A stretch of 64,000 nucleotides of DNA. Origin: Neglectibacter timonensis (GTDB taxonomy: Bacteria; Bacillota; Clostridia; Oscillospirales; Acutalibacteraceae). The translations under genes and the position numbers were made by a program. Every line of letters starts with the position of its first letter. Position 1 is the stretch's first letter. The DNA is taken from positions 253,001 to 317,000 of the forward strand of contig NZ_LT160639.1 of the NCBI RefSeq assembly GCF_900048895.1. The letters are read 5' to 3'. This document shows positions 1 through 64,000 of the stretch, in pieces. The notes under the pieces were generated by a model. The model searched no databases. It saw only the letters and a list, made by a program, of their open reading frames with translations, and was not told where the DNA came from.

Positions 1-212
1 ATTATACCAAAGCCCTGAAGGATTTTCAACTGCTCCTCCGCGGGCGTGTCTTTCAGAATATCGTGCAGAAGCCCCGCCAGCCTGGCCTTTTCCGGGTCCG
101 CGCCGTAGAGTACGGCCAAACGGACCGCTTCCTCCGCCACACACTGGGAGTGGTAAAAGCGCTTCTCCGACAGCCGCTGACGCACTTCACACTCGCACTG
201 TTCATAGGTCAT
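1..212 (-). CDS. yqeK: YqeK-type HD-domain hydrolase, N-terminal part only
   Basis: The N-terminal 70 codons of a gene that runs off the left edge of the window. The reading frame contains HSQCVAEEA near residue 20 and an HD signature LLHDILKD near residue 50, the pattern of the YqeK family. In other Firmicutes YqeK is a symmetrical diadenosine tetraphosphate hydrolase, normally next to nadD as here. The ATG overlaps the nadD stop in an ATGA junction, so translation is probably coupled. The metal-binding residues beyond the first HD motif lie outside the window, so activity cannot be judged. Confidence 0.85.
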   Translation of the reverse strand, partial: MTYEQCECEVRQRLSEKRFYHSQCVAEEAVRLAVLYGADPEKARLAGLLHDILKDTPAEEQLKILQGFGI

Positions 213-832
213 TCCCGCCGGCCTCCTTTTTCGTAGAGCTTGTGCTCCCGGATATACTTTGCAACTGAAACGGGCGTCATGCCGTTCAGCTCTTCTCCGG
301 CTGCCGCCATTTTCCGAATTTCTGTGGAAGAAATCTTCCAGTAAGGGATGTCCTCCACACAGCAGCGAGCGCCAAAGCGGTCTTCCAGTTCCCGCTTTTT
401 CTCCTTCAGCTGTCTGAATCCATCTGCGCTGCGCGGAGAGGCACAGATTTTCGCCAGGGCAAAGATCGTTTCCGGGCGATACCAGCGGTCCACCGTCAAA
501 AACATGTCTTCCCCCATCAGCAAATAAAACTCATCTCCAGGAAATTCCCGCTTTAACTCTTCCAGGGTCTCTGCCGTATAGCTTTTTCCTTCCCGGGACA
601 GCTCCAATCGGGAGAGCAGAACAGGCGCCTCTGTGATTTCCTCCGCCGCAAGCCTGCACATTTCCAAACGGTCCTCCGCCTCCGCCAAGGACTCTGCCTG
701 CTTGTGGGGCGGAATACGGGTAGGGATCAGCAGCACCCGATCTAGCGACAGCCTTCGGATAAATTCCTGCAAAATATGGAGGTGGCCCAGATGGATGGGG
801 TTGAAGGTCCCCCCGTAGATACCTGTTTTCAA
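209..832 (-). CDS. nadD: Nicotinate-nucleotide adenylyltransferase
   Basis: Transfers AMP from ATP to nicotinate mononucleotide to form deamido-NAD in cytoplasmic NAD synthesis. The 207-residue product opens with the nucleotidyltransferase motif GGTFNPIHLGH at residues 7-17 and carries the second signature ISSTEIR near residue 168; the length is normal for the family. It lies 18 bases downstream of yhbY and overlaps yqeK by 4 bases, the standard yhbY-nadD-yqeK order of Firmicutes, so one transcript is likely. Nothing unusual is seen. Confidence 0.96.
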   Translation of the reverse strand: MKTGIYGGTFNPIHLGHLHILQEFIRRLSLDRVLLIPTRIPPHKQAESLAEAEDRLEMCRLAAEEITEAPVLLSRLELSREGKSYTAETLEELKREFPGDEFYLLMGEDMFLTVDRWYRPETIFALAKICASPRSADGFRQLKEKKRELEDRFGARCCVEDIPYWKISSTEIRKMAAAGEELNGMTPVSVAKYIREHKLYEKGGRRE

Positions 833-850
833 AACACACGCCTCCCGGAT

Positions 851-1147
851 TCAGCGGGGCAATACAATTTTCGGATCTTTTTTCTTTCTACGGTACAGCA
901 CGAATTTCGAACCGATCACCTGCACGACTTCGCTGTCTGTCTTTCCGGCAAGCTCCTCCGCTGCTTCTCTGGGGGAGATCGGCGAGGTTTCCGGCAGCAC
1001 GCGTCCTTTGATCAGCTCCCGCTTTTCCAGGGCGTCGTCCGCCTGCTTGACCACTTCCGGTCCCATGCCGGATTTTCCCACCATCAAAATGGTGTCTTCA
1101 TTGACTGCCAAAGAGCGCAGATACGCCCGTTGTTTACTAGTTAACAT
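851..1147 (-). CDS. yhbY: YhbY family RNA-binding protein (CRM domain)
   Basis: A 98-residue protein made of a single CRM domain, the fold that binds pre-50S ribosomal RNA in bacteria and group II introns in plants. The family start is clear (MLTSKQRAYLRSLA), and the loop GKSGMGPEVV near residues 24-33 corresponds to the conserved GxxG RNA-contact loop. It is upstream of nadD in the same direction. The role in ribosome assembly is inferred from the E. coli homologue; it has no catalytic residues. Confidence 0.93.
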   Translation of the reverse strand: MLTSKQRAYLRSLAVNEDTILMVGKSGMGPEVVKQADDALEKRELIKGRVLPETSPISPREAAEELAGKTDSEVVQVIGSKFVLYRRKKKDPKIVLPR

Positions 1148-1217
1148 AATTTCTCCTTTTTTCTATCCTACAAATTTACTTTCGGCTGCGTTCGGCACAG
1201 CCAAAGGCACTTCTCCA

Positions 1218-1691
1218 TCACAGCTTTCGTACGCTTACAAATTCTCCCCCACAAACCTCACCGTTTTCCCGGAATCCTGCGCTTCTATATAAGCTTCTCG
1301 CCTTCTCGTTTTCCGGTTCATACGAAAGCCAGCAATACTCTGCTCTTCCGCAGGGATAGGTTCTGAGATACTCCAGAAAGATATCTAAAGCCTTACGACC
1401 TAACCCACGGTGCTGGTAAGCCTTGTCGATCATAAACCGCCAGATACAGTAGTTATTCTTGGCAACAGGGGGAGATTCAGGGTCCTGGCCGTATCCAAAC
1501 ATCACAAATCCCACCGGTACGCCGTCTTCGTAGATGCCAAAGGGGAGAGCAGCAAATCCTGAGGTAACGGCTACGTAGGCTTCGGCAAGGCTTACCACAT
1601 TGGGAGCCACAAAGCTTTCCTGCCCTTTATCCACTTCTAGGGAGAGCATAGCCTCCAAATTGCCCCTATCCACTTTTTTCAATTCCATCAT
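1218..1691 (-). CDS. GNAT family N-acetyltransferase, PaiA/BltD-like
   Basis: A 157-residue single-domain acyl-CoA-dependent acetyltransferase. Motif A, the acetyl-CoA pyrophosphate loop, reads HRGLGRKAL near residues 94-102. The C-terminal part SLYRSAGFRENGE is the usual motif B region. The sequence pattern (WRFMIDKAYQHRGLG and NEKARSLYRSAGF) is closest to the small-molecule or polyamine acetyltransferases PaiA and BltD, but the substrate is not defined. The ATG overlaps the rdgB stop by 4 bases, so it is translated with rdgB; about 70 bases separate it from yhbY. Confidence 0.88.
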   Translation of the reverse strand: MMELKKVDRGNLEAMLSLEVDKGQESFVAPNVVSLAEAYVAVTSGFAALPFGIYEDGVPVGFVMFGYGQDPESPPVAKNNYCIWRFMIDKAYQHRGLGRKALDIFLEYLRTYPCGRAEYCWLSYEPENEKARSLYRSAGFRENGEVCGGEFVSVRKL

Positions 1692-2272
1692 ACGTTTTCC
1701 TTTTCCAGGCCCTCCAAGTATTCTTTCAGCTTCCTCTCAAATTCCTCAAAAGCCTTGCCTCTGTGGCTGCGGGCATCTTTTTCCTGATCGGACATCTCAC
1801 CAAAGGTCCTGCCATCCTGAACAAAGATAGAATCATAGCCAAAGCCGTTCTCACCCCGGGACTCCTGAGCGATGGCGCCGAAGCACTTCCCCTCGGCATC
1901 AATCCGGTCGCCGTTGGGAAACACACAGCATACGGCGCTGACAAAATGGGCGCCCCGCTGTTCTTCCGGCACGCCGTGCAGTTTTTCCAGCACGGTGAGC
2001 CTGCGCTTGCCCGGTTCCGCAAAGCGGGCGGAATAGATTCCCGGCGCGCCGTCCAGATAGTCCACACACAGACCGGAATCATCCGCCACGGCGGGCAGCC
2101 CGGTTTCCCGGCAGGCGGATTCCGCCTTGATATAGGCGTTTTCCCCAAAGGTTTTTCCCGTCTCCTCCGGCTCGGAAAGTTCAGCCATTACCACTTCGAT
2201 TCCCATGGGTTCCAGCATACGCCTGAACTCAACGATTTTACCCTGATTATGGGTCGCGATTACAAATTTCAT
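1688..2272 (-). CDS. rdgB: RdgB/HAM1 non-canonical purine NTP pyrophosphatase
   Basis: Hydrolyses dITP, ITP and XTP to monophosphates and so keeps deaminated purines out of DNA. The 194 residues have the family start MKFVIATHNQGKIVEF, the metal-binding stretch ADDSGLCVDYLDGAPGIYSARF (split here: ADDSGL then GAPGIYSARF, residues about 63-85), the GENGFGYDSIF loop near 140 and the base-specificity segment SHRGKAF near 172. It overlaps ftsY upstream and the GNAT gene downstream by 4 bases each, making a tight ftsY-rdgB-GNAT unit. Confidence 0.95.
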   Translation of the reverse strand: MKFVIATHNQGKIVEFRRMLEPMGIEVVMAELSEPEETGKTFGENAYIKAESACRETGLPAVADDSGLCVDYLDGAPGIYSARFAEPGKRRLTVLEKLHGVPEEQRGAHFVSAVCCVFPNGDRIDAEGKCFGAIAQESRGENGFGYDSIFVQDGRTFGEMSDQEKDARSHRGKAFEEFERKLKEYLEGLEKENV

Positions 2273-3438
2273 TCCGATTCCTCCCCGCTTTCGTCCTTTT
2301 TCCGTCCAAAGGGCCAGAAACGCTTTTTCTTCTTCTCCGGACGGACTTCCTCTTCGGCAGCCGCCCGTCCGGGTTCTTCGGCTTCTGGCTCTAATCCCTC
2401 CTGTTCCTCTTCTTCGGCTGTTTCAAAAGCCGCAGCTTCCTCCTCCGTTTCCGACAGGGGCTGTTCTTCCTCCCAGGGCTTCGGCTCAACACCAGCATCC
2501 TGCTCCAGAATAGGTCTATCGTCATCCCTTTCGGTATCGAACAGAGCGTCTGCAAAGGAAGCCGCGTCAAACGGCTGCAGGTCGTCCACCTGTTCCCCCA
2601 CGCCGATGAATTTCACCGGCAGGCCCAGATCCTGCTTGATGGGCAGCACAACGCCTCCCTTTGGCGTTCCGTCCAGCTTGGTGAGCACGATTCCGGTGAT
2701 GCCCGCCGCGCTTTGGAACTCCCGGGCCTGGTTCACCGCATTCTGTCCCGTGGCCGCATCCAGTACCAGCAGGGTTTCACGGTCACAGCCAGGCAGCTCC
2801 CGGTCGATGATGCGGGATATTTTTGAGAGCTCGTCCATCAGGTTTTTCTTATTGTGCAGCCTTCCCGCCGTATCGCAGATGATAACATCGCAGTCCCGCG
2901 CCTTGGCCGCCGCAATGGTGTCGAATACCACAGCCGCCGGGTCTGCGCCTTCTCCGTGCTTAATCAGCGGCACGCCTGCCCGCTCCGCCCAAATCTCCAA
3001 CTGCTCGATCGCCGCAGCGCGAAAGGTGTCCGCCGCCCCCAAGATTACCGATTTTCCTTCTGACTTCAGCCGGGAAGCAAGCTTTCCGATTGTGGTGGTC
3101 TTGCCCACGCCGTTGACGCCGATCACCAAAATGACGGACGGCTTGGTGGAAATGTGGAGGCTGTCGTCTCCGACGAGCAGCTCCGCCACAATCGCCTTCA
3201 GCTCATCCATAATGAGAGACGGATCCGTAATCCCCTTCTCCTTGATCTTTTTGCGAAGCTCCCCGGTGACAAATTGCGAGGTAGTTACTCCCACATCTCC
3301 CATCACCAGCAGCTCTTCCAGCTCCTCAAAGAGCTCTTCGTCAATTTTTGTGAAGGAGTTGACCATTTGGGTAATCTGCCCGCTGATACTCTCCCGGGTC
3401 TTTTTCAGCCCATCTCTGATTTTGTCAAAAAAGCCCAT
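2269..3438 (-). CDS. ftsY: Signal recognition particle receptor FtsY with an acidic C-terminal tail
   Basis: SRP receptor GTPase for co-translational membrane targeting. The N domain starts at once (residues 1-90) with no N-terminal A domain; G1 is GVNGVGKTTT (107-116), the DTFRAAA box is 137-143, G3 is DTAGRLH (189-195) and G4 is TKLD (253-256). The GTPase ends near residue 303. Then comes an 86-residue tail, very rich in Glu and closing with a basic/aromatic patch KKKKRFWPFGRKK (369-381). An acidic, membrane-binding extension is usually at the N-terminus of FtsY, so the placement is odd. It is 44 bases downstream of smc. Confidence 0.96.
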   Translation of the reverse strand: MGFFDKIRDGLKKTRESISGQITQMVNSFTKIDEELFEELEELLVMGDVGVTTSQFVTGELRKKIKEKGITDPSLIMDELKAIVAELLVGDDSLHISTKPSVILVIGVNGVGKTTTIGKLASRLKSEGKSVILGAADTFRAAAIEQLEIWAERAGVPLIKHGEGADPAAVVFDTIAAAKARDCDVIICDTAGRLHNKKNLMDELSKISRIIDRELPGCDRETLLVLDAATGQNAVNQAREFQSAAGITGIVLTKLDGTPKGGVVLPIKQDLGLPVKFIGVGEQVDDLQPFDAASFADALFDTERDDDRPILEQDAGVEPKPWEEEQPLSETEEEAAAFETAEEEEQEGLEPEAEEPGRAAAEEEVRPEKKKKRFWPFGRKKDESGEESE

Positions 3439-3482
3439 GTCATGTTCTCCCTTTTCTCCTGTAAATTTCTACCCCGTCCCAG

Positions 3483-6400
3483 TCAGCCCAGCTGCTCTAC
3501 CGCCTCTTCCGTCTTCAGGGCCAACAGCTTGGAAATGCCCTGATCCTGCATCGTGACGCCGTAGAGCATATCGGACCCTTCCATAGTACCCCGCCGGTGG
3601 GTGATGGTGATAAACTGGGAATTTCCGCTCATACGCCGCAGATACTGCGCATACCGCGCCACATTCACATCATCCAAGGCGGCCTCAATCTCATCCAGCA
3701 CACAGAAGGGCGGCGGATTGACCCGCATGATGGCAAAGTAGATGGAAATGGCTACCAGCGCCTTTTCCCCGCCTGACAGGGATTCAATATGGGTGACGAT
3801 CTTGCCGGGAGGATGCACCTTGATTTCAATGCCGGAATTGAGCACATCGCTCTCATCTGTAAAGGAGAGCTCTGCCGCGCCGCCTCCAAACAGTTCCCGG
3901 AAAATTGTGCCGAAATTCCGATTGATCTCTCCGAACCGCTCTACAAACTGTTCCCGCATCTGCTTGGTGAGCTCGCCGATCAGCTTGAGCAGCTCTTCCT
4001 TCGATTTCTCCACATCTTCAATCTGTCCTTTGAGAAATTGATAGCGTTCAGAAACCTCCTTATATTCCACCACAGCGCCCACATTCACAGCGCCCAGCGC
4101 CTTAATCCGGTTCTTCAGCTCGTTGAGACGTTTTTGGGCTGCAGGCAGGTCTTCAATTTTTTTGCCGATCTCTTCGGCCTCTCTGCGGGTAAGCTCATAC
4201 TCCTCCCAAAGCCTGGAAATGATGGTATCGTATTCCCGCTGCAGGTTCTCGCTGCGCTCCTGCAGCCTTGCCAGCTCATGGCCGACATTTTCCCGCCGGG
4301 CTCCGGTCTCCCGTTCCCTGACGCGCAGTTCACCTGCCTCCTGCTCCAGCGAAGTGCGTTTTTCTGCCGTTCTTTTTGCTCCGGTCCGCTTTTCCTCCGC
4401 CTCTGCCTTCAAGTGGGCGGCTTTTTCTGCCTGCAGGCGGATTTCCTCTTCAAGCCTGTGTGTCTCCGCTTCCAGAGCCTCTATTTCCTCTCTCAGCTTT
4501 TGTACCGTTCCGCTGCTGTGCAGTTTTCTGGCTTGAAGCTCCGCCACAGCAGCCAGCAGTGCATCCCTGTCCTTCTGAGCGGCAAATTCTCCCAAACGAA
4601 TTTCCTGGATTGTCTGGGAAATATCGTCGCACCGGGAAATCTGCTCTTCTCTGCTTCCAGTCAGGGTTTTGGCAGTTTCGTCCGCCTCCTGCACCTGGCT
4701 TTCCAGCTCAGCAATCTTCTCCGCAGAGAGTCGACCCGCCGCTTCCAGCTCTTCAAGCCTTGCGCTGGAATCCTGCTGTTCCCTGGAAAGGTTTTCTGCC
4801 TCCAGCCGGACGCTTTCCAGCTCCCGGACTGCGCGGGCGTATTCAGAAACCAGCTTAATCCGGTCCTCCTGGCTGGAAGAGAGCTCTCCCTTCGCAGCGT
4901 CCAGCTCCGCTTCGCAGGAAGAAAGCTCTGTCTGCCGCGCCTTCAATTCAGCTGCAGCCTGCTCGGCTTTCTTCTGGAGTACAGCGGCTTTTTCCCGGAT
5001 TCGTTCAATCTCGGACGCCCTGCTCAGCAGGCCGGAATTGCGTGCTCGGGAGCCGCCGGTCAGAGACCCACCCGCATTGACCACCTGACCGTCCAGGCTG
5101 ACGATGCGAAAACGGTATTTCATGCGCTTGGCAATGCTTACAGCGCTGTCCAGATCCTCGGCCACCGCTACCCTGCCCAGCAGGGAATCCCGGATACCGC
5201 TGTATTTTGGGTCACAACGGCACAGCTCGGAAGCGATTCCCACAAAACCGGGAAGTTCCTCCATCTCCCGCTTATCCAACACAGTGCCGCGAATGGTAGT
5301 CAGAGGCAGAAAAGTGGCCCTGCCCAGATCCCGTTGCTTCAACAGACTGATCGCCTTTTTCGCATCCTGCTCTGATTCCACCACCACATTCTGCATGGCG
5401 GCGCCCAGCGCAGTCTCCAGAGCCACAGCGTATTCCCTGGGAACGCTCAGCAGCTTTGTCACAGGTCCGCAGACGCCGGTCAGCATTCCCCGGCCGGCCT
5501 CCTTCATGACCGCTTTGACGCTTTGGGCAAAACCTTCCAAGTTCCGCTCCAGATCCTCCAACAGTTTTGCCCGCCGCAGCTGTTCGTTGGCGTCGAGCGT
5601 AGCCCTGTTGAGCTCTTCCCCGGCTGCCTGCGCTTTTTTTCTGCGGCCATCCAGCCGAAGCTCATACCCCTTTACCGCATTTTCCTGCGCTTCGATGGTA
5701 TGTTCGATATCGGAGCGCATCTCTTCCAGCTCCGATATTTCCTCTTCCAGCGCCTTTTTTCTTGCCTCGCTGCGCAGCACGCTTTCCCCGATGGAACCTG
5801 CGCGCAGCTGAAGCTCTGCAGCCGACGACCTTGCAGAGGAAAGCCGAATCCGTTCTTCAGCCAGCGCTGCATTTCGCTCTGCCAGAACAAGAGCGGCCTG
5901 CTCGATTTGGCGCGTGGCTTCATCTGCGCCCTGGCGCAATTCTTCCAGCCGCTGTGTAAAGGTCAACAGCTTGTCTCTGCTCTCCTCAATACTGCGTTCT
6001 TTCCCGGTAATCTCCGCCTGCTTCCCGGCAATTTCCCGGTCGATATCCTCCCCGGAAGCTGCCGCGGCCTCGATCTGCTCCTGCAAACGGCGGACATCCT
6101 GGGAATTGTGGGAGATTTCGTTGCGCAGCAGTCCGATTTCTCCTTCCGTGCGGACGGCCTGTCCGTCCAAATCAGCCGCCTCGTTCCTGGCAACATCCAT
6201 CTGCGCCGTGCAGTCATTGGTCTCACGATAGTTTTGCTCTATTCTGACAGCAATCTGCTCCAGTTCTTCTTCGATCTCCTCATGTTGGGCGCGGGCAAGG
6301 GAAATTTTTTCCTCATGCTCCCGCAAAACCTTGCCGGATCTCTCCAAAGTTTCCAGCCAAATACCGATTTCCAATTCCTTCTTTTCCGCGTCAAAGGCAA

Positions 6401-7046
6401 TAAACTGCTCCGCTTTTTCTGCCTGAACCCGCAGAGGCTCCACTCGGTCCTCAAGCTCAGAAAGAATATCCCGCAGGCGTACCAGATTTTCCTCAGCTCT
6501 GGAAAGCCTGCGTTCCGATTCCTCTTTTCGGTAGCGGTAACGTGAAATTCCTGCCGCCTCTTCAAAAATCTCTCGCCTGTCCTCGGAACGTGCGGCCACA
6601 ATACTGTCGATTTTTCCCTGTCCAATGATGGAATAACCATCCCTGCCGAGGCCTGTATCCATAAACAGCTCATTGATATCCTTCAACCGCACAGTTGCCT
6701 TATTGATCAGATATTCGCTTTCCCCGGACCGGTAATACCGGCGGCTCACAGCTACAGTATCATTGTCAAAAGGCAGACGGCGGTCTGTGTTGTCAATGGT
6801 CAGGGTGACCTCCGCAAAGCCCTGCGCTTTCCGCTGGGGCGTCCCGCCGAAGATGACGTCTTCCATTTTGGAACAACGCAGGGTGCGGACCGATTGTTCG
6901 CCAAGCACCCAACGCATAGCGTCGCTGATGTTGCTCTTGCCGCTGCCATTCGGTCCCACCACAGAAGTGATGCCCCGCTCAAAGGTCAGCGTCGTCTTGT
7001 CCGGAAAGGTTTTAAACCCCTGCAGTTCCAAAGATTTTAAAATCAT
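3483..7046 (-). CDS. smc: Chromosome partition protein SMC
   Basis: Condensin ATPase that organises and segregates the chromosome. The 1187-residue product has the Walker A loop GPNGSGKS at residues 32-39, two long coiled-coil arms rich in Glu/Arg/Leu heptads, a central hinge (about 500-670, with glycine-rich strands around VVNAGGSLTGGS), the ABC signature LSGGEKALVA and the Walker B segment CVLDEIEAALDD near the C-terminus. The length matches bacterial SMC. It sits between the radical SAM gene and ftsY, the common rnc-smc-ftsY order of Firmicutes. Confidence 0.97.
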   Translation of the reverse strand: MILKSLELQGFKTFPDKTTLTFERGITSVVGPNGSGKSNISDAMRWVLGEQSVRTLRCSKMEDVIFGGTPQRKAQGFAEVTLTIDNTDRRLPFDNDTVAVSRRYYRSGESEYLINKATVRLKDINELFMDTGLGRDGYSIIGQGKIDSIVAARSEDRREIFEEAAGISRYRYRKEESERRLSRAEENLVRLRDILSELEDRVEPLRVQAEKAEQFIAFDAEKKELEIGIWLETLERSGKVLREHEEKISLARAQHEEIEEELEQIAVRIEQNYRETNDCTAQMDVARNEAADLDGQAVRTEGEIGLLRNEISHNSQDVRRLQEQIEAAAASGEDIDREIAGKQAEITGKERSIEESRDKLLTFTQRLEELRQGADEATRQIEQAALVLAERNAALAEERIRLSSARSSAAELQLRAGSIGESVLRSEARKKALEEEISELEEMRSDIEHTIEAQENAVKGYELRLDGRRKKAQAAGEELNRATLDANEQLRRAKLLEDLERNLEGFAQSVKAVMKEAGRGMLTGVCGPVTKLLSVPREYAVALETALGAAMQNVVVESEQDAKKAISLLKQRDLGRATFLPLTTIRGTVLDKREMEELPGFVGIASELCRCDPKYSGIRDSLLGRVAVAEDLDSAVSIAKRMKYRFRIVSLDGQVVNAGGSLTGGSRARNSGLLSRASEIERIREKAAVLQKKAEQAAAELKARQTELSSCEAELDAAKGELSSSQEDRIKLVSEYARAVRELESVRLEAENLSREQQDSSARLEELEAAGRLSAEKIAELESQVQEADETAKTLTGSREEQISRCDDISQTIQEIRLGEFAAQKDRDALLAAVAELQARKLHSSGTVQKLREEIEALEAETHRLEEEIRLQAEKAAHLKAEAEEKRTGAKRTAEKRTSLEQEAGELRVRERETGARRENVGHELARLQERSENLQREYDTIISRLWEEYELTRREAEEIGKKIEDLPAAQKRLNELKNRIKALGAVNVGAVVEYKEVSERYQFLKGQIEDVEKSKEELLKLIGELTKQMREQFVERFGEINRNFGTIFRELFGGGAAELSFTDESDVLNSGIEIKVHPPGKIVTHIESLSGGEKALVAISIYFAIMRVNPPPFCVLDEIEAALDDVNVARYAQYLRRMSGNSQFITITHRRGTMEGSDMLYGVTMQDQGISKLLALKTEEAVEQLG

Positions 7047-7110
7047 GTACGCAAATTCCTCTCAAGACGGAAGGGACGTGCTGCCCTTCCAGGTCAGAAT
7101 TGATCTCAGC

Positions 7111-8115
7111 TTAAACCGAGTTTCCAGATCCATCCACTGAAAACAAGCCTCTGGGCACGGCCTCATCCTGCAGGAAGGTGACAAGTAAGCCCTCTTGCCT
7201 CAGTATCTCCCTATTCTTCTTCCCTTGTCCCAGAGCAACGGATATGCTTTGAGGATGGACGCGGACCACATATCTGCCCGGCTTCTCAAGGCAGGAGAGA
7301 AGCTTTTCCAGGAATACACGGCTCTGCACTAATTCCCGAAACGCAGGATGATACGGACCCGCCAATTTCTGTGCTTCCACAGCCGTCTGGGCATGAAGCC
7401 CCATTCGGATCACCTTAATTCCGGCATCTTCAAACAAGGGCAGCAGGAGAGCGCAAAGCGTCACCGCCTCTTCCAATGTTTGCGGGGTGTATTCCCCCCG
7501 TGCATAAAGCTCGGCAAGATAAGTCCCCTGCAGGACAACAGTGGGATAAATCCGCACTGTCGACGGCTTCAGGGCTATCATCCGTTCCGCCGTTTCCAAG
7601 GCGCGGCCGTCTGTGTCGCCGTACAGGCCGGTCATCATCTGCAGGCCCAGCTGAAACCCGAACGCCTTAACCCGCTGAGCAGCAGCCTCTGTTTGCCCCG
7701 ACGTATGCCCCCGCCGGTTGAGAGAGAGCACCTCGTCATCCATGGACTGCGCTCCCAGCTCCACTGCGGTAACACCATATTTTTTCAGAAGGTACAGTAC
7801 TTCTTCCCCTACAGCGTCCGGACGGGTTGAACATCGGATTCCTGCAAAGCCAAATTCCTTTACAGACTCATGCGCCGCCTCCAGCAGCGAAACCATGTAA
7901 TCCCGGGGGACAGCGGTAAAACTGCCGCCGAAAAAGGCGATTTCCGCGGAATGCACCCGCTCCCCCAACTGGGCAGCCGATTGTGCGGCAGTCTCTCTCA
8001 CATCCGCTGCAGCAGGCGCTTCAGCCTCTCCTGTGATGGCATGCTGATTGCAGAAACTGCATTGGCGGGGACAGCCGACATGAGGAACAAAAATTGAGAT
8101 ATTGGCGTGTTTAAT
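7111..8115 (-). CDS. Elp3-type radical SAM protein, probable ATT start
   Basis: A radical S-adenosylmethionine enzyme of the Elp3/YhcC-like group (COG1243 type), about 334 residues. The cluster motif is CPRQCSFC (Cys 15, 19, 22), followed by FFGGSFTAVP and the TIM-barrel core. The motif is present only if translation starts upstream of the GTG at 8001. The frame is closed by TGA at 8124-8122, and no ATG, GTG or TTG lies between that stop and the motif. The only sensible start is ATT at 8115-8113, giving Met-Lys-His-Ala-Asn-Ile-Ser, where relatives have MKH. A GGAG lies 10 bases upstream, and the ATT overlaps the rnc TAA (ATTAA). The substrate is unknown, perhaps tRNA. Confidence 0.88.
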   Translation of the reverse strand: MKHANISIFVPHVGCPRQCSFCNQHAITGEAEAPAAADVRETAAQSAAQLGERVHSAEIAFFGGSFTAVPRDYMVSLLEAAHESVKEFGFAGIRCSTRPDAVGEEVLYLLKKYGVTAVELGAQSMDDEVLSLNRRGHTSGQTEAAAQRVKAFGFQLGLQMMTGLYGDTDGRALETAERMIALKPSTVRIYPTVVLQGTYLAELYARGEYTPQTLEEAVTLCALLLPLFEDAGIKVIRMGLHAQTAVEAQKLAGPYHPAFRELVQSRVFLEKLLSCLEKPGRYVVRVHPQSISVALGQGKKNREILRQEGLLVTFLQDEAVPRGLFSVDGSGNSV

Positions 8116-8791
8116 AACCCATCAGCTCCAATGCTTCCCTTGCAGCCTGTTGCTCAGCCTCTTTCTTGCTGCGTCCGCCGCCCTTGCCGATCACATTGCT
8201 GTTCAGATGAACCTCTACGGTAAAATGCTTGTCGTGGTCGGGGCCGCTTTCCCCAATCACCACATAGTTGAGCTTTTCCTCCGGGTTCTGCTGGATGATC
8301 TCCTGAAGGGTGGTTTTATAGTCCTTAAACGGTTTTACATTCTGGGCTTTGGCAGCAGGGGCAAGAAAGGTGAGAATAAATTTCTTCGCCTGTTCCAAAT
8401 CTCCGCTGTCCAGATAGATTGCTGCGGTGGTGGACTCGAAAACATCCGCCAGAATACTGGGCCTCTCTTTTCCTCCGGAATGCAGCTCACCATGGCTCAG
8501 CCGCAGGAAATCACCTGCCTGCAGAGATTTTGAAAAGCCGCACAGGGATTTTTCGCAGACCAGGGCGGCACGGTTTTTGGTTAGCTGTCCCTCAGGCAGC
8601 TCGGGAAAATGATGAAACAGATACTCCGCCGCCACAAACCCCAGCACAGAGTCTCCTAAAAATTCCAATCTCTCATAGCTTTTGCACTTGTGTTCGTTGG
8701 CATAGGAAGAATGGGTGAGGGCCGTCTCCAAAAGTTTTCTGTCCCGGAACCTGTAGCCAATCAGCTTTTCGTATTCTTCCAGTGGTCTCAT
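8111..8791 (-). CDS. rnc: Ribonuclease III
   Basis: Double-strand-specific endoribonuclease for rRNA and mRNA processing. The 226-residue product carries the RNase III signature ERLEFLGDSVL at residues 40-50, the second catalytic acidic segment ADVFES near 115-120, and a C-terminal double-stranded RNA-binding domain from about residue 155 (KTTLQEIIQQ, then GGRSKKEAEQQAAREAL). The start overlaps the plsX stop by 4 bases; the stop overlaps the ATT start of the radical SAM gene. The acpP gene that often lies between plsX and rnc is absent here. Confidence 0.96.
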   Translation of the reverse strand: MRPLEEYEKLIGYRFRDRKLLETALTHSSYANEHKCKSYERLEFLGDSVLGFVAAEYLFHHFPELPEGQLTKNRAALVCEKSLCGFSKSLQAGDFLRLSHGELHSGGKERPSILADVFESTTAAIYLDSGDLEQAKKFILTFLAPAAKAQNVKPFKDYKTTLQEIIQQNPEEKLNYVVIGESGPDHDKHFTVEVHLNSNVIGKGGGRSKKEAEQQAAREALELMGY

Positions 8792-9798
8792 AATGTTTCT
8801 TCCTTTTTGCCCACTGCCCTGGCAATCTCTTCGATAATGCCGGACTGTGCGTAGTCTCTGGTCAGCCGCAGCGCATTTTTGACGGTAGACGCTTTTGCAC
8901 TGCCATGAATTTTGAACACAGGTTTTGACGCTCCCATAATGGGCGCTCCGCCGTATTCATTGTAATCCATGGACTTTTTCAAGGCTTTCATGTCGCCGTA
9001 CACCACGGATGCCGCCAGCTTGTTAAGGAGGCTCTTTTGAAAGACACCCTTCATTTTATCCATCACAGCCATAGCCACGCCTTCATAGAGCTTCAGCATC
9101 ATATTGCCGGTGAAGCCGTCGGCAACCACTACGTCGGCCGCGTCATAGGGGATATCCCGTGCCTCCACATTTCCCACGAATCGGATGGACGGACAAGCTC
9201 GCAGCAGCGCCAGCGCTTCCTGCCTCAGCTCGTCCCCCTTATGGTCTTCAGAACCCACGTTAGCAAGGCCTACCCGGGGATTTTCTATCCCCATCACCTT
9301 CTTCATATACGCCGAGCCCATGATGCCGAACTGCAGCAGCATTTCCGGACGGCAATCCACGTTGGCGCCTCCGTCGTTGAGCATAAAAAAGCCCTCAAAT
9401 TTTGGCAGAATCGGAGCAAAGGACACTCTTCTTACACCGCGGATCCGTTTGACGATGGTGGTGGCCCCCACCACCAGGGCCCCGCTGTTTCCAGCGCTGG
9501 CGAAGGCATCTCCTTTTCCTTCTGCCAATGCTTTCAGGCCTACGGCCATGGAACTTCCCGCCTTTTCCTTCACCACGCTGGCAGGCTCGTCCTCCATGGT
9601 CAGCACCTCAGAGCAGTGGAGGATTTCCATATGGGCAAGCTGCTCTGACAAATTCAGCTTAGCCGCTGCGGATTCCAGCCTCTTCTGATCGCCGGAAAGC
9701 AGGATTTCCACCCCAAGCTCTTCCATCGCCTGGGCGCACCCCAGCAAAATTTCCTCCGGCGCATGGTCCCCGCCAAAGGCATCGACTATGATCTTCAT
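8788..9798 (-). CDS. plsX: Phosphate acyltransferase PlsX
   Basis: Makes acyl-phosphate from acyl-ACP for the PlsY route to phosphatidic acid; peripheral at the membrane. The 336 residues open with the family start MKIIVDAFGGDHAPEEIL and contain SAGNSGALVVGA near 103-113, LNDGGANVDCRP near 140 and VADGFTGNMMLKLYEG near 230. The length is typical. There is no fapR or acpP beside it. A 42-base gap separates it from trmFO, and it is translationally coupled to rnc by an ATGA overlap. Confidence 0.95.
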   Translation of the reverse strand: MKIIVDAFGGDHAPEEILLGCAQAMEELGVEILLSGDQKRLESAAAKLNLSEQLAHMEILHCSEVLTMEDEPASVVKEKAGSSMAVGLKALAEGKGDAFASAGNSGALVVGATTIVKRIRGVRRVSFAPILPKFEGFFMLNDGGANVDCRPEMLLQFGIMGSAYMKKVMGIENPRVGLANVGSEDHKGDELRQEALALLRACPSIRFVGNVEARDIPYDAADVVVADGFTGNMMLKLYEGVAMAVMDKMKGVFQKSLLNKLAASVVYGDMKALKKSMDYNEYGGAPIMGASKPVFKIHGSAKASTVKNALRLTRDYAQSGIIEEIARAVGKKEETL

Positions 9799-9840
9799 AT
9801 TTCACACATGCTCCCTTCCAATGGAAAATCCGTCCGGCTC

Positions 9841-11178
9841 TCAATCCGGTTCCTTTTGCAATACAACGCCTGCCATTTTACAGTACTCTTCCAAATCCGT
9901 CAGCGCCCGGACAGACAGAGCCATATAGCGTTCCCGCTTATCTCTTATCTGTTCCCTTAGAGGCGGCAGCACGCCGAAATTTGCCCCCATAGGCTGAAAA
10001 TCCTTTCCCGTATATCCGGCCACATAGCGGCTCAAAGCACCCATCATAGAGGTTTCCGGCAGGATCAGCGGTTCCTGTCCCCTGATCCTGCGTACCAAAT
10101 TGAGCCCCGCTAAAATCCCGGAGGAGGCGGATTCCATATAGCCCTCCACCCCAGTGATCTGGCCTGCAAAAAACAATTCAGGCCGCGGCCGCAGGGAAAA
10201 ATCTCCCTGCAGAACCTGAGGAGAGTTGAGAAAGGTATTCCGGTGCATGACGCCGTACCGGACGAACTCAGCATGGGCAAGTCCGGGTATCATGCGGAAG
10301 ACCCGCTTCTGCTCGCCAAACTTCAAATTGGTCTGAAACCCAACCAGGTTATAAAGCGTGTTCTCCAGATTTTCTGTGCGCAGCTGAAGCACTGCCCAGG
10401 GCCGGTGCCCGGTTTTTGGGTCCCTGAGCCCTACCGGTTTCATGGGGCCGAACCGGATGGCATCGTGCCCCCTGGCCGCCAGTACCTCGATGGGCATGCA
10501 TCCCTCATATACCTTGGGGTTCCCCGCATCAAAGCTGTGTACCGGCGCACGCTCCGCACGCACCAGTTCATCGGCAAAGAGGTCATACTGTTCTTTATTC
10601 ATCGGACAGTTGATATAGTCGCTGTCCCCTTTACCGTACCTGGACGCTGCAAAGCATTGTTCCATGTCAAGGCTTTCCCGCGTCACTATGGGGGCCGCAG
10701 CATCAAAGAAACTCAGACTGCCGCCGCAGAGCCTCTGAATCTGTTCCGAAAGGGCCTCTGAAGTGAGAGGGCCGGTGGCAATTACCGCCGGTCCCCGGGG
10801 GATTTCCGTCACCTCTCCCCGATGAATTTCGATGAGAGGGTGCCGTTCCATTTCCATGGTCGCCAGCCGGGAAAATTCTTCCCGGTCCACCGCCAGGGCC
10901 CCTCCGGCGGGCACCTGGCTTTTGCGGGCGCACTCGGTCAGCAGAGAGCCGAAGCGACGCATCTCTTCCTTCAGCAGCCCAGCTGCGCTGTCCAGCCGGG
11001 CTGCCTTCAGGGAGTTGGAACAGATCAGCTCCGCGAAGCCCTCGCTCCGATGGGCGGGAGAGTACTTTGCAGGCTTCATTTCCCACAGTTCCACCAGTAT
11101 GCCATGGTTCGCAATCTGCCAGGCGGCCTCACAGCCGGCCAGGCCCGCCCCCAGCACCTTTACCTTCTGATCAGGCAT
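9841..11178 (-). CDS. trmFO: Methylenetetrahydrofolate-tRNA-(uracil-54-C5)-methyltransferase
   Basis: Folate- and FAD-dependent enzyme that makes ribothymidine at tRNA position 54, the Gram-positive alternative to TrmA. The FAD-binding loop GAGLAGCEAAWQ is at residues 10-21 and the folate-protein signature segments (SEGFAELICSNSLK, QITGVEGYMESA) are present. The ATG at 11178 was chosen because AAAGGAG lies 8 bases upstream and the product is then 445 residues, the usual size; a start at 11244 overlapping the topA stop would add 22 unrelated residues. The topA-trmFO pairing is common in Firmicutes. Confidence 0.94.
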   Translation of the reverse strand: MPDQKVKVLGAGLAGCEAAWQIANHGILVELWEMKPAKYSPAHRSEGFAELICSNSLKAARLDSAAGLLKEEMRRFGSLLTECARKSQVPAGGALAVDREEFSRLATMEMERHPLIEIHRGEVTEIPRGPAVIATGPLTSEALSEQIQRLCGGSLSFFDAAAPIVTRESLDMEQCFAASRYGKGDSDYINCPMNKEQYDLFADELVRAERAPVHSFDAGNPKVYEGCMPIEVLAARGHDAIRFGPMKPVGLRDPKTGHRPWAVLQLRTENLENTLYNLVGFQTNLKFGEQKRVFRMIPGLAHAEFVRYGVMHRNTFLNSPQVLQGDFSLRPRPELFFAGQITGVEGYMESASSGILAGLNLVRRIRGQEPLILPETSMMGALSRYVAGYTGKDFQPMGANFGVLPPLREQIRDKRERYMALSVRALTDLEEYCKMAGVVLQKEPD

Positions 11179-11240
11179 CTCCGCCGCTCCTTTCCGATCC
11201 AGCTTTACATCGGGCCCGCATTCCTTCCCGTGCCCAGGGT

Positions 11241-13334
11241 TCATTCCTCGGTGTCAGCCGGTTTCTTCCCCTCGAAAGAGCAGTCCGGCGTCACGCAATA
11301 CAGGGTCTTATCCTTGCTCTTTTTCTGCAGCAGCGTCTTCCCGCAAACAGGGCATTTCTCCTTCGAAGGCGGATCCCAGGAGACAAAATCACATTTGGGA
11401 TATTCGCTGCAGCCATAGAACACGCGGCCTTTTTTCGATTTCCGCTCGATGATTTTCCCACCGCATTTGGGACACGCCGCTCCGGTGTCATTGACAATCT
11501 TTTTGATGTTCTTGCACTCCGGATATCCTGGGCAGGCCAGAAATTTCCCGTACCGGCCAACCTTTACCACCATGTTCCTGCCGCATTTTTCGCAGATAAC
11601 GTCCGTCTCATCCTCTTTCAGACGGATCTTGACGCCATCCATGTCTTTCTTCGCGGCTTGCACAGTCTTGTCAAAATCATCGTAGAAGCGGCGGAGAGTT
11701 TCCACCCACTCTTCATCGCCCCGCTGCACCGAGTCCAGTTCATCCTCCACCTGAGCTGTAAATTTCACGTTGACAATCTTTGGGAAGCGTTCCTTCATCA
11801 GCTTGGTGATCACTTCTCCAAGCTCCGTCGGCTTAAACGCCTTTCCCTCACGGATCACATATTCCCGGCTGGTGATGGTGGAGATTGTGGCGGCGTAAGT
11901 GGAGGGGCGGCCAATCCCGTTTTCTTCCAGCGTCTTGATCAGGGAGGCTTCCGTAAAACGGGGAGGCGGCTGTGTGAAATGCTGGTTTCCCTTCAGATCC
12001 TTCACCTTCAGCTTCATGCCTTCTTCCAGGGGCGGCAGATCCTTGCCAGCCTTTTCTTCCTCATCCTTGCTCTCCTCATAGAGAGCGGTAAAACCCTCAA
12101 ACGCCACATTGAAACCGGACGCCTTGAAGATATATTTTCCGGCGCTTATGGTTGCCTGTGTGGTATTCAGGACACAGTTGGCCATTTGGCAGGCAATGAA
12201 CCTTTCCCAGATAAGTTTGTAGAGCTTATACTGGTCCGCAGTAAGGGAATCCTTCACCGCCTCCGGCGTAATGGCAATGGAGGCGGGGCGGATGGCCTCA
12301 TGACCGTCCTGGGCATTTGCCCTGGATTTGAAGTGTCTGGGCTTGGAAGGCAGATATTTTCCGCCCCATCTGGTTTCAATATATTCCGTGGCTTCCCGGA
12401 TGGCATCTTCGGAAATGCGCAGTGAGTCAGTCCTCATGTAGGTAATGAGACCCATAGAGCCCTGGCCCTTGATCTCCACGCCCTCATACAGCTCCTGGGC
12501 CGCTTTCATCGTGCGGCGGGCCTGAAAGCCCAGCTTTCTGGAAGCCTCCTGCTGCAGAGTCGACGTGATAAACGGCGGGGCGGGAGAACGGTTCTTCTTC
12601 CCCTTTTTCACAGCGCTGACAAGGAATTCTTCCTGCTCCAGCTCAGCGAACAGTTTATCGGATTCCTCCTTGGAGCCGATTTTGATTTCTCCGTTTTCAT
12701 CCCCATAGAAAGCGGCGGCAAAGACAGCTTTCGAAGGGGGAGCAGTCAATTTTGCATCAATGCTCCAATATTCCTGAGGCACAAAGGCCCGGATTTCCTC
12801 TTCACGGTCCACTACCATCCGCACAGCTACAGACTGCACACGGCCCGCAGAAAGCCCGCGGCGAATGGTTTTGGCCAGGAAGGGGCTGAGAGTATAGCCC
12901 ACCAGACGGTCCAGAATCCGGCGGGCCTGCTGGGCATTTACCAAATCCAAATCAATTTCCCGGGGATTCGACATTCCCTCTTTTACGCCGGTCTTTGTGA
13001 TCTCATTGAAGGTCACACGATCCTGCGCATGCTCGTCAAGGCCCAAAATATAAGCCAGATGCCAGGAGATTGCCTCCCCCTCTCTATCAGGGTCAGTGGC
13101 CAGGAGCACGCCGTCCGAATGAGCGGCGGCTTCTTTCAGCTCCTTAACCAGCTTCTCTTTTCCTTTGATAATGCTGTACTTGGGCTTAAAATTATCTTTG
13201 ACGTCCACGCAGAGCCTGGCTTTGGGCAGGTCCCTCACATGGCCCATAGAGGCGATAACTTCATACCCATCGCCCAAATATTTTTGAATGGTTTTCGCCT
13301 TGGAAGGCGACTCCACAATCACCAATTTTGACAT
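11241..13334 (-). CDS. topA: DNA topoisomerase I with three C-terminal zinc ribbons
   Basis: Type IA topoisomerase relaxing negative supercoils. From the ATG at 13334 the product has the TOPRIM domain (MSKLVIVESPSKAKTI, then DPDREGEAISWH at 81-92), the catalytic tyrosine Y299 in LITYMRTDS, and three Cys4 zinc ribbons in the last 140 residues (CEKCGRN, CPKCGGK and CPVCGKT modules). AAAGGA lies 12 bases upstream. The frame is open 26 codons further, but that extension holds a hairpin and is not conserved-looking. The stop overlaps only a rejected longer trmFO start. Confidence 0.96.
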   Translation of the reverse strand: MSKLVIVESPSKAKTIQKYLGDGYEVIASMGHVRDLPKARLCVDVKDNFKPKYSIIKGKEKLVKELKEAAAHSDGVLLATDPDREGEAISWHLAYILGLDEHAQDRVTFNEITKTGVKEGMSNPREIDLDLVNAQQARRILDRLVGYTLSPFLAKTIRRGLSAGRVQSVAVRMVVDREEEIRAFVPQEYWSIDAKLTAPPSKAVFAAAFYGDENGEIKIGSKEESDKLFAELEQEEFLVSAVKKGKKNRSPAPPFITSTLQQEASRKLGFQARRTMKAAQELYEGVEIKGQGSMGLITYMRTDSLRISEDAIREATEYIETRWGGKYLPSKPRHFKSRANAQDGHEAIRPASIAITPEAVKDSLTADQYKLYKLIWERFIACQMANCVLNTTQATISAGKYIFKASGFNVAFEGFTALYEESKDEEEKAGKDLPPLEEGMKLKVKDLKGNQHFTQPPPRFTEASLIKTLEENGIGRPSTYAATISTITSREYVIREGKAFKPTELGEVITKLMKERFPKIVNVKFTAQVEDELDSVQRGDEEWVETLRRFYDDFDKTVQAAKKDMDGVKIRLKEDETDVICEKCGRNMVVKVGRYGKFLACPGYPECKNIKKIVNDTGAACPKCGGKIIERKSKKGRVFYGCSEYPKCDFVSWDPPSKEKCPVCGKTLLQKKSKDKTLYCVTPDCSFEGKKPADTEE

Positions 13335-13363
13335 GAAAATGACCAATCCTTTCTTCGGGATTC

Positions 13364-13389
13364 CCATATTGTGCGGTCTGACAATATGG
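13364..13389 (-). repeat. Hairpin in the topA leader
   Basis: A perfect 9-base inverted repeat, CCATATTGT and ACAATATGG, with an 8-base loop. It lies between the predicted topA promoter and its ribosome site. It has no T tract, so it is more likely a leader structure or operator than a terminator. No function can be assigned. Confidence 0.5.
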
Positions 13390-13458
13390 CCCCAGTTAGA
13401 AAACGCTTCCAAACATTGCTTCGCCGCCTGAGTTTCAGCGGTGCGAGTAAACTTTATT

Positions 13459-13487
13459 ATTTTACACTATTTATTATGGAAATTCAA
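13459..13487 (-). promoter_or_regulatory. Putative sigma-A promoter of topA
   Basis: On the minus strand TTGAAT (13487-13482) and TAAAAT (13464-13459) are separated by exactly 17 bases. The -35 overlaps the stop codon of dprA. Transcription would start near 13452 and leave a leader of roughly 115 bases holding the CCATATTGT hairpin. Confidence 0.55.
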
Positions 13488-14665
13488 GCGCGGCTATATC
13501 GCCGGCCAGGGTAGGACCGGATGATCCCTTCCAATTCCAACTCCGTCAAGACAGCCAGCACAGAGGAGGCGGGCAGACCCGTTTTTTCTTCCAGCATGGA
13601 GACATGAACAGGCGTTTTCTCCAAGACGCCCAATACCTTTTCCGCATTTTCCGAGAGGGTTCTCCCCGTACCGGAATCAGCCAATTCTTCCAATCCCGAG
13701 GAAGCGGGAACTTCCAGTTCGTCAAACAGGCCGGTTAGATCGACCGGCTCGGAACTTCTCGCTGCCTGAATACGATGTTGATATTCCTCCAAAATTTCCT
13801 CACCACAGGAAACCGCCTTGGCCCCATCCTCCAGAAGCAGCCTGCTGCCCTCATATGACTCATCCCCTGGTTTTCCTGGATAAACAAAGACATCCCGGTT
13901 CTGTTCTTGGGCATGGTGGGCTGTAATGAGAGTACCGCTGCGCCGGGCTGCCTGAATGATAAGGGCGCCCCAGCTGAGACCGGAAATGATTCGGTTGCGC
14001 ACCTGGAAGGTTCCCTGATGGATGTTTTGTTCCGTAGCCTGCTCTGTCAGCAGGCAGCCGCCACGCTCCAGGATAGAACTGCGCAAAGCCGCGTTTCTGA
14101 CCACATAATTGCTGTCAAGCGACGTAGGAAGCACGCTTACCGGCGTTCCCGCAGCGCTCAGAGCACCCATCAGTGAGGCGGCGTCAATTCCCAGCGCACA
14201 CCCGCTCACTACCACCGCCCCGCCGGAGGCCAGCTGATAACCGAACGCTTCGGCAGCCCTGACGGAAGCCTCGGCCGCTTTTCTGGCCCCCACTATGGCC
14301 ACAGTGGGAATACGGTCCACGTCAGGCAGCTTACCTTTTAGATACAGTACCGCAGGAGGGTCAAAAATATTCCTCAGTGCCTCGGGATATTTTTCACACT
14401 CCGGCGTGATGACCTCTTGCCCGCATTTATAACAGTACTCCAGCAGGGCCTGCGCCTGAGAAATTCCGTAGGAGTAGAGCATCCCTGCTTCCCGTTCCGA
14501 AACAAGCTCCATCCTGTTCCATAAAGAAGGTCCGCCCGCATAAAACTCACAAAGGCCGCCGGGAAAACGCCGAAACAGCTGCCAGGGCTTCGGACTGCCC
14601 GCTCCGAAGGCACGCTGCGCCCAAATCCAATACACACGAGGATCCATTCCTTCCTTCATCTTCAC
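13484..14665 (-). CDS. dprA: DNA processing protein DprA
   Basis: RecA loader that protects incoming single-stranded DNA in natural transformation. The Rossmann-like core reads VAIVGARKAAEASVRAAE, then VVSGCALGIDAASLMGAL and GTPVSVLPTSLD (about residues 120-200), and QVRNRIISGLSWGALIIQAARRSGTLITA follows in shorter pieces. The C-terminal winged helix (about 335-395, SMLEEKTGLPASSVLAVLTEL) is present. Start codon: GTG at 14665 is preferred because AAGGAG lies 7 bases upstream; GTG at 14671 would be too close, ATG at 14659 rather far. It precedes topA, a common order in Firmicutes. Confidence 0.94.
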   Translation of the reverse strand: MKMKEGMDPRVYWIWAQRAFGAGSPKPWQLFRRFPGGLCEFYAGGPSLWNRMELVSEREAGMLYSYGISQAQALLEYCYKCGQEVITPECEKYPEALRNIFDPPAVLYLKGKLPDVDRIPTVAIVGARKAAEASVRAAEAFGYQLASGGAVVVSGCALGIDAASLMGALSAAGTPVSVLPTSLDSNYVVRNAALRSSILERGGCLLTEQATEQNIHQGTFQVRNRIISGLSWGALIIQAARRSGTLITAHHAQEQNRDVFVYPGKPGDESYEGSRLLLEDGAKAVSCGEEILEEYQHRIQAARSSEPVDLTGLFDELEVPASSGLEELADSGTGRTLSENAEKVLGVLEKTPVHVSMLEEKTGLPASSVLAVLTELELEGIIRSYPGRRYSRA

Positions 14666-14753
14666 GACCACACTCCTTCTCCGGGCTGCCGCTTCCTGTC
14701 TGTCTTATGCAACAGAACCGATATGCGGCTTAACGCCGTTCTCAATTATACTT

Positions 14754-15560
14754 TTAATAACCGGCTCCACGGTTCATTTCCCATAGCAGAATGGTAGCGG
14801 CAGCCGACGCGTTGAGCGATTCTGCACGGCCGGCCATTGGAATGGTCAACCGTATATCACAAAGAGCAACCGCTTCTTTCGTCAGCCCGTTGCCCTCATT
14901 GCCAATCAGCACGGCATGCAGGCCTTCAGAAAAATCAATTGCCGTTACAGGACTTGCAGCAGCATCCGGAACAGCCGCATACAGGGTGTATCCCCTGCGC
15001 TTCAGCAGGTCTCTTAGCCGGACTGGTGACGTCTCAGCAACTACTGATATCCGGAATACCGCCCCCATTGACGCCCGCAACACTTTGGGCGACAGCGGGT
15101 CGCAGCAATCTCCAAGCAAAAACACGCAGCCTATTCCCAAGGCTTCGGCTGTACGCAGCACCGTTCCCAAATTTCCCGGATCCTGAAGATTTTCAAGCAC
15201 CGCACAGGCGCCTGAAAAAGCCTGTTTTCCCTGTTTCAGATTCTCTGGCGTTTCACAGACACAGAATATCCCCTGCGAATTTCTGGTGGAGGAGAGAAGA
15301 TCTGCTACATGTTCTTCCACCAAAAACTGTTCCTGGGCTGCAGGAAGAATCCGATTCAAATATTCTCCATACCGCCGCTGCGCCTGTTCTGTAAAAAAAC
15401 AGCGGTCAATCTGTACCCCGGAACGCGCAGCATCCTCACAGAGCCGGGCCCCCTCGCAGAGAAAGCGCGCTTCCCCCCGCCGTCTTTCTGCCGAAGCAGC
15501 CAGAGCCGCCGCCTCACGAATCAATTTATTCCGGCGGCTGGAAATATGCTCGAACCCCAT
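14754..15560 (-). CDS. TrmH/SpoU family rRNA 2'-O-methyltransferase
   Basis: A SPOUT-fold methyltransferase of 268 residues. The N-terminal substrate-binding domain (SRRNKLIREAAAL and RFLCEGARL, residues 8-45) is followed by the three SpoU motifs: LQDPGNLGTVLRTAEA near 118, LIGNEGNGL near 210 and IPMAGRAESLNASAAA near 233. These make the trefoil-knot SAM site. It resembles the RlmB/YsgA group acting on 23S rRNA; the target nucleotide cannot be read from the sequence. It is downstream of the rplT terminator, so probably has its own promoter or receives read-through. Confidence 0.92.
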   Translation of the reverse strand: MGFEHISSRRNKLIREAAALAASAERRRGEARFLCEGARLCEDAARSGVQIDRCFFTEQAQRRYGEYLNRILPAAQEQFLVEEHVADLLSSTRNSQGIFCVCETPENLKQGKQAFSGACAVLENLQDPGNLGTVLRTAEALGIGCVFLLGDCCDPLSPKVLRASMGAVFRISVVAETSPVRLRDLLKRRGYTLYAAVPDAAASPVTAIDFSEGLHAVLIGNEGNGLTKEAVALCDIRLTIPMAGRAESLNASAAATILLWEMNRGAGY

Positions 15561-15579
15561 ATCCGCCCTTCTTTCATAC

Positions 15580-15621
15580 TAAAATAAACGGAACGCCCAA
15601 GGCAAAATCTGCCTTAGGCGC
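15580..15621 (-). terminator. Intrinsic terminator after rplT
   Basis: On the minus strand CGCCTAAGGCA and TGCCTTGGGCG form an 11-base stem (one G-U pair) with a short ATTT-rich loop, followed by TTCCGTTTATTTTA. It lies 13 bases after the rplT stop and closes the infC operon. Confidence 0.75.
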
Positions 15622-15633
15622 ACTCTCAGATTT

Positions 15634-15987
15634 TTATAAAGCAGCCTTGGCCTTCTCGACAAGAGCGGTAAACGCCGCCTCATCTGCAATGGCAATTTCA
15701 GAAAGCATTTTGCGGTTCAGCGTAACGCCAGCTTTCTTGAGGCCGTTCATGAAGGTGGAATAGTTGATATCATTCATCCGGCATGCTGCGGAAATTCTCG
15801 TGATCCACAGACGGCGGAAATCTCTCTTGCGCTGTTTGCGGCCGATATAGGCATAATTGCCGGACTTCATCACGGCCTGTTTGGCCATTTTAAAGTGGCG
15901 GCTCTTGGAACCCCAATACCCCTTGGCAAGCTTCAGTACCTTTTTCCTTCTTTTACGCGTCATAAGCGCGCCTTTGACTCTAGCCAT
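15634..15987 (-). CDS. rplT: 50S ribosomal protein L20
   Basis: A 117-residue basic protein, essential for early 50S assembly. It has the family start [24 protein letters not shown] in pieces ([16 protein letters not shown]) and the C-terminal globular part [22 protein letters not shown]. In Firmicutes L20 also binds the infC leader and causes premature termination, which fits the attenuator found upstream of infC in this window. Last gene of infC-rpmI-rplT. Confidence 0.98.
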
Positions 15988-16043
15988 TTATACTCAATCC
16001 TTTCTTGTCATCGAAAAATAAATCTGAAAACGTCCCCGCACCA

Positions 16044-16247
16044 TTATTTATAAGGGAGCAGTCTTTTGATCGCCGCGGTGTTGGTCTTGTCGGTGACAGT
16101 GGTACCACGTGCATGGCGCTTGGTCTTAGGGGTTTTTCCATGACCGTTGGCAAGATGGGTCATGTATGCATGGCTGCGAATCACTTTTCCGTTCTTGGAA
16201 AGTTTGAAGCGCTTTTTCGCGCCGCTGTGTGTTTTAAGTTTCGGCAT
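16044..16247 (-). CDS. rpmI: 50S ribosomal protein L35
   Basis: A 67-residue basic protein with the family start MPKLKTHSGAKKRFKLSKNG and the segment SHAYMTHLANGHGKTPKTKR. It lies between infC and rplT, 27 bases after infC and 56 before rplT, the universal order. Length and sequence are normal. Confidence 0.97.
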   Translation of the reverse strand: MPKLKTHSGAKKRFKLSKNGKVIRSHAYMTHLANGHGKTPKTKRHARGTTVTDKTNTAAIKRLLPYK

Positions 16248-16274
16248 TTTGCAGTCCTCCTTGATTGTTTACGG

Positions 16275-16793
16275 TTACTTAACGGGCTTGGGGGCAAGGA
16301 ACATAAGCATGGTTCTACCCTCGAGCTTTGCAGGCTTTTCCACATTCGCCACCTCTGCCATGGTTTCGGCAAAGCGGCGCATAATCTCCAAACCGTGCTC
16401 GGGATGTCCCATCTCTCTTCCGCGGAACCGGATGGAAACCTTCACCTTATTCCCTTCCTCGAGAAAACGCACGGCATGATTCTTCTTTGTTTCAAAGTCG
16501 TGCGTATCGATGTTGAGGGAGAGGCGAATCTCCTTGATCTCAACGACCCGCTGATTTTTCTTTGCTTCCTTTTCCCGCTTTGCCTGTTCAAAGCGGAACT
16601 TGCCGTAATCGATAATCTTACAGACCGGCGGGGTCGCCTGCGGTGCGATCTTTACAAGATCCAGATTCTTCTGTTCGGCGAGATCCATGGCCTGCCGCAG
16701 GGGCATAACGCCCAGCTGTGAGCCGTCGGAATCAATCACACGAAGCTCTCTGTCCCGGATTTGTTCATTGATCTGCAGTTCCTTGTTGCTAAT
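16275..16793 (-). CDS. infC: Translation initiation factor IF-3, ATT start
   Basis: IF3 checks start codon and initiator tRNA on the 30S subunit. Reading from ATT at 16793 gives 172 residues with the family N-terminus (Met-Ser-Asn-Lys-Glu-Leu-Gln-Ile-Asn-Glu-Gln-Ile-Arg) and the C-terminal domain (KIIDYGKFRFEQ, then VKVSIRFRGREMGHPEHG). No ATG or GTG gives the conserved N-terminus; a GTG inside it at 16739 would drop 18 residues. GGAGGTG lies 7 bases upstream of the ATT. An AUU start is the known device by which IF3 represses its own synthesis. Confidence 0.95.
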   Translation of the reverse strand: MSNKELQINEQIRDRELRVIDSDGSQLGVMPLRQAMDLAEQKNLDLVKIAPQATPPVCKIIDYGKFRFEQAKREKEAKKNQRVVEIKEIRLSLNIDTHDFETKKNHAVRFLEEGNKVKVSIRFRGREMGHPEHGLEIMRRFAETMAEVANVEKPAKLEGRTMLMFLAPKPVK

Positions 16794-17001
16794 GGGTAAG
16801 CACCTCCATCACACGTGTTCACTTTATCATTGTTTCAAAGCGCCGGCGACGCAAAAAACGGACAGAATACCTCTGCCCGCAAATCAACTTTTCGCTCGCT
16901 TGGAACCCGCTTGCACAAACCGGTTCCGCCGGATCGAACTATTGACCTGTGTCAGACAGTACTGCACGGGTGAGAGCCGCCGACTCTGCTTTGTTTTACC
17001 T
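16794..17001 (-). promoter_or_regulatory. infC leader, probable L20-type attenuator region
   Basis: About 200 bases lie between the promoter and the infC start, far more than a plain leader. On the minus strand it has nested pairings (for example GGAACC with GGTTCC) and ends with a terminator hairpin, GGGCAGA/TCTGTCC plus a T run, 60 bases before the ATT. This is the layout of the Firmicutes L20 leader (a known cis element of infC-rpmI-rplT), in which L20 binding favours termination. I matched layout and position, not the covariance model. Confidence 0.6.
16852..16879 (-). terminator. Attenuator terminator in the infC leader
   Basis: On the minus strand GGGCAGA, loop GGTAT, TCTGTCC, then GTTTTTTGC. 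A 7-base stem with one G-U pair and a run of six T. It is upstream of the coding region and downstream of a consensus promoter, so it can only act as an attenuator. Confidence 0.7.
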
Positions 17002-17006
17002 TAAGA

Positions 17007-17035
17007 ATTATAGTATCAATTTCATACTCTGTCAA
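17007..17035 (-). promoter_or_regulatory. Consensus sigma-A promoter of infC-rpmI-rplT
   Basis: Minus strand TTGACA (17035-17030), a 17-base spacer and TATAAT (17012-17007): both hexamers match consensus exactly. This is a strong housekeeping promoter, as expected for a ribosomal-protein operon. Confidence 0.85.
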
Positions 17036-17072
17036 GTATTTTTTCAACTGATTTTTTCAGCCGGCAAGCAAT

Positions 17073-17609
17073 TCAAAATTCCCCCAGTTTCTGCTTCCGG
17101 GATATTCCTTCCGCAGAATACCGCTTGCCATACTGCTCAGCAGCCCACCGTTGGGCAGCCACATACAGACTTTCCGCCGCATTTTCCAAGGAAATCCATA
17201 GCAAGGTATGATCCTGTTCTACCGGCGCCCGAACCCGCTCCCCGAGATTTCCAACATAATAATGCTGCAATAGGCGCAAGGGGCCCAGGGCCTCATGCAG
17301 CAAATACTGTTCCGCTGTCCCCAGATACCCTTTTATCGCAGCAAGCCGTCCCGTCTCCTCCAGGCATTCCCTGTGGACCGCCTCCTCACAGGTCTCTCCC
17401 TGTTCCAACCCTCCCCCAGGCAAAAAGAGCCCTTTGGGAGTGCGGACCACCGCCAGACAGCCATCTTCCACAGCAAAGAGATAGGCTCCTTCCCGATCCA
17501 GATAGCGAAGCCCCCTCTGTCTTTCCCCAAAACTTTTCTGCACGAAATCCGTCAAATCCAATTCCCTCCCCGACAGGCCTGCGCCAGCGCCTGTCCTATC
17601 GGATATCAT
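17073..17609 (-). CDS. Nudix hydrolase
   Basis: Hydrolyses nucleoside diphosphates linked to another moiety; the exact substrate is not readable. The Nudix box GX5EX7REUXEEXGU is complete: [20 protein letters not shown], then ETG, residues about 66-88. A strand just before it, KGLFLPGGG, is typical of MutT-like members. The protein is 178 residues. The start overlaps the beta-mannosidase stop by 14 bases, so the two are co-translated, though a functional link is not obvious. Confidence 0.88.
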
Positions 17610-20025
17610 ACACGCTGCGCAGGCGGATACCGTCCGTTTTTCCAGAGAGTACTTTTACCCGATTCTCCCCCGGATCCATGTCAAAGTAGTTGTCGGAAAG
17701 CAGGAGATCCTCCTCTTCGTTTTGAATCTCCACACTTTTGGCGTAGGCCTTTGCAGTTACGACAATCTCCTCTCCCTCTACCCGGCAGCAAAGTATGGGA
17801 TCCGGGTAATCGAAATACTTAGGCAGAGAGAAAATCACCGTGCCCCCGGACGTCCGGACACCGGAAATCAACAGCTCATAGCTCACATAACTGCGGAAAG
17901 GATCCGCCTCGGGAAGCTCCACCTTGTCAAGCCATACACTCTGCAGCTTCGGCGCCACAAGAGATACAGTCTCCTCCCGCAGAATGTGCCCGCTGCGGTC
18001 ACGCAGCGACCACCGCACCGTGCAGGCATGGTCCTCCATTGTCTCATTGGAAACTGAAAAACGCACGCTCTTTTCCATTTTGTAAGGCTCGGCGTTCACA
18101 TTGGTATTTTGGGTGAGCATCCCCTCTTCACAGCAGGAGAGCAACACCGGCGCGAAAAAGCGCTTGGCATAATAGTGAAGCGCCTTCCAGCGCCCGGTAT
18201 AATCGATGGAAGCCCAGGAAGCTACCGGCCAGCAATCGTTCAGCTGCCAGTAAATGGCCCCCATACAAATCCCCCTGATGCGCCGGAAATGCTCCACCCC
18301 ATAGCGGATCGCCTCTCCCTGCAGCAGCTGGGAGGCATACAGCGCGGTCTCAAAGGAAGTGGGGTAACGGAACATCTGCTGCAGATAGGCCATAGTCAGG
18401 GCGTTGCCCCGTTCGCAGCGCTGATGCTTTTCCATCACATAGGAAAAGAGATTCCTGTCTTCCGGCAGCGTATAGGTTTCCACCGTTTTCAGGCACGGGA
18501 AGGATTCGAAACCAAACTCTGAAAGATACCGGAAGCTGTGTTTCCGGTACTCGCTGAAAGGGGCAAAGCCATGCCAGACATCCCAATTGTGCACGTCTCC
18601 CCGGGCAGGGTCGTTGGGCTTGTCGAATGCGCCGCCTGAAGAAGGACTGGCGGGCCAGTAGAAGGTATCGGGATCCTGCCGGCGGATGGCTTTGGGAATC
18701 AGATACTCGTACATGCGGATATAATCTGCCTTCTGGCGGGGCGTTCTCACCCACATTCCCTCATCCACGAACATCTCCATCTCATTGTTCCCGCACCACA
18801 GGGCCAGAGAGGCATGGTGGCGCAGGCGTTTTGCGTTGTCCTCGATCTCCATTCGGACATTCTCCGCAAATTCCGGACTCAGATTATACACAGCGCAGGC
18901 GAACATGCAGTCCTGCCACACTAGCAGGCCCAGCTCGTCACAAGCATCATAGAAAGCATCGTCCGGATAATAACCGCCACCCCAAACGCGGATACAGTTG
19001 AAATTGGCGGCTGTGCACTGTTCCAACAGCTTTCTGGTGCGTTCCGGCGTCACTCTGGACAGCAGATTGTCCTCCGGAATATAATCTGCCCCCATGGCAA
19101 AAATCTGCACACCGTTTACCTCATGGGCGAAGCTTTCCCCATACTCGTCCGGCTCCCTGCGCACCGTCACGGTACGCAGTCCGATGCGCCGCTGCCAGCA
19201 GTCTGCCTCCCGGTCCCCCGCATAGGCGGTCACCTTAAGGGTATAAAGCGGCTGCTCTCCATAACCATGAGGCCACCAGAGCTTCGGGTTTGCCACCTCG
19301 ATTATCCCGGAAGAATCTTCCGCTGTTTCCACCGTTCCATCCGGAGAGAACAGCTCCGCCGTATAGGTAAGCGGCTCTTCTCCCACGTAGTCAAACTGGG
19401 GAGTAAGGAAAAGCTCCACGCTGCCCTCCCGATGCTTCTGCCTCACCTGCACAGACTCAATTCTTCCGCCGTCGATGCCCAGCAGGCTTACCGGACGCCA
19501 CAACCCCGCGTCAGGCAGACGGGGCCCCCAATCCCAGCCGAACATGCAGTGGGCCTTGCGCAGGCTCGGAAAGCCCTTCATTGCGTCGCTGCTGCCGTCT
19601 GCCGGCGATTTTTCATACTGTTCCCGGATAAACCTTGTAGGAGAACGCAGAACTGCCAGCAGTTCATTTTCCCCCTTCAACAGCTTTCCAGTCACTTCAA
19701 ATTCAAATATGCGGTGCATATTCTCGGTATGCCCCAAAGGGCTGCCGTTTAAGAACAGATCGGCCACGGTATCAATACCCTCAAACCGGAGCATCTGGCG
19801 CCTGCAGCTCCAGACTCCTGCCGCAGGTGTAAAACGCAGCCTGTATTCGTAATCCTGCTCCATCACCTTCAGGGCGGCAAGCTCATTATCCCGCCAATAA
19901 GGATCCTCCAGCTTCCCGTTGTTCAGCAAATCGGCATATACAGACCCCGGAACCGTTGCCGGAAGCCTTTCCCGGGATCCCACCGGATTCACCGTCCAGT
20001 TTTCCTGCAGCATCTGTCTGATCAT
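17596..20025 (-). CDS. Beta-mannosidase, glycoside hydrolase family 2
   Basis: Removes beta-mannose residues from the non-reducing end of manno-oligosaccharides. It has an N-terminal GH2 sugar-binding domain ([16 protein letters not shown]), an Ig-like middle domain and the TIM barrel. The acid/base is in [10 protein letters not shown] (Glu of NE, about residue 407) and the nucleophile Glu in YLSEFGFES (about 510). No signal peptide is seen, so it acts inside the cell. ATG at 20025 was chosen: GGAGG sits 9 bases upstream, and residues before it look random. A promoter lies just upstream. About 809 residues, normal for GH2 mannosidases. Confidence 0.93.
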
Positions 20026-20130
20026 GGATATGACCCTCCTTTTCCAGGAACACGGGATAGGGTTTTCCGGCTTCCACACCGGGCACAACAGCCTGATCCC
20101 TTCAAAAAATTTTCCCTTTCACCTATCTTC

Positions 20131-20159
20131 ATCTTACCTTTTGAGGAGAAATCCGTCAA
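20131..20159 (-). promoter_or_regulatory. Putative sigma-A promoter of the beta-mannosidase
   Basis: Minus strand TTGACG (20159-20154), 17 bases, TAAGAT (20136-20131). It is about 105 bases before the mannosidase ATG and downstream of addA, so the mannosidase-Nudix pair can be transcribed apart from addBA. Confidence 0.65.
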
Positions 20160-20222
20160 CGTTTTTCTTGAGACAAACCAGCTGTTTTTTACCTTGAAGC
20201 TTACAAGCTATGCCGTTTCAGG

Positions 20223-23200
20223 TTATCTCTCCTCATGGTATGACCTGGAAGACCCTTCGCTGAGATAAGTGGAATAGAGAAACAGCTCTCCCACCCGGAG
20301 CCCCGTCACCTGTTCCATTGCACAGGCATACAGCCGGATTTGTGTTTCATACCGTTCCCAGAGCTCTGAAACCGTGTTGATTTTGTCTGTTTTGAAGTCG
20401 ATGATGTGGAGGCTTTCATTCTCCGTAAAGGTACAGTCCACTGCGCCCTGAAGGATCACCGAGACGTCTTCCGCGCCCACGGCTCCCGCCATGGAGGCCG
20501 GGATCTCCGCCGTAAAGCGTCGTTCCTTCTGCAGTTCCTGCGACGCCAGCACGCGCTTTCCCAAGCTGCCGGAAAAAAATTTTCTCACCCGGGCAAGATC
20601 CACCGCCTCCGCCTGTTCCGGCGTCAGGTAATGCTTTTCCCGGAGCCGCATGAGCTCCTTTGCCGCATCCTCCGCCGCTGCACGGAAGTCGGCATACTGC
20701 ATGTAATCGTGCAGGGCAATTCCCCTTTCAGCCGGAGTCAGTCCCTTTTCCCCCAGCCAGGCTGGCCGCGGCAGGCTTCTCCATTGTTCTTCCGCCTGAC
20801 CGGCCGTCAGCTTGGAGGCGGACACCTTGGCGGGAATTCCCTGCTGATTCTCATAAGGATAACAGTAGTTTACTTGTTGTTTCAGACGCTCCAAAAGCTC
20901 CGGCTCAGGATCGGCTGGGAGTTCCGCAGCGGCAGCTTCGGAAGGAAGCTCCTCCGGCATACAGGTTTCCAGGCTGATCTTCCAGGGAGTATAACCCTCC
21001 CGGCACACCGGCGTCTCCTCTGCGCCCGCCATTTGTCTCAGCACAGCTCCATCGGGATGATTGAGGGCGCAGAGCATGAGCCAATGCCCTGCATTGCGCA
21101 CGCTGCGCACCGCATAGGGAGAGATTCCCTGTTCCGTCACCTGAGCAGCAAGCTTGGGCAGAGCGCGCTGCAGCCCGGAACCGGAGCCTACGAGAATCAG
21201 TTTTTCCTTTGCCCTGGTCATGGCGACATAGAGCACCCGCAGTTCCTCCGAGGCTTCGTTGCGTGCCGTTTCCAAACGGATGGCCTCTCTTGCCGCCGTC
21301 GTAAATCTGGCCGGCAGAATAGGATCCCGCAGCTTAACGCCCAAACCCAGTTCAGGATGCAGCAGCACATCGGAATGATCTGTTATAAAGTTTCGTCCGC
21401 ACCCCGCCACAATGCATACCGGAAATTCCAGTCCCTTTGACTTGTGGATGCTCATGATCCGCACCATATGTTCCTCCCCAGCCGGCGCTTCCGCCGCCTG
21501 CAGATCGGAATCGCTCTGCCGGAGTCGGTCCAGAAATCTGACAAAACCAGAGATACCGTTGTAGCCGGAGGCCTCATATTCCCTGGCGTAACGCTGCAAG
21601 AGATGCAGATTGGACAGCCTTCCTTCACCGTCCTCCATAGCAAGAACCAGATCTGCGTACCCAGTCTTGCCATATAAAAAGCTGACAAAGGCATCCGAAG
21701 GCATGGTGGCGGCAACCGCCCTGTACCGGGCGATATCGGAAACCACCTGCGCGCAGCGCTTTTCTTCCCCAGCAGCCCGCAGCAGAGAAAGATACAGCGG
21801 AATATCCCGGTTTTCCAGGCGAAGGGCTGCCATATCATCCGCTGTAAAACCGTAGATAGGGCTCATCAATACGGCAAGCAGTGGAATATCCTGATTGGGA
21901 TTATCCACCACACGCAGCAGGGAGAGCATCACCGCAACCTCGGGGGCGGCAAAAAAGCCTCCGGTGATGGAAGCCTTCGCAGGAATGCCCCGTTTCACGA
22001 GCTCCTGTGCATACCTGTGGGCATACTTGTTTGCACTGCGCAACAAAATACAGAAGTCACCGTAATGAGCCGGTCTTTCCTCTCCTCCCTCGCAGACGGT
22101 AAAGCCATCAGCGAGCATTTCCCGAATCCGCCTGGCTATTGCTGAAGCCTCAGCCTCCTCAGCTGGCATGCCCGCTTCACGCTCCAGAAGAAGCAGCTCG
22201 GTTTCACAGTCATCCTTTTCCGGATAGGCAGCGCCGCAGACCAACTGTTCCTCCCCTGTATAATCGATGTCTCCCATATCTCGGGACATAAGCCGGGAAA
22301 AGACGAAATTCACACTGTCCGTCACAGAGTTTCTGGAACGGAAGTTCCGGTCCAGGACAATGGCGGCGGGGTATCGGTCCTGCGTCCTGTCATAGGAGGG
22401 AAAGCTTCTTCTGCAGCGCAGGAAAATTTCAGGCATCGCCCTGCGGAACCCATAAATGCTCTGTTTTACATCGCCCACCATAAAAAGGTTTTCCCCGTTT
22501 TGGGAGATTGCCCGGAACAGGGAATCCTGCACTTCATTGATGTCCTGGTATTCATCAATCATGATCTCATCGAAGCGCTGGGAAACCTCCCGCGCTGCAG
22601 ACGTCCGCTCTCCGTCCTCCTGCAGGAACAGACGGATTGCCAGGTGCTCCAGATCACTGTAGTCAAGGAAGCCCTTCTCCCGTTTTTTCTCCTCATATCT
22701 TTGAGAAAAGTCCAGCGTCAGCCTCTTCAGGTCACAGAGCAGCGGATAGGTGCAGCGCAGTTCCTCCTCGCATGCCTCGCCGTCTGAAGAAAAGAGTTCT
22801 CCCAACTCCTGCAATGCCCCCTTGGCCTCGCCGCGCAGCAGCTCAAGCCGTTCCTTAAGCCGGTCCTCCTCGTATCCGCGCAGTGTGCCTCTGCGCGGGA
22901 AGGTAAGTGTCTGCAAAAATTGGGAAAGCTCGTCCCAACTATCCGCCTGCGCCAGACTGCGCACCCTTTCGGCAAGCGCCAGATCCCCCTGCAGGGCCGG
23001 CAGAAAAGCTCCGGAAAGCTTCTCATCCGCACAGTGTTCCGCTTCCCGGACAGCGGCTGAAAGCACACGGATACAGTGCTCCGCCGTCTCCGCTGCATAA
23101 CGCAGCAGCACCCTGCCCCATGGTGTGGTCTCAATTGGCCCCGGTTCGGCGAACATCTCTGTCTTTTCCTCCAGCCAACTCTCCGGAAACGGGTGAGACT

Positions 23201-23741
23201 GCATAAATTCATAAAGCTGCAGGATCATCGCCGAAAGCCGCCGGTCGTCCCGCTCTCCGGTAAACGCATCGGCCAGCCTTTCAAAGGCTGAAGTTTCAAA
23301 GGCATCGGAGAGCGTCTCATTTAAGGCCTCCTGCGTCAGGTCCTCCCTCTGCTTGTCCGAGACAATTTTAAATTCCGGCGCAATCTCCAGCACATGAAAA
23401 AATTCCCGCACCATTTCCGCGCAAAAGCTGTCTACCGTTCCGATATGCGCCTGGGAGAGCAAAATGCTCTGGCGGCGGAGCAGCCCGTTTTCCGGGTGTT
23501 CCCGCAGCATTTCATAGAGCCTTCGTTCCAGCCGGGCCCGCATTTCCGCTGCGGCCGCTTTGGTGAAGGTGACAATGAGCATCCGGTCCGCCCGGGTCGG
23601 ACGCTCCGGATCCGTCAGCCGTTCAATCGCCCGCTGCACCAGAACCGCCGTTTTGCCGGAACCCGCTGCGGCAGCTACCAGCACAGAGCCCTTTCTGGCA
23701 GAAATAGCGTCTGCCTGGGCTTCAGTCCAACTGACTGCCAT
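20223..23741 (-). CDS. addA: ATP-dependent helicase/nuclease subunit A
   Basis: AddA supplies the 3'-5' UvrD-like helicase and one nuclease of AddAB, which resects double-strand breaks for RecA. Motifs in order: Q-motif SWTEAQADAI, Walker A AAAAGSGKTA (about residues 25-34), motif II IMIDEYQDIN, motif III GDVKQSIYGFR, motif V MSIHKSKGLEFPV, motif VI LYVAMTRAKEKL, and the C-terminal nuclease GAVDCTF...LHIIDFKTDK with Asp and Lys in place. ATG at 23741 is preferred for its spacing to GGAGG; ATGs at 23762 and 23750 are alternatives. It overlaps addB. Confidence 0.95.
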   Translation of the reverse strand: MAVSWTEAQADAISARKGSVLVAAAAGSGKTAVLVQRAIERLTDPERPTRADRMLIVTFTKAAAAEMRARLERRLYEMLREHPENGLLRRQSILLSQAHIGTVDSFCAEMVREFFHVLEIAPEFKIVSDKQREDLTQEALNETLSDAFETSAFERLADAFTGERDDRRLSAMILQLYEFMQSHPFPESWLEEKTEMFAEPGPIETTPWGRVLLRYAAETAEHCIRVLSAAVREAEHCADEKLSGAFLPALQGDLALAERVRSLAQADSWDELSQFLQTLTFPRRGTLRGYEEDRLKERLELLRGEAKGALQELGELFSSDGEACEEELRCTYPLLCDLKRLTLDFSQRYEEKKREKGFLDYSDLEHLAIRLFLQEDGERTSAAREVSQRFDEIMIDEYQDINEVQDSLFRAISQNGENLFMVGDVKQSIYGFRRAMPEIFLRCRRSFPSYDRTQDRYPAAIVLDRNFRSRNSVTDSVNFVFSRLMSRDMGDIDYTGEEQLVCGAAYPEKDDCETELLLLEREAGMPAEEAEASAIARRIREMLADGFTVCEGGEERPAHYGDFCILLRSANKYAHRYAQELVKRGIPAKASITGGFFAAPEVAVMLSLLRVVDNPNQDIPLLAVLMSPIYGFTADDMAALRLENRDIPLYLSLLRAAGEEKRCAQVVSDIARYRAVAATMPSDAFVSFLYGKTGYADLVLAMEDGEGRLSNLHLLQRYAREYEASGYNGISGFVRFLDRLRQSDSDLQAAEAPAGEEHMVRIMSIHKSKGLEFPVCIVAGCGRNFITDHSDVLLHPELGLGVKLRDPILPARFTTAAREAIRLETARNEASEELRVLYVAMTRAKEKLILVGSGSGLQRALPKLAAQVTEQGISPYAVRSVRNAGHWLMLCALNHPDGAVLRQMAGAEETPVCREGYTPWKISLETCMPEELPSEAAAAELPADPEPELLERLKQQVNYCYPYENQQGIPAKVSASKLTAGQAEEQWRSLPRPAWLGEKGLTPAERGIALHDYMQYADFRAAAEDAAKELMRLREKHYLTPEQAEAVDLARVRKFFSGSLGKRVLASQELQKERRFTAEIPASMAGAVGAEDVSVILQGAVDCTFTENESLHIIDFKTDKINTVSELWERYETQIRLYACAMEQVTGLRVGELFLYSTYLSEGSSRSYHEER

Positions 23742-26700
23742 CGTTTTCATCCCCCTCCCCATCTTGCGGCACAGAAGCCTGCAGAACCCTTGTCATCTCA
23801 GTGAGAACCTCGTCTTTGGAAAGCTTTTCTTTCTGCACATCCTGCTCTCCATATTCCTTGGCGCAAACCGCCCCATAGGGACAGTAGCGGCAGGCGCTTT
23901 TATTTTTCAGGTTGGGGAGCGCCTCCACGTTCCCCTGCCACAGCTCTTCCGCCATAGCGGCGATCAGCCGTTTGGAATATTCCAGTACCCGGGTCAGTTC
24001 TTCCTTCGTCAGCACCATGCTGGTGCGGGTGGGCGCCCCGTCCTTGTTGAGCGCGGCTGGAATGAATTTCCCCTTTGCGCCATCCTCCATGGCGGTGATA
24101 ATTTCAGCGTCGCTGAGCACCATGCCACTCATACGCAGCTGTTTATCCGCCTCCTTTTTGACGGCTGCTTCATCCATCCCTTTTTGGGCGGAAACAGAGG
24201 GCTCTGCAGCCGGCATATAGAGAATGCCAGCCGGCAGAACCTGACCGTTTTCCACCAGGGCGGCCAAATATACCAGCATCTGCATGTTGAGGCCATGGAG
24301 CACGTCAGAAAGCCGGAATTCTTTTTTTCCGGTTTTATAATCCACAACCCTCACATAGGTTCCCTCCGAACGGTGGTAAGCGTCCACCCGGTCGATGGTG
24401 CCGCCCACCGTCACCGTTCGGCCGCTCTCCGTTTCCACCTTCAGCGCCGGATATCCGCTGCCATGTCCCAGTCCCAATTCGAAATGCTCCGGACGGAACC
24501 GGCACTGTTTCAGTTCCTCTTCCACATGAAGAATCAACAGCACCGCGGACCTGCCCATCCTTCTGAGCCTGTATTTTTCCCGGCCGGCAAGCATGGAAAA
24601 ACCGCCCAGGCTGATATCTGCATACTCCTGGATCAGACTGTCCACCAACTGGCGCAGTTCCTTCTCCGAACGGGATTCCCGAATCTCAACCGGCTCGGAG
24701 AACACCTTTTCGAAGAGATAGTGCATCAGCGTGCCGTACTGCATCACATCCACTTCAGCAGGCCTGCGTTCCTTGGCATTGATTCCATACCGGCAGAAAT
24801 ATTTAAATTTGCAGTCGTAATAGGTTTCAATCTGCGTGGCTGAAAGATAAGGGGCAGAGCTGAACAGCCCGGCAGCCAAAGCGCTGTCCTCCAGGCGCGC
24901 AGGCCGTCCTGCAGCCGCCCTGCGCAGAGCCTCCAGCCTGCCCTGGTATTGAGGATCTCCGGCAAAAAGCTGTCTCAGCGCTGCGGCTTCCGGCGTATTT
25001 TCCCGGAACCTTGCCGCCATCCGGGTGAACGCCGCCTCTTTGGAATTGACAAAATATTCGTCCGGCAGGCCTCTTTCCACCTGCAGGGCGGGAAATATAC
25101 TCAGCACAGCCGACACCAGTTCGCTCTGCTCCCGATCCTCCCCGTCGGCACTTCTGGGATAGCTGACATAGAGCCGTTCCGAAGCTGCACAGGACACCGA
25201 ATAGGCCAAATACCTCTCTTCGATCGTCTTCTGCTCCAGAGGGTCCCCCAACGGAAGTTCCATGGCAATGAGTTCCTTGCGCTCCGCATCAGAAAATACG
25301 CCTGTAGATTTGGGAACCAGGGGAAATTCCCCCTGCACCGCCCCGATCAGGAAAACTATCTTGGGCGCGGACTGCCGTACCTGCTCCGGCGTACCGAAAA
25401 TCACCTCGTCCACCGTCTGGGGGATCTCCGAAACATCCTCTCCTGCAATCACCTCTTTGAGCAGGGAATAGTACCGCTCTCTGGCCACCTTCCTCCGGCC
25501 CAGAATACTGTGCATTTGATCGAGCACTTCCATCAGCAGTTCCCATACCCGCAGCTGCTTGGCTGCAAGGGAGTTTTCCCCCGCCGCCTCCAACTCCGCA
25601 CAATAGGCTGGAAGATTCTTCTCCATCTGGAACGCCTCCAACATGGAGAAAACCGCCTCGGAAATTTCTTCCCCGGAAGCGTCTCTTATCCTCGCGGCAA
25701 AGCGGGAAAGAGGCTGAATCAGCCGGAGACGCAGCTGGTTCAGCCGGTTCAGCGTTTCCTGATCCTCCTCTGTAAATTCCTGTCCAAATCCCCGGGGATG
25801 ACGCACAAATTCCTCCCGCCAAGCGCCGCCCTTTACTTTCCAGAGAAAGGCGTAGTTTTCCAGCTGAGAAATCTCCTCTGCAGAAAAGCCGGAAACTCCG
25901 GTTTTCAGCATCTCCAGCAGGGGGTCTGTTGCAAATCCGGACTGCACCGCCTCAAACGCACCCAGCACAAAGCGCATCACCGGCTCTGCATCCACACGCG
26001 CCGGCTCAGAGACAAAACAGGGGATCTCCCGCTTCTGCAGAGCCACATCAAGGTAGCCGAAATAACGTTCCGGCATACGGCAGATCACGGAAAAATCCCG
26101 ATAACGGTACCCGCCGCTTTCCACCAGCCTGCGGATTGTTGCGGCCACATATTCCGACTCTTCAAACACATCTTTAGCGGAAAATACATGTATTCCCTGC
26201 GCGTCCTCGCTCATCAGCATCTCAGAAGCGCAGAACAGCTGGGCCTCCAGCAGCTTCAAATTTTCATTCCGGAACCGGGGGGCGCCGGTAAGCAGCACCG
26301 GCGGCAGCTCGCGCACCCCATGCTCTTCCGCCAGCCGCTGCAGGCGGTATCTGGTACGGTTTACCAGTGCAAACAGGCCTGTTCCGTCTTCCGGCAAACC
26401 GTCGGTGCAGAGGGAAAACAGCACCGTCTCCGCCCTGCGCAGGATCTGTTCCAATACCCGAATTTCCTGGGCGGTAAAGCCCTCAAAGGAGTCCACCGCC
26501 ACCGTAGCGCCTTCAAAAAAATCACTGGTCTCCAGCCTGTCCGCCAGACGGGTCAGATCGTCTCTGGAGTCGAGATAGGAAGCCTCCACCAGCGCCTCAT
26601 AGGCCCCATAGATCAGAGCAAGCTCCGAAAGCTTTTTCCCAAGCCCTCTGCCGCCAATCATCTCTGCCGTTTCAGCCAGCTGCTTCGGGGAAATGGCGCA

Positions 26701-27087
26701 CAGCTTCATCTCATTGACCGCCGTGAGCATCAGGTCGGTAATCCTTCCGCTCCTGGCCGCGCCCGCATAGACCTCCAGATGGTCCTCGCTGGCGGCGATG
26801 GCCGAAGACATGAGAATGCGCCTGCCGCCGTCTGTCAGCCTGCGTCCCGCAAAGCCTCCCTCTTCCCGGAATACGGCCTCCGCCAGACGGGTAAAGCTGT
26901 ATACCTGAATGGTCGCTGCCCGAACAGGCCCCGCCTTATGCAGTATGGCCTTCTCCGTTTCGAAGGAATACTGCTCCGGCACCAGCATCATCAGCTTTTC
27001 CCCGCCCTGCCGGTTTTTTTCTGCCAGCAGTTCTCTGAGATATTCGGTTTTTCCGCTTCCGGCACGGCCCAGGACAAATTGCAGCAA
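23722..27087 (-). CDS. addB: ATP-dependent helicase/nuclease subunit B, probable TTG start
   Basis: AddB reads Chi and carries the 5'-3' nuclease. Walker A LGRAGSGKTEYL is at the N-terminus, the nuclease motif (VRVVDYKTGKKEF) is near the C-terminus, and the iron-sulphur cysteines appear as YYDCKFKYFC and SACRYCPYGAVC. Start: a TTG at 27087 has GGAGG exactly 7 bases upstream and gives Met-Leu-Gln-Phe-Val-Leu-Gly-Arg, the usual family beginning. The ATG five codons upstream (27102) has no proper ribosome site; its own codons supply the GGAGG. About 1121 residues. Confidence 0.93.
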   Translation of the reverse strand: MLQFVLGRAGSGKTEYLRELLAEKNRQGGEKLMMLVPEQYSFETEKAILHKAGPVRAATIQVYSFTRLAEAVFREEGGFAGRRLTDGGRRILMSSAIAASEDHLEVYAGAARSGRITDLMLTAVNEMKLCAISPKQLAETAEMIGGRGLGKKLSELALIYGAYEALVEASYLDSRDDLTRLADRLETSDFFEGATVAVDSFEGFTAQEIRVLEQILRRAETVLFSLCTDGLPEDGTGLFALVNRTRYRLQRLAEEHGVRELPPVLLTGAPRFRNENLKLLEAQLFCASEMLMSEDAQGIHVFSAKDVFEESEYVAATIRRLVESGGYRYRDFSVICRMPERYFGYLDVALQKREIPCFVSEPARVDAEPVMRFVLGAFEAVQSGFATDPLLEMLKTGVSGFSAEEISQLENYAFLWKVKGGAWREEFVRHPRGFGQEFTEEDQETLNRLNQLRLRLIQPLSRFAARIRDASGEEISEAVFSMLEAFQMEKNLPAYCAELEAAGENSLAAKQLRVWELLMEVLDQMHSILGRRKVARERYYSLLKEVIAGEDVSEIPQTVDEVIFGTPEQVRQSAPKIVFLIGAVQGEFPLVPKSTGVFSDAERKELIAMELPLGDPLEQKTIEERYLAYSVSCAASERLYVSYPRSADGEDREQSELVSAVLSIFPALQVERGLPDEYFVNSKEAAFTRMAARFRENTPEAAALRQLFAGDPQYQGRLEALRRAAAGRPARLEDSALAAGLFSSAPYLSATQIETYYDCKFKYFCRYGINAKERRPAEVDVMQYGTLMHYLFEKVFSEPVEIRESRSEKELRQLVDSLIQEYADISLGGFSMLAGREKYRLRRMGRSAVLLILHVEEELKQCRFRPEHFELGLGHGSGYPALKVETESGRTVTVGGTIDRVDAYHRSEGTYVRVVDYKTGKKEFRLSDVLHGLNMQMLVYLAALVENGQVLPAGILYMPAAEPSVSAQKGMDEAAVKKEADKQLRMSGMVLSDAEIITAMEDGAKGKFIPAALNKDGAPTRTSMVLTKEELTRVLEYSKRLIAAMAEELWQGNVEALPNLKNKSACRYCPYGAVCAKEYGEQDVQKEKLSKDEVLTEMTRVLQASVPQDGEGDENDGSQLD

Positions 27088-27110
27088 AGGGAACGCCTCC
27101 ATAAATAAAG

Positions 27111-27144
27111 AATGGCCTCAAAGCAAATTTGCTTTGAGGCCATT
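27111..27144. repeat. Perfect 34-base palindrome at the predicted 5' end of addBA mRNA
   Basis: AATGGCCTCAAAGCAAA and its exact reverse complement run without a gap. On the minus strand it overlaps the end of the -10 box and would form a stem at or within a few bases of the transcript 5' end, 24 bases before the addB TTG start. It has no T tract. It could be a 5'-protective stem or an operator. Confidence 0.7.
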
Positions 27145-27171
27145 ATATCACACCTGCGGCTGGCATGTCAC
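27142..27171 (-). promoter_or_regulatory. Putative extended -10 promoter of addBA
   Basis: Minus strand GTGACA (27171-27166), 18 bases, TATAAT (27147-27142), with TGA directly before the -10, i.e. the extended TGnTATAAT form. Transcription would begin inside the palindrome. Confidence 0.6.
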
Positions 27172-27316
27172 GCAATTCAGTTTCCACGGCGCTTCGGCCT
27201 CCCACCTGCGGCGCAGGCGTTGCCGGGGGCTTCACAGAAATCCCCATTTCTGAATCAAAGGTTTTCAACTGCATATTCCTTCAAATCAGCGGACGGAAAA
27301 ACATTGTCGGGGAATA

Positions 27317-27934
27317 TCAGCGATCAAAAAAACTGCACAGTTCCTGATACCATTCCACTGCCTTAAATTTCACCCGGTATTTTCCCGGATGCTTTACCAG
27401 CTCCTGCTGGCTGTCCGGCAATTCGGCCAGCACATCATCCTGCCTCTGTTCCGCCGCCGGCAGACAGAGAGCCGGAAATACAACGCACCACCAGTTTTTC
27501 CCCTCTCCGCTGCCGATTGTCACCCGCAGTGTCCGGTATTTCCCGGCCGGCAGGGAAAAGTTTTCATACTCTCTGGTAGTAAAATACATCTCGGTCACCT
27601 CTGCTGCTGCAGTCTGCCGTACTCCGTTTTCCAGCAGGACTTCCCGTGCCGCCGCCGTGATGGATTCCAGATGTGTGCACACGGCGGAGTTTGCCTCCTC
27701 CATTGTCCGTGCATCCTCGTACCATCTGGACGCTTCCCTGAGCACAGCGTCCCGTACCTTGAGTTTGACCGCCTGATCCTCCGGAGAATCAGAATTGGCA
27801 ATCACATGCAGGCGCAGCACATTTTGGGGAAGTTCCTCGCAGGAGGCTGCAAAAGGGAAAAAGACAGCGGCTATGGTAAGTAAAAATCCACAGACAAGGG
27901 ATTTGGCCAAAGTGCGGCGCGTCAAATCTTTCAT
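27317..27934 (-). CDS. spoIIR: Stage II sporulation protein R
   Basis: Forespore-made, secreted signal that triggers SpoIIGA processing of pro-sigma-E in the mother cell. The 205 residues have an N-terminal export signal (about residues 10-32) and the conserved core LRLHVIANSDSPEDQAVKLK near 42-60 and GKNWWCVVFPALC near 143-155. Its presence puts the organism in an endospore-forming lineage, though it does not prove sporulation. In B. subtilis the gene is sigma-F dependent; I could not find a convincing sigma-F promoter. A 13-codon reading frame with a good ribosome site lies just upstream. Confidence 0.93.
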   Translation of the reverse strand: MKDLTRRTLAKSLVCGFLLTIAAVFFPFAASCEELPQNVLRLHVIANSDSPEDQAVKLKVRDAVLREASRWYEDARTMEEANSAVCTHLESITAAAREVLLENGVRQTAAAEVTEMYFTTREYENFSLPAGKYRTLRVTIGSGEGKNWWCVVFPALCLPAAEQRQDDVLAELPDSQQELVKHPGKYRVKFKAVEWYQELCSFFDR

Positions 27935-27994
27935 AAGTACAAAAATCCTTTCTGTTTTTTAAGCTGACCAAAGTATGAACGGCTTCTTTCCCGC

Positions 27995-28036
27995 TTATAC
28001 TGGTGCATACGGTTTTTTAAAAATTTCCTTTTTCAC
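27995..28036 (-). CDS. Possible 13-residue leader reading frame before spoIIR
   Basis: GTG at 28036 opens a frame coding Met-Lys-Lys-Glu-Ile-Phe-Lys-Lys-Pro-Tyr-Ala-Pro-Val, then TAA. AGGAGG is 5 bases upstream, a much better ribosome site than chance would usually give. It ends 60 bases before spoIIR. It may be a leader peptide or a small remnant; no homologue is recognised. Confidence 0.3.
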   Translation of the reverse strand: MKKEIFKKPYAPV

Positions 28037-28056
28037 AGCAACCTCCTATTCCGTAT

Positions 28057-28085
28057 TTGACAGAATCTTCCCGGGAGGTTAGAAT
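28057..28085 (+). promoter_or_regulatory. Sigma-A promoter of the metal permease gene
   Basis: TTGACA (28057-28062), 17 bases, TAGAAT (28080-28085). The leader to the ATG is about 140 bases and holds nested inverted repeats: CTCAG...CACCGG...CCGGTG.CTGAG between about 28122 and 28186. This is long enough for an RNA element. I see no yybP-ykoY or NiCo riboswitch consensus in it. Confidence 0.65.
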
Positions 28086-28232
28086 GAAGAAATCATGAGG
28101 TTTCTCCCTCGAAACCCTCCGTCTCAGGTTTCCATTTTTCACCGGTCTCCCCCTCAATTGGGCAGCGCCGCTATCCGGTGTCTGAGTCTTCTGGTTTTCC
28201 TGAAAATATAGTTGTTAAGAAAGGTATTTTGT

Positions 28233-29078
28233 ATGTTGGATGTTCTTCTGGACGCCTTTTTGGATACGCTGAAAACCCTCCCCTTCCTGTTTGGGGCCTA
28301 CCTGCTCATCGAATTTCTGGAACATAAAGCAAGCGATAAGCTCACCGGCGCACTCTCCCGCATGGGACCTCTCGGACCGCTGGGCGGCGCGGCGCTGGGC
28401 TTGGTGCCGCAATGCGGTTTTTCCGTGGCGGCCGCCAATTTTTATGCGGGCAGGCTGATTTCAGCAGGCACGCTGGTTGCAGTGTTCCTGGCCACCAGCG
28501 ACGAGGCCCTGCCCATCATGCTCTCCCGGCCTGAGGCTTTCCCTGTTCTCCTGAGATTACTGGCGGTAAAATTTGTGGCTGCCGCAGTTTTCGGCATGCT
28601 GACCGACCTGGTGCTGAAGCGGTTTCTCAAGCCGGACCGGCAGGAGCCCTTCCACGACCTGTGCGAAGATTGCGACTGTGAGCACGAGGGGATTTTCAAA
28701 TCCGCCCTGCGGCATACGGTTAAAATCGCCGTTTTCCTGCTGTTGATCAACCTGATTTTAGGATATGCCATATACTTCATCGGAGAAGCGAACATTTCCC
28801 GTTTCCTGCTTTCCGGCAGCATTTTTCAGCCTCTGCTGGCCGCGCTGATCGGGCTGATTCCAAACTGCGGCGCCTCTGTTATTCTGACGGAGCTGTTCCT
28901 CTCCGGCTCCCTCTCCTTCGGCTCTGCGGTAGCAGGGCTCTGCATGGGGGCAGGCCTGGGTCTGGCTGTGCTCTTCCGCGCCAACAAGCGCCCCCGGGAG
29001 AACCTCTGCATTCTGGGAGCGCTGTATGTGTTCGCCGTAATTACCGGTGTGGCCTGCAACCTGTTTTTCCCCGGCTGA
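28233..29078 (+). CDS. Putative heavy-metal or manganese permease (ArsP_2-like)
   Basis: An integral membrane protein of 281 residues with about eight to ten hydrophobic helices. Two half-repeats each carry a buried GL[VI]P[QN]CG.SV motif (GLVPQCGFSV in the first half, GLIPNCGASV in the second), which marks the family annotated as putative arsenic/manganese transporters (PF11449 type). A central cytoplasmic loop is Cys/His/Asp rich (CEDCDCEHE), a likely metal-binding site. ATG at 28233 has AAAGG 8 bases upstream; a TTG at 28212 is less good. The ion and direction are inferred from the family. Confidence 0.82.
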   Translation: MLDVLLDAFLDTLKTLPFLFGAYLLIEFLEHKASDKLTGALSRMGPLGPLGGAALGLVPQCGFSVAAANFYAGRLISAGTLVAVFLATSDEALPIMLSRPEAFPVLLRLLAVKFVAAAVFGMLTDLVLKRFLKPDRQEPFHDLCEDCDCEHEGIFKSALRHTVKIAVFLLLINLILGYAIYFIGEANISRFLLSGSIFQPLLAALIGLIPNCGASVILTELFLSGSLSFGSAVAGLCMGAGLGLAVLFRANKRPRENLCILGALYVFAVITGVACNLFFPG

Positions 29079-29166
29079 TGACAGCAGGGGCTTTATTCCG
29101 TAGAAGAAAACTTGAAAATTTCGGTGTAAACTGACTCTTATAACTGACAATTTGGAGGCGGTTTCC

Positions 29167-29841
29167 GTGCCCTATCGAATCTTAGTGGCAGACGACGAGG
29201 CTGACATTGTTCATATGCTCCGCGATCTCTTCTCTATGAAGGGCTACGAAGTGCTGGCGGCTTACGGAGGAGAAGAGGCACTGAAGCTCTCGGAGCAATC
29301 CCCAGATTTAATCCTGCTGGATGTCAACATGCCAGACATCGATGGATTTTCCCTCTGCCGGCGGATTCGGGACTTTGTCTCCTGCCCCATCCTGTTCCTC
29401 ACGGCAAAAATTGAGGATGCCGATAAAGTGAAGGGCTTCGCTTCGGGCGGGGACGACTATATTTTGAAACCCTTCAGCAGCGCCGAACTGCTGGCCCGGG
29501 TAGCCGCCCACCTGCGCAGGGAAGAACGCCGCCAAAGTGAAGTAAAGGTAAAATTCGATCGGGGGCTGGTAATCGATTATACCCAGCGCTGTGTCTTTCA
29601 GGACGGAGAGCCTGTCAAGCTTGCAAAAAAGGAGTTCGAAATTGTGGAGCTTCTCTCCACTCATCCCTCGCAAGTATTTGACAGGGAACGGATCTATGAG
29701 GCCATTTGGGGCTATGAGGGAGAGGGCGACAGTGCCGTGGTGGCGGAACACATCCGGCGGATCCGGGCCAAGCTCACCGCTGCAAGCTGCGGCGAACGAA
29801 TTGAAACCGTCTGGGGAGTCGGATATAAATGGAAAAAGTAG
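29167..29841 (+). CDS. OmpR/PhoB family response regulator
   Basis: A DNA-binding response regulator of 224 residues. The receiver has the acidic pair D9-D10, the phospho-acceptor D52 in LLDVNMPDIDG and the Lys of ILKPFS; the C-terminal winged helix ends with VWGVGYKWKK. GTG at 29167 was chosen: GGAGG lies 8 bases upstream, and the receiver fold begins right after. Its stop overlaps the kinase start by 13 bases. The downstream ABC transporter suggests it controls export or resistance; the signal is unknown. Confidence 0.95.
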   Translation: MPYRILVADDEADIVHMLRDLFSMKGYEVLAAYGGEEALKLSEQSPDLILLDVNMPDIDGFSLCRRIRDFVSCPILFLTAKIEDADKVKGFASGGDDYILKPFSSAELLARVAAHLRREERRQSEVKVKFDRGLVIDYTQRCVFQDGEPVKLAKKEFEIVELLSTHPSQVFDRERIYEAIWGYEGEGDSAVVAEHIRRIRAKLTAASCGERIETVWGVGYKWKK

Positions 29842-31160
29842 AAAAGGGGAAAAAAACAAAGCGAACCCGGGATAGAAAAAAGAACACTCCCTGGTATAGG
29901 AGGATTTCCATCAAGGGGGCGTTGGTCTGCACCACGCTCTGTTCCATTGTGCTGGGTTTTTTCACCTGTATGGCAGAGGTTTACACGCTCTCCACCGTCC
30001 ACAATGACATTTACGAAACCTATGTACAGCCCTATCTGCCGGAGGAGTATGCAGACGGGTATTATTCCATCAAAATAGAAAGTATATCTCCTGACGGCAC
30101 TACAAGAGATATGGTACAGCGTTCCCCAAACGCCTATGTAGACCCCGAAACAGGTGAACTCTATCCCATGGAACAGACGCCTTCCTACACCTTTATACCC
30201 GCCGGATTTTTTCGTTTTCTCTACCAAAGCAGCGATTTGGTCGCCATCATTCTCTGTTTTCTGACCGCCATTCTGTTTTTTGTGCTGGATGCCGCCTGGT
30301 TTTACCGCTGGAAAATCCGGAAGCCGTTGGGGGTTTTGAACCTTGCCTCTCAGAAAATTTCAGAGAACGATTTGGATTTCACCATTCCCCAGCCCAGCAC
30401 GGATGAACTGGGAAAGCTCTGCGGCTCCTTTGAAAAGATGCGGCTGTCACTGGAAGAAAACAACAAGGCCATGTGGAACGCCATGGAGGAGCGCCGACGC
30501 TTAAACGCAGCCTTTGCCCACGACCTCCGCACACCGCTTACCGTCTTGCAGGGCTATAGCGATTATCTGCTGGACGGCCTGCCCTCCGGGGACATCACTG
30601 CGGAAAAGGCTGAGGAGACTGTTGAGACCATGAAGCGCAGCCTTATCAGGCTGCAGCGCTATGTGGAAGGAATGAACTCCCTGCAGAAGATGGAAGACGT
30701 GGCTCCCATAAGAAAAAAGGCCAATTTCTGCAGTCTCGCCTCCCAGCTTCGGGAAACAGCCTCTATTTTGTGCGGTCCGGACAATCTAGTCTTTTCCGCC
30801 GACGGAAAGGGCAGCCTGCAGTTGGATACCGAACTGATTTTCCAGGTGTTTGAAAACCTAATGTCCAACGCCTGTCGTTATGCCCAAAAGCGGATACAGG
30901 TCTGCGTCGGACAACGGGAAGGGTTCTTCCAACTGTCCGTGACAGACGACGGGCCGGGTTTTCCCCAGGAAGCGCTCAAACGAGCTGTCGAACCCTATTA
31001 TCGGGCCGACAAAAAGCTGGACGGTACTCCGCAGGGGAGCCAGCATTTTGGGCTGGGACTTTACATCTGCCGCATCCTCTGTGAGAAGCATGGCGGATGG
31101 CTGAGCGTCAAAAACAGCGAAGAAGGCGGAGCCTCCGTCACTGCAGTCTTCCGAACCTGA
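29829..31160 (+). CDS. Sensor histidine kinase
   Basis: Membrane kinase partner of the preceding regulator, 443 residues. Transmembrane helices at about 28-55 and 135-160 flank a short extracytoplasmic loop of about 80 residues. A HAMP segment follows, then the HisKA box with H231 in AAFAHDLRTPLTVL, and the ATPase with N box (FENLMSNACRYA), G1 (VTDDGPGFP) and G2 (GLGLYICRIL). A small external loop is common in kinases that sense antibiotics or envelope stress. It is followed by a terminator-like hairpin. Confidence 0.94.
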   Translation: MEKVEKGKKTKRTRDRKKNTPWYRRISIKGALVCTTLCSIVLGFFTCMAEVYTLSTVHNDIYETYVQPYLPEEYADGYYSIKIESISPDGTTRDMVQRSPNAYVDPETGELYPMEQTPSYTFIPAGFFRFLYQSSDLVAIILCFLTAILFFVLDAAWFYRWKIRKPLGVLNLASQKISENDLDFTIPQPSTDELGKLCGSFEKMRLSLEENNKAMWNAMEERRRLNAAFAHDLRTPLTVLQGYSDYLLDGLPSGDITAEKAEETVETMKRSLIRLQRYVEGMNSLQKMEDVAPIRKKANFCSLASQLRETASILCGPDNLVFSADGKGSLQLDTELIFQVFENLMSNACRYAQKRIQVCVGQREGFFQLSVTDDGPGFPQEALKRAVEPYYRADKKLDGTPQGSQHFGLGLYICRILCEKHGGWLSVKNSEEGGASVTAVFRT

Positions 31161-31164
31161 AACT

Positions 31165-31213
31165 AAAGACACGGCAATTCTCCGAAAAAGGGGAATTACC
31201 GTGTCTTTTGTTT
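31165..31213 (+). terminator. Terminator after the two-component genes
   Basis: AAAGACACGGCAATTCTCC pairs with GGGGAATTACCGTGTCTTT over 19 positions with two mismatches or wobbles, then TTGTTT. It separates the two-component genes from the ABC exporter, which then needs its own promoter. Confidence 0.75.
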
Positions 31214-31303
31214 CTGGCCCATGGAATAAATCGGGTTTCGGTTGTGAGAAAGTTGAAATTTGTGCGGTATCCTGAAGGCAACAAAATCAAAGGAGATCAT
31301 TCC

Positions 31304-32032
31304 ATGAATACCGAAATCGTGATTTCTCACCTTTGCCAAAGCTATGGTCGAAAAGAGGTCTTGGCAGACGTCAGCTTTACAATTCCCCAGGGGATGTTTG
31401 GCCTGCTCGGACGCAATGGCGCCGGAAAAACCACATTGATGAAAACGCTCACTACACTGCTGGCGCCGAAAGGCGGTTCTGTCACGGTATGCGGAGTCCC
31501 CGTATCGCAGAGTCTGCGGGTCAGGGAAATGACAGGCTATCTCCCCCAGGAGTTTTCCATGTACCCATCCATGACCGTGTATGAAGCGCTGGACTATTTG
31601 TCTGTGCTTTCCGGGATGCCGAAGCAGCTCCGGCAGAAGAGAATTCCAGAACTCTTACTGAAGGTAAACCTATCTGACCGGGGCGGTACCAAGGTCAAAG
31701 CCCTGTCCGGCGGCATGAAGCGGAGGCTGGGAATCGCCCAGGCCCTGCTTCACGACCCTCAGGTCATCATAGCCGACGAGCCCACCGCGGGGCTGGATCC
31801 AGAGGAACGGGTCCGGTTCCGGGAGCTGTTCCGGGAACTTGCTCGGGAAAAGACGGTACTCCTCTCCACTCACATTGTCAGCGACATTGAGGAATCCTGT
31901 GAAAATCTGGCCATTTTGGATCAAGGCAAGCTGCGGTATGCAGGCAGCAGCAAAGGCCTGTTGGACCAGACTGGTACGCAGAGCATGGAACAGGCCTATC
32001 TCGCCTGTATCCACGGTACAAAGGAGGTGTGA
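31304..32032 (+). CDS. ABC exporter ATP-binding protein
   Basis: Cytoplasmic ATPase of an ABC-2 type exporter, 242 residues. Walker A GRNGAGKTT (about 34-42), Q loop YLPQEF, signature LSGGMKRR, Walker B VIIADEPTAGLD and the H loop LLSTHIVSD are all intact. ATG at 31304 follows AAAGGAG; the open frame upstream belongs to the 3' end of the kinase in another phase. The next two genes encode its membrane partners. The substrate may be an antibiotic or peptide, by analogy with two-component/ABC modules; this is inference. Confidence 0.93.
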   Translation: MNTEIVISHLCQSYGRKEVLADVSFTIPQGMFGLLGRNGAGKTTLMKTLTTLLAPKGGSVTVCGVPVSQSLRVREMTGYLPQEFSMYPSMTVYEALDYLSVLSGMPKQLRQKRIPELLLKVNLSDRGGTKVKALSGGMKRRLGIAQALLHDPQVIIADEPTAGLDPEERVRFRELFRELAREKTVLLSTHIVSDIEESCENLAILDQGKLRYAGSSKGLLDQTGTQSMEQAYLACIHGTKEV

Positions 32033-32034
32033 CT

Positions 32035-33324
32035 ATGTTTGGAAAAGAGTGTAAAAAAGCAGCGTTCAGCATCCCGTTTCTGCTGCTTGTCCTTGTAACC
32101 TTTCTCATGTACTGGAGCCAGATCGGCCCGGATTACCTTTCGCAGAGTAAGAAGCTGACCGAGCCGCAGCCGGGTGAAAACTATGGAACCACCGAAAGCA
32201 ATGACCCGGAACTGGTGATGCCCGCAGCTCTGGACTCTCTCTATGCGGAATTCACCGCAAACTCTTATACCACCTACCCCATCGGATTCTACCACACTGT
32301 CAAACTCAGCGGAAAAGATACTGAAAAAATGGCAGGACTGCTTTCAGAACTGACCGGAAAAACCCCGGAAGAGCTTTTGGCAAGGCTGGATACGGACGCC
32401 TACGAGCCGAATTCCGTGCTGGCCGTCATCGGAGAGGACGGGGAAATCATCCCCACTGCACCTCAAAAAAACGCACAAAACAGCGTTTCCCCGGTTCCGG
32501 GGCCCGCCTATGACAGGTTTGAAGAGCTGATGGCTCAAGTCGATTCTCTGCTGGGCGGTGGGTCCGACTATGCCCCCAACTCTCTCAGCGGCTTTGGACG
32601 CCGGGCCAAAACCTACGAAGAGGCCTTGGCAGATTATCGTGCCGCCAAGGGGATAGACCACTTTTCCGGGGCGCACGCACGCCTGTTTTCAGATTATATG
32701 ACGTTGTTTTCCGCCCTGCTGCCCGCATTTCTGATGGTTTCCGAATGCCTGCGCGACCGCCGTGCCAAAATGCGGGATTTGATCTGGGCCAGAAGAGTTT
32801 CCTCCCTGCGGATTGCCGCCGTCCGGTATTTCTCGACAGTCCTTCTTTCCATGCTCCCGATTCTGCTTCTGGCAGCTGTGGATACCGTCCGGTCCGTCTT
32901 CCTTTATACAGGCCAGACAGTGGATCTTTTCGCCTATTTCAAATATACGGGAGGGTGGATTCTGCCCACTGTCATGATCTCCGCAGCTACCGGTATGTTT
33001 TTGACCGAAGCCACCGACACCCCAATCGGCCTGGCCGTGATGCTTCTCTGGTGGTTTCTGGATCTCAACGGAAACATTTTTCAGATGGGCGGTGGGTATG
33101 CAGGCTTTTCCCTCTGTCCCAGGCACAATTCCATTCTGGGAGCACAGGTTTTCGCCGATCACTTCTGGGCGCTGGCCGCAAACCGGATCCTGTTGGCCGC
33201 CCTCAGCCTGATTTTATTGGGTGCTTCCGCCCTGATACTGGAAGCAAAGAGGAAAGGCAGGTGGTTCTCTTATGACAGCTTCAAAGCGCGTTTTAACAGC
33301 CGCAAGGCTGGATCTGAAGCGTAA
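32035..33324 (+). CDS. ABC exporter membrane protein, large subunit
   Basis: 429 residues: one N-terminal helix (about 8-28), an extracytoplasmic segment of roughly 190 residues, then five or six C-terminal helices (from about 225). This is the layout of ABC-2 type permeases with a large external loop. ATG at 32035 follows GGAGG with 7 bases; the ATPase stop lies just upstream. The 3' end overlaps the second permease by 53 bases. No family name beyond ABC-2 can be given with certainty. Confidence 0.82.
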   Translation: MFGKECKKAAFSIPFLLLVLVTFLMYWSQIGPDYLSQSKKLTEPQPGENYGTTESNDPELVMPAALDSLYAEFTANSYTTYPIGFYHTVKLSGKDTEKMAGLLSELTGKTPEELLARLDTDAYEPNSVLAVIGEDGEIIPTAPQKNAQNSVSPVPGPAYDRFEELMAQVDSLLGGGSDYAPNSLSGFGRRAKTYEEALADYRAAKGIDHFSGAHARLFSDYMTLFSALLPAFLMVSECLRDRRAKMRDLIWARRVSSLRIAAVRYFSTVLLSMLPILLLAAVDTVRSVFLYTGQTVDLFAYFKYTGGWILPTVMISAATGMFLTEATDTPIGLAVMLLWWFLDLNGNIFQMGGGYAGFSLCPRHNSILGAQVFADHFWALAANRILLAALSLILLGASALILEAKRKGRWFSYDSFKARFNSRKAGSEA

Positions 33325-33898
33325 TTTTCTCCCTCATCTGTGTCTTGCCCTGCTCCTTGTGCTGCTGACTCCCGTACTGTTCGGCCTCAACGATCTGGAC
33401 ACACAGGGTTCCGCCGTTCCGCTGGAGCTTATGATGCCGCTGACCGGCATCCTTCTGCTGACGCCGATTTTCCTGCCCGAACAGGATCCCGCTGTACGGG
33501 ATGTAGTAGCCGTACGCTCTGTCCCACTGTGGCAGACTTACAGTGCCAGAGCTCTTTATTCCTTACTATTCCTCTGTTTGCTTCCTGCGCTCCTGATTCT
33601 CTGCATGGGCTTTCTGCGCAGCCAGGTCACGCCTGACCTATGGCTCGACGCAGTCTCCTCTTCCCTGCTCCTGGGAGGTCTTGGAGCGCTCTCCTATACA
33701 CTGACAGACAACATTGCCGCGGCCTATATGGTCCCTGTCCTCTATTATGTGGTCAATTTCGGCCTGGGTTCCAAGCTGGGCACCTTCTGGCTTTTCTCAG
33801 CTATGTCCGGCTCCTCCGCCAGCAAACTGCCCCAACTGTTTCTGGGCCTTCTACTCCTTGCAGTCTCTATTCCGTTCAGAGTGCATGAGAAGGCATAA
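33272..33898 (+). CDS. ABC exporter membrane protein, small subunit
   Basis: A very hydrophobic protein of 208 residues with about six helices (for example LCLALLLVLLTPVLFG and LYSLLFLCLLPALLILCMGF) and almost no soluble part. It overlaps the large permease by 53 bases, so the two are produced together and probably form a heterodimer with two copies of the ATPase. It ends just before a very strong bidirectional terminator. The assignment rests on context and topology. Confidence 0.75.
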   Translation: MTASKRVLTAARLDLKRNFLPHLCLALLLVLLTPVLFGLNDLDTQGSAVPLELMMPLTGILLLTPIFLPEQDPAVRDVVAVRSVPLWQTYSARALYSLLFLCLLPALLILCMGFLRSQVTPDLWLDAVSSSLLLGGLGALSYTLTDNIAAAYMVPVLYYVVNFGLGSKLGTFWLFSAMSGSSASKLPQLFLGLLLLAVSIPFRVHEKA

Positions 33899-33905
33899 AA
33901 AAAGC

Positions 33906-33963
33906 CAGACGAATAAAAGCAGCATCCCTCCCGGTGGGGAGGGATGCTGCTTTTATTCGTCTG
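33906..33963. terminator. Bidirectional terminator with a 27-base perfect stem
   Basis: CAGACGAATAAAAGCAGCAT... and its exact complement form a 27-base stem with loop GGTG. The inner GCAGCATCCCTCCC stem is followed by TTTTATTC on both strands, and the minus strand continues with GGCTTTTTTTATG. It ends the ABC operon (plus) and the LysR gene (minus). Confidence 0.85.
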
Positions 33964-33991
33964 ACAATGTGTTCCCTGTGGCTTTTCTCTT

Positions 33992-34861
33992 CTATAACGT
34001 ACAGCAGAAGTTTTTGCAATACTCGATGAACGCCCGGCTATACTCTGAAAGATATCGCCGTGGGTGAGTCCCAAGGTATAATGTACGGGTGATGCTTTCC
34101 TTTAAAGGGATCTTCTGTACTTTTGAGGATAGCAACGCCTTCCAGGACGTCTCTGGAATCATGGCAATCCCCATTCCATACTCCACCAGCATCTTTAAAG
34201 TGTAAATATCAGACGCCTCAAAAGCTATAATTGGCTCAAAACCAGCCTTTCTACAGGCTCCTTCCAGGATTTCCCTTACCGTCCCCGTCTTCATTGCAAC
34301 AAAAGGGCGGTTCCACAGCGCTGATACCGGCACCGGGAATTCTGAAAACTCTTCCTGCTGTGACACAGCCAGGCACATTCGTTCCTCCAGCAATGATATT
34401 CTATCTACATTTTCCGGTTCCAAAGGGGAAGAAAAAAGGCAGAGCTCCTCCCGATTGGAAAACATGGTCATTTCTGTGGGGGAGTTTGGCAGCAACGCCT
34501 CAAAATGTACATCAGGATACTCTTCACGAAACCCCGCTGCTATTTGAGGGAACAAGTAGGATGCGGCATGTACCGCTATTGCAATTCTGGTATGTCCGTT
34601 TTTCCCATTCTCTTCTGCCTCAGCTACCGCATCGTCAATTTGAAGAAGCGCAGACTGCACCTTTTGATAAAATGCTTTTCCAGTCCGATTCAATGTAAGC
34701 TGCCTTCCGTTTCTGTCAAACAATGAAGTTCCCAGCTCCCGCTCCAACTGAAGAATCATTTTGCTCAAAGCCGGCTGAGAAATATAAAGCTGCGAGGCGC
34801 TGGCTGTGACAGATTCCGTCTCTGCCACATGGCAGAAATACCGTAATGCTAACAAGTTCAT
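33992..34861 (-). CDS. LysR family transcriptional regulator
   Basis: 289 residues with the LysR helix-turn-helix (MNLLALRYFCHVAETESVTASASQLYISQPALSK, read in parts: residues 1-34) and a periplasmic-binding-like effector domain (about 90-289). It is divergent from the esterase-amidohydrolase operon and separated from it by 131 bases that contain a palindromic operator. LysR proteins usually activate the divergent operon with a small-molecule co-inducer, so the likely inducer is a substrate or product of those enzymes. The gene is AT-richer than the neighbouring housekeeping genes. Confidence 0.93.
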   Translation of the reverse strand: MNLLALRYFCHVAETESVTASASQLYISQPALSKMILQLERELGTSLFDRNGRQLTLNRTGKAFYQKVQSALLQIDDAVAEAEENGKNGHTRIAIAVHAASYLFPQIAAGFREEYPDVHFEALLPNSPTEMTMFSNREELCLFSSPLEPENVDRISLLEERMCLAVSQQEEFSEFPVPVSALWNRPFVAMKTGTVREILEGACRKAGFEPIIAFEASDIYTLKMLVEYGMGIAMIPETSWKALLSSKVQKIPLKESITRTLYLGTHPRRYLSEYSRAFIEYCKNFCCTL

Positions 34862-34920
34862 ACTTGCTCCTTGTTATAATCAATTAGTTATCATTATATA
34901 CGGTTTTATGTCTTTGTTGT

Positions 34921-34941
34921 TTATAAGTATATCACTTATAA
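34921..34941. promoter_or_regulatory. Candidate LysR operator
   Basis: TTATAAGT, ATATC, ACTTATAA: a perfect 8-base inverted repeat with a 5-base centre, containing the LysR T-N11-A pattern (TAAGT...ACTTA). It sits in the divergent gap and its right arm overlaps the -35 zone of the esterase operon, whose likely -10 is TATAAT at 34960-34965. Confidence 0.65.
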
Positions 34942-34959
34942 TAATAACATCAAGAGAAA

Positions 34960-34965
34960 TATAAT
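34960..34965 (+). promoter_or_regulatory. -10 box of the esterase-amidohydrolase operon
   Basis: TATAAT, 27 bases before the first gene. The hexamer 17 bases upstream is TATAAT-like, not TTGACA, so a -35 is missing. That is expected for a promoter that depends on an activator such as the adjacent LysR protein. Confidence 0.45.
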
Positions 34966-34992
34966 ATTTTCAGTCAAAAGGAGAGGATTCTT

Positions 34993-35739
34993 ATGTCATC
35001 GCTCACCCTGCGTTACTACTCGCAGGCACTTGGGATGAATACCGCAGTATCCCTTGTTTTCCCGGAAGAAAATACAGAAGCACAAATGTGTCTCCCATTG
35101 GTTTATCTTCTTCCAGACGAAGGGGAGGACCATACCAGGTGGATTCGGGAAACGGGAATCGAACGTCTCAGTCAAAAATATAAATTTGCTGCAGTAATGC
35201 CAGGCTGTGCACAGGGATGTTATACCAACATGAAACTGGGATACCATTTTTATGATGCCTGGGCAGAAGAACTCCCTCAGATTGTACACACCTATTTTCC
35301 ATCTATCTCCTCTCGCCCAAACTCCACTTATTTAATCGGAGCGGGAATGGGCGGGTATGGCGCGGTAAAAACGATGCTGAAGCAGGCGGGCAAATATGCG
35401 GGTGTCGCCTCTTTCTCCGGAATTCTGGATATTAAAAGTTATATACTAAATGCTACCGCCTCTTCAAGTCTTGATTCCGAACGCCTGCTGCGTGTGTTTG
35501 GTATGCCCGGCAAGTCTTTTTCAGATGACGATGACCTATTGGAATTAGCAGTCTGCCTTCCGTCCGGTTTCTCCGGAAAATTTTATTTTTTTTCCACCGA
35601 ACAGGAAGAAACAGCCAAAATACAAAATCACCTTCCCCCTCCTCTTTCGGCATACTTGACGCTTCCCGGAAATGGTTGGGAATTTTGGGATCATGAGCTT
35701 GAACACGCTCTGAGGCTTCTTTTGAAAGGAGGTAATTGA
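34993..35739 (+). CDS. Esterase-fold protein lacking catalytic residues (pseudoenzyme)
   Basis: 248 residues of the alpha/beta-hydrolase esterase family (PF00756, tributyrin-esterase-like), clearly paralogous to the next gene (YYSQALGMNTAVSLVFPEE against FYSKSLQMDVQVSLILPEK). The nucleophile elbow is GAGMGG, so the catalytic Ser is Gly118. The oxyanion HG is PD (LLPDEGEDHTRW), the catalytic Asp region has no GKED, and the active-site His (GGHTWEFWD) is replaced by NGWEFWD. The frame is intact with a good AAGGAGAGG site, so it is not decayed. It may be a binding or regulatory partner of the active paralogue. No signal peptide. Confidence 0.85.
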   Translation: MSSLTLRYYSQALGMNTAVSLVFPEENTEAQMCLPLVYLLPDEGEDHTRWIRETGIERLSQKYKFAAVMPGCAQGCYTNMKLGYHFYDAWAEELPQIVHTYFPSISSRPNSTYLIGAGMGGYGAVKTMLKQAGKYAGVASFSGILDIKSYILNATASSSLDSERLLRVFGMPGKSFSDDDDLLELAVCLPSGFSGKFYFFSTEQEETAKIQNHLPPPLSAYLTLPGNGWEFWDHELEHALRLLLKGGN

Positions 35740-35740
35740 T

Positions 35741-36598
35741 TTGGCTTTTGCAGAATTCAATTTTTATTCCAAATCGCTGCAAATGGACGTACAGGTTTCC
35801 CTGATTCTTCCTGAAAAGGTACAGGGGGTGGGGTCTGCCCCGGCAATTCGGTACGGGAATTTCCCAGTGCTGTATCTTCTGCACGGTACCTCCGGTGACC
35901 ATACAGATTGGGAACGTTGGACCTCTATTGAGCGCTATGCCGCAAAAAAAGGCCTGGCTGTGGTGATGCCTGCGGCACAGCTTTCGGCCTATACCAACAT
36001 GGTTCATGGAGAACGTTATTTTGACTATATCGCTTACGAACTTCCAGAAAAAATCAGCAAGCTGCTGCCAATCTCCTGCTGCCGTGAAGATACATATCTT
36101 TGTGGACTTTCCATGGGAGGATACGGCGCCTTGAAAATCGGGCTGACCCTTCCGGAGAATTACGCCGCAATCGGCACGCTTTCCAACGGAAACCACGCTT
36201 ATATGGCCGCCGGAAAAGTGGGGTCGGATATGGAGAAGCTCTTCCAAAGCCCTTTGGGAGAAGCCATGCGCAACCGCTTCCAGCTTTGCTGGGGATGGAC
36301 TCCCGAACACCCTGTTCCCGTCGTCGGGACAGACCAGGATATCTTTTGGCTGGCCCAAAAAAATCTGGATGAAAAAAGAAAGCTTCCGGATATCTTCGCT
36401 GCCTGCGGAAAAGAGGATCATAATTACTCCATGGCATCCGATGTAAGAAAATATTTCGAAGGCCTCCCAGGGAATCCCTACCGCTATCAATATCAGGAGG
36501 AACACGGCGGCCATACGTGGGAATTCTGGGACAAATGGATACAGGTATTTCTAGACTGGCTGCCAATGAAAGGGGAGGAATCGCCTCATGAATATTGA
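35741..36598 (+). CDS. Esterase, tributyrin esterase (EstA)-like, TTG start
   Basis: 285-residue serine esterase of PF00756 (S-formylglutathione hydrolase/cinnamoyl esterase fold). The oxyanion motif LLHGTSGDHTDW is at 47-57, the nucleophile S124 in GLSMGGYGAL, the acid probably D226 in GKEDH and the base H258 in EEHGGHTWEFWD. TTG at 35741 is the start: AAAGGAGG lies 8 bases upstream and no ATG gives the family N-terminus. It begins 1 base after the pseudo-esterase stop. No signal peptide, so it hydrolyses an imported ester in the cytoplasm. Confidence 0.9.
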   Translation: MAFAEFNFYSKSLQMDVQVSLILPEKVQGVGSAPAIRYGNFPVLYLLHGTSGDHTDWERWTSIERYAAKKGLAVVMPAAQLSAYTNMVHGERYFDYIAYELPEKISKLLPISCCREDTYLCGLSMGGYGALKIGLTLPENYAAIGTLSNGNHAYMAAGKVGSDMEKLFQSPLGEAMRNRFQLCWGWTPEHPVPVVGTDQDIFWLAQKNLDEKRKLPDIFAACGKEDHNYSMASDVRKYFEGLPGNPYRYQYQEEHGGHTWEFWDKWIQVFLDWLPMKGEESPHEY

Positions 36599-37565
36599 CG
36601 CCCATTTTCACTGCATTCCTCCCGAGTACCTATCCTGCCTGCGAAACAGCGGACGCTCCCTATTTCGGGAGACTCTGATTGAAAACGGTGCAGAACGCCG
36701 CATTCAAACAGCTGCCGGTTCCTTTCCTGTTCCTGACACCTTTACCCACCCAGACGCCGTTTTAAGACATATGGATTCCATGAAATTGGACAAGGCTTTC
36801 CTTTCCGTCCCTCCGTTCTTATTTGGATATGAGCGCTCCGTGCCGGAAGGGATTCTCCTATCCCAAACGCTGAATCAGTGGATTCTGAATCTATCCGCCC
36901 AATTTCCGGACAGGCTGCTCCCCATGGGAAATCTCCCCATGCAGGATACTGAAGCCGCTATGGAAGAACTGCAGCGCTGCAGCGAGCAGGGAATGCGTTT
37001 TTTTCAGATCGGCAGTTCCATGGAGGGACACCTATATGATGAAGAAAGATTTTTACCTTTCTTTCAGGAATGTAGTCGACGGAAAGCGGTCCTCCTGCTG
37101 CATCCCTATTACTCCGGCCGCGGAGAATGGGCTTCCCGCTACTATCTTTCCAATCTCTGCGGGTACCCAATGGAGACAACTTTCGGATGTATCTCCATGA
37201 TCTTTGGCGGAGTATTCGACCATGCGCCTAACTTACGGATTATTGCCTGTCATGGTGGAGGGGCTTTCCCCTATCTTTTCGGCCGGTTTTGCCACGGCTA
37301 TCAGATGCGGAACGAACCAAAATCGTGCTGTCTCCGTTCGCCAGAATTTTACCTGAAGCATTTCTATTTTGATACAATGATTTTCCGTCGTGAACAGCTC
37401 CGCTTTCTCGTGGAATTCGCTGGCGCCGGCCATGTGGTGCTGGGCACTGATCACGGCTTCGATATGGGAATGGAAAACCCGGTAGACTTCGTCAAATCGG
37501 CAGGCTTTTCGTCAGAAGACACTCAAAAAATATTGGGAGAAAATTTACTTTCTCTTCTTTCTTAA
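36588..37565 (+). CDS. ACMSD-like amidohydrolase family protein
   Basis: 325 residues of the amidohydrolase_2 family (PF04909), which includes aminocarboxymuconate-semialdehyde and gamma-resorcylate decarboxylases. The metal site is complete: H6 and H8 in DAHFHCIP, His of LLHPYYSG, His of IIACHGGGAF and Asp of VVLGTDHGFD. It overlaps the esterase by 11 bases. Next to an esterase this suggests decarboxylation or hydrolysis of an acid released from an ester, but the substrate is not determined. Confidence 0.88.
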   Translation: MNIDAHFHCIPPEYLSCLRNSGRSLFRETLIENGAERRIQTAAGSFPVPDTFTHPDAVLRHMDSMKLDKAFLSVPPFLFGYERSVPEGILLSQTLNQWILNLSAQFPDRLLPMGNLPMQDTEAAMEELQRCSEQGMRFFQIGSSMEGHLYDEERFLPFFQECSRRKAVLLLHPYYSGRGEWASRYYLSNLCGYPMETTFGCISMIFGGVFDHAPNLRIIACHGGGAFPYLFGRFCHGYQMRNEPKSCCLRSPEFYLKHFYFDTMIFRREQLRFLVEFAGAGHVVLGTDHGFDMGMENPVDFVKSAGFSSEDTQKILGENLLSLLS

Positions 37566-37632
37566 AGTTCAACTCCAGCCGTCTTCCTTGCTTATCCGCT
37601 AAAACAATCCCGTTATCAATAGGAGGTGTCCT

Positions 37633-39171
37633 ATGAAAACAAGAGTATTAGCTGCTGTTTTGTCCCTGATGCTTCTTTCAGGCTGCGTCAGCCAAAATGG
37701 AGGTCTCACAGAAAATCGAAAAAATGAATTATCCTCTTCCAGCGAAGTTTCCGGTTCCTCTGAAAAGGTCAATTTCGATGAAGCCCCCTATGAGATCAAT
37801 TATCTTTATCTGGTCGCCCAGGAAGGCTCCAACCAAAGCAAAGTGGCCCAAGCGGTCAACGACCTGGCCATGAAGGAACTCAACATGACCGTAAAGCTGA
37901 TTCCCATGACATTTGGCACTTACAACAGTCAAATTTCCATGATGCTGGCCGCCAACGAACCTCTAGATATCTTTTTGGCTGCCTCCAACCAGTTCTCAAC
38001 CTACATTGACTCCCAGTATCTGGTCAACTGTGCCGACTACTTGACATATTTGCCGGACGCGCTTGCGGTTTTGGGAGAGGACGCCTATGCCGGATATCTC
38101 GGTGACTTTCTTGTAGGGTTTTCCGTCATGAAGGAACGCGCCTACCCAGCCGGTCTGGTCGTGCGAAAGGACATTTTTGACGGGCTGGGCTACAGGACGG
38201 ATGATTTCAGCGTTACCACCGAGGATTATTCCAGCTTTGACCAGATCACTGAGCTGTTTGCCAAGGTTAAAGAGGCGTACCCCAGTATGGTCTGCCTGGA
38301 CGGCACCTCCATTATGGGACTGCAGCAGTACTCCTATATGGACAACATGGGAAGCAATTTCGGCGTATTGGAGAATTACGGGCAGTCCACTGTGGTCACC
38401 AACTGGTATGAGTCTGAACAGTTTAAGTTTTTTTGCACACTGGGCAGAGAATGGTTTACAAAGGGCTATTCCTCTCAGGATATCGCAGTCAATCAAGATT
38501 CCGGCGAGATCAAAATGAAAGCTGGAAACTGCTTTTCCTTTATCACAAATGTCAAACCCAACACTGCCGTTGAAAAACTGGCGCAAACCGGCTATGAGGT
38601 GGAAGTTCTCTATCTCAGTGATATTATGAAAAACACCAACGCGGTAAACGCCTCTCTGCTCTGTATCGCCAATGCCTCCAAAGACCCGGCGAAGGCGGCG
38701 CGATTTTTAAATTGGACTTACCAAAGCGGCGAATTCAACGATTTGATCAATTGGGGGATCAAAGGGGAAGACTGGATTGAAACAGAAGACGGGATGGCAG
38801 CTTATCCTGAAGGCGTAACCGCTTCCAGCGTAGGCTACCACAACGATTTTGGATTCGTCTATCCCAACCAGTTTGCAGGGCACGCCTGGCAGGGGAATCC
38901 TCCTGACATCTGGAAACAATATCAGCAATACAACTCCGGTCTGATGGTCTCAAAGGCCTATGGATTCACCTTTAATTCCACGCCTGTAGCCACAGAGGAG
39001 GCACAGCTCAATTCTGTGGAAGATCAGTATAAGAAGGATCTCGCTTTCGGGGCTGTTGAAACTGACGAAGCCCTGAAAGACTTCAACGAAGCTCTGTACG
39101 CAGCCGGGTTGCAGACTGTGATAGAAGAAAAACAACAGCAGCTGGATGCTTGGTTGGCTGAAAACAACTAA
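37633..39171 (+). CDS. Extracellular solute-binding lipoprotein (first copy)
   Basis: 512 residues with a lipoprotein signal (MKTRVLAAVLSLMLLSGC, lipid-modified C18), a Ser-rich linker and a type-1 solute-binding fold of the DUF3502/LplA-like kind seen with oligosaccharide importers. Long blocks are identical to the second copy downstream (for example VNQDSGEIKMKAGNCFS, NSTPVATEEAQLNSV in near-identical form). AGGAGG lies 6 bases before the ATG. It follows the amidohydrolase by 67 bases with no visible promoter. No permease or ATPase lies nearby. Confidence 0.9.
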   Translation: MKTRVLAAVLSLMLLSGCVSQNGGLTENRKNELSSSSEVSGSSEKVNFDEAPYEINYLYLVAQEGSNQSKVAQAVNDLAMKELNMTVKLIPMTFGTYNSQISMMLAANEPLDIFLAASNQFSTYIDSQYLVNCADYLTYLPDALAVLGEDAYAGYLGDFLVGFSVMKERAYPAGLVVRKDIFDGLGYRTDDFSVTTEDYSSFDQITELFAKVKEAYPSMVCLDGTSIMGLQQYSYMDNMGSNFGVLENYGQSTVVTNWYESEQFKFFCTLGREWFTKGYSSQDIAVNQDSGEIKMKAGNCFSFITNVKPNTAVEKLAQTGYEVEVLYLSDIMKNTNAVNASLLCIANASKDPAKAARFLNWTYQSGEFNDLINWGIKGEDWIETEDGMAAYPEGVTASSVGYHNDFGFVYPNQFAGHAWQGNPPDIWKQYQQYNSGLMVSKAYGFTFNSTPVATEEAQLNSVEDQYKKDLAFGAVETDEALKDFNEALYAAGLQTVIEEKQQQLDAWLAENN

Positions 39172-39190
39172 CTAAAATAAAAAATACAAG

Positions 39191-39232
39191 AAAAGAACCG
39201 AAGCAATTTTTATATGCTGCTTCGGTTCTTTT
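39191..39232. terminator. Bidirectional terminator between the binding protein and hppA
   Basis: AAAAGAACCGAAGCA and TGCTTCGGTTCTTTT form a perfect 15-base stem flanked by A and T runs on both sides. It closes the plus-strand operon and the minus-strand hppA gene. Confidence 0.85.
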
Positions 39233-39251
39233 CATCTTAACTACCTGACCG

Positions 39252-41369
39252 TTATAACATAGAAAACCGCACGATCACTGCTGCAAAGACTATTGCCACC
39301 ATAGAGAGCAGTTTGATCAGGATGTTGATCGAGGGACCGGACGTATCCTTGAAGGGATCCCCAACCGTGTCGCCCACCACGGCGGCCTTGTGCTGATCGC
39401 TTCCTTTTCCGCCGTGTTCGCCGCCCTCGATATACTTCTTGGCGTTGTCCCAGGCCCCGCCGGCATTTGCCATCATGACCGCCAGGATAAAGCCGCTGAC
39501 GGTGGCTCCGGCCAGCATGCCGGCCACGCCGTTGACTCCCAGCACAATTCCCACCAGGATAGGGGCCGCCACAGCGATAACAGCAGGAGGCAGCATTTCT
39601 TTCTGGGCGGAGCGCGTACAGATATCCACACAAGTTTCATAGTCAGGCTCTGCCCTGCCGTCCATCAGGCCCGTGATTTCCCGGAACTGCCGGCGGACCT
39701 CTTGTACAATGCTTTGGGCGGAACGTCCCACCGCGCTCATAGTCATCGCCGCAAACAGGAACGGCAGCACTCCGCCGAGAAACAGGCCTACCAGCACAGG
39801 AGGATTTGTGATATCCAGATTGAAAGCAAAGTCCGGCGCGATAAATTTCACCTGCACGATAAAGGAAGCAATCAGCGCCAGAGCCGTCAAGGCTGCTGAG
39901 GCAATGGCGAACCCTTTTCCCGTGGCGGCTGTGGTATTTCCCAGGGAGTCCAACGCGTCGGTGCGCTCACGCACTTCCTCGCCCAGACCGGCCATCTCCG
40001 CAATTCCGCCGGCATTATCCGCCACCGGGCCGTAAGCATCTGTTGCCAGGGTGATACCCAAAGTGGAAAGCATGCCCACTGCTGATATCCCCACTCCATA
40101 TAGCCCTTCATCAAAGGATTGAGCGCCGCCCGACACGAAGTAACTCACCAATACGGAAACGCCCACAATCACCACCGGCAGCACTGTGGAAAGCATACCC
40201 AGGGAGAGCCCGCTGATGATAACGGTGCCGGCCCCCGTCTCTGAAGACCCAGCCAGATTTTTGGTGGGACGGTAGGAGGCGGAAGTGTAGTACTCGGTAA
40301 AAAATCCGATTAGAATACCTGCCAGCAGACCAGAGAGTACGGCAAAGTAGAACCCCACATACTTGCTGCCAAGTCCAAACCAGATCAGCGGGAACGCCGC
40401 CACAGCCACCAGCGCGGCGCTGATCCACGTGCCGCGCCGCAGGGCTGACAGCAGCTCCCGCTGGGTAGCGCCTTCCTTAGTCCGGACAAAAAAAGTTCCT
40501 ACGATGGACGCAAGAATACCCACTGCAGCCATTACCATGGGAATGGTGATGCCGGCAAAACCCAGACCAGCTGCTACGGCCAGGGCGCCGGTGGAGAGGA
40601 TGGATCCCACATAGGATTCATAAAGATCTGCGCCCATTCCGGCTACATCCCCCACATTGTCGCCCACATTGTCTGCAATGACAGCAGGATTACGCGGGTC
40701 ATCCTCGGGGATTCCGGCCTCGACCTTCCCCACCAGATCGGCACCCACATCGGCCGCTTTGGTAAAGATGCCTCCGCCCACACGGGCGAACAGGGCCATT
40801 ACAGAGGCGCCCATACCAAAGGTGAGCATGGCCGCCGCCACCGCCTGCGATTTTGCCTCTTCCAAAGCCTGCCCTGCAGCCAGTATCAGGTGCGCCGGGT
40901 CGCCATACCAGAACTGTAGAAAATAATACCACAGGGAGATATAAAGAAGACCCAGTCCCACTACGACAAACCCCATCACGGAGCCTGCGGAGAAAGCAGC
41001 GCGCAGGCCCTTATTCAGGCCTTCCTGCGCTGCATTGGCCGTCCTCGCATTGGCCGAGGTGGCAATTTTCATGCCAATAAAGCCGGAAAGGCCGGAAAAA
41101 AAGCCGCCGGTCAGAAATGCGAAGGGAACAAAAAAGGAAAGGAACCCAAAGAATGCCAAAAGCAAAAGGATGAGAAACAACGTGGCAAAGAAGACCGCTA
41201 CACCCAGATACTGCCGTCTGAGATAGGCATTTGCTCCCCGCCTTACAGCCAGGGATATTTTTTTCATCTGGTCGTTTCCCTCGGGAAGCTTCAATACCCG
41301 CCTTGCCATAACAAAGGCAAAAACCAGAGCACTCAGAGCGCCTATGGGCGCCAACAGCGTCAACAACAT
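39252..41369 (-). CDS. hppA: Membrane-integral pyrophosphatase (potassium-dependent type)
   Basis: Couples pyrophosphate hydrolysis to sodium or proton export. About 705 residues and 15-16 helices. The substrate motifs are present: [20 protein letters not shown] near 215-235 and [16 protein letters not shown] near 670. At the cation-selectivity site the sequence is [10 protein letters not shown], with Ala where potassium-independent enzymes have Lys, so it should need potassium. Whether it pumps sodium or protons cannot be settled by eye. It is a single gene on the minus strand, inserted between the two binding-protein genes. Confidence 0.95.
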
Positions 41370-41556
41370 AAAAATCCCCTCCTGCTGTCAAAGTATGGCT
41401 TTGGCAAAAATTTTAGTAGCGAAAATTCAAAATCCAAATTGTATTGGTATTATATCTAAAAGTTTTCCATAATTAATTTGGATTCAGTTTCATATTACTC
41501 CTTCTTTTTCTAAAATTCAAGCGTTTCCCACATGTTTTCCAACTGCTTTTACCAGC

Positions 41557-43155
41557 TCATTCGGCTCCTCTCCATTTTTCCCCGGCAGAGAGAGAATTTT
41601 TCCGGTACTCGTTCGGAGAAACACCGGTCCTTTTCCGGAATAGATAGGAAAAATAGGAAAAATTATCATATCCCACCCGCTGAGCCACTTCATTAATGGG
41701 CAGTTCTGCCTGCAGCAGCAACTTTTTGGCTTCCTGAATCCGGCATTCATGCAGATAGGCTCCAATCGACATCCCCACTTCTTTTTTAAACAGCCGTGCC
41801 AGATAATCCGCATTCAGATATACCAGTTTTGCCATAGAGGCACAAGTAATCTCTTCTCCAAGGTGCGCGCCTATATATTCCTGTACCTGCCCCGTTACAG
41901 ATTTTGCATGTGCCGACCGGCGCAGGGAGCTGCAGGCAGTGGCGACCAAAAAGGATAGATACCGCTTCATACCGGCAGAAGAGGACAGCGCTCGCTGATA
42001 GCGCCTGTCATACTCCACATTTGAAAATATTTCTCCGGCATTTCTACCCCGTTCCTTTAAAACGCTGTGAACCATCTGGGTGATATCCAGGCGCAGCGAT
42101 TTCAGCACATTTTTGTCGACTTGAGAATGTGCGATCAATTCATCGAAATACCGAAAAATCTGCCGGATCAGCTCTTCCCCATTTCCCGCTGAAAGCAGCA
42201 GCTCCCATTCACCTAACTGCGGGAGGATGCAGCTAAGTTCTCTGACGCTGTGTTCTCCCTTGCTATGGACGCCGCTCTTAGCCGCCGCATCATCTTCACA
42301 AAACAGCAAAAGCTCTGATGCCGCCTGTCTGATCCCATCCAGGGAAATAAAGCAATCATAGTAACAACTGAGCACAGCGGAGAGATGACACTGTACACAG
42401 CCGCACATCTTCCTGCAAAGTTCCGGGATACACTGTTCTGAGAATCCCTCCTGCTGAGACAATACCACGCACCAGACATCGTCTGTACGGCGAAATACAG
42501 CCTCCAGATGGACGTTTTTTTGTTCCCCAAAAATCTCTTCTGCCATATTTTGAAAGGCATACCGCTTCCATGCAGGCAGTTCCTCCTCTTCCCGCAGTGC
42601 CAGGAAACAAAGGGAAAAACGATCTTCCTTCCGGTAGGGAAGCAGTTCCCTTTCTGCCGTCTTAAGCAGGGCCGCTTCCGCTTCTGTTCCCCGTACTGCA
42701 GCGTTCCAAAAATTTCGTGCAGCCTCTCCGCACGACTGTACCCATCGCTGGCCAAACTTCCGGTAATTCCGTTCGCTTTTCAGCCGCTGCGCCTCCTGCA
42801 CGGCGGCGCCGATCCGTTCCTGCAGCGCCGGATAGTAGATGGGCTTCAGGAAATAATCGAAACTGTGTAGTTCGACAGCCTTTTGCGCATAGTTGAAATC
42901 CGCATAGACCGTACAGAATAGCATGACGATTTCCAATCTCCGCTCCCTAACCCACTGCATCAGCTCCAGCCCCGATTCTCCCGGCATCTCAATATCCGTC
43001 ACCATCACGTCCACCTCACACCGGGACAGCAGTTCCTTGGCATGCCCGGCATCCTGGGAGGTATAAACCGTATCAACACCGATGACATCAAAATTCACAG
43101 CGTTCAAAATACCGTTCAAAACATCAAATTCATCATCCACCAGCAAAAGATTCAT
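41557..43155 (-). CDS. YesN-type response regulator with AraC DNA-binding domain
   Basis: 532 residues: receiver at 1-120 with D54 in MVTDIEMPGESG, a poorly conserved linker of about 300 residues, and a C-terminal AraC pair of helix-turn-helix motifs (ITCASMAKLVYLNADYLARLFK and INEVAQRVGYDNFSYFSYLFRK, in parts). ATG at 43155 follows AAAGGA by 8 bases. It overlaps the sensor gene by 23 bases. YesN-type regulators typically switch on sugar-binding protein and importer genes, which fits the binding-protein gene just across the divergent promoter region. Confidence 0.93.
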   Translation of the reverse strand: MNLLLVDDEFDVLNGILNAVNFDVIGVDTVYTSQDAGHAKELLSRCEVDVMVTDIEMPGESGLELMQWVRERRLEIVMLFCTVYADFNYAQKAVELHSFDYFLKPIYYPALQERIGAAVQEAQRLKSERNYRKFGQRWVQSCGEAARNFWNAAVRGTEAEAALLKTAERELLPYRKEDRFSLCFLALREEEELPAWKRYAFQNMAEEIFGEQKNVHLEAVFRRTDDVWCVVLSQQEGFSEQCIPELCRKMCGCVQCHLSAVLSCYYDCFISLDGIRQAASELLLFCEDDAAAKSGVHSKGEHSVRELSCILPQLGEWELLLSAGNGEELIRQIFRYFDELIAHSQVDKNVLKSLRLDITQMVHSVLKERGRNAGEIFSNVEYDRRYQRALSSSAGMKRYLSFLVATACSSLRRSAHAKSVTGQVQEYIGAHLGEEITCASMAKLVYLNADYLARLFKKEVGMSIGAYLHECRIQEAKKLLLQAELPINEVAQRVGYDNFSYFSYLFRKRTGVSPNEYRKNSLSAGEKWRGAE

Positions 43156-44926
43156 CGATTCCGTCCTTTCCCAAACCGGTAGGGGCAGCTTTTCTTTCCC
43201 CCGGCCTGAAGTCATTTTTGCTTTTAACAGGAGTCTGCCGGACCGGGATGACCGTATAAACCCCCGCGCCTGCTTCCGTATTGTAAAATTCCAGCCGGAA
43301 ATGGCTGCCATAGAGCAGGGAAAGCCGCTTATAGATATTGTGAAGCCCTACATGCTTCCGGCCTCCGCTGAGTTTTGGTTCGTCACCGGCATTCAACTCT
43401 TCCAGATTTTGTTCGGAAAAGCCGGGGCCGTTATCCAGCACAAACAGCTCCAGAGCGGGTTCCCCTTCTAGAACTGCTTTTCCGGCCTTCAGGGAAACGC
43501 ATATGCCCTGCTGTCTCACCCCCGCGTGCTTTAGCGAATTTTCCACAAACGTCATCAGTAGCAGCGGCGGGATTTCCAAAGACAGCAAGTCCTCCGGAAT
43601 ATCCTCCTTCACCTTATTTTCCGTTCTCCGCCGGATGTTTTGAATCTCTACATATTCCCGCACCATGGCGCATTCCGTTTCCAGCGGAACCACACTGAAT
43701 CCATCGGTAAACAAATACCGCACATAGTTGGAAAGCTTCATACAGAACATTTGAATCCTTTCATAATCTTCCGCCTGGGACATGCTGAAGATTATGCTGA
43801 AACAGTTAAGAAAAAAGTGAGGCTTGATCTGCAACTGATAATATTCCAGTTCTGTCCGTGCCAAGGTCAGCTTTTCCTCATAAAAATCTATTTTTAGGGC
43901 GTTGAGCTGCCGCTCCAGAGAATCGAAAGCTTCCAGCGCTCCATTCAGTTCAGAAAAACCGTGCCGTTTGGTGTTTTTCCGCAGCGCTGTATATTCATCA
44001 ATCCGATCGCGGAATTGCCGGAAAGGGATCTCAATATAATGGTGAAAATAATGGAAAGTATACCCAGAAAACAGGAGCAGAATCAGCAAAACACTGCAGA
44101 GAAACCCCGCCAGAAGCAACAGGTTTCCACGGTCCGCATAGGGAGTATCCGCGATCGCCAGCCGCAGGTTGGCCCGGTTCATGTCATAGATGCCGCAAAA
44201 TCCGCTTTTTTCAGCGGCAGCTTCATTCTCACCCAAGGAGATCCCTAACTCCCACAGCTGTGTATCACCCAAAACCGGGACATTCTCTTCATCGACCAGC
44301 ACGTAAAAACCCTGTTCGGTCAAAACCACATCCAAAAGTGCAGAAAAAAGACTGTCACAGGCAATCCATGCCGCAGCAAAATTGCTTTTGTCAGAATAGT
44401 ATTGTACGAGATACGGCCTTTCCTCCACCAAAATGCAATTCCAGCTTAAGCTGTGTCCTCTGTTTTCTCCGGTGAGAAACCTCGCTTTCAGCCGGCTCTG
44501 GATTTCGTCACATTCCCGATAAGGCACATCAGAGGAATAATGCCACACAGAGGTTTCGCTGCTTCGTTCAAAAAAGAAGAAGCTGAAATCCTCCGCCCAG
44601 TAATTTCCCTGGTAGGCAAATTCCTCTGAAAGGCCCCGGGCCGCCACATTCCGGTCGTGAACGCGCTGCGCCGCGCCGATGGTGCTCGCTTGCACGTTAC
44701 CCATCAAAACCTCCGTAAGATAGAAATTCGCCGTAAGAAGACGCCGGTTCGCCTCCGACAGCTGCTCTTGAATCGCTGTGTCCAGACGCTCTGTCGCGGC
44801 CTTTTGCGTATCGTACACAGAGTACAGCAAAAAGAAAATGCCCGCCGACAGTATAAGCAAGACCAAAATCGTAAGCACCAGCAACACTTTCCGTAAGGAT
44901 GGCGTTATGTACCTTCCATTTTTCAC
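43133..44926 (-). CDS. YesM-type sensor histidine kinase
   Basis: About 597 residues. A first helix near residues 12-38, a large extracytoplasmic domain of about 230 residues, a second helix (LLLLAGFLCSVLLILLLFSG), then the His_kinase box (PF06580: YQLQIKPHFFLNCFSIIFS) and an ATPase with ENSLKHAGV and DNGPGF. GTG at 44926 is preferred because GGGGGAG is 7 bases upstream; an ATG at 44944 has no ribosome site. The large sensor domain suggests detection of an external sugar-like ligand or of a loaded binding protein. Confidence 0.92.
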   Translation of the reverse strand: MKNGRYITPSLRKVLLVLTILVLLILSAGIFFLLYSVYDTQKAATERLDTAIQEQLSEANRRLLTANFYLTEVLMGNVQASTIGAAQRVHDRNVAARGLSEEFAYQGNYWAEDFSFFFFERSSETSVWHYSSDVPYRECDEIQSRLKARFLTGENRGHSLSWNCILVEERPYLVQYYSDKSNFAAAWIACDSLFSALLDVVLTEQGFYVLVDEENVPVLGDTQLWELGISLGENEAAAEKSGFCGIYDMNRANLRLAIADTPYADRGNLLLLAGFLCSVLLILLLFSGYTFHYFHHYIEIPFRQFRDRIDEYTALRKNTKRHGFSELNGALEAFDSLERQLNALKIDFYEEKLTLARTELEYYQLQIKPHFFLNCFSIIFSMSQAEDYERIQMFCMKLSNYVRYLFTDGFSVVPLETECAMVREYVEIQNIRRRTENKVKEDIPEDLLSLEIPPLLLMTFVENSLKHAGVRQQGICVSLKAGKAVLEGEPALELFVLDNGPGFSEQNLEELNAGDEPKLSGGRKHVGLHNIYKRLSLLYGSHFRLEFYNTEAGAGVYTVIPVRQTPVKSKNDFRPGERKAAPTGLGKDGIDESFAGG

Positions 44927-44967
44927 TTTCACTCTCCCCCTCATCGAACGTCGTGATCATCCGTTTC

Positions 44968-44996
44968 ATCTTACCGAAATAGGAGGAAAAGTGCAA
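44968..44996 (-). promoter_or_regulatory. Putative promoter of the YesM/YesN operon
   Basis: Minus strand TTGCAC (44996-44991), 17 bases, TAAGAT (44973-44968). The start would be near 44961, about 35 bases before the GTG at 44926, which also supports that start. Confidence 0.55.
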
Positions 44997-45062
44997 GATA
45001 TCACACCCGCAAAAACAGGCGCTATGTCGAATTTTCGATAATAGTAGTACGTTTTTTTATAT

Positions 45063-45088
45063 ATTTCGTTCCTTTATTTCGTTATGAT
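45063..45088 (+). promoter_or_regulatory. Direct repeats and -10 before the second binding-protein gene
   Basis: ATTTCGTT occurs at 45063-45070 and again at 45076-45083, 13 bases apart, directly before a TATGAT -10 (45083-45088). There is no -35 hexamer, so the repeats may be the binding sites of an activator, most simply the divergent YesN-type regulator. Confidence 0.4.
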
Positions 45089-45134
45089 AAAGCTACTGAA
45101 TACAAATTCTGAACCTTAGAGGAGGACAATGACA

Positions 45135-46703
45135 ATGAGAAAAAAATTATGCAGTATCCTGCTGGTGCTGGCGTTGCTGGCCACCACATTCGCAGGCTGC
45201 CAAAGCACCCCTGCTCACAATTCCAAGCTCGAGGATTCCACCGCCAAAACAGACGGCTCTTCTCAGGGCGGACAAAGCCCAGCCACATCCGACACTATCA
45301 ATTTTGACGAGGAGTCATATGAGGTAAACTTTCTCTATCTAGTGGCTCAGGAAGGCGCCAACCAAAAGAAGGTGGAACAGGCGGTCAGCGATCTGGCAAA
45401 ACAGGAACTAAACATGACCGTAAAGCTTATTCCCCTTACGTTTGGCACTTATTTCTCTCAAATTTCCATGATGCTGGCGGCCAATGAATCCCTCGACCTT
45501 TTCCCGGCGTTCTCCAATCAGTTTTCAACCTATATTGAATCCCAGTATATCATTAACTGTGCGGATTATTTGGAGGAAGCGCGAGACATTATCGATGTAT
45601 TGGGAGAGGACGACGCCTTTACACCCTATATCGGCGACTTTCTAGTAGGCTTCGGCGCTATGAAAGAGCGGGCCTTTCCGGCTGGTTTGGTCGTACGTAA
45701 GGACATTTTCGATGAATTGGGTTTCCAGGTAGGAGATTTCCACATTACCACCGACGATTACTCCAGCTTTGACCAGATTACCGAGCTGTTTTCCAAAGTG
45801 AAGGAGGCTTATCCCAGCATGATTTGCCTGGACGGCACCTCCATCATGGGGCTTCAGGAATACTCCTACATGGACAACTTGGGCAGTAATTTCGGCGTTC
45901 TGGAGAGCTACGGCCAGACCACTACCGTCACCAACTGGTTCGAATCCGACCAGTACCGCAAATTCTGTGAAATTGGAAGAGACTGGTTTCAGAAGGGTTA
46001 TTCCTCCCAGGATATCGCTGTGAATCAGGATTCGGGCGAGATCAAGATGAAAGCGGGCAACTGTTTTTCTTACATCACCAATGTCAAACCCAACACCAAT
46101 GTGGAAAAACGTTCTCAAACCGGCTACGACGTAGAAGTCATCCAGCTGGGAGAGGCTATGAAAAGCACAAATGGCGTGAATGCCACCGTATATTCCATTG
46201 CCAACGCCTCCAAGGACCCCAAAAAGTCCATGCAGTTTTTGAACTGGACCTACAAGAGCGGGGCTTTTGAAGACCTGATCAACTGGGGCATTGAGGAAGA
46301 AGACTGGATTATTAACGAAGACGGGCTGGCCGCTTTCCCAGAAGGTGTGGATTCCAACAACGTCGGTTACCACAACGATTACGGCTTTGCCTATCCCAAT
46401 CAATTTGCCGGTCATCCGTGGCAGGGGAACCCCGCCGACATCTGGGACCAGTACCGGGAATACAATAATAATCTTCTGGTCTCCAAGGCCTTCGGATTCA
46501 CCTTTAATTCCACCTCTGTGGCCACAGAGGAAGCCCAGCTCAACTCTGTTTTTGAACAGTACAAGAAGGATGTCGCCTTCGGCGCAGTGGATACGGAAAG
46601 CGGACTGAAAGAGTTTAACGACGCCCTCTATGCCGCTGGACTGCAGACTGTAATGGACGAAAAACAGAGGCAGCTGGACGCCTGGCTTGCAGAACTAAAC
46701 TGA
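45135..46703 (+). CDS. Extracellular solute-binding lipoprotein (second copy)
   Basis: 522 residues, a close paralogue of the 37633-39171 protein over the whole mature length; the two share many runs of ten or more residues. Lipoprotein signal with C22 in LATTFAGC, then a Ser/Gln-rich linker. ATG at 45135 is favoured over the one at 45129, which is only 3 bases from GGAGG. It is divergent from the YesM/YesN genes, which probably regulate it. It is followed by two strong hairpins and no transporter gene, so its permeases must be elsewhere. Confidence 0.9.
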   Translation: MRKKLCSILLVLALLATTFAGCQSTPAHNSKLEDSTAKTDGSSQGGQSPATSDTINFDEESYEVNFLYLVAQEGANQKKVEQAVSDLAKQELNMTVKLIPLTFGTYFSQISMMLAANESLDLFPAFSNQFSTYIESQYIINCADYLEEARDIIDVLGEDDAFTPYIGDFLVGFGAMKERAFPAGLVVRKDIFDELGFQVGDFHITTDDYSSFDQITELFSKVKEAYPSMICLDGTSIMGLQEYSYMDNLGSNFGVLESYGQTTTVTNWFESDQYRKFCEIGRDWFQKGYSSQDIAVNQDSGEIKMKAGNCFSYITNVKPNTNVEKRSQTGYDVEVIQLGEAMKSTNGVNATVYSIANASKDPKKSMQFLNWTYKSGAFEDLINWGIEEEDWIINEDGLAAFPEGVDSNNVGYHNDYGFAYPNQFAGHPWQGNPADIWDQYREYNNNLLVSKAFGFTFNSTSVATEEAQLNSVFEQYKKDVAFGAVDTESGLKEFNDALYAAGLQTVMDEKQRQLDAWLAELN

Positions 46704-46705
46704 AT

Positions 46706-46743
46706 GGACTGGCAGTTCCGGTAAATCTGGACTGCCGGAGTCC
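46706..46743 (+). repeat. Stable hairpin after the second binding-protein gene
   Basis: GGACTGGCAGTTCC and GGACTGCCGGAGTCC pair over most of their length. No T run follows, and a true terminator comes 12 bases later. It may protect the 3' end of the mRNA of an abundant lipoprotein. Confidence 0.5.
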
Positions 46744-46754
46744 GTTCTGTCTCC

Positions 46755-46801
46755 GTAACAGGAGCGCGCCACAGAAAAACTCTGCGGCGCGCTCCTGTTA
46801 C
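46755..46801 (+). terminator. Terminator after the second binding-protein gene
   Basis: GTAACAGGAGCGCGCC and GGCGCGCTCCTGTTAC form a 16-base stem, extended by CAGA/TCTG in the loop, followed by TCTATTTT. Confidence 0.85.
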
Positions 46802-46833
46802 TCTATTTTAGAACTCATGTACGTTAAACCTTG

Positions 46834-47688
46834 TTAAACCTCTGTGCGCCGCTGCGGACGGGCGAGAAAAAGCTCTCCCTTCCCCCCGAGCACCTGCATA
46901 CAGTTCCGGGCTTTTTCTTCCGTTTCAAAAATCCCATAAACAGCAGAACCGCTACCCGTCATCATAGCGCCAAGTACACCGCAGGACAACATGGCCTTCT
47001 TGATGTCCCGCACCTGCATCAGCTTCATGGTCTCATCAAACCGATTCCCGAGACTTTCCCCGATCTGTCGCAGATCGCCGCTTTCCAGCGCCGCCAGCAG
47101 CTTTGGCGTCGCCTGGCTGCGGGAAAGTGGGTATTTGTCCACTAGCGCATAGGCACGCGGGGTACTCATGCCTGCAGGAGGTTTACAGATCACCAGAAAA
47201 CAATCCGGCAGCTCCGGCGCCGGCTGCACCAGTTCACCCACCCCGGTGCAGCGGCAGGTACCGCCATGTATGCAAAAAGGCACGTCCGCCCCCACCTTCG
47301 CGCCCAACCCCATGAGGGCCTCCAAACTCAGCTTTGCCCCATAAATCTCATTCAGAGCCAAAAGCACGGCTGCCCCATCGGCGCTGCCGCCTCCCATACC
47401 TGCCCGGCTGGGAATATGCTTTTGAATCGAAACCGTAAGGCCTTCCTTCTGCAAGCCGCAATACTCAAAGAAATATCTGGCTGCCCGAAAGGCCGTGTTC
47501 TTGGTATCCAAAGGAAGGTATTCTCTGTCACAGCGCAGCCGGATTCCAGGCTCTTTGCCGCGTTCCAGCTCCAGCTCATCAAAAAGGGAGACGCTCTGCA
47601 TCACAGTATCCAACAGGTGATATCCATCTTCCCGTCTGCCTGTGATATCCAGCGTCAGATTGATTTTTGCATATGCTTTTACTTTCAT
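46834..47688 (-). CDS. ispE: 4-diphosphocytidyl-2-C-methyl-D-erythritol kinase
   Basis: GHMP kinase of the MEP pathway to isoprenoids. 284 residues with the family start KAYAKINLTLDITGRREDGYH (in parts) and the ATP loop PSRAGMGGGSADGAAVL near residues 90-106; the C-terminal GHMP motif MTGSGSAVYGIF is at about 250. The length is normal. It is a single gene here, with DUF362 upstream 100 bases away. Confidence 0.95.
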   Translation of the reverse strand: MKVKAYAKINLTLDITGRREDGYHLLDTVMQSVSLFDELELERGKEPGIRLRCDREYLPLDTKNTAFRAARYFFEYCGLQKEGLTVSIQKHIPSRAGMGGGSADGAAVLLALNEIYGAKLSLEALMGLGAKVGADVPFCIHGGTCRCTGVGELVQPAPELPDCFLVICKPPAGMSTPRAYALVDKYPLSRSQATPKLLAALESGDLRQIGESLGNRFDETMKLMQVRDIKKAMLSCGVLGAMMTGSGSAVYGIFETEEKARNCMQVLGGKGELFLARPQRRTEV

Positions 47689-47788
47689 CCTCTTACTCCG
47701 TTGGGTCAGCAGCGGGCTGACAGCTCAAACACCGCCCCTGGATTCAAACAGAGAATTACCATCCGGTTCCCCAACATCCCGTCGGATC

Positions 47789-48922
47789 TTAAACATTGAA
47801 CAGTCTCAGCCGCCTGATTTCGATGACATGCTTTGGGCACATCTCATGGCAACAGAAACATCGAATACAACGGCGGTAATCAATCTCTGCTTTATGGTCC
47901 TTTATTTCTATCGTGTTCTGGGGACAGCTTTCCGCACACTTCCCACAGCCCACACAGCTTTTTTTCTCAATGCGCGGATACGGCGTCGCAAGCTTTTTTG
48001 CCGCAGGCCGCAGAAATCTCGGCAGACGGTCGATAAAGTCCGTACTGGACGCTTCAGCCTTTTGAAAATCGGGAACAGAAAGGCTCTCCAAAGAATCTCC
48101 CAGCAATTCAAGCCCGTCAATGGATTGGGGAACCAATCCCCGCTCTGCTGCATACCGCAGCATCAGCACCTGTCCTGCTTCCAGGCCTGCCAACTTAGCG
48201 CAGCATACATCCACAGCATAGGGACTTTTGGACGCGGCGAGCACGCCCAGATCGCGGCGGGTTCCACCTGTGGGACCGTTGCCTTCCATGGCCCAGATCC
48301 CGTCTGTGATGCAGAGATCCGGCTGCAAAAAATCGCACAAGTCCAGCAACATCTCCGAAAACTCCGGCTTTTCCGGAAACCGGCAGTGCAGCTCCGGCTT
48401 TTTCAGGCCCGGCACCGCGCCGAACATATTCTTCACTGCACCTGAAAAACCCACCATGGAATGAGTCTTCAGCTTTGCCAAATCAATCAGATAATCCGCT
48501 CCCAAAAAAGGGGAGACAATCGCCATTCTCCTGCAGCGCACCCCACCCGGCAGCGGCACCTCCCGGCTTTCACAGTCCGTATAAAGGGAAAAACCGCATG
48601 CCTCGGCCATATCCGTATAACCGCATCCCCGGAAGGCCGCCTTCATCGTCATAGGCGTATAGGGCCCTCCGGGACTTTCCGCAATCAAAACCTTCGCGCC
48701 GGCACGCTGCACACACTTCCCCACCGCGGCGACCAGCGCAGGATGGGTGATGATGGCTTCCTCAGGTTTAGAGGTCATCACCAGATTTGGCTTGAGCACC
48801 ACAGTCATTCCGGGCGAAAGCTCCTCGTAAATATGCAGCTCCTGGAAGATAGCGTCAACCTTTTCATCTAACTCTTCCGCGCCGTAGCCGGTACAGCGCA
48901 GAAGCATCACCTTATCCCTCAC
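47789..48922 (-). CDS. DUF362 protein with C-terminal 2[4Fe-4S] ferredoxin domain
   Basis: 377 residues. The DUF362 domain (about 1-300) has KPNLVMTSKPEEAIITHP, KTHSMVGFSGAVKNMFGAVPG (in parts) and ITDGIWAMEGNGPT, as in many anaerobes. Two ferredoxin motifs close the protein: CVGCGKCAESCP and CIRCFCCHEMCP. It is a soluble redox protein of unknown function. It overlaps the aminotransferase stop by 4 bases and so is in the Lrp-aminotransferase operon; a role in amino-acid redox metabolism is only an inference. Confidence 0.88.
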   Translation of the reverse strand: MRDKVMLLRCTGYGAEELDEKVDAIFQELHIYEELSPGMTVVLKPNLVMTSKPEEAIITHPALVAAVGKCVQRAGAKVLIAESPGGPYTPMTMKAAFRGCGYTDMAEACGFSLYTDCESREVPLPGGVRCRRMAIVSPFLGADYLIDLAKLKTHSMVGFSGAVKNMFGAVPGLKKPELHCRFPEKPEFSEMLLDLCDFLQPDLCITDGIWAMEGNGPTGGTRRDLGVLAASKSPYAVDVCCAKLAGLEAGQVLMLRYAAERGLVPQSIDGLELLGDSLESLSVPDFQKAEASSTDFIDRLPRFLRPAAKKLATPYPRIEKKSCVGCGKCAESCPQNTIEIKDHKAEIDYRRCIRCFCCHEMCPKHVIEIRRLRLFNV

Positions 48923-50088
48923 AGCTCCCGGAGAAACGCTTCCATCCGCTCCAGCGCTTCTGTAATATGCTTGATGGAATAAGAATAAGAAATTCGCACA
49001 AAACCCTCTCCACAGGCTCCGAATGCATCTCCGGGAACAACCGCCACCCGCTTGGAATAGATCAGCTTTTCACTGAATTCCATGGATGTAAGGCCAGTTG
49101 ACTTTACAGAAGGGAACACATAAAATGCGCCTTCCGGTTCAAAGCATTTGAGCCCCATGGCATTGAGGCCGTCCACAATCAACCGGCGCCGCATATCGTA
49201 TTGAGAGCGCATGTACTCAATGTCGTCATCGCCGTTTTGCAGCGCCTCAATCGCCGCATACTGGCTGGTGGTCGGCGCGCTCATGATGGCAAACTGGTGC
49301 AGTTTGGTCATCAGGGCGATAATTTCCTTCGGTCCGGCGGCATATCCCAGCCGCCAGCCCGTCATAGAGTGGGATTTTGAAAACCCGTTGACCAGAACGG
49401 TACGCTCCTGCATGCCCGTAATGGAGGAAAAAGCAATATGAGGTGCGGTTCCATACGTCAGTTCACTATAAATTTCGTCGGAGAGCACCATCAGATTGTG
49501 ACGTTCCACCACCCCCGCCACAGCCTCCAAATCCTCCCTGCGCATCACGGCGCCGGTGGGATTATTGGGATAAGGCAGAATCAGCAGTTTTGTCTTTTCC
49601 GTGATCTTCTCTTCCAGCTCCTTCGCTGTGAGGCGGAAACCATTCTCCGGCTTAGTCTCGATAATCACCGGAACACCGCCCGCCATCTCCGTAATGGGTA
49701 CATAGCAGACGAAACTGGGCTCTGGAATGAGCACCTCATCGCCGGGATTGACCAGGCTTCTGACGCAGAGGTCTATGGCCTCGGAGCCGCCCACCGTGAC
49801 CAGCACCTCTGCATCCGGTTCGTACCATACGCCATAGTGCCGTTTCAGATAGTTGGAAATTTCTTCCCGCAGCTTCAAAAAGCCGCGGTTGGGAGTGTAG
49901 CGGGTCCGTCCTTTTTCCAGAGTATGGATTCCCTCCTCCCTGATATGCCAGGGGGTATGGAAATCCGGCTCGCCTACGGAAAGGGAGATCACATCGTCCA
50001 TCTCATTGGCAATATCGAAGAATTTTCGGATTCCCGAGGGCTTGATTCTCTTTACATTGCTGTTGACCAAGGAATTGTAATCAATCAC
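48919..50088 (-). CDS. Class I/II aminotransferase
   Basis: PLP-dependent transaminase of 389 residues. The PLP lysine is in VNGFSKSHSMTGWRLGY (about residue 234) and the other signature residues are present (YPNNPTGAV near 170, SDEIYSELTY near 205, VRISYSYS near 365). GTG at 50088 is the start: GGGGGAG lies 8 bases upstream, and the TTG at 50112 has none. It overlaps the Lrp/AsnC gene by 8 bases, a well-known pairing in which the regulator senses an amino acid used by the enzyme. The amino acid is not identified. Confidence 0.93.
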   Translation of the reverse strand: MIDYNSLVNSNVKRIKPSGIRKFFDIANEMDDVISLSVGEPDFHTPWHIREEGIHTLEKGRTRYTPNRGFLKLREEISNYLKRHYGVWYEPDAEVLVTVGGSEAIDLCVRSLVNPGDEVLIPEPSFVCYVPITEMAGGVPVIIETKPENGFRLTAKELEEKITEKTKLLILPYPNNPTGAVMRREDLEAVAGVVERHNLMVLSDEIYSELTYGTAPHIAFSSITGMQERTVLVNGFSKSHSMTGWRLGYAAGPKEIIALMTKLHQFAIMSAPTTSQYAAIEALQNGDDDIEYMRSQYDMRRRLIVDGLNAMGLKCFEPEGAFYVFPSVKSTGLTSMEFSEKLIYSKRVAVVPGDAFGACGEGFVRISYSYSIKHITEALERMEAFLREL

Positions 50089-50575
50089 AAAGATTGCTCC
50101 CCCTCTCGTCAAATTCTTCGTAATCGCTGTTGAAAACCACGCCGCCGTCCTTATATTTTGTCAGCACAAAATGGGTGGCGGTAGACAGTACCCCGCCGAT
50201 GGGAGCCAGCCTTCTAGAAACGAACATGGCGATGTCGGACATGGTTTTGCCAGTTACCGTCACAGCCAGGTCGTAGCCGCCGGACATCAGATAGACGCTT
50301 TCCACTTCGGGGAAATTCATGACCCGGCCAGCAATCTCATCAAAGCCCGTGTCCTTCTGAGGGGAAACCCGCAGTTCGATGAGCGCAGTCGCCCGGTGGA
50401 TATCGGTACGCTCCCAATTGATCAGGGCATGGTATCCCTTGATCACGCCTTCTTTTTCATATCTCTGAATGGCCTTTACCACATCCTCTTCCCGTTCTCC
50501 CAGCATGACTGCCAGCTGTGCGGGAGTGAGCTTTGCCTCGCCCTGCAAAAGTTCCAAAAGCTGTTCCATTGCCAT
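50081..50575 (-). CDS. Lrp/AsnC family transcriptional regulator
   Basis: 164 residues with an N-terminal winged helix-turn-helix (LTPAQLAVMLGEREEDVVKAIQ) and a C-terminal RAM/ACT-like ligand-binding domain (VMNFPEVESVYLMSGGYDLAV). It is first in the Lrp-aminotransferase-DUF362 operon. AAAGGAAGG precedes the ATG. It probably regulates its own operon in response to an amino acid. Confidence 0.93.
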   Translation of the reverse strand: MAMEQLLELLQGEAKLTPAQLAVMLGEREEDVVKAIQRYEKEGVIKGYHALINWERTDIHRATALIELRVSPQKDTGFDEIAGRVMNFPEVESVYLMSGGYDLAVTVTGKTMSDIAMFVSRRLAPIGGVLSTATHFVLTKYKDGGVVFNSDYEEFDERGSNLCD

Positions 50576-50646
50576 AATCTTTGCCTTCCTTTCTTAGGTG
50601 TAACCTCATTTTACAAATCGAAACCTGTTTGCCTTTCCCCGCCGCC

Positions 50647-51477
50647 TCATTCCAGAGGCAGCATCACAGGGGTCCTGTTCTGATAGACGGCAAACTCGGT
50701 GAACCCAGCTTGCTTCAAAAGCTCCATCCCTTCGTCGATTCCCTGGGCCAAGTCCTCTGTACAGTGGGCGTCCGCCCCCAGGGTGACCAACCGCCCCCCC
50801 ATTTCGTGATACAAGGCAAACAGCTCCGGATCGGGAAGACGCGGCACGTCCTGCCGGAGGAGGCGGGATGTATTGAGCTCCAACGCCTTTTCTCCACGGA
50901 TCAGCTCAGAAAAAATAGCTTTTACCTGCTCCATATGTCCGGCAAAACTGGGGGTACTTCCAGGGAGAGAGAGATAACGCAGCGGATAGGTGATATGCGC
51001 CAGGCTGTCAAACCCTCCCCAGGAAATCATGGCGAGAATCTCATCAAAATAACGATTCAGCAGCGCGTCAATCCGTTCTTGGGAAAGCCCTTCTTCCCCC
51101 AGGTGGTAAAAATCCTTTTCCCCCGCTACATTGTGCAGGGAACCGATCACAAAATCATATTCTCTGCCTGTGAGGGCATCTTCTGCGGCACTGGGGTTCT
51201 GCAGGGGCTGGCCCAGTTCAATCCCCCTCAGCAACCGGAGCTGGGGGTAATCCTTCCGGCACTGGTCCATCTGCGCCCAAGCCTTCCGCACCACGCCATG
51301 GTATCCGGTACCGCGGTATTCCGTGTATTTATATTCATTGCATTCGCAGTGGTCGCTTACCGTATAGTAAAAGAGCCCCAGCTCCAGCGCCCGCTCACAC
51401 ATAGCATTCATTGAGGATCGTCCGTCAAAGGAGCAGTCGGAATGGCTGTGGCAGTCGCTGGCATAACGGTGCTTCAT
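50647..51477 (-). CDS. PHP-domain histidinol-phosphatase family protein
   Basis: 276 residues with the PHP metal site: H-x-H in DCHSHSDCSFDG (about residues 8-19), YTVSDHCECN near 40, and GADAHCTEDLAQG near 235. It resembles HisK-type phosphatases (HisK/HisJ), which dephosphorylate histidinol phosphate in Firmicutes. Other his genes are absent, so the substrate is not sure. An extended -10 promoter lies upstream. Confidence 0.88.
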   Translation of the reverse strand: MKHRYASDCHSHSDCSFDGRSSMNAMCERALELGLFYYTVSDHCECNEYKYTEYRGTGYHGVVRKAWAQMDQCRKDYPQLRLLRGIELGQPLQNPSAAEDALTGREYDFVIGSLHNVAGEKDFYHLGEEGLSQERIDALLNRYFDEILAMISWGGFDSLAHITYPLRYLSLPGSTPSFAGHMEQVKAIFSELIRGEKALELNTSRLLRQDVPRLPDPELFALYHEMGGRLVTLGADAHCTEDLAQGIDEGMELLKQAGFTEFAVYQNRTPVMLPLE

Positions 51478-51517
51478 CCTGAGAATCCCCTTTCCGAAAT
51501 AAAATCAATAATAAGTA

Positions 51518-51526
51518 ATTATAGCA
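51518..51526 (-). promoter_or_regulatory. Extended -10 promoter of the PHP gene
   Basis: Minus strand TGCTATAAT (51526-51518). A TTGACA further upstream is only 10 bases from it, too near to be a -35, so the extended TGn may compensate. Confidence 0.45.
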
Positions 51527-51611
51527 TAGGTTTTGTCAAAAGAAAAGCCGGAATCTCAATGGGCCGTTGTGGAAAAGTGTTGATATCAGGCCTTCCTCGC
51601 CTCACCTTGTC

Positions 51612-51654
51612 AAAACATATAAAATTGAAGCAGCCGGCCTGAAACTGGCCACTG
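51612..51654 (-). terminator. Terminator after the metallophosphoesterase gene
   Basis: Minus strand GCAGTGGCC, loop, GGCCGGCTGC, then TTCAATTTTAT. The stem has a small bulge. It is 16 bases after the stop codon. Confidence 0.5.
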
Positions 51655-51670
51655 CCCGATAAACCGGAGG

Positions 51671-52531
51671 TTATCCTTTCGCCCGCAGCTCTATCAAAAC
51701 GACTTCCGGTCGATTATTGAAGCGGAATGGAATGATACTGTTTCCGATCCCTCTGCTTACAATCATATTAGTGTTTCTCTCTGTATAGAGCCCGGCGTCA
51801 TACTTGGGAAATAGCCCTTGATTGGGGGCCGCTAATCCGCCGACAAACGGCAGTCTAAACTGTCCTCCATGAGCATGGCCGCATAAAACCAGTTCAATTC
51901 CTTTTTCAGTATAGGTATCAAACAGTTCGGGCCGATGTGAAAGCAGGATAGCGTATCCGTCATTTTCTTCGACGATGCTGTCCAAAGCTCTGTCAATAGC
52001 AGTTTCGTCCGGCGTTATACCATCACTTTGGAAACTTGGATCATGAACGCCGAGCAAAGCAATGGCCTCTCCTGCGATTTCAAGCTCCACACGTTCATTT
52101 TCAAGCACAACAACACCCAATTCGATCAAACCGTTTTCAAAGCCGCTGTATTCTAAAATCCTTGCTTCATGATTGCCCGTTACATAGTAGCAAGGAGCAA
52201 TCTTTACGGCTTTCGCGGCAAACTGCAACGCAATCTCTATATCTGTATTCCGAGATTCTATCAAATCTCCGGTGATTGCAATAACGTCCGGTTCCGCATC
52301 ATGCAATATAGTAAGGAGCGCTTCATTCTCTTCACCTAATTCTGCATTGTGCAGATCGGAAACATGGGCAATGCGGTAGCCGTCAAAACCATCCGGAAGG
52401 CCGCCGCTTGCTATTCTGTATATATTCAGCTCCAATGCTGTATTGGCCCACCATATCCAAGAAATCAAAGCTATAAGAAGGATCGCCAAAACAGCCGTCG
52501 CAGTCATTCTTTTTTTCTTTTTTGCAAGCAT
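51671..52531 (-). CDS. Metallophosphoesterase, YaeI/YkuE-like, membrane-anchored
   Basis: 286 residues. An N-terminal helix (about residues 10-30) anchors the protein with the catalytic part outside. All calcineurin-type metal motifs are present: DLHN (about 59), GDLIE (84), GNHE (116), LLSHRPE (196) and GHAHGGQF (218). The YaeI group acts on UDP-diacylglucosamine or related phosphoesters; the substrate here is not shown. The gene is AT-richer than its neighbours, a hint of separate ancestry. Confidence 0.9.
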   Translation of the reverse strand: MLAKKKKRMTATAVLAILLIALISWIWWANTALELNIYRIASGGLPDGFDGYRIAHVSDLHNAELGEENEALLTILHDAEPDVIAITGDLIESRNTDIEIALQFAAKAVKIAPCYYVTGNHEARILEYSGFENGLIELGVVVLENERVELEIAGEAIALLGVHDPSFQSDGITPDETAIDRALDSIVEENDGYAILLSHRPELFDTYTEKGIELVLCGHAHGGQFRLPFVGGLAAPNQGLFPKYDAGLYTERNTNMIVSRGIGNSIIPFRFNNRPEVVLIELRAKG

Positions 52532-52734
52532 TGTGCCGCTTCCTTTCTTCGATCCGGTCAGCTTTGGTTTATTGATTTTATAGTATCATAGTATTGAATT
52601 GTCCGCAACAAGGGCTGTCTGTAAAACTGACGGGGGTTTGCCCGTCAATACTTATCTGCAGCAGGGAATCCCCACGGCCCGTTGGGCGCAGAGATGGGTG
52701 AAAGCGCGAAACAGAAAATCCCCTCCCGGCGCGC

Positions 52735-52771
52735 AAAGGGACGCGCTCCCCTAAGAGGCCCGCGTCCCTTT
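52735..52771 (-). terminator. Terminator after the lipoprotein gene
   Basis: AAAGGGACGCG and CGCGTCCCTTT form an 11-base stem, 21 bases after the stop codon of the minus-strand lipoprotein. The stretch 52572-52734 beyond it holds nothing I can recognise. Confidence 0.65.
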
Positions 52772-52792
52772 CCTTTCCCATGGAAAAGCGGT

Positions 52793-54034
52793 CTACGCCT
52801 TCCCATTCCGCACGATAAAATTGCAAATGGATAGATCGGAGTTGAGGACGGTTATGTTGAACCGCACTCCTGTTGAGGTCTTTATCTCCGCCTCGCTGGC
52901 ACTTCCATAAAATTGACCGACGGCCCCCTGGCTTTCCGACACGGTGCAGTCGGTCACCTCCCATTCGCCCGGCTCAATCTGACGCAGATAGGCCACCGCC
53001 GCTTCCAGCACCTCTTCCTCACTGCGCGGCCCGCCTTCCGGCAGCTGTCTTATTCCGCTGAAATCCGGATCGTCAAAATACCCTGGGGGCCAACGGATCC
53101 AGCTTGTCAAATTACCGTCCGCCGCATAAAGGCACAGGGTGTATTGATCCCCCTCCGGAAAGCAGAGCTCTATCCCCCAATATTCGCGGTCTGTATTTCT
53201 GGTTTCAGTTCCGCTGGTAATCAGTTCCGCCCGATAGTCCGGCGTCGTGCCGTCTCCCAGCTTGTATCGGGTAACGGCAACCTCTATCACCGCCGGAAGT
53301 TCCTGATAAGAAACCTCCCCTACCAAAGGCTGATACATTTCCGGAGGAACTTCTCGAAATTCTGTTTCCAAATAGCGGAGAAGCTGTTCGTCCGTCATGG
53401 AAGCTGCCGGCAAAATCCTATAAATTTCCCCGCTCTCTTCCCCAGAAAGTTCCACGCAGAGGGGTGCCTCCTGCCCGGTTCGTTCCTCAGCCCGCTTTCC
53501 CTCGTACAGGTACAGCGGACGCAGCGCCCCATAACGGAGCTTTTCTTCCCGGGTCAGCTCCCGATTTTGTCCGGCCGCCGCCGTGCCGTTACCTTCCATC
53601 AAGCCTGTGCGGCAATACTTGGGAGTAAGGATCCCCCACTCCGGAACACCCTCCATTGCCTGAGCCAGCTGCAGGAATTCCTCCTCCGTCAGGGACCGCT
53701 CCCCAAGCGGCAAAAAAGCATATTGGCTGATACCATAAACTCTTTCATCGAGAGATACAACGGCAAATCCCGTCTCTTTCGGATCTTGGGGCACTGGCTG
53801 TGAGGTTTTTTCTCCCTCTGCAAGCCTCTGTTTGGCCTGACGGTAACGCGCTGCGAAGTCCACTCCGTCAAATTCCGGGGCTGCTGATTCCAGCGCTTCA
53901 GAAGAGGCTGAGCTGCTTTGCACAGGAGGAACTCTGCTCTCCTCGCCGCCGGAAGAAGAATTGCCGCCGGGGCTGCAGGCTGAAAACAGCAGTACCGGCA
54001 GAAGGATACAAACGAGCTTTCTATGCAATTTCAT
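52793..54034 (-). CDS. Lipoprotein of unknown function
   Basis: 413 residues. Lipoprotein signal with a short basic start and C20 in LLFSAC, then a Ser/Gly/Glu-rich linker to about residue 55. The rest is acidic and rich in Tyr and Glu, with no transmembrane segment and no motif I recognise. ATG at 54034 follows GGAGG by 8 bases; the GTG three codons upstream is too close. It is followed by a terminator and preceded by its own promoter, so it is a single-gene unit, divergent from the ACT gene. Confidence 0.85.
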   Translation of the reverse strand: MKLHRKLVCILLPVLLFSACSPGGNSSSGGEESRVPPVQSSSASSEALESAAPEFDGVDFAARYRQAKQRLAEGEKTSQPVPQDPKETGFAVVSLDERVYGISQYAFLPLGERSLTEEEFLQLAQAMEGVPEWGILTPKYCRTGLMEGNGTAAAGQNRELTREEKLRYGALRPLYLYEGKRAEERTGQEAPLCVELSGEESGEIYRILPAASMTDEQLLRYLETEFREVPPEMYQPLVGEVSYQELPAVIEVAVTRYKLGDGTTPDYRAELITSGTETRNTDREYWGIELCFPEGDQYTLCLYAADGNLTSWIRWPPGYFDDPDFSGIRQLPEGGPRSEEEVLEAAVAYLRQIEPGEWEVTDCTVSESQGAVGQFYGSASEAEIKTSTGVRFNITVLNSDLSICNFIVRNGKA

Positions 54035-54126
54035 AACCTGCACCTCCTAAAAAATCAAGCGCCTGTTTTATTAATTTATTTTACTACATATGCCGGGGAA
54101 AGACAATGGTTGCGGCCTCTTCCCGC

Positions 54127-54155
54127 TTGACAGAACCCCAGTTCTGACGCATAAT
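54127..54155 (+). promoter_or_regulatory. Putative promoter of the ACT-UPF0210 operon
   Basis: TTGACA (54127-54132), 17 bases, CATAAT (54150-54155), about 66 bases before the ACT gene start. Confidence 0.6.
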
Positions 54156-54221
54156 AATTCCAGTATTTTTTCATTCAGCAAATCGACGCACGCATCAGCC
54201 CGTGCGGAAAGGAAGCAAGCT

Positions 54222-54503
54222 ATGAACAAAATTGAAAAAGCCGTCATCACCGTCATCGGAAAGGATATGGTCGGCATCCTCGCCAAAGTATCCAATATGT
54301 GCGCGGAAAAAGGCGTGAACGTGCTTGAGGTAACCCAATCCATTCTTCAGGATATGTTTGTCATGGTCATGCTGGTGGACATCACCGACGCCACGGATAA
54401 AATTGCAGACCTGGCCGACGCTTTCGACGTTCTGGGAAAAAGCGCCAATCTGAAAATACATGTCATGCACGAGGACATCTTCAATTCCATGCATAAGATC
54501 TAA
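54222..54503 (+). CDS. ACT-domain protein, UPF0237 family
   Basis: A 93-residue single ACT domain (VITVIGKDMVGILAKVSNMCAEKG and ILQDMFVMVMLVD, in parts), the small-ligand binding fold of amino-acid regulatory proteins. ATG at 54222 follows AAAGGAAG. It is the usual upstream partner of UPF0210; the pair is common in Firmicutes and their joint role is unknown. Confidence 0.92.
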   Translation: MNKIEKAVITVIGKDMVGILAKVSNMCAEKGVNVLEVTQSILQDMFVMVMLVDITDATDKIADLADAFDVLGKSANLKIHVMHEDIFNSMHKI

Positions 54504-54586
54504 AGCAGAAAACATAATGGGCCAGGCCGCCGCATTCTGCCCGCCGGGCAGGTACGGCGCAACCACTCTACATTTTCACCGAAAGG

Positions 54587-55957
54587 GTGACGAAGTTTTT
54601 GAATACCAACGAAATTCTGGAAACAATCAACATGATCGACAACGAAGATCTTGATGTGCGCACCATCACCATGGGAATTTCCCTGCTGGACTGCATCGAT
54701 CCCGATGTGGAAAAAGCCACGCAGAAGATCTACGACAAGATCTGCCGGTACGCGGAAAACCTTGTGAAGACCGGCGAGGAGATCAGCCGTCAATACGGCA
54801 TCCCCATCATCAACAAGCGCATCTCCGTGACTCCCATCGCTATGGTGTCCGGCGCCTGTCCCGGAGCTTCCCCGGTGCGTTTTGCCGCAACGTTGGACAG
54901 GGCCGCCAAAACCGTGGGGGTCAATTTCATCGGCGGTTATTCCGCGCTGGTCCAGAAGGGTTTTGGCCCTGGAGATTATGCGCTGATCGAAAGCATCCCG
55001 GAAGCCCTGTCCGAGACGGACTTTGTCTGTTCCTCCATCAATGTGGGCAGCACTAAGGCTGGCATCAACATGGACGCCGTGGCTAAAATGGGTAAGATCG
55101 TAAAAAAAACCGCCGAGCTCACCGCCGACCGGGAATGCATCGGTGCGGCGAAGCTGGTGGTATTCTGCAACGCGCCTGAGGACAACCCCTTTATGGCCGG
55201 AGCTTTTCACGGGCCCGGCGAGCCGGACTGCGTGATCAACGTGGGCGTTTCCGGGCCCGGCGTGGTGCGGGCCGCCATCCAGAAATCCGGCGGCGGCTGC
55301 GATCTGACCCAGATCGCCGAACTCATCAAGCGCACCGCATTCAAAATCACCCGTATGGGCCAGCTGGTAGCCCAGGAAGCTTCCCGCAGGCTGTGCGTGC
55401 CTTTTGGCATTGTGGACCTCTCCCTGGCCCCCACTCCTGCCATCGGCGACAGCGTAGCCTATATTCTGGAGGGCATGGGTCTGGAGCAGTGCGGCGCCCA
55501 CGGCACCACGGCCGCCCTGGCCCTCTTAAACGACGCGGTGAAAAAGGGCGGCGTGATGGCCTCCTCCAGCGTGGGCGGGCTCTCCGGCGCATTCATCCCC
55601 GTCACTGAGGACGCGGGCATGATCCAGGCCGCCCGCAGCGGCTGCCTGACCTTAAACAAGCTGGAAGCTATGACCGCCGTCTGTTCGGTGGGTTTGGACA
55701 TGATCGCCATCCCCGGCGATACCCCCGCTGAGATTATCTCCGGCATCATCGCGGACGAAGCCGCCATCGGTATGGTGAATTCCAAAACCACCGCTGTGCG
55801 CGTCATTCCCGCCGTAGGTAAAAAAGCGGGCGAGGAACTGGATTTTGGCGGTCTGCTGGGCAGCGGCCCCATCATGGACGTGAACCCCGCCTCCCCCAAG
55901 GAATTCATCGGGCGGGGGGGCAAAATTCCTGCGCCTTTGCAGAGTTTAAAAAACTGA
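54587..55957 (+). CDS. UPF0210 (PFL-like, DUF711) family protein
   Basis: About 456 residues of UPF0210, a conserved soluble family distantly related in fold to pyruvate formate-lyase but without a glycyl-radical site. Recognisable blocks are [34 protein letters not shown] (in parts) and the Gly/Pro-rich C-terminus [16 protein letters not shown] at 54587 lies too close to AAAGG; a TTG at 54599, giving Met-Asn-Thr-Asn-Glu-Ile-Leu, may be the real start. Codon choice is very GC-rich at third positions, suggesting high expression. It is 83 bases after the ACT gene. Confidence 0.92.
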
Positions 55958-56001
55958 TTTGCTGTTCCTGATTGAGACAGCAGAAAGAGGAGGCCGATTT
56001 C

Positions 56002-56337
56002 ATGCATCTTAACGATAATGGGCAGGCTGTGGCCGGAGGCGCGGCGTTCTGCTTTGCCGCCCTCTTCTTCTTGGTATATTCGGTACAGCAGTTCCGGCAG
56101 AAAGGCCGCGTGCTGGACCCCGTCATCCTGGCATTGGAGAAGGAGAAACGGGAAAAAACTCTGGAAACGGGGCGGGCTTATCGGGAATCTGCTCACCTCT
56201 TCCTCTTCTTCACGGTAATCTGTTTATTGGTCGGGCTGGCCCTGATGTTTGACAGCGGTTGGCTGGCAATGGCCGCCTCCGTGCAGGCAGTCGTGGGGGC
56301 GTTGGCCATCCTGCTGAAAAGGATAGAGCAGGTTTAA
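56002..56337 (+). CDS. Small two-helix membrane protein of unknown function
   Basis: 111 residues with two hydrophobic segments (about 8-28, AVAGGAAFCFAALFFLVYSV, and 66-108, LFLFFTVICLLVGLALMF then WLAMAASVQAVVGALAILL), and a charged middle EKEKREKTLE. ATG at 56002 follows GAGGAGG by 8 bases. It is 44 bases after UPF0210, probably in the same operon. No family recognised. Confidence 0.75.
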   Translation: MHLNDNGQAVAGGAAFCFAALFFLVYSVQQFRQKGRVLDPVILALEKEKREKTLETGRAYRESAHLFLFFTVICLLVGLALMFDSGWLAMAASVQAVVGALAILLKRIEQV

Positions 56338-56366
56338 TCCAGAAAATTTCTCACTGCTGTTTTCGC

Positions 56367-56395
56367 TTGCATTTTAAAGTGATCACTGTTATAAT
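56367..56395 (+). promoter_or_regulatory. Strong promoter of the attenuated MFS unit
   Basis: TTGCAT (56367-56372), 17 bases, TATAAT (56390-56395). The transcript starts near 56402, more than 220 bases before the MFS gene. Confidence 0.75.
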
Positions 56396-56426
56396 GAATA
56401 AAGATTTGCTGAAAGGAGTTCGCACA

Positions 56427-56474
56427 ATGGGCTGGAAGCTGGATGTTTTGATGAAGTCCCAGGGAAACATTTGA
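56427..56474 (+). CDS. 15-residue leader peptide ahead of the MFS gene
   Basis: ATG at 56427 opens Met-Gly-Trp-Lys-Leu-Asp-Val-Leu-Met-Lys-Ser-Gln-Gly-Asn-Ile, then TGA. AAAGGAG lies 8 bases upstream, so it should be well translated. It lies between a strong promoter and an intrinsic terminator, the layout of drug-inducible leader-peptide attenuators. Its start region ATGGGC is complementary to GCCCAT in the 3' arm of that terminator. Confidence 0.65.
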   Translation: MGWKLDVLMKSQGNI

Positions 56475-56529
56475 GCCGTTCCGTCTGAAAGTGCGTTCTT
56501 TTTTAGGCAGATCTATGACAAAGTTACTT

Positions 56530-56563
56530 TGCCATGGGTTTATTTGCCCATGGCTTTTTCTTT
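56530..56563 (+). terminator. Attenuator terminator upstream of the MFS gene
   Basis: GCCATGGG, loop TTTATTTG, CCCATGGC, then TTTTTCTTTT. A perfect 8-base stem and a T run, 65 bases before the MFS start. Together with the promoter and leader peptide it forms an attenuator. Confidence 0.8.
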
Positions 56564-56628
56564 TGCCATCCCCTGCTGAAGACGCCTTTTACTTCCTTTT
56601 TTTAAACTTTCAAACGGGGTGGTCCTTT

Positions 56629-57834
56629 ATGAACTTAAAAAAGCAATTTATTTCTCTGCATCTCTATAATTTTCTGTTTTCCCTGCGTATCACCGACGCC
56701 GTGTGGGTGGTGTTCCTGCTTGACCGGGGATTTTCACTGGCACAGGTGGGAATCGCTGAGGGTGTATTCCATCTGGTGAGCTTCGTCTGCGAGATTCCCT
56801 CCGGCATGGCGGCGGATCTTCTGGGCCGCAAGCGAACCTTGATCGCCGCCGGACTCTGCGGGTCGGCATCCGCTGTTTTTATGGCTTTCAGCACCGACTT
56901 CGGCGGTATCTGCCTCTCCATGGCTTTTCAGGCGCTCATGTACAACCTCTGTTCCGGAACCCAGGAGGCCCTGACTTATGACAGTCTGAAGGCAGCAGGC
57001 CTGCAGGAACAGTATCTCAAAAGAAACGCCTGGCTGCTGGGACTTTCTCAGACTTCAGCCGCTATCAGCTGCGCTTTGGGCGGGTTGGCGGCCGCGCTGG
57101 GCTTTTTTCGGGCTTATGCTGTCTCCGCGCTGCTCAGCGCCGTGTGCGGCGTTACCGCTATGACTCTGACCGAGCCTCTCGTCACGCAAAGCCAACGGCA
57201 GCGTGCGGAGCGTCCCTTTTCCGGGCTCGGTCTCCGGCTAAAGGAGCATGTGATCCTTAGCGTCCGGTTTCTCCGGGAGCATCCGCGCACTGCCTGCAAA
57301 ATCTTCTCAGGTGCGGCCGCCGGCGTGCCCATCTATCTCACTTTCATGTATCTTCAGCAGCATCTGCTGAACAGCGGCCTGCCCAGCGTATTTCTGGGAG
57401 GAGCGCTGCTGTTGGTGCGCTTTGCCGGGACAGCAGGCGTAGCGGTTGGCGGAAAGCTGAAAGCACGGCTGTTCCCCTGCGTTATACTATGCGCTGTCTG
57501 CAGCGGCATAGGAACGGTCCTCGCCGGTTTTGGCTGGTGGATCCCAGCTCTTTTGGGCGGTATGCTGGCACAGTTCATGGACAGCATCATCGCCTTGCGG
57601 CTGGACGCCTCCCTCAATGATGATTTTCCAAGCGACCAAAGGGCCACTCTGGTCAGTGTTGACAGTATGGTGTACAGCTTGCTGATGATTGCCGCCAGCC
57701 CGCTTACCGGCGCCGTAGGCGATGCCCTTGGCGCCTCCCGGGCGCTCTGGCTCCTGGGGGGATGCCTTGTGGCCGCCGCTCCTGTTTTCGGGGCCTTCTA
57801 TCAGTTTCTTCTCCGCAAAAAACGAAACGTGTAA
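56629..57834 (+). CDS. MFS family transporter, probable drug exporter
   Basis: 401 residues with about twelve hydrophobic helices. Motif A between helices 2 and 3 reads GMAADLLGRKRTL (about residues 62-74). ATG at 56629 follows GGGGTGG by about 8 bases; the frame is open further upstream but that part lies across the attenuator hairpin. The drug-efflux reading rests on the family and on the leader-peptide attenuator in front, which is typical of resistance genes. The substrate is unknown. Confidence 0.88.
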   Translation: MNLKKQFISLHLYNFLFSLRITDAVWVVFLLDRGFSLAQVGIAEGVFHLVSFVCEIPSGMAADLLGRKRTLIAAGLCGSASAVFMAFSTDFGGICLSMAFQALMYNLCSGTQEALTYDSLKAAGLQEQYLKRNAWLLGLSQTSAAISCALGGLAAALGFFRAYAVSALLSAVCGVTAMTLTEPLVTQSQRQRAERPFSGLGLRLKEHVILSVRFLREHPRTACKIFSGAAAGVPIYLTFMYLQQHLLNSGLPSVFLGGALLLVRFAGTAGVAVGGKLKARLFPCVILCAVCSGIGTVLAGFGWWIPALLGGMLAQFMDSIIALRLDASLNDDFPSDQRATLVSVDSMVYSLLMIAASPLTGAVGDALGASRALWLLGGCLVAAAPVFGAFYQFLLRKKRNV

Positions 57835-57938
57835 TCGCTTTTTTCCAATACAGCCTGTGGGAAATTTTCCGCCCCATCTTTTTTCTTTTGACAAAACGTG
57901 CTATGATGGAGAAAATTTGCACTAAAGGGGACGTTTCT

Positions 57939-58292
57939 ATGGCGGGGCTGGATTTGGGAACCATGATGGAACTGCAGGATGAGCTTCAGGAAAAATACAA
58001 GGGAAAATGGGAACCCATTCAGCCGGACCGCTCCTATTTCAAACTTCTATGGATGATAGAAGAGATCGGCGAAGTGGTGGCGCTTCTCAAAAAGCGGGGC
58101 GAAACCGCCGTTATGGAGGATCCCGTTATACGCGCCCACTTTCTGGAAGAGATGAGCGACGTGCTGATGTACTATGTGGACACGCTGGAGTGCCTGCACG
58201 TCACGCCAGAGGAGTTCTCCGAAGCCTATCTCAAAAAACACGACAGAAACATGGGCAGGGATTTTGTCAAAGAACACAGCAGTTATTTGTAA
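57939..58292 (+). CDS. MazG-like nucleotide pyrophosphohydrolase
   Basis: 117 residues of the all-alpha NTP pyrophosphatase type. The paired acidic metal motifs are EEIGEVV (about 41-47) and EEMSDVLMYYVD (about 70-81). The start has AAAGGGG 8 bases upstream, and TGCTATGAT, an extended -10, lies 36 bases before it. It is probably a housecleaning enzyme for modified NTPs. It is followed closely by a HIT protein, another nucleotide hydrolase. Confidence 0.85.
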   Translation: MAGLDLGTMMELQDELQEKYKGKWEPIQPDRSYFKLLWMIEEIGEVVALLKKRGETAVMEDPVIRAHFLEEMSDVLMYYVDTLECLHVTPEEFSEAYLKKHDRNMGRDFVKEHSSYL

Positions 58293-58336
58293 TAGCGCAA
58301 CCCGTGGGATGGAGATCATGAAAGGAGCTGCCAAAA

Positions 58337-59683
58337 ATGGCTAAGCAAAAAAAACAAAAATTGACAGCTGAGCAAAAGAAGGCCCGCCGTGAGGAAGCAC
58401 GGATTAAAATGAAGCAGGATATCAAAGCACATCCTGTGCTTTTCTCAGCGTACGTCATCTTGCGGGCACTGGTCATTGCAGTGATGGTGCTGCAGATTTT
58501 CAACCGGGAGTACTATGATGTGTTCCTGTGTGCCCTGACGCTCACGCTGTTTATGATTCCAAGCTTTGTGGAACGACGCCTGCACATTGACGTGCCCAAC
58601 ACGCTTGAGGTCATTATCCTGCTGTTCATTTTCGCCGCCGAGATTCTGGGAGAAATCCAGGAATACTATCTGATCTTCCCCTTCTGGGATACCATGCTGC
58701 ACACCATGAACGGATTTCTGATGGCGGCAATCGGCATTGCCATGGTGGATATTTTGAACCGTTCCCACAAGTTCAAGGTGCGTCTTTCCCCGGTGTTTGT
58801 GGCAGTAGTGGCCTTTTGCTTCTCCATGACTATCGGTGTGCTGTGGGAATTCTTCGAGTATGGAATGGACTGTTTCTTCCATACCGATATGCAGAAAGAT
58901 ACCTGGGTTTCAGCGATTTCTACGGTGAGCCTAAACCCGGATGGCCGCAATTCAGCAGTATATCTCCCCATTGACAGCGTGGTAGTCAACGGAGAAAAAT
59001 GGCCCGGTTATCTGGACATCGGGCTGCACGATACCATGAAAGACCTGTTGGTTAACTTTATCGGCGCAGTGACCTTCTCCATCATCGGCATGCTCTACAT
59101 CATGGGCCGTGGAAAAGGCAAATTTGCTCCTAAATTCATCCCCCGCCTGAAGGAAAATGAGCTGCCGCCGCTGGACAGCGAAAAGCCCGGCCTGCTGGAG
59201 CCAATTCCTCTGGGCGCGGAGGATGACGGTCCGCCCCGGGAGGACTGTATCTTCTGCCGTATCGCCGAGGGGGAAGCTTCCAGCTATAAGATTTACGAGG
59301 ACGAATATACCCTGGCCTTTCTGGATCTTGCAGGGGATGCAGAAGGCCATACCCTGGTGATTCCCAAACAGCATACGGAAAACCTTGTAGAATGCGGAGA
59401 GGATACCGCGGCTCATCTGATGGAGACTGTAAAATCGGTTTCTGAACATTATGTAAACTCCTGCGGTTATCAAGGGGTAAACATCCTGAACGCCAGCGGC
59501 GAAAGCGCCCAACAGTCCGTACCACACCTGCACTTCCACATCATCCCCCGCAGACGGGACGACGGCTTGAACGCCTGGCCTTCTCTGGGAAAAAATGACA
59601 GAGACCTGGCGGAAGTGTGCAGGCAGCTGAGCATGATCTCCCTGCCGAAGGAAGAGGAAAAGGTACAAAAAGGCGGTAAATAG
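58337..59683 (+). CDS. Membrane protein fused to a HIT nucleotide hydrolase domain
   Basis: 448 residues in one uninterrupted frame. Residues 1-30 are basic. About six helices follow (roughly 34-55, 60-78, 88-106, 118-138, 151-172, 236-257), resembling the YjdF/DUF2238 type of membrane domain with WEFFEYGMD. From residue 303 a complete HIT domain begins: CIFCRIAEG with C304/C307, HTLVIPKQH and the catalytic HLHFHII (H397, H399, H401). HIT enzymes cleave nucleotide phosphoramidates or dinucleotides. AAAGGAG lies 9 bases before the ATG. The HIT part is a normal full-length HinT, so the anchor is an addition. Confidence 0.88.
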   Translation: MAKQKKQKLTAEQKKARREEARIKMKQDIKAHPVLFSAYVILRALVIAVMVLQIFNREYYDVFLCALTLTLFMIPSFVERRLHIDVPNTLEVIILLFIFAAEILGEIQEYYLIFPFWDTMLHTMNGFLMAAIGIAMVDILNRSHKFKVRLSPVFVAVVAFCFSMTIGVLWEFFEYGMDCFFHTDMQKDTWVSAISTVSLNPDGRNSAVYLPIDSVVVNGEKWPGYLDIGLHDTMKDLLVNFIGAVTFSIIGMLYIMGRGKGKFAPKFIPRLKENELPPLDSEKPGLLEPIPLGAEDDGPPREDCIFCRIAEGEASSYKIYEDEYTLAFLDLAGDAEGHTLVIPKQHTENLVECGEDTAAHLMETVKSVSEHYVNSCGYQGVNILNASGESAQQSVPHLHFHIIPRRRDDGLNAWPSLGKNDRDLAEVCRQLSMISLPKEEEKVQKGGK

Positions 59684-59726
59684 CCGCCGAAGAATAAAGA
59701 AAACAAATTGAGGGAGGAATGTTGAT

Positions 59727-61034
59727 TTGGAAACTATCGTTACAACAAAGCAGGGAAGTCTGGAAGGTCTGCTCAGCGAGGACAAACAGACCGTAATTTT
59801 CCGGGGGGTTCCCTATGCGCAGCCCCCTGTGGGAGAGCTGCGGTTCCGCAGGCCCCAGGAGCATGCCGCCTGGGAGGGAATCCTGCCCTGCAGGAAATTT
59901 GCTCCCCGCTGCCCTCAGGCGGATTTGACAAAAATGGATTTCTATTCCAAGGAATTCTATGACGACATGGTTCCGGAAACAAATGAAGATTGCCTGTACC
60001 TGAACATCTGGACGCCTGCCGCTGCGAAACCTGGAGACCGGCTGCCCGTACTGTTCTGGATTCATGGCGGCGCATTTCTGCATGGCTGCGGCAGTGAGAA
60101 AGAATTTGACGGCGAAGGCTTTGCGAAAAAAGGCGTGATTCTGGTCACAATCAATTACCGCGTCAATGTCTTCGGCTTTTTCGCCCATCCCCAACTGGAA
60201 CCGGAAAATGAGGAGGGAGTTTCCGGAAACTATGGGATCCTGGATCAGATCTTCGCGCTGAATTGGGTGCGGCAGAATATTTCCGCATTTGGCGGAGATC
60301 CTGACTTGATCACCATAGCCGGTCAGTCTGCCGGCTGTATGAGCGTGCAGACTATCGTATCCTCTCCCCTTGCCGAAGGCATGCTTCAGCGGGCCATATT
60401 GCAGAGCGGCGGCGGTCTGAAGGCTCTTCACACCACCCCCTCTAAAGAGGAGCTGTGGGCTATTTCCCAACAATTGATGGAAGAACTCGGTGTAGAGACC
60501 ATCGCACAGCTTCGCGCAGTACCGGCTGACACGCTGTGTCAGGCTGCATATGCCGTCCTGGATAACAGCGGCCTGCGCTGGACCCCGCACCGCGACGGAT
60601 ATTTGCTGCACGGCACAACAGACGAGATTGCCGAGAGCGGCCGGATCCATCGGATTGACTACATGATCGGCTCTACCGGCAACGATATCGGCGACGGTAA
60701 ATTGCTGCAGGAAAGCGGCGCCCGTTGGTGTGAGAATCTTTTGAAGCTCGGATTCAGTCCTGCGTATTTCTATTATTTTGATAGGAAACTTCCCGGCGAT
60801 GATGCCGGCGCATTCCATTCCTGCGAGCTTTGGTACGAGTTTGAAACCTATCCCCGCTGTTGGCGTCCCTGGGAACCCTGTGACCTGGAGTTGTCCCGCA
60901 TTATGTCTTCCTATTGGGCTAATTTCGTCAAATCGGGGAATCCCAACGGAGAGGGACTGCCTGATTGGAGCGCCTATACCGAATCTCACCGCTCCCCCAT
61001 AGTGCTGGACGGCAGCCTGGGAGTTCAAAACTGA
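59727..61034 (+). CDS. Type-B carboxylesterase, TTG start
   Basis: 435 residues of the COesterase family (PF00135). N-terminal signature FRGVPYAQPPVGELRF, oxyanion loop WIHGGAF, and the nucleophile S201 in IAGQSAG. The His is probably in AFHSCELWYEF. It is about 50-60 residues shorter than many family members but no motif is lost. TTG at 59727 has GGAGG 9 bases upstream. No signal peptide, so it is cytoplasmic. It ends at a strong terminator. Confidence 0.92.
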   Translation: METIVTTKQGSLEGLLSEDKQTVIFRGVPYAQPPVGELRFRRPQEHAAWEGILPCRKFAPRCPQADLTKMDFYSKEFYDDMVPETNEDCLYLNIWTPAAAKPGDRLPVLFWIHGGAFLHGCGSEKEFDGEGFAKKGVILVTINYRVNVFGFFAHPQLEPENEEGVSGNYGILDQIFALNWVRQNISAFGGDPDLITIAGQSAGCMSVQTIVSSPLAEGMLQRAILQSGGGLKALHTTPSKEELWAISQQLMEELGVETIAQLRAVPADTLCQAAYAVLDNSGLRWTPHRDGYLLHGTTDEIAESGRIHRIDYMIGSTGNDIGDGKLLQESGARWCENLLKLGFSPAYFYYFDRKLPGDDAGAFHSCELWYEFETYPRCWRPWEPCDLELSRIMSSYWANFVKSGNPNGEGLPDWSAYTESHRSPIVLDGSLGVQN

Positions 61035-61054
61035 AGTTTGCCTGTTCCCTATAG

Positions 61055-61101
61055 AAAGGGATGTCAGCCGCATAAAAATGGCTGACATCCCTTCTTTTTT
61101 A
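61055..61101 (+). terminator. Terminator after the carboxylesterase
   Basis: AAGGGATGTCAGCC and GGCTGACATCCCTT form a 14-base perfect stem, followed by CTTTTTTATT. Confidence 0.9.
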
Positions 61102-61130
61102 TTGACAATAATTTACAAAGAGATTATAAT
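61102..61130 (+). promoter_or_regulatory. Consensus promoter of the flavin reductase-rubredoxin gene
   Basis: TTGACA (61102-61107), 17 bases, TATAAT (61125-61130): a full match. It starts one base after the preceding terminator. Confidence 0.85.
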
Positions 61131-61179
61131 GAGATAAATTAAGAATTATTTTTATTTTTTATTTTAGGAGGCAGACAAT

Positions 61180-61812
61180 ATGGACATAAAGGCATTTGAC
61201 AAGATGAATTATGGGCTTTACATCGTCTCCACTAAAAGCGGGGACCAGACCGCCGGATGTGTGGTGAACACCCTCACGCAAGCCACAGTACAGCCCGCCC
61301 GCTTGCTGGTGACCATTCATAAGGACAATCAAACGGAACGGCTCATCGAAGAATCCGGCGTTTTTGCCGCAGTGGCTCTTGCACAATCTGCCCAGATGGA
61401 GCTGATTGGGGACTTTGGATTCCGGTGCAGCCGGGATTTGGACAAATTTGCCAACTGGGCGCATACGGAGGATGAAAACGCCGTACCTTACCTCACTGAA
61501 CAAACTGTGGCCCGATATTCCTGCCGGGTGGTGGGCAAGCTGGATGCAGGCACCCACATGGTATTTCTGGGAGAAGTACAGGAGGCTCAAGTGCTCGAGG
61601 AAGAAGATGCAATGACCTACGCCTATTATCATCTGGTTAAAAAAGGCCTCACTCCTCCCAAAGCTTCCAGCTACCGGCCGGAACCCGCTGTAAAAGGCTA
61701 CCGCTGCAAAATCTGCGGATACGTTCTGGAATCAGACACTCTGCCGGAAGATTTCATATGTCCCATCTGCAAACGCGGTTCCGAAGCTTTCGAGCCTGTC
61801 TCAGCCGAGTAG
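61180..61812 (+). CDS. Flavin reductase-rubredoxin fusion (high-molecular-weight rubredoxin type)
   Basis: 210 residues: an FMN-binding flavin reductase domain (1-155, MNYGLYIVSTKSGDQTAGCVVNT in parts) and a C-terminal rubredoxin with C176, C179, C194 and C197 (YRCKICGY and CPICKRG). In Moorella this architecture passes electrons from NAD(P)H to flavodiiron oxidases or peroxidases, protecting anaerobes from oxygen. The gene has a full consensus promoter and a terminator of its own, so it is well expressed. Partner enzymes are not in the window. Confidence 0.92.
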   Translation: MDIKAFDKMNYGLYIVSTKSGDQTAGCVVNTLTQATVQPARLLVTIHKDNQTERLIEESGVFAAVALAQSAQMELIGDFGFRCSRDLDKFANWAHTEDENAVPYLTEQTVARYSCRVVGKLDAGTHMVFLGEVQEAQVLEEEDAMTYAYYHLVKKGLTPPKASSYRPEPAVKGYRCKICGYVLESDTLPEDFICPICKRGSEAFEPVSAE

Positions 61813-61869
61813 AATTTGCCCCGACAGGGGGACAAGGAAAACTCCTGTAAAAAAGCGCCGAACTTGAAT

Positions 61870-61907
61870 AAAAAAGGCCTGGATTTTCGAGAATCCAGGC
61901 CTTTTTT
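61870..61907. terminator. Bidirectional terminator
   Basis: AAAAAAGGCCTGGATT, loop TTCGAG, AATCCAGGCCTTTTTT. A 16-base stem with A and T runs on either side; it serves the rubredoxin gene on the plus strand and the LURF-one gene on the minus strand. Confidence 0.9.
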
Positions 61908-61938
61908 CTATAGAAAACTTTCGATCCTACAACTGCAC

Positions 61939-62475
61939 TCAACTGTTGTTAGAACTGCCGGAATTCCCGGAAGGATTGGAAGACGAGGTCATACTCTCAT
62001 TTTTGCGGTCGGTGAGAATCCTCTCCAGCGTGACAATCAGAGCCAGCACCAACACAATATCTTCGTCAGAGGCGATACTGATCTGGTAGCCCTCTCCGAG
62101 AGAAATCCATTTCCGGTGAACGGTAGCGCGCACGTTCTCAGCAGAATCCAGCACGGAAAAATCATGATCCCAAAGGTTTCCACGAATCTGCCAACCTATC
62201 TCCGGCGCATCAATCTCCTGGTGAATGGGATGGAACAGCTTGGTACGCACTTCAGTGACCTCTTTTCCATCGATCTCAATAAAATGGGTTTCATGCATGG
62301 AGATCACTTTTCTGTGAATATGGGCCAGTTCTTTTCCTTCCATATCATAGAGGGAGGTCTGATTGGTAATTGAAATCGGCTTGCTCCTAATTTGATATTT
62401 CTCCGAGCCCTCCATGTCATATACATGGTAGGTATCGTGCAGGCTGAACACTTTTTCTTTCATAAACAATTCCAT
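61939..62475 (-). CDS. LURF-one-related (YxjI/tubby C-terminal-like) protein
   Basis: 178 residues of the LOR family (PF04525). The beta-rich core (VYDMEGSEKYQIRSK, LFHPIHQEIDAP, RGNLWDHDFSVLD, VHRKWISLGEGYQI) is complete, and the C-terminus ends in a Ser/Asn/Gly-rich tail (about 160-178). Some members bind membrane phospholipids; the bacterial function is unknown. The ATG follows AAAGGGG by about 9 bases. Confidence 0.85.
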   Translation of the reverse strand: MELFMKEKVFSLHDTYHVYDMEGSEKYQIRSKPISITNQTSLYDMEGKELAHIHRKVISMHETHFIEIDGKEVTEVRTKLFHPIHQEIDAPEIGWQIRGNLWDHDFSVLDSAENVRATVHRKWISLGEGYQISIASDEDIVLVLALIVTLERILTDRKNESMTSSSNPSGNSGSSNNS

Positions 62476-62607
62476 CGCTCTCTACCCCTTTCCGATATTT
62501 CATGTAACTATTGTAGACTTGGATCATTTCCCCTGTCAACAGCAGGGAATTAACTGCGCAAAATCAAGCCGAAAATTCACAAATTCCAACAGATGCCTAT
62601 AGGTACA

Positions 62608-62644
62608 TAAAAACGAAATCCGCCCAGATCCAACTGGGCGGATT
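62608..62644 (-). terminator. Terminator after thrS
   Basis: Minus strand AATCCGCCCAG, loop, CTGGGCGGATT, then TCGTTTTTATG. It is 86 bases after the thrS stop. The stretch 62500-62607 between it and the LURF-one start shows nothing else. Confidence 0.8.
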
Positions 62645-62729
62645 CCTCCTTTTCCTTCAGTTATTTATTTACTGCAGAAAGCGATCTTCTAAAAAACAAT
62701 AAGGAAGCTTCTTAAGACTTTCTGAAAGC

Positions 62730-64000
62730 TCACTTGATCTCCTTAGAATCGATCTCCGACACAGCCTTTTCCACAAAGGCTGCCAGAGTCATGGAACCCA
62801 GATCTCCTTCTGAGCGGTGCCGGACAGAAATGGTGTTGTTCTCAATATCCTTATCGCCTGCAACAATCATATAAGGCACCTTTTCCAACTGGGCCTCACG
62901 AATCTTATATCCTATCTTTTCACTGCGGTCATCAATTTCCACACGCATACCCTTGTCTTCCAATGCTTTCTTGACCTCATAGAGGTAATCCAGATGCCGG
63001 TCTGCAATGGGCAGCAGCTTCACCTGTACGGGCGCCAGCCAAAGCGGGAACGCACCGGCATATTTTTCAATCAACAGGGCAAGCGTGCGCTCATAGCAGC
63101 CGATAGACGTACGGTGAATAATATAGGGATTTTTCTGGCTGCCGTCCTTATCGGTATACTCCATACCGAATTTTTCCGCCAACATCTGATCAATTTGGAT
63201 GGTGATGAGCGTATCTTCCTTACCGAACACGTTCTTGATCTGAATATCCAGCTTGGGGCCATAGAAGGCGGCCTCGTCGATGCCGATGGAATAAGGAATT
63301 TCCAGATGATCCAGAATCTTTTTCATCACACCCTGTGCCTCGTCCCACTGCTCCGTGGTGCCGATATACTTTTCCCGGTTGTTGGGATCCCACTGGGAGA
63401 AGCGGTAGGAAACATCCTCATACAAGCCCAGCGTTTTCAGCATAAACGTTGTAAGCTCCAGACAGCTTTTGAATTCATCCTCCAGCTGATCCGGGCGGCA
63501 CATCAGATGGCCTTCGGAAATGGTGAATTGACGCACGCGAATCAGCCCGTGCATTTCGCCGCTGGCCTCGTTTCGGAACAGGGTGGAGGTTTCGTCATAA
63601 CGCAGGGGCAGGTCGCGGTAGGAACGCTTTTTGTTGAGATACGCCTGATACTGGAAGGGGCAGGTCATGGGACGCAGCGCAAATACTTCCTTATCCTTTT
63701 CTGGATCTCCCAGCACAAACATTCCATCCAGATAGTGATCCCAATGGCCGGAAAGCTTATAGAGGTCGCTCTTTGCCATAAAAGGAGTCTTGGTCAGCAG
63801 CCATCCCCGCTTCTGCTCCTCGTCTTCTACAAACCGCTGCAGCAGCTGTACGATTCGTGCGCCCTTAGGGAGCAGGATGGGCAGACCTTGGCCCACCAGA
63901 TCACAAGTGGTAAACAGTTCCAGTTCGCGCCCCAATTTGTTATGGTCCCTCTTCTTGGCTTCCTCCATCTTCTGCAGATGTTCCTCCAGCAGAGACTGTT
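62730..64000 (-). CDS. thrS: Threonyl-tRNA synthetase, C-terminal part
   Basis: The catalytic and anticodon-binding domains of ThrRS; the N-terminal TGS and editing domains run off the right edge. The frame is open to the window end, upstream of the in-frame ATG at 63968, and the residues there (SLLEEHLQKMEEAKKRDH) match the family. Zinc ligands are in MTCPFQ, EMHGLIRVRQF and IHRTSIGCYER; the C-terminal anticodon domain is about the last 110 residues. A terminator follows. Confidence 0.95.
   Translation of the reverse strand, partial: QSLLEEHLQKMEEAKKRDHNKLGRELELFTTCDLVGQGLPILLPKGARIVQLLQRFVEDEEQKRGWLLTKTPFMAKSDLYKLSGHWDHYLDGMFVLGDPEKDKEVFALRPMTCPFQYQAYLNKKRSYRDLPLRYDETSTLFRNEASGEMHGLIRVRQFTISEGHLMCRPDQLEDEFKSCLELTTFMLKTLGLYEDVSYRFSQWDPNNREKYIGTTEQWDEAQGVMKKILDHLEIPYSIGIDEAAFYGPKLDIQIKNVFGKEDTLITIQIDQMLAEKFGMEYTDKDGSQKNPYIIHRTSIGCYERTLALLIEKYAGAFPLWLAPVQVKLLPIADRHLDYLYEVKKALEDKGMRVEIDDRSEKIGYKIREAQLEKVPYMIVAGDKDIENNTISVRHRSEGDLGSMTLAAFVEKAVSEIDSKEIK

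Follow-up and report, generated by a model that had tools for sequence, protein, structure and literature searches.

A candidate ribosome-mediated attenuator with a conserved leader peptide in front of an MFS exporter gene of Neglectibacter timonensis and its relatives

The region in front of an MFS exporter gene of Neglectibacter timonensis probably functions as a ribosome-mediated attenuator, whose leader peptide would represent a new family dedicated to one MFS exporter subfamily. The 15-codon open reading frame (ORF) that precedes the exporter gene in the analysed stretch of 64,000 nucleotides (hereafter the window) belongs, as judged by sequence comparison, to a widespread and apparently undescribed leader-peptide family with the pattern M-x-W-x9-G. 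An original prediction, made from the window alone, had placed a leader-peptide attenuator in front of this exporter, and it is supported by our analysis, as conservation across genera, constraint at the amino acid level and covarying stems all fit it. The best-supported trigger would be stalling of a ribosome around codons 12-13, and the inducer would be antibiotic-like. We also incline to the broader view that the M-x-W-x9-G leaders make up a new class of arrest peptide that depends on a ligand, which would occur in several Bacillota families and in Treponema, serve one exporter subfamily, and act through two output modules, i.e. a transcription terminator or the masking of a Shine-Dalgarno (SD) site.

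The leader region of the window

All the features of this region lie on the forward (+) strand. The promoter, as read from the sequence, consists of TTGCAT (-35) at positions 56367-56372, a 17-nt spacer and TATAAT (-10) at 56390-56395. Whereas the -10 box is identical to the consensus, the -35 box agrees with it at only three of six positions, and for this reason a consensus scan did not list the promoter; the promoter that had been called strong is thus present, but its strength was generously worded. The predicted 15-codon frame with a good ribosome site is also present: the leader ORF (MGWKLDVLMKSQGNI, 56427-56474) starts with an ATG at 56427, ends with a TGA at 56472-56474 and is preceded by the SD sequence AAAGGAG at 56412-56418. 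Family comparison marks Trp3 (56433-56435) and Gly13 (56463-56465) as its conserved residues. As had been predicted, an intrinsic terminator and the MFS start follow. The terminator scan located the former at 56531-56563 (GCCATGGGTTTATTTGCCCATGGC with a T-rich run); its hairpin (56531-56554) has nine pairs, followed by TTTTTCTTTT, and is the best of eight terminator-like sites in a 3-kb scan (shuffles: mean 4.4, sd 2.4). The MFS gene (56629-57834, ATG at 56629) encodes 401 aa and matches Pfam MFS_1 with an E value of 1.5e-17. In a fold of the window only, GCCATCCCC at 56565-56573 can pair with the MFS SD region GGGGTGG at 56616-56622. Directly downstream of the MFS gene lies a near-consensus promoter, TTGACA-17-GAAAAT, at 57888-57916, followed by a gene at 57939-58292 with a weak dUTPase_2 match.

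The RNA between 56400 and 56565 is folded far more stably than its shuffles (z = -5.13, 0 of 200), mainly owing to a long stem, P1, which is absent from the original prediction and in which 56402-56425 pairs with 56491-56514. The 5' arm, identified by folding and by partner-swap covariation, includes the SD sequence of the leader, so that P1 masks the leader's own ribosome site. The 3' arm, identified by family comparison and covariation, is made up of a tail element, GTGCGTTCTTTTTT, and the remainder of the arm, the tail beginning 64 nt after the leader start, which is the commonest spacing in the leader family. A candidate antiterminator (56513-56537) would pair CTATGACAAAG at 56513-56523 with CTTTGCCATGG at 56527-56537, with one A-C mismatch, and would thereby occupy the 5' arm of the terminator; its core is present in L001, L038, L039 and L040, the four distinct Acutalibacter leaders. 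The leader frame past its stop is open across the terminator in the window (56475-56580), in L039 and in L040, though not in L038, and read-through of the stop could thus in principle bring a ribosome into the terminator.

The exporter and its association with the leader

The best NCBIfam matches of the window's MFS are drug-efflux models, both under their curated cut-offs (HP1165, 40.2 bits versus 700; TetA(P), 21.3 versus 750 bits), and among solved structures one relative was found, 3wdo, titled MFS Transporter (E = 9e-6). A search of 148 related genomes gave 17 that match at E<=0.001. Close orthologues occur in only four other genomes, all of the window's genus (63-65% identity), and the MFS was found at E<=1e-30 in 7 of 398 genomes of the family, a patchy distribution that suits an accessory exporter. 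On plasmids, the MFS was found in nine Lactococcus records at ~28% identity. Part of a 41%-identical MFS also lies at 15-506 of MT837962.1, a 5.9-kb contig from human faeces recorded as 'Bacteriophage sp.'; the contig is possibly bacterial DNA.

The tie between leader and exporter was assessed with a model of the leader sequence only (R2), applied at E<=1e-4; since R2 was trained on MFS-associated leaders, very divergent leaders before other genes would escape it. In 378 genomes of the family taken to be Lachnospiraceae R2 gave 24 matches, all 24 before the MFS or a remnant of it: the MFS was recognized by profile in 21 cases, is in two pieces in L206, and is represented by its first codons only in L194 and L207. 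All five matches among 295 genomes of the window's order lie before the MFS as well, which was found by profile in L210-L212 and by tblastn in L213, the fifth being the window itself. Among 249 phylum-wide genomes the window was the only strong match (E = 5.5e-12), and at the next one (L157, E = 9.9e-5) no leader was found. Furthermore, the pattern AGTGCGCCCWTTTT gave 28 matches in 391 Clostridia genomes versus six for the reversed control; four of the 28 (L140-L143) were judged to be leaders, each before the same MFS subfamily. The same leader before other genes, for which the original prediction had suggested looking, was therefore not found in the 391, 378, 295 and 249 genomes searched, all confirmed leaders preceding the MFS or its remnant. 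Three leader-pattern matches on viral contigs were all judged to be due to chance, and a search of plasmids with the leader peptide of one relative gave two matches, with E values of 3 and 7.

The leader persists in L194 and L207 though the MFS was lost after its first codons, and in L206/L217 the MFS is in two matching pieces; leaders left before deleted or broken genes are what one would expect if the exporter is accessory and frequently lost. L194 had also been considered as a leader before a membrane-fusion-type protein, which was rejected because the two are separated by the first codons of the MFS.

The same attenuator might respond to a non-antibiotic inducer, i.e. a free metabolite, an amino acid or a peptide which binds in the ribosome tunnel and which the exporter naturally transports. 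Tryptophan, in the case of TnaC, is a free metabolite that binds in the ribosome tunnel. The occurrence of the family in commensals and in Treponema, and an MFS that matches no resistance model above cut-off, would agree with such an inducer. So would the leader motif, in which the R/K-x-R/K pattern of macrolide arrest, as described for tlrB, is lacking (PMC6851288). The M-R-L-R (R/K-x-R/K) arrest motif of Mef/Msr/Erm(D,K) leaders does not occur in the window's leader, and the family consensus is different from it. On the other hand, the patchy accessory distribution and the distant drug-efflux similarity fit resistance better, and a single conserved Trp codon is ill-suited to the sensing of amino-acid starvation; we regard a non-antibiotic inducer as conceivable but unlikely.

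Constraint on the peptide, the tail and stem P1

The leader family was compared in 86 loci, i.e. the best 80 of 306 MFS relatives together with L001 and L006-L010, by means of a finder that required a start codon, TGG in codons 2-5 and, at a distance of 50-82 nt, a motif resembling the tail; the Trp was thus imposed, but codon 13 and its Gly were not. A related leader was found in 79 of these 86 loci, and in 72 of the 79 a Gly follows ten codons after the Trp, the residue preceding this W+10 position being Lys in 62 and Asn in 12 of the 79. Gly is missing at W+10 in the other seven, two of which, L047 and L054, have K-G one codon nearer. The tail begins 64 nt after the leader start in 59 leaders, 65 nt in 12, 62 nt in four, and 61 and 73 nt in two each. 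Conservation of leader, spacing and tail is far beyond chance. As to the seven loci in which the finder missed a leader, L095 and L115 do have one on inspection, L050 has a degenerate leader without Trp, the sequence of L102 is truncated, and no leader is visible on inspection before the MFS of L042, L052 and L077.

Several divergent forms were seen. In L050 (Faecalibacterium prausnitzii) P1-like arms and the tail are kept ~130-220 nt before the MFS, and the Trp codon is CGG. L009 (1279-1377) and L010 carry the divergent leader MLFTWYIPMLSSWKNAFNAAADGITAPFFSL, with two Trp, K-N replacing K-G and the tail retained. The Treponema loci (L097, L100, L107, L112 and L117) have Trp at codon 2, and Gly only in L107 and L117; their leaders start with ATG-TGG, have no visible ribosome site, lie close behind a promoter-like -10 box, and have a tail of the variant form GTGGG[C/T]C. 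In Treponema the leader RNA may thus be near-leaderless.

For the codon-level comparison, 64 leaders were reduced to a non-redundant set of 47 with <85% identity and 64-nt spacing, leaving out L050 (spurious), L047 and L054 (61-nt spacing) and near-duplicates. Codon 13 encodes Gly in all 47, with all four GGN codons in use, and 46 of them have Leu, Val, Ile or Met at codon 8, where the entropy of the first and third bases is ~1.95 bits; this variety of codons, near-maximal in entropy at codon 8, argues for selection at the peptide level. Codon 12 is Lys in 37 and Asn in eight of the 47, and in total, amino-acid-level constraint on this short ORF was seen at codons 8, 10, 12 and 13. Moreover, each of the 47 leaders has a start codon and no stop ahead of codon 14.

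The family tail, GTGCGCCC[A/T]TTTT, lies at a nearly fixed distance from the leader start. It comes after an in-frame stop in 26 of the 47 non-redundant leaders (at codon 16 in 11 and at codon 19 in 15) and falls outside the leader frame where the spacing is 65 nt (12 loci), which argues that it is conserved as RNA and not as peptide. Its substitutions are often C-to-T, altering the encoded residue and often keeping the pairing. On these grounds a 'SAPFF' peptide arrest motif was rejected, and so was UGA recoding at codon 16, as the stops there are TGA in five and TAA in six of the 11 leaders; at codon 19 they are TAA in five and TAG in ten. Since the window's own stop is at codon 16, its tail would be untranslated unless read-through occurs.

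The covariation of P1 was evaluated by a partner-swap test between species in 17 loci, comprising the window's relatives, Faecalibacterium, Gemmiger and other Oscillospiraceae. The native arms pair at -24.66 kcal/mol versus -20.18 kcal/mol when swapped (0 of 5000 permutations), and the outer half of the stem, which is free of the SD and tail consensus, at -10.98 versus -7.62 kcal/mol (0 of 5000); two control pairings were not significant (4665 and 657 of 5000). A mixed alignment of 10 sequences gave no common pair with RNAalifold.

A covarying P1, together with a tail that is kept behind stops and out of frame and that changes its encoded residues, could also be taken to mean that a structured RNA, riboswitch-like or protein-bound, is the regulator and that the frame is incidental; but the pattern at codons 8, 10, 12 and 13, the W-x9-G spacing and the intact frames of all the non-redundant leaders make this improbable. 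We give still less credence to the idea that the terminator stops stray upstream transcription, the leader being a relic by which the exporter is not regulated. The lone leaders of L194 and L207 and the leaderless MFS of L042 and L052 would agree with it, but such cases amount to 2 of 29 leader matches and at least 2 of 86 MFS loci, and conservation across genera with covarying stems is unlike the behaviour of a relic.

Output modules and known attenuators

Sequence comparison suggests that the leader peptide is coupled to two output modules, i.e. a terminator with P1 in the window's relatives, and pairing of the tail with an anti-SD element in those of the Lachnospiraceae type. Of 17 Oscillospirales-type loci, 13 have a terminator in the corresponding position (all except L006, L007, L054 and L056); a scan of the other 32 loci flagged two, L069 and L140, whose sites we read as hairpins of the MFS SD site. 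In equilibrium folding of five Acutalibacter leaders the probability of the terminator never fell below 0.97 in any of five ribosome states, and the terminator was more stable than the candidate antiterminator in all four distinct leaders (e.g. -16.6 versus -6.4 in L001 and -14.7 versus -13.7 in L040). When the RNA was exposed stepwise, the terminator being read at the point where exposure had reached 4 nt short of the end of its stem, the candidate antiterminator gained only with the start site and codon 13 both blocked. This double block clearly delayed the terminator in two of the four leaders (early terminator from 0.32 to 0.02 in L001 and from 0.32 to 0.00 in L038), slightly in L040 (0.30 to 0.24) and not in L039 (0.37 to 0.37), and a block at codon 13 alone brought no change and did not open P1 in L001, L038 and L040. 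It is thus possible that the antiterminator acts kinetically, given a second ribosome at the start site. The original prediction had pointed to ATGGGC of the leader start and GCCCAT of the terminator 3' arm as an alternative fold, and these six letters are indeed complementary in the window, but they have next to no chance of being the switch, because GCCC does not occur in the terminators of L038, L039, L040 and the almost identical L041, and the leaders of the first three start with GTGGGC, GTGGGC and ATGGGA, respectively.

In the ribosome-mediated attenuation that we favour, a ribosome would start on the leader during transcription and, in the absence of inducer, complete the 15 codons and leave; the SD region of the leader would then pair with the tail to form P1, shutting off further leader translation, and the terminator would end the transcript. 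In the presence of inducer, the nascent peptide M-x-W-x9-G, usually with K-G or N-G at codons 12-13, would stall the ribosome near these codons. The stalled ribosome, together with another that follows it and sits over the start site, would hold P1 open, the CTATGACAAAG/CTTTGCCATGG hairpin would capture the terminator 5' arm, and the polymerase would read through into the MFS gene. The inducing compound would thus probably be sensed by the ribosomes, and the exporter switched on.

In the Lachnospiraceae-type relatives, the same peptide would drive a translational switch. In the 35 loci that do not belong to the terminator set, an element downstream of the tail pairs with it (native -16.69, swapped -13.67, 0 of 5000; -9.15, sd 0.35, with the downstream element shuffled), although a control segment was also positive to a smaller extent (-7.41 versus -6.44, 3 of 5000), so that base composition explains part of this signal. 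Examples are GGGGATAGTGCG with CGCACTGTCTCC in L113 and GGGGTTACTG with CAGTAAACTCC in L096. The downstream element ATCTCC pairs also with the MFS SD sequence GGAGAT in many of the Lachnospiraceae-type loci, and its pairing with both partners suggests a switch like that of ermC. The geometry of this type is simpler than the window's, in that a ribosome standing at codon 13 would lie over the C-rich stretch directly before the tail, and would thereby free the tail. In 14 terminator-set loci the swap test gave no support for the tail pairing with the downstream element (1578 of 5000).

The window's system may work like the Mef(E)L, tlrB and bmrB attenuators, with which it has no leader sequence in common. 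In mef(E)/mel, transcription attenuation controls a macrolide MFS pump, and a stalled ribosome is proposed to prevent the terminator; a short leader, Mef(E)L (MTASMRLR), an intrinsic terminator and an MFS exporter downstream are shared with the window, whereas the window's peptide is unrelated and has no R-L-R, its MFS is of another subfamily, and the predicted anti-attenuator of mef(E)/mel overlaps the poly-U tract; unlike P1, no stem masking the leader's own ribosome site is noted in the part of that report available (PMC4335068). The tlrB (yxjB) leader of Bacillus combines a terminator with a hairpin that masks the gene's SD site and also represses further leader translation, as we propose for P1, but its peptide is the 9-aa MIIQFIRYR with an RYR arrest motif, it controls an rRNA methyltransferase, and its terminator hairpin is blocked directly by the stalled ribosome (PMC6851288). 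Leader translation controls read-through into an exporter in bmrB-bmrCD of Bacillus subtilis as well, but the 53-aa leader contains the terminator and has no W-x9-G, and the exporter is of the ABC type (PMC4191407). The Lachnospiraceae-type tail resembles ermC in pairing with an anti-SD element and so freeing the SD site of the gene; peptide and gene are different, and the window itself has no supported pairing of this kind (PMC4191407).

Rfam gave no match in the window and only tRNAs in seven related loci, and at E<=1 the region 56340-56660 gave one sub-threshold Qrr match (22.4 bits versus a cut-off of 50). That the peptide was not one recognized at the time of the original prediction still holds: it matches no leader known to us, and the leaders of three relatives matched no Pfam or NCBIfam family, with one chance Pfam match at E = 0.12. 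A literature search of openly available main texts found no description of an M-x-W-x9-G leader. We consider the novelty of the leader family provisional.

The invariant distance from Trp to Gly makes the stall site directly testable. If the proposed attenuation is true, abundant gut commensals including Faecalibacterium, Gemmiger, Acutalibacter and Lachnospiraceae would possess a new conserved nascent-peptide sensor, which would point to an unrecognised inducible exporter and would offer a natural comparison of one peptide sensor with two expression modules.
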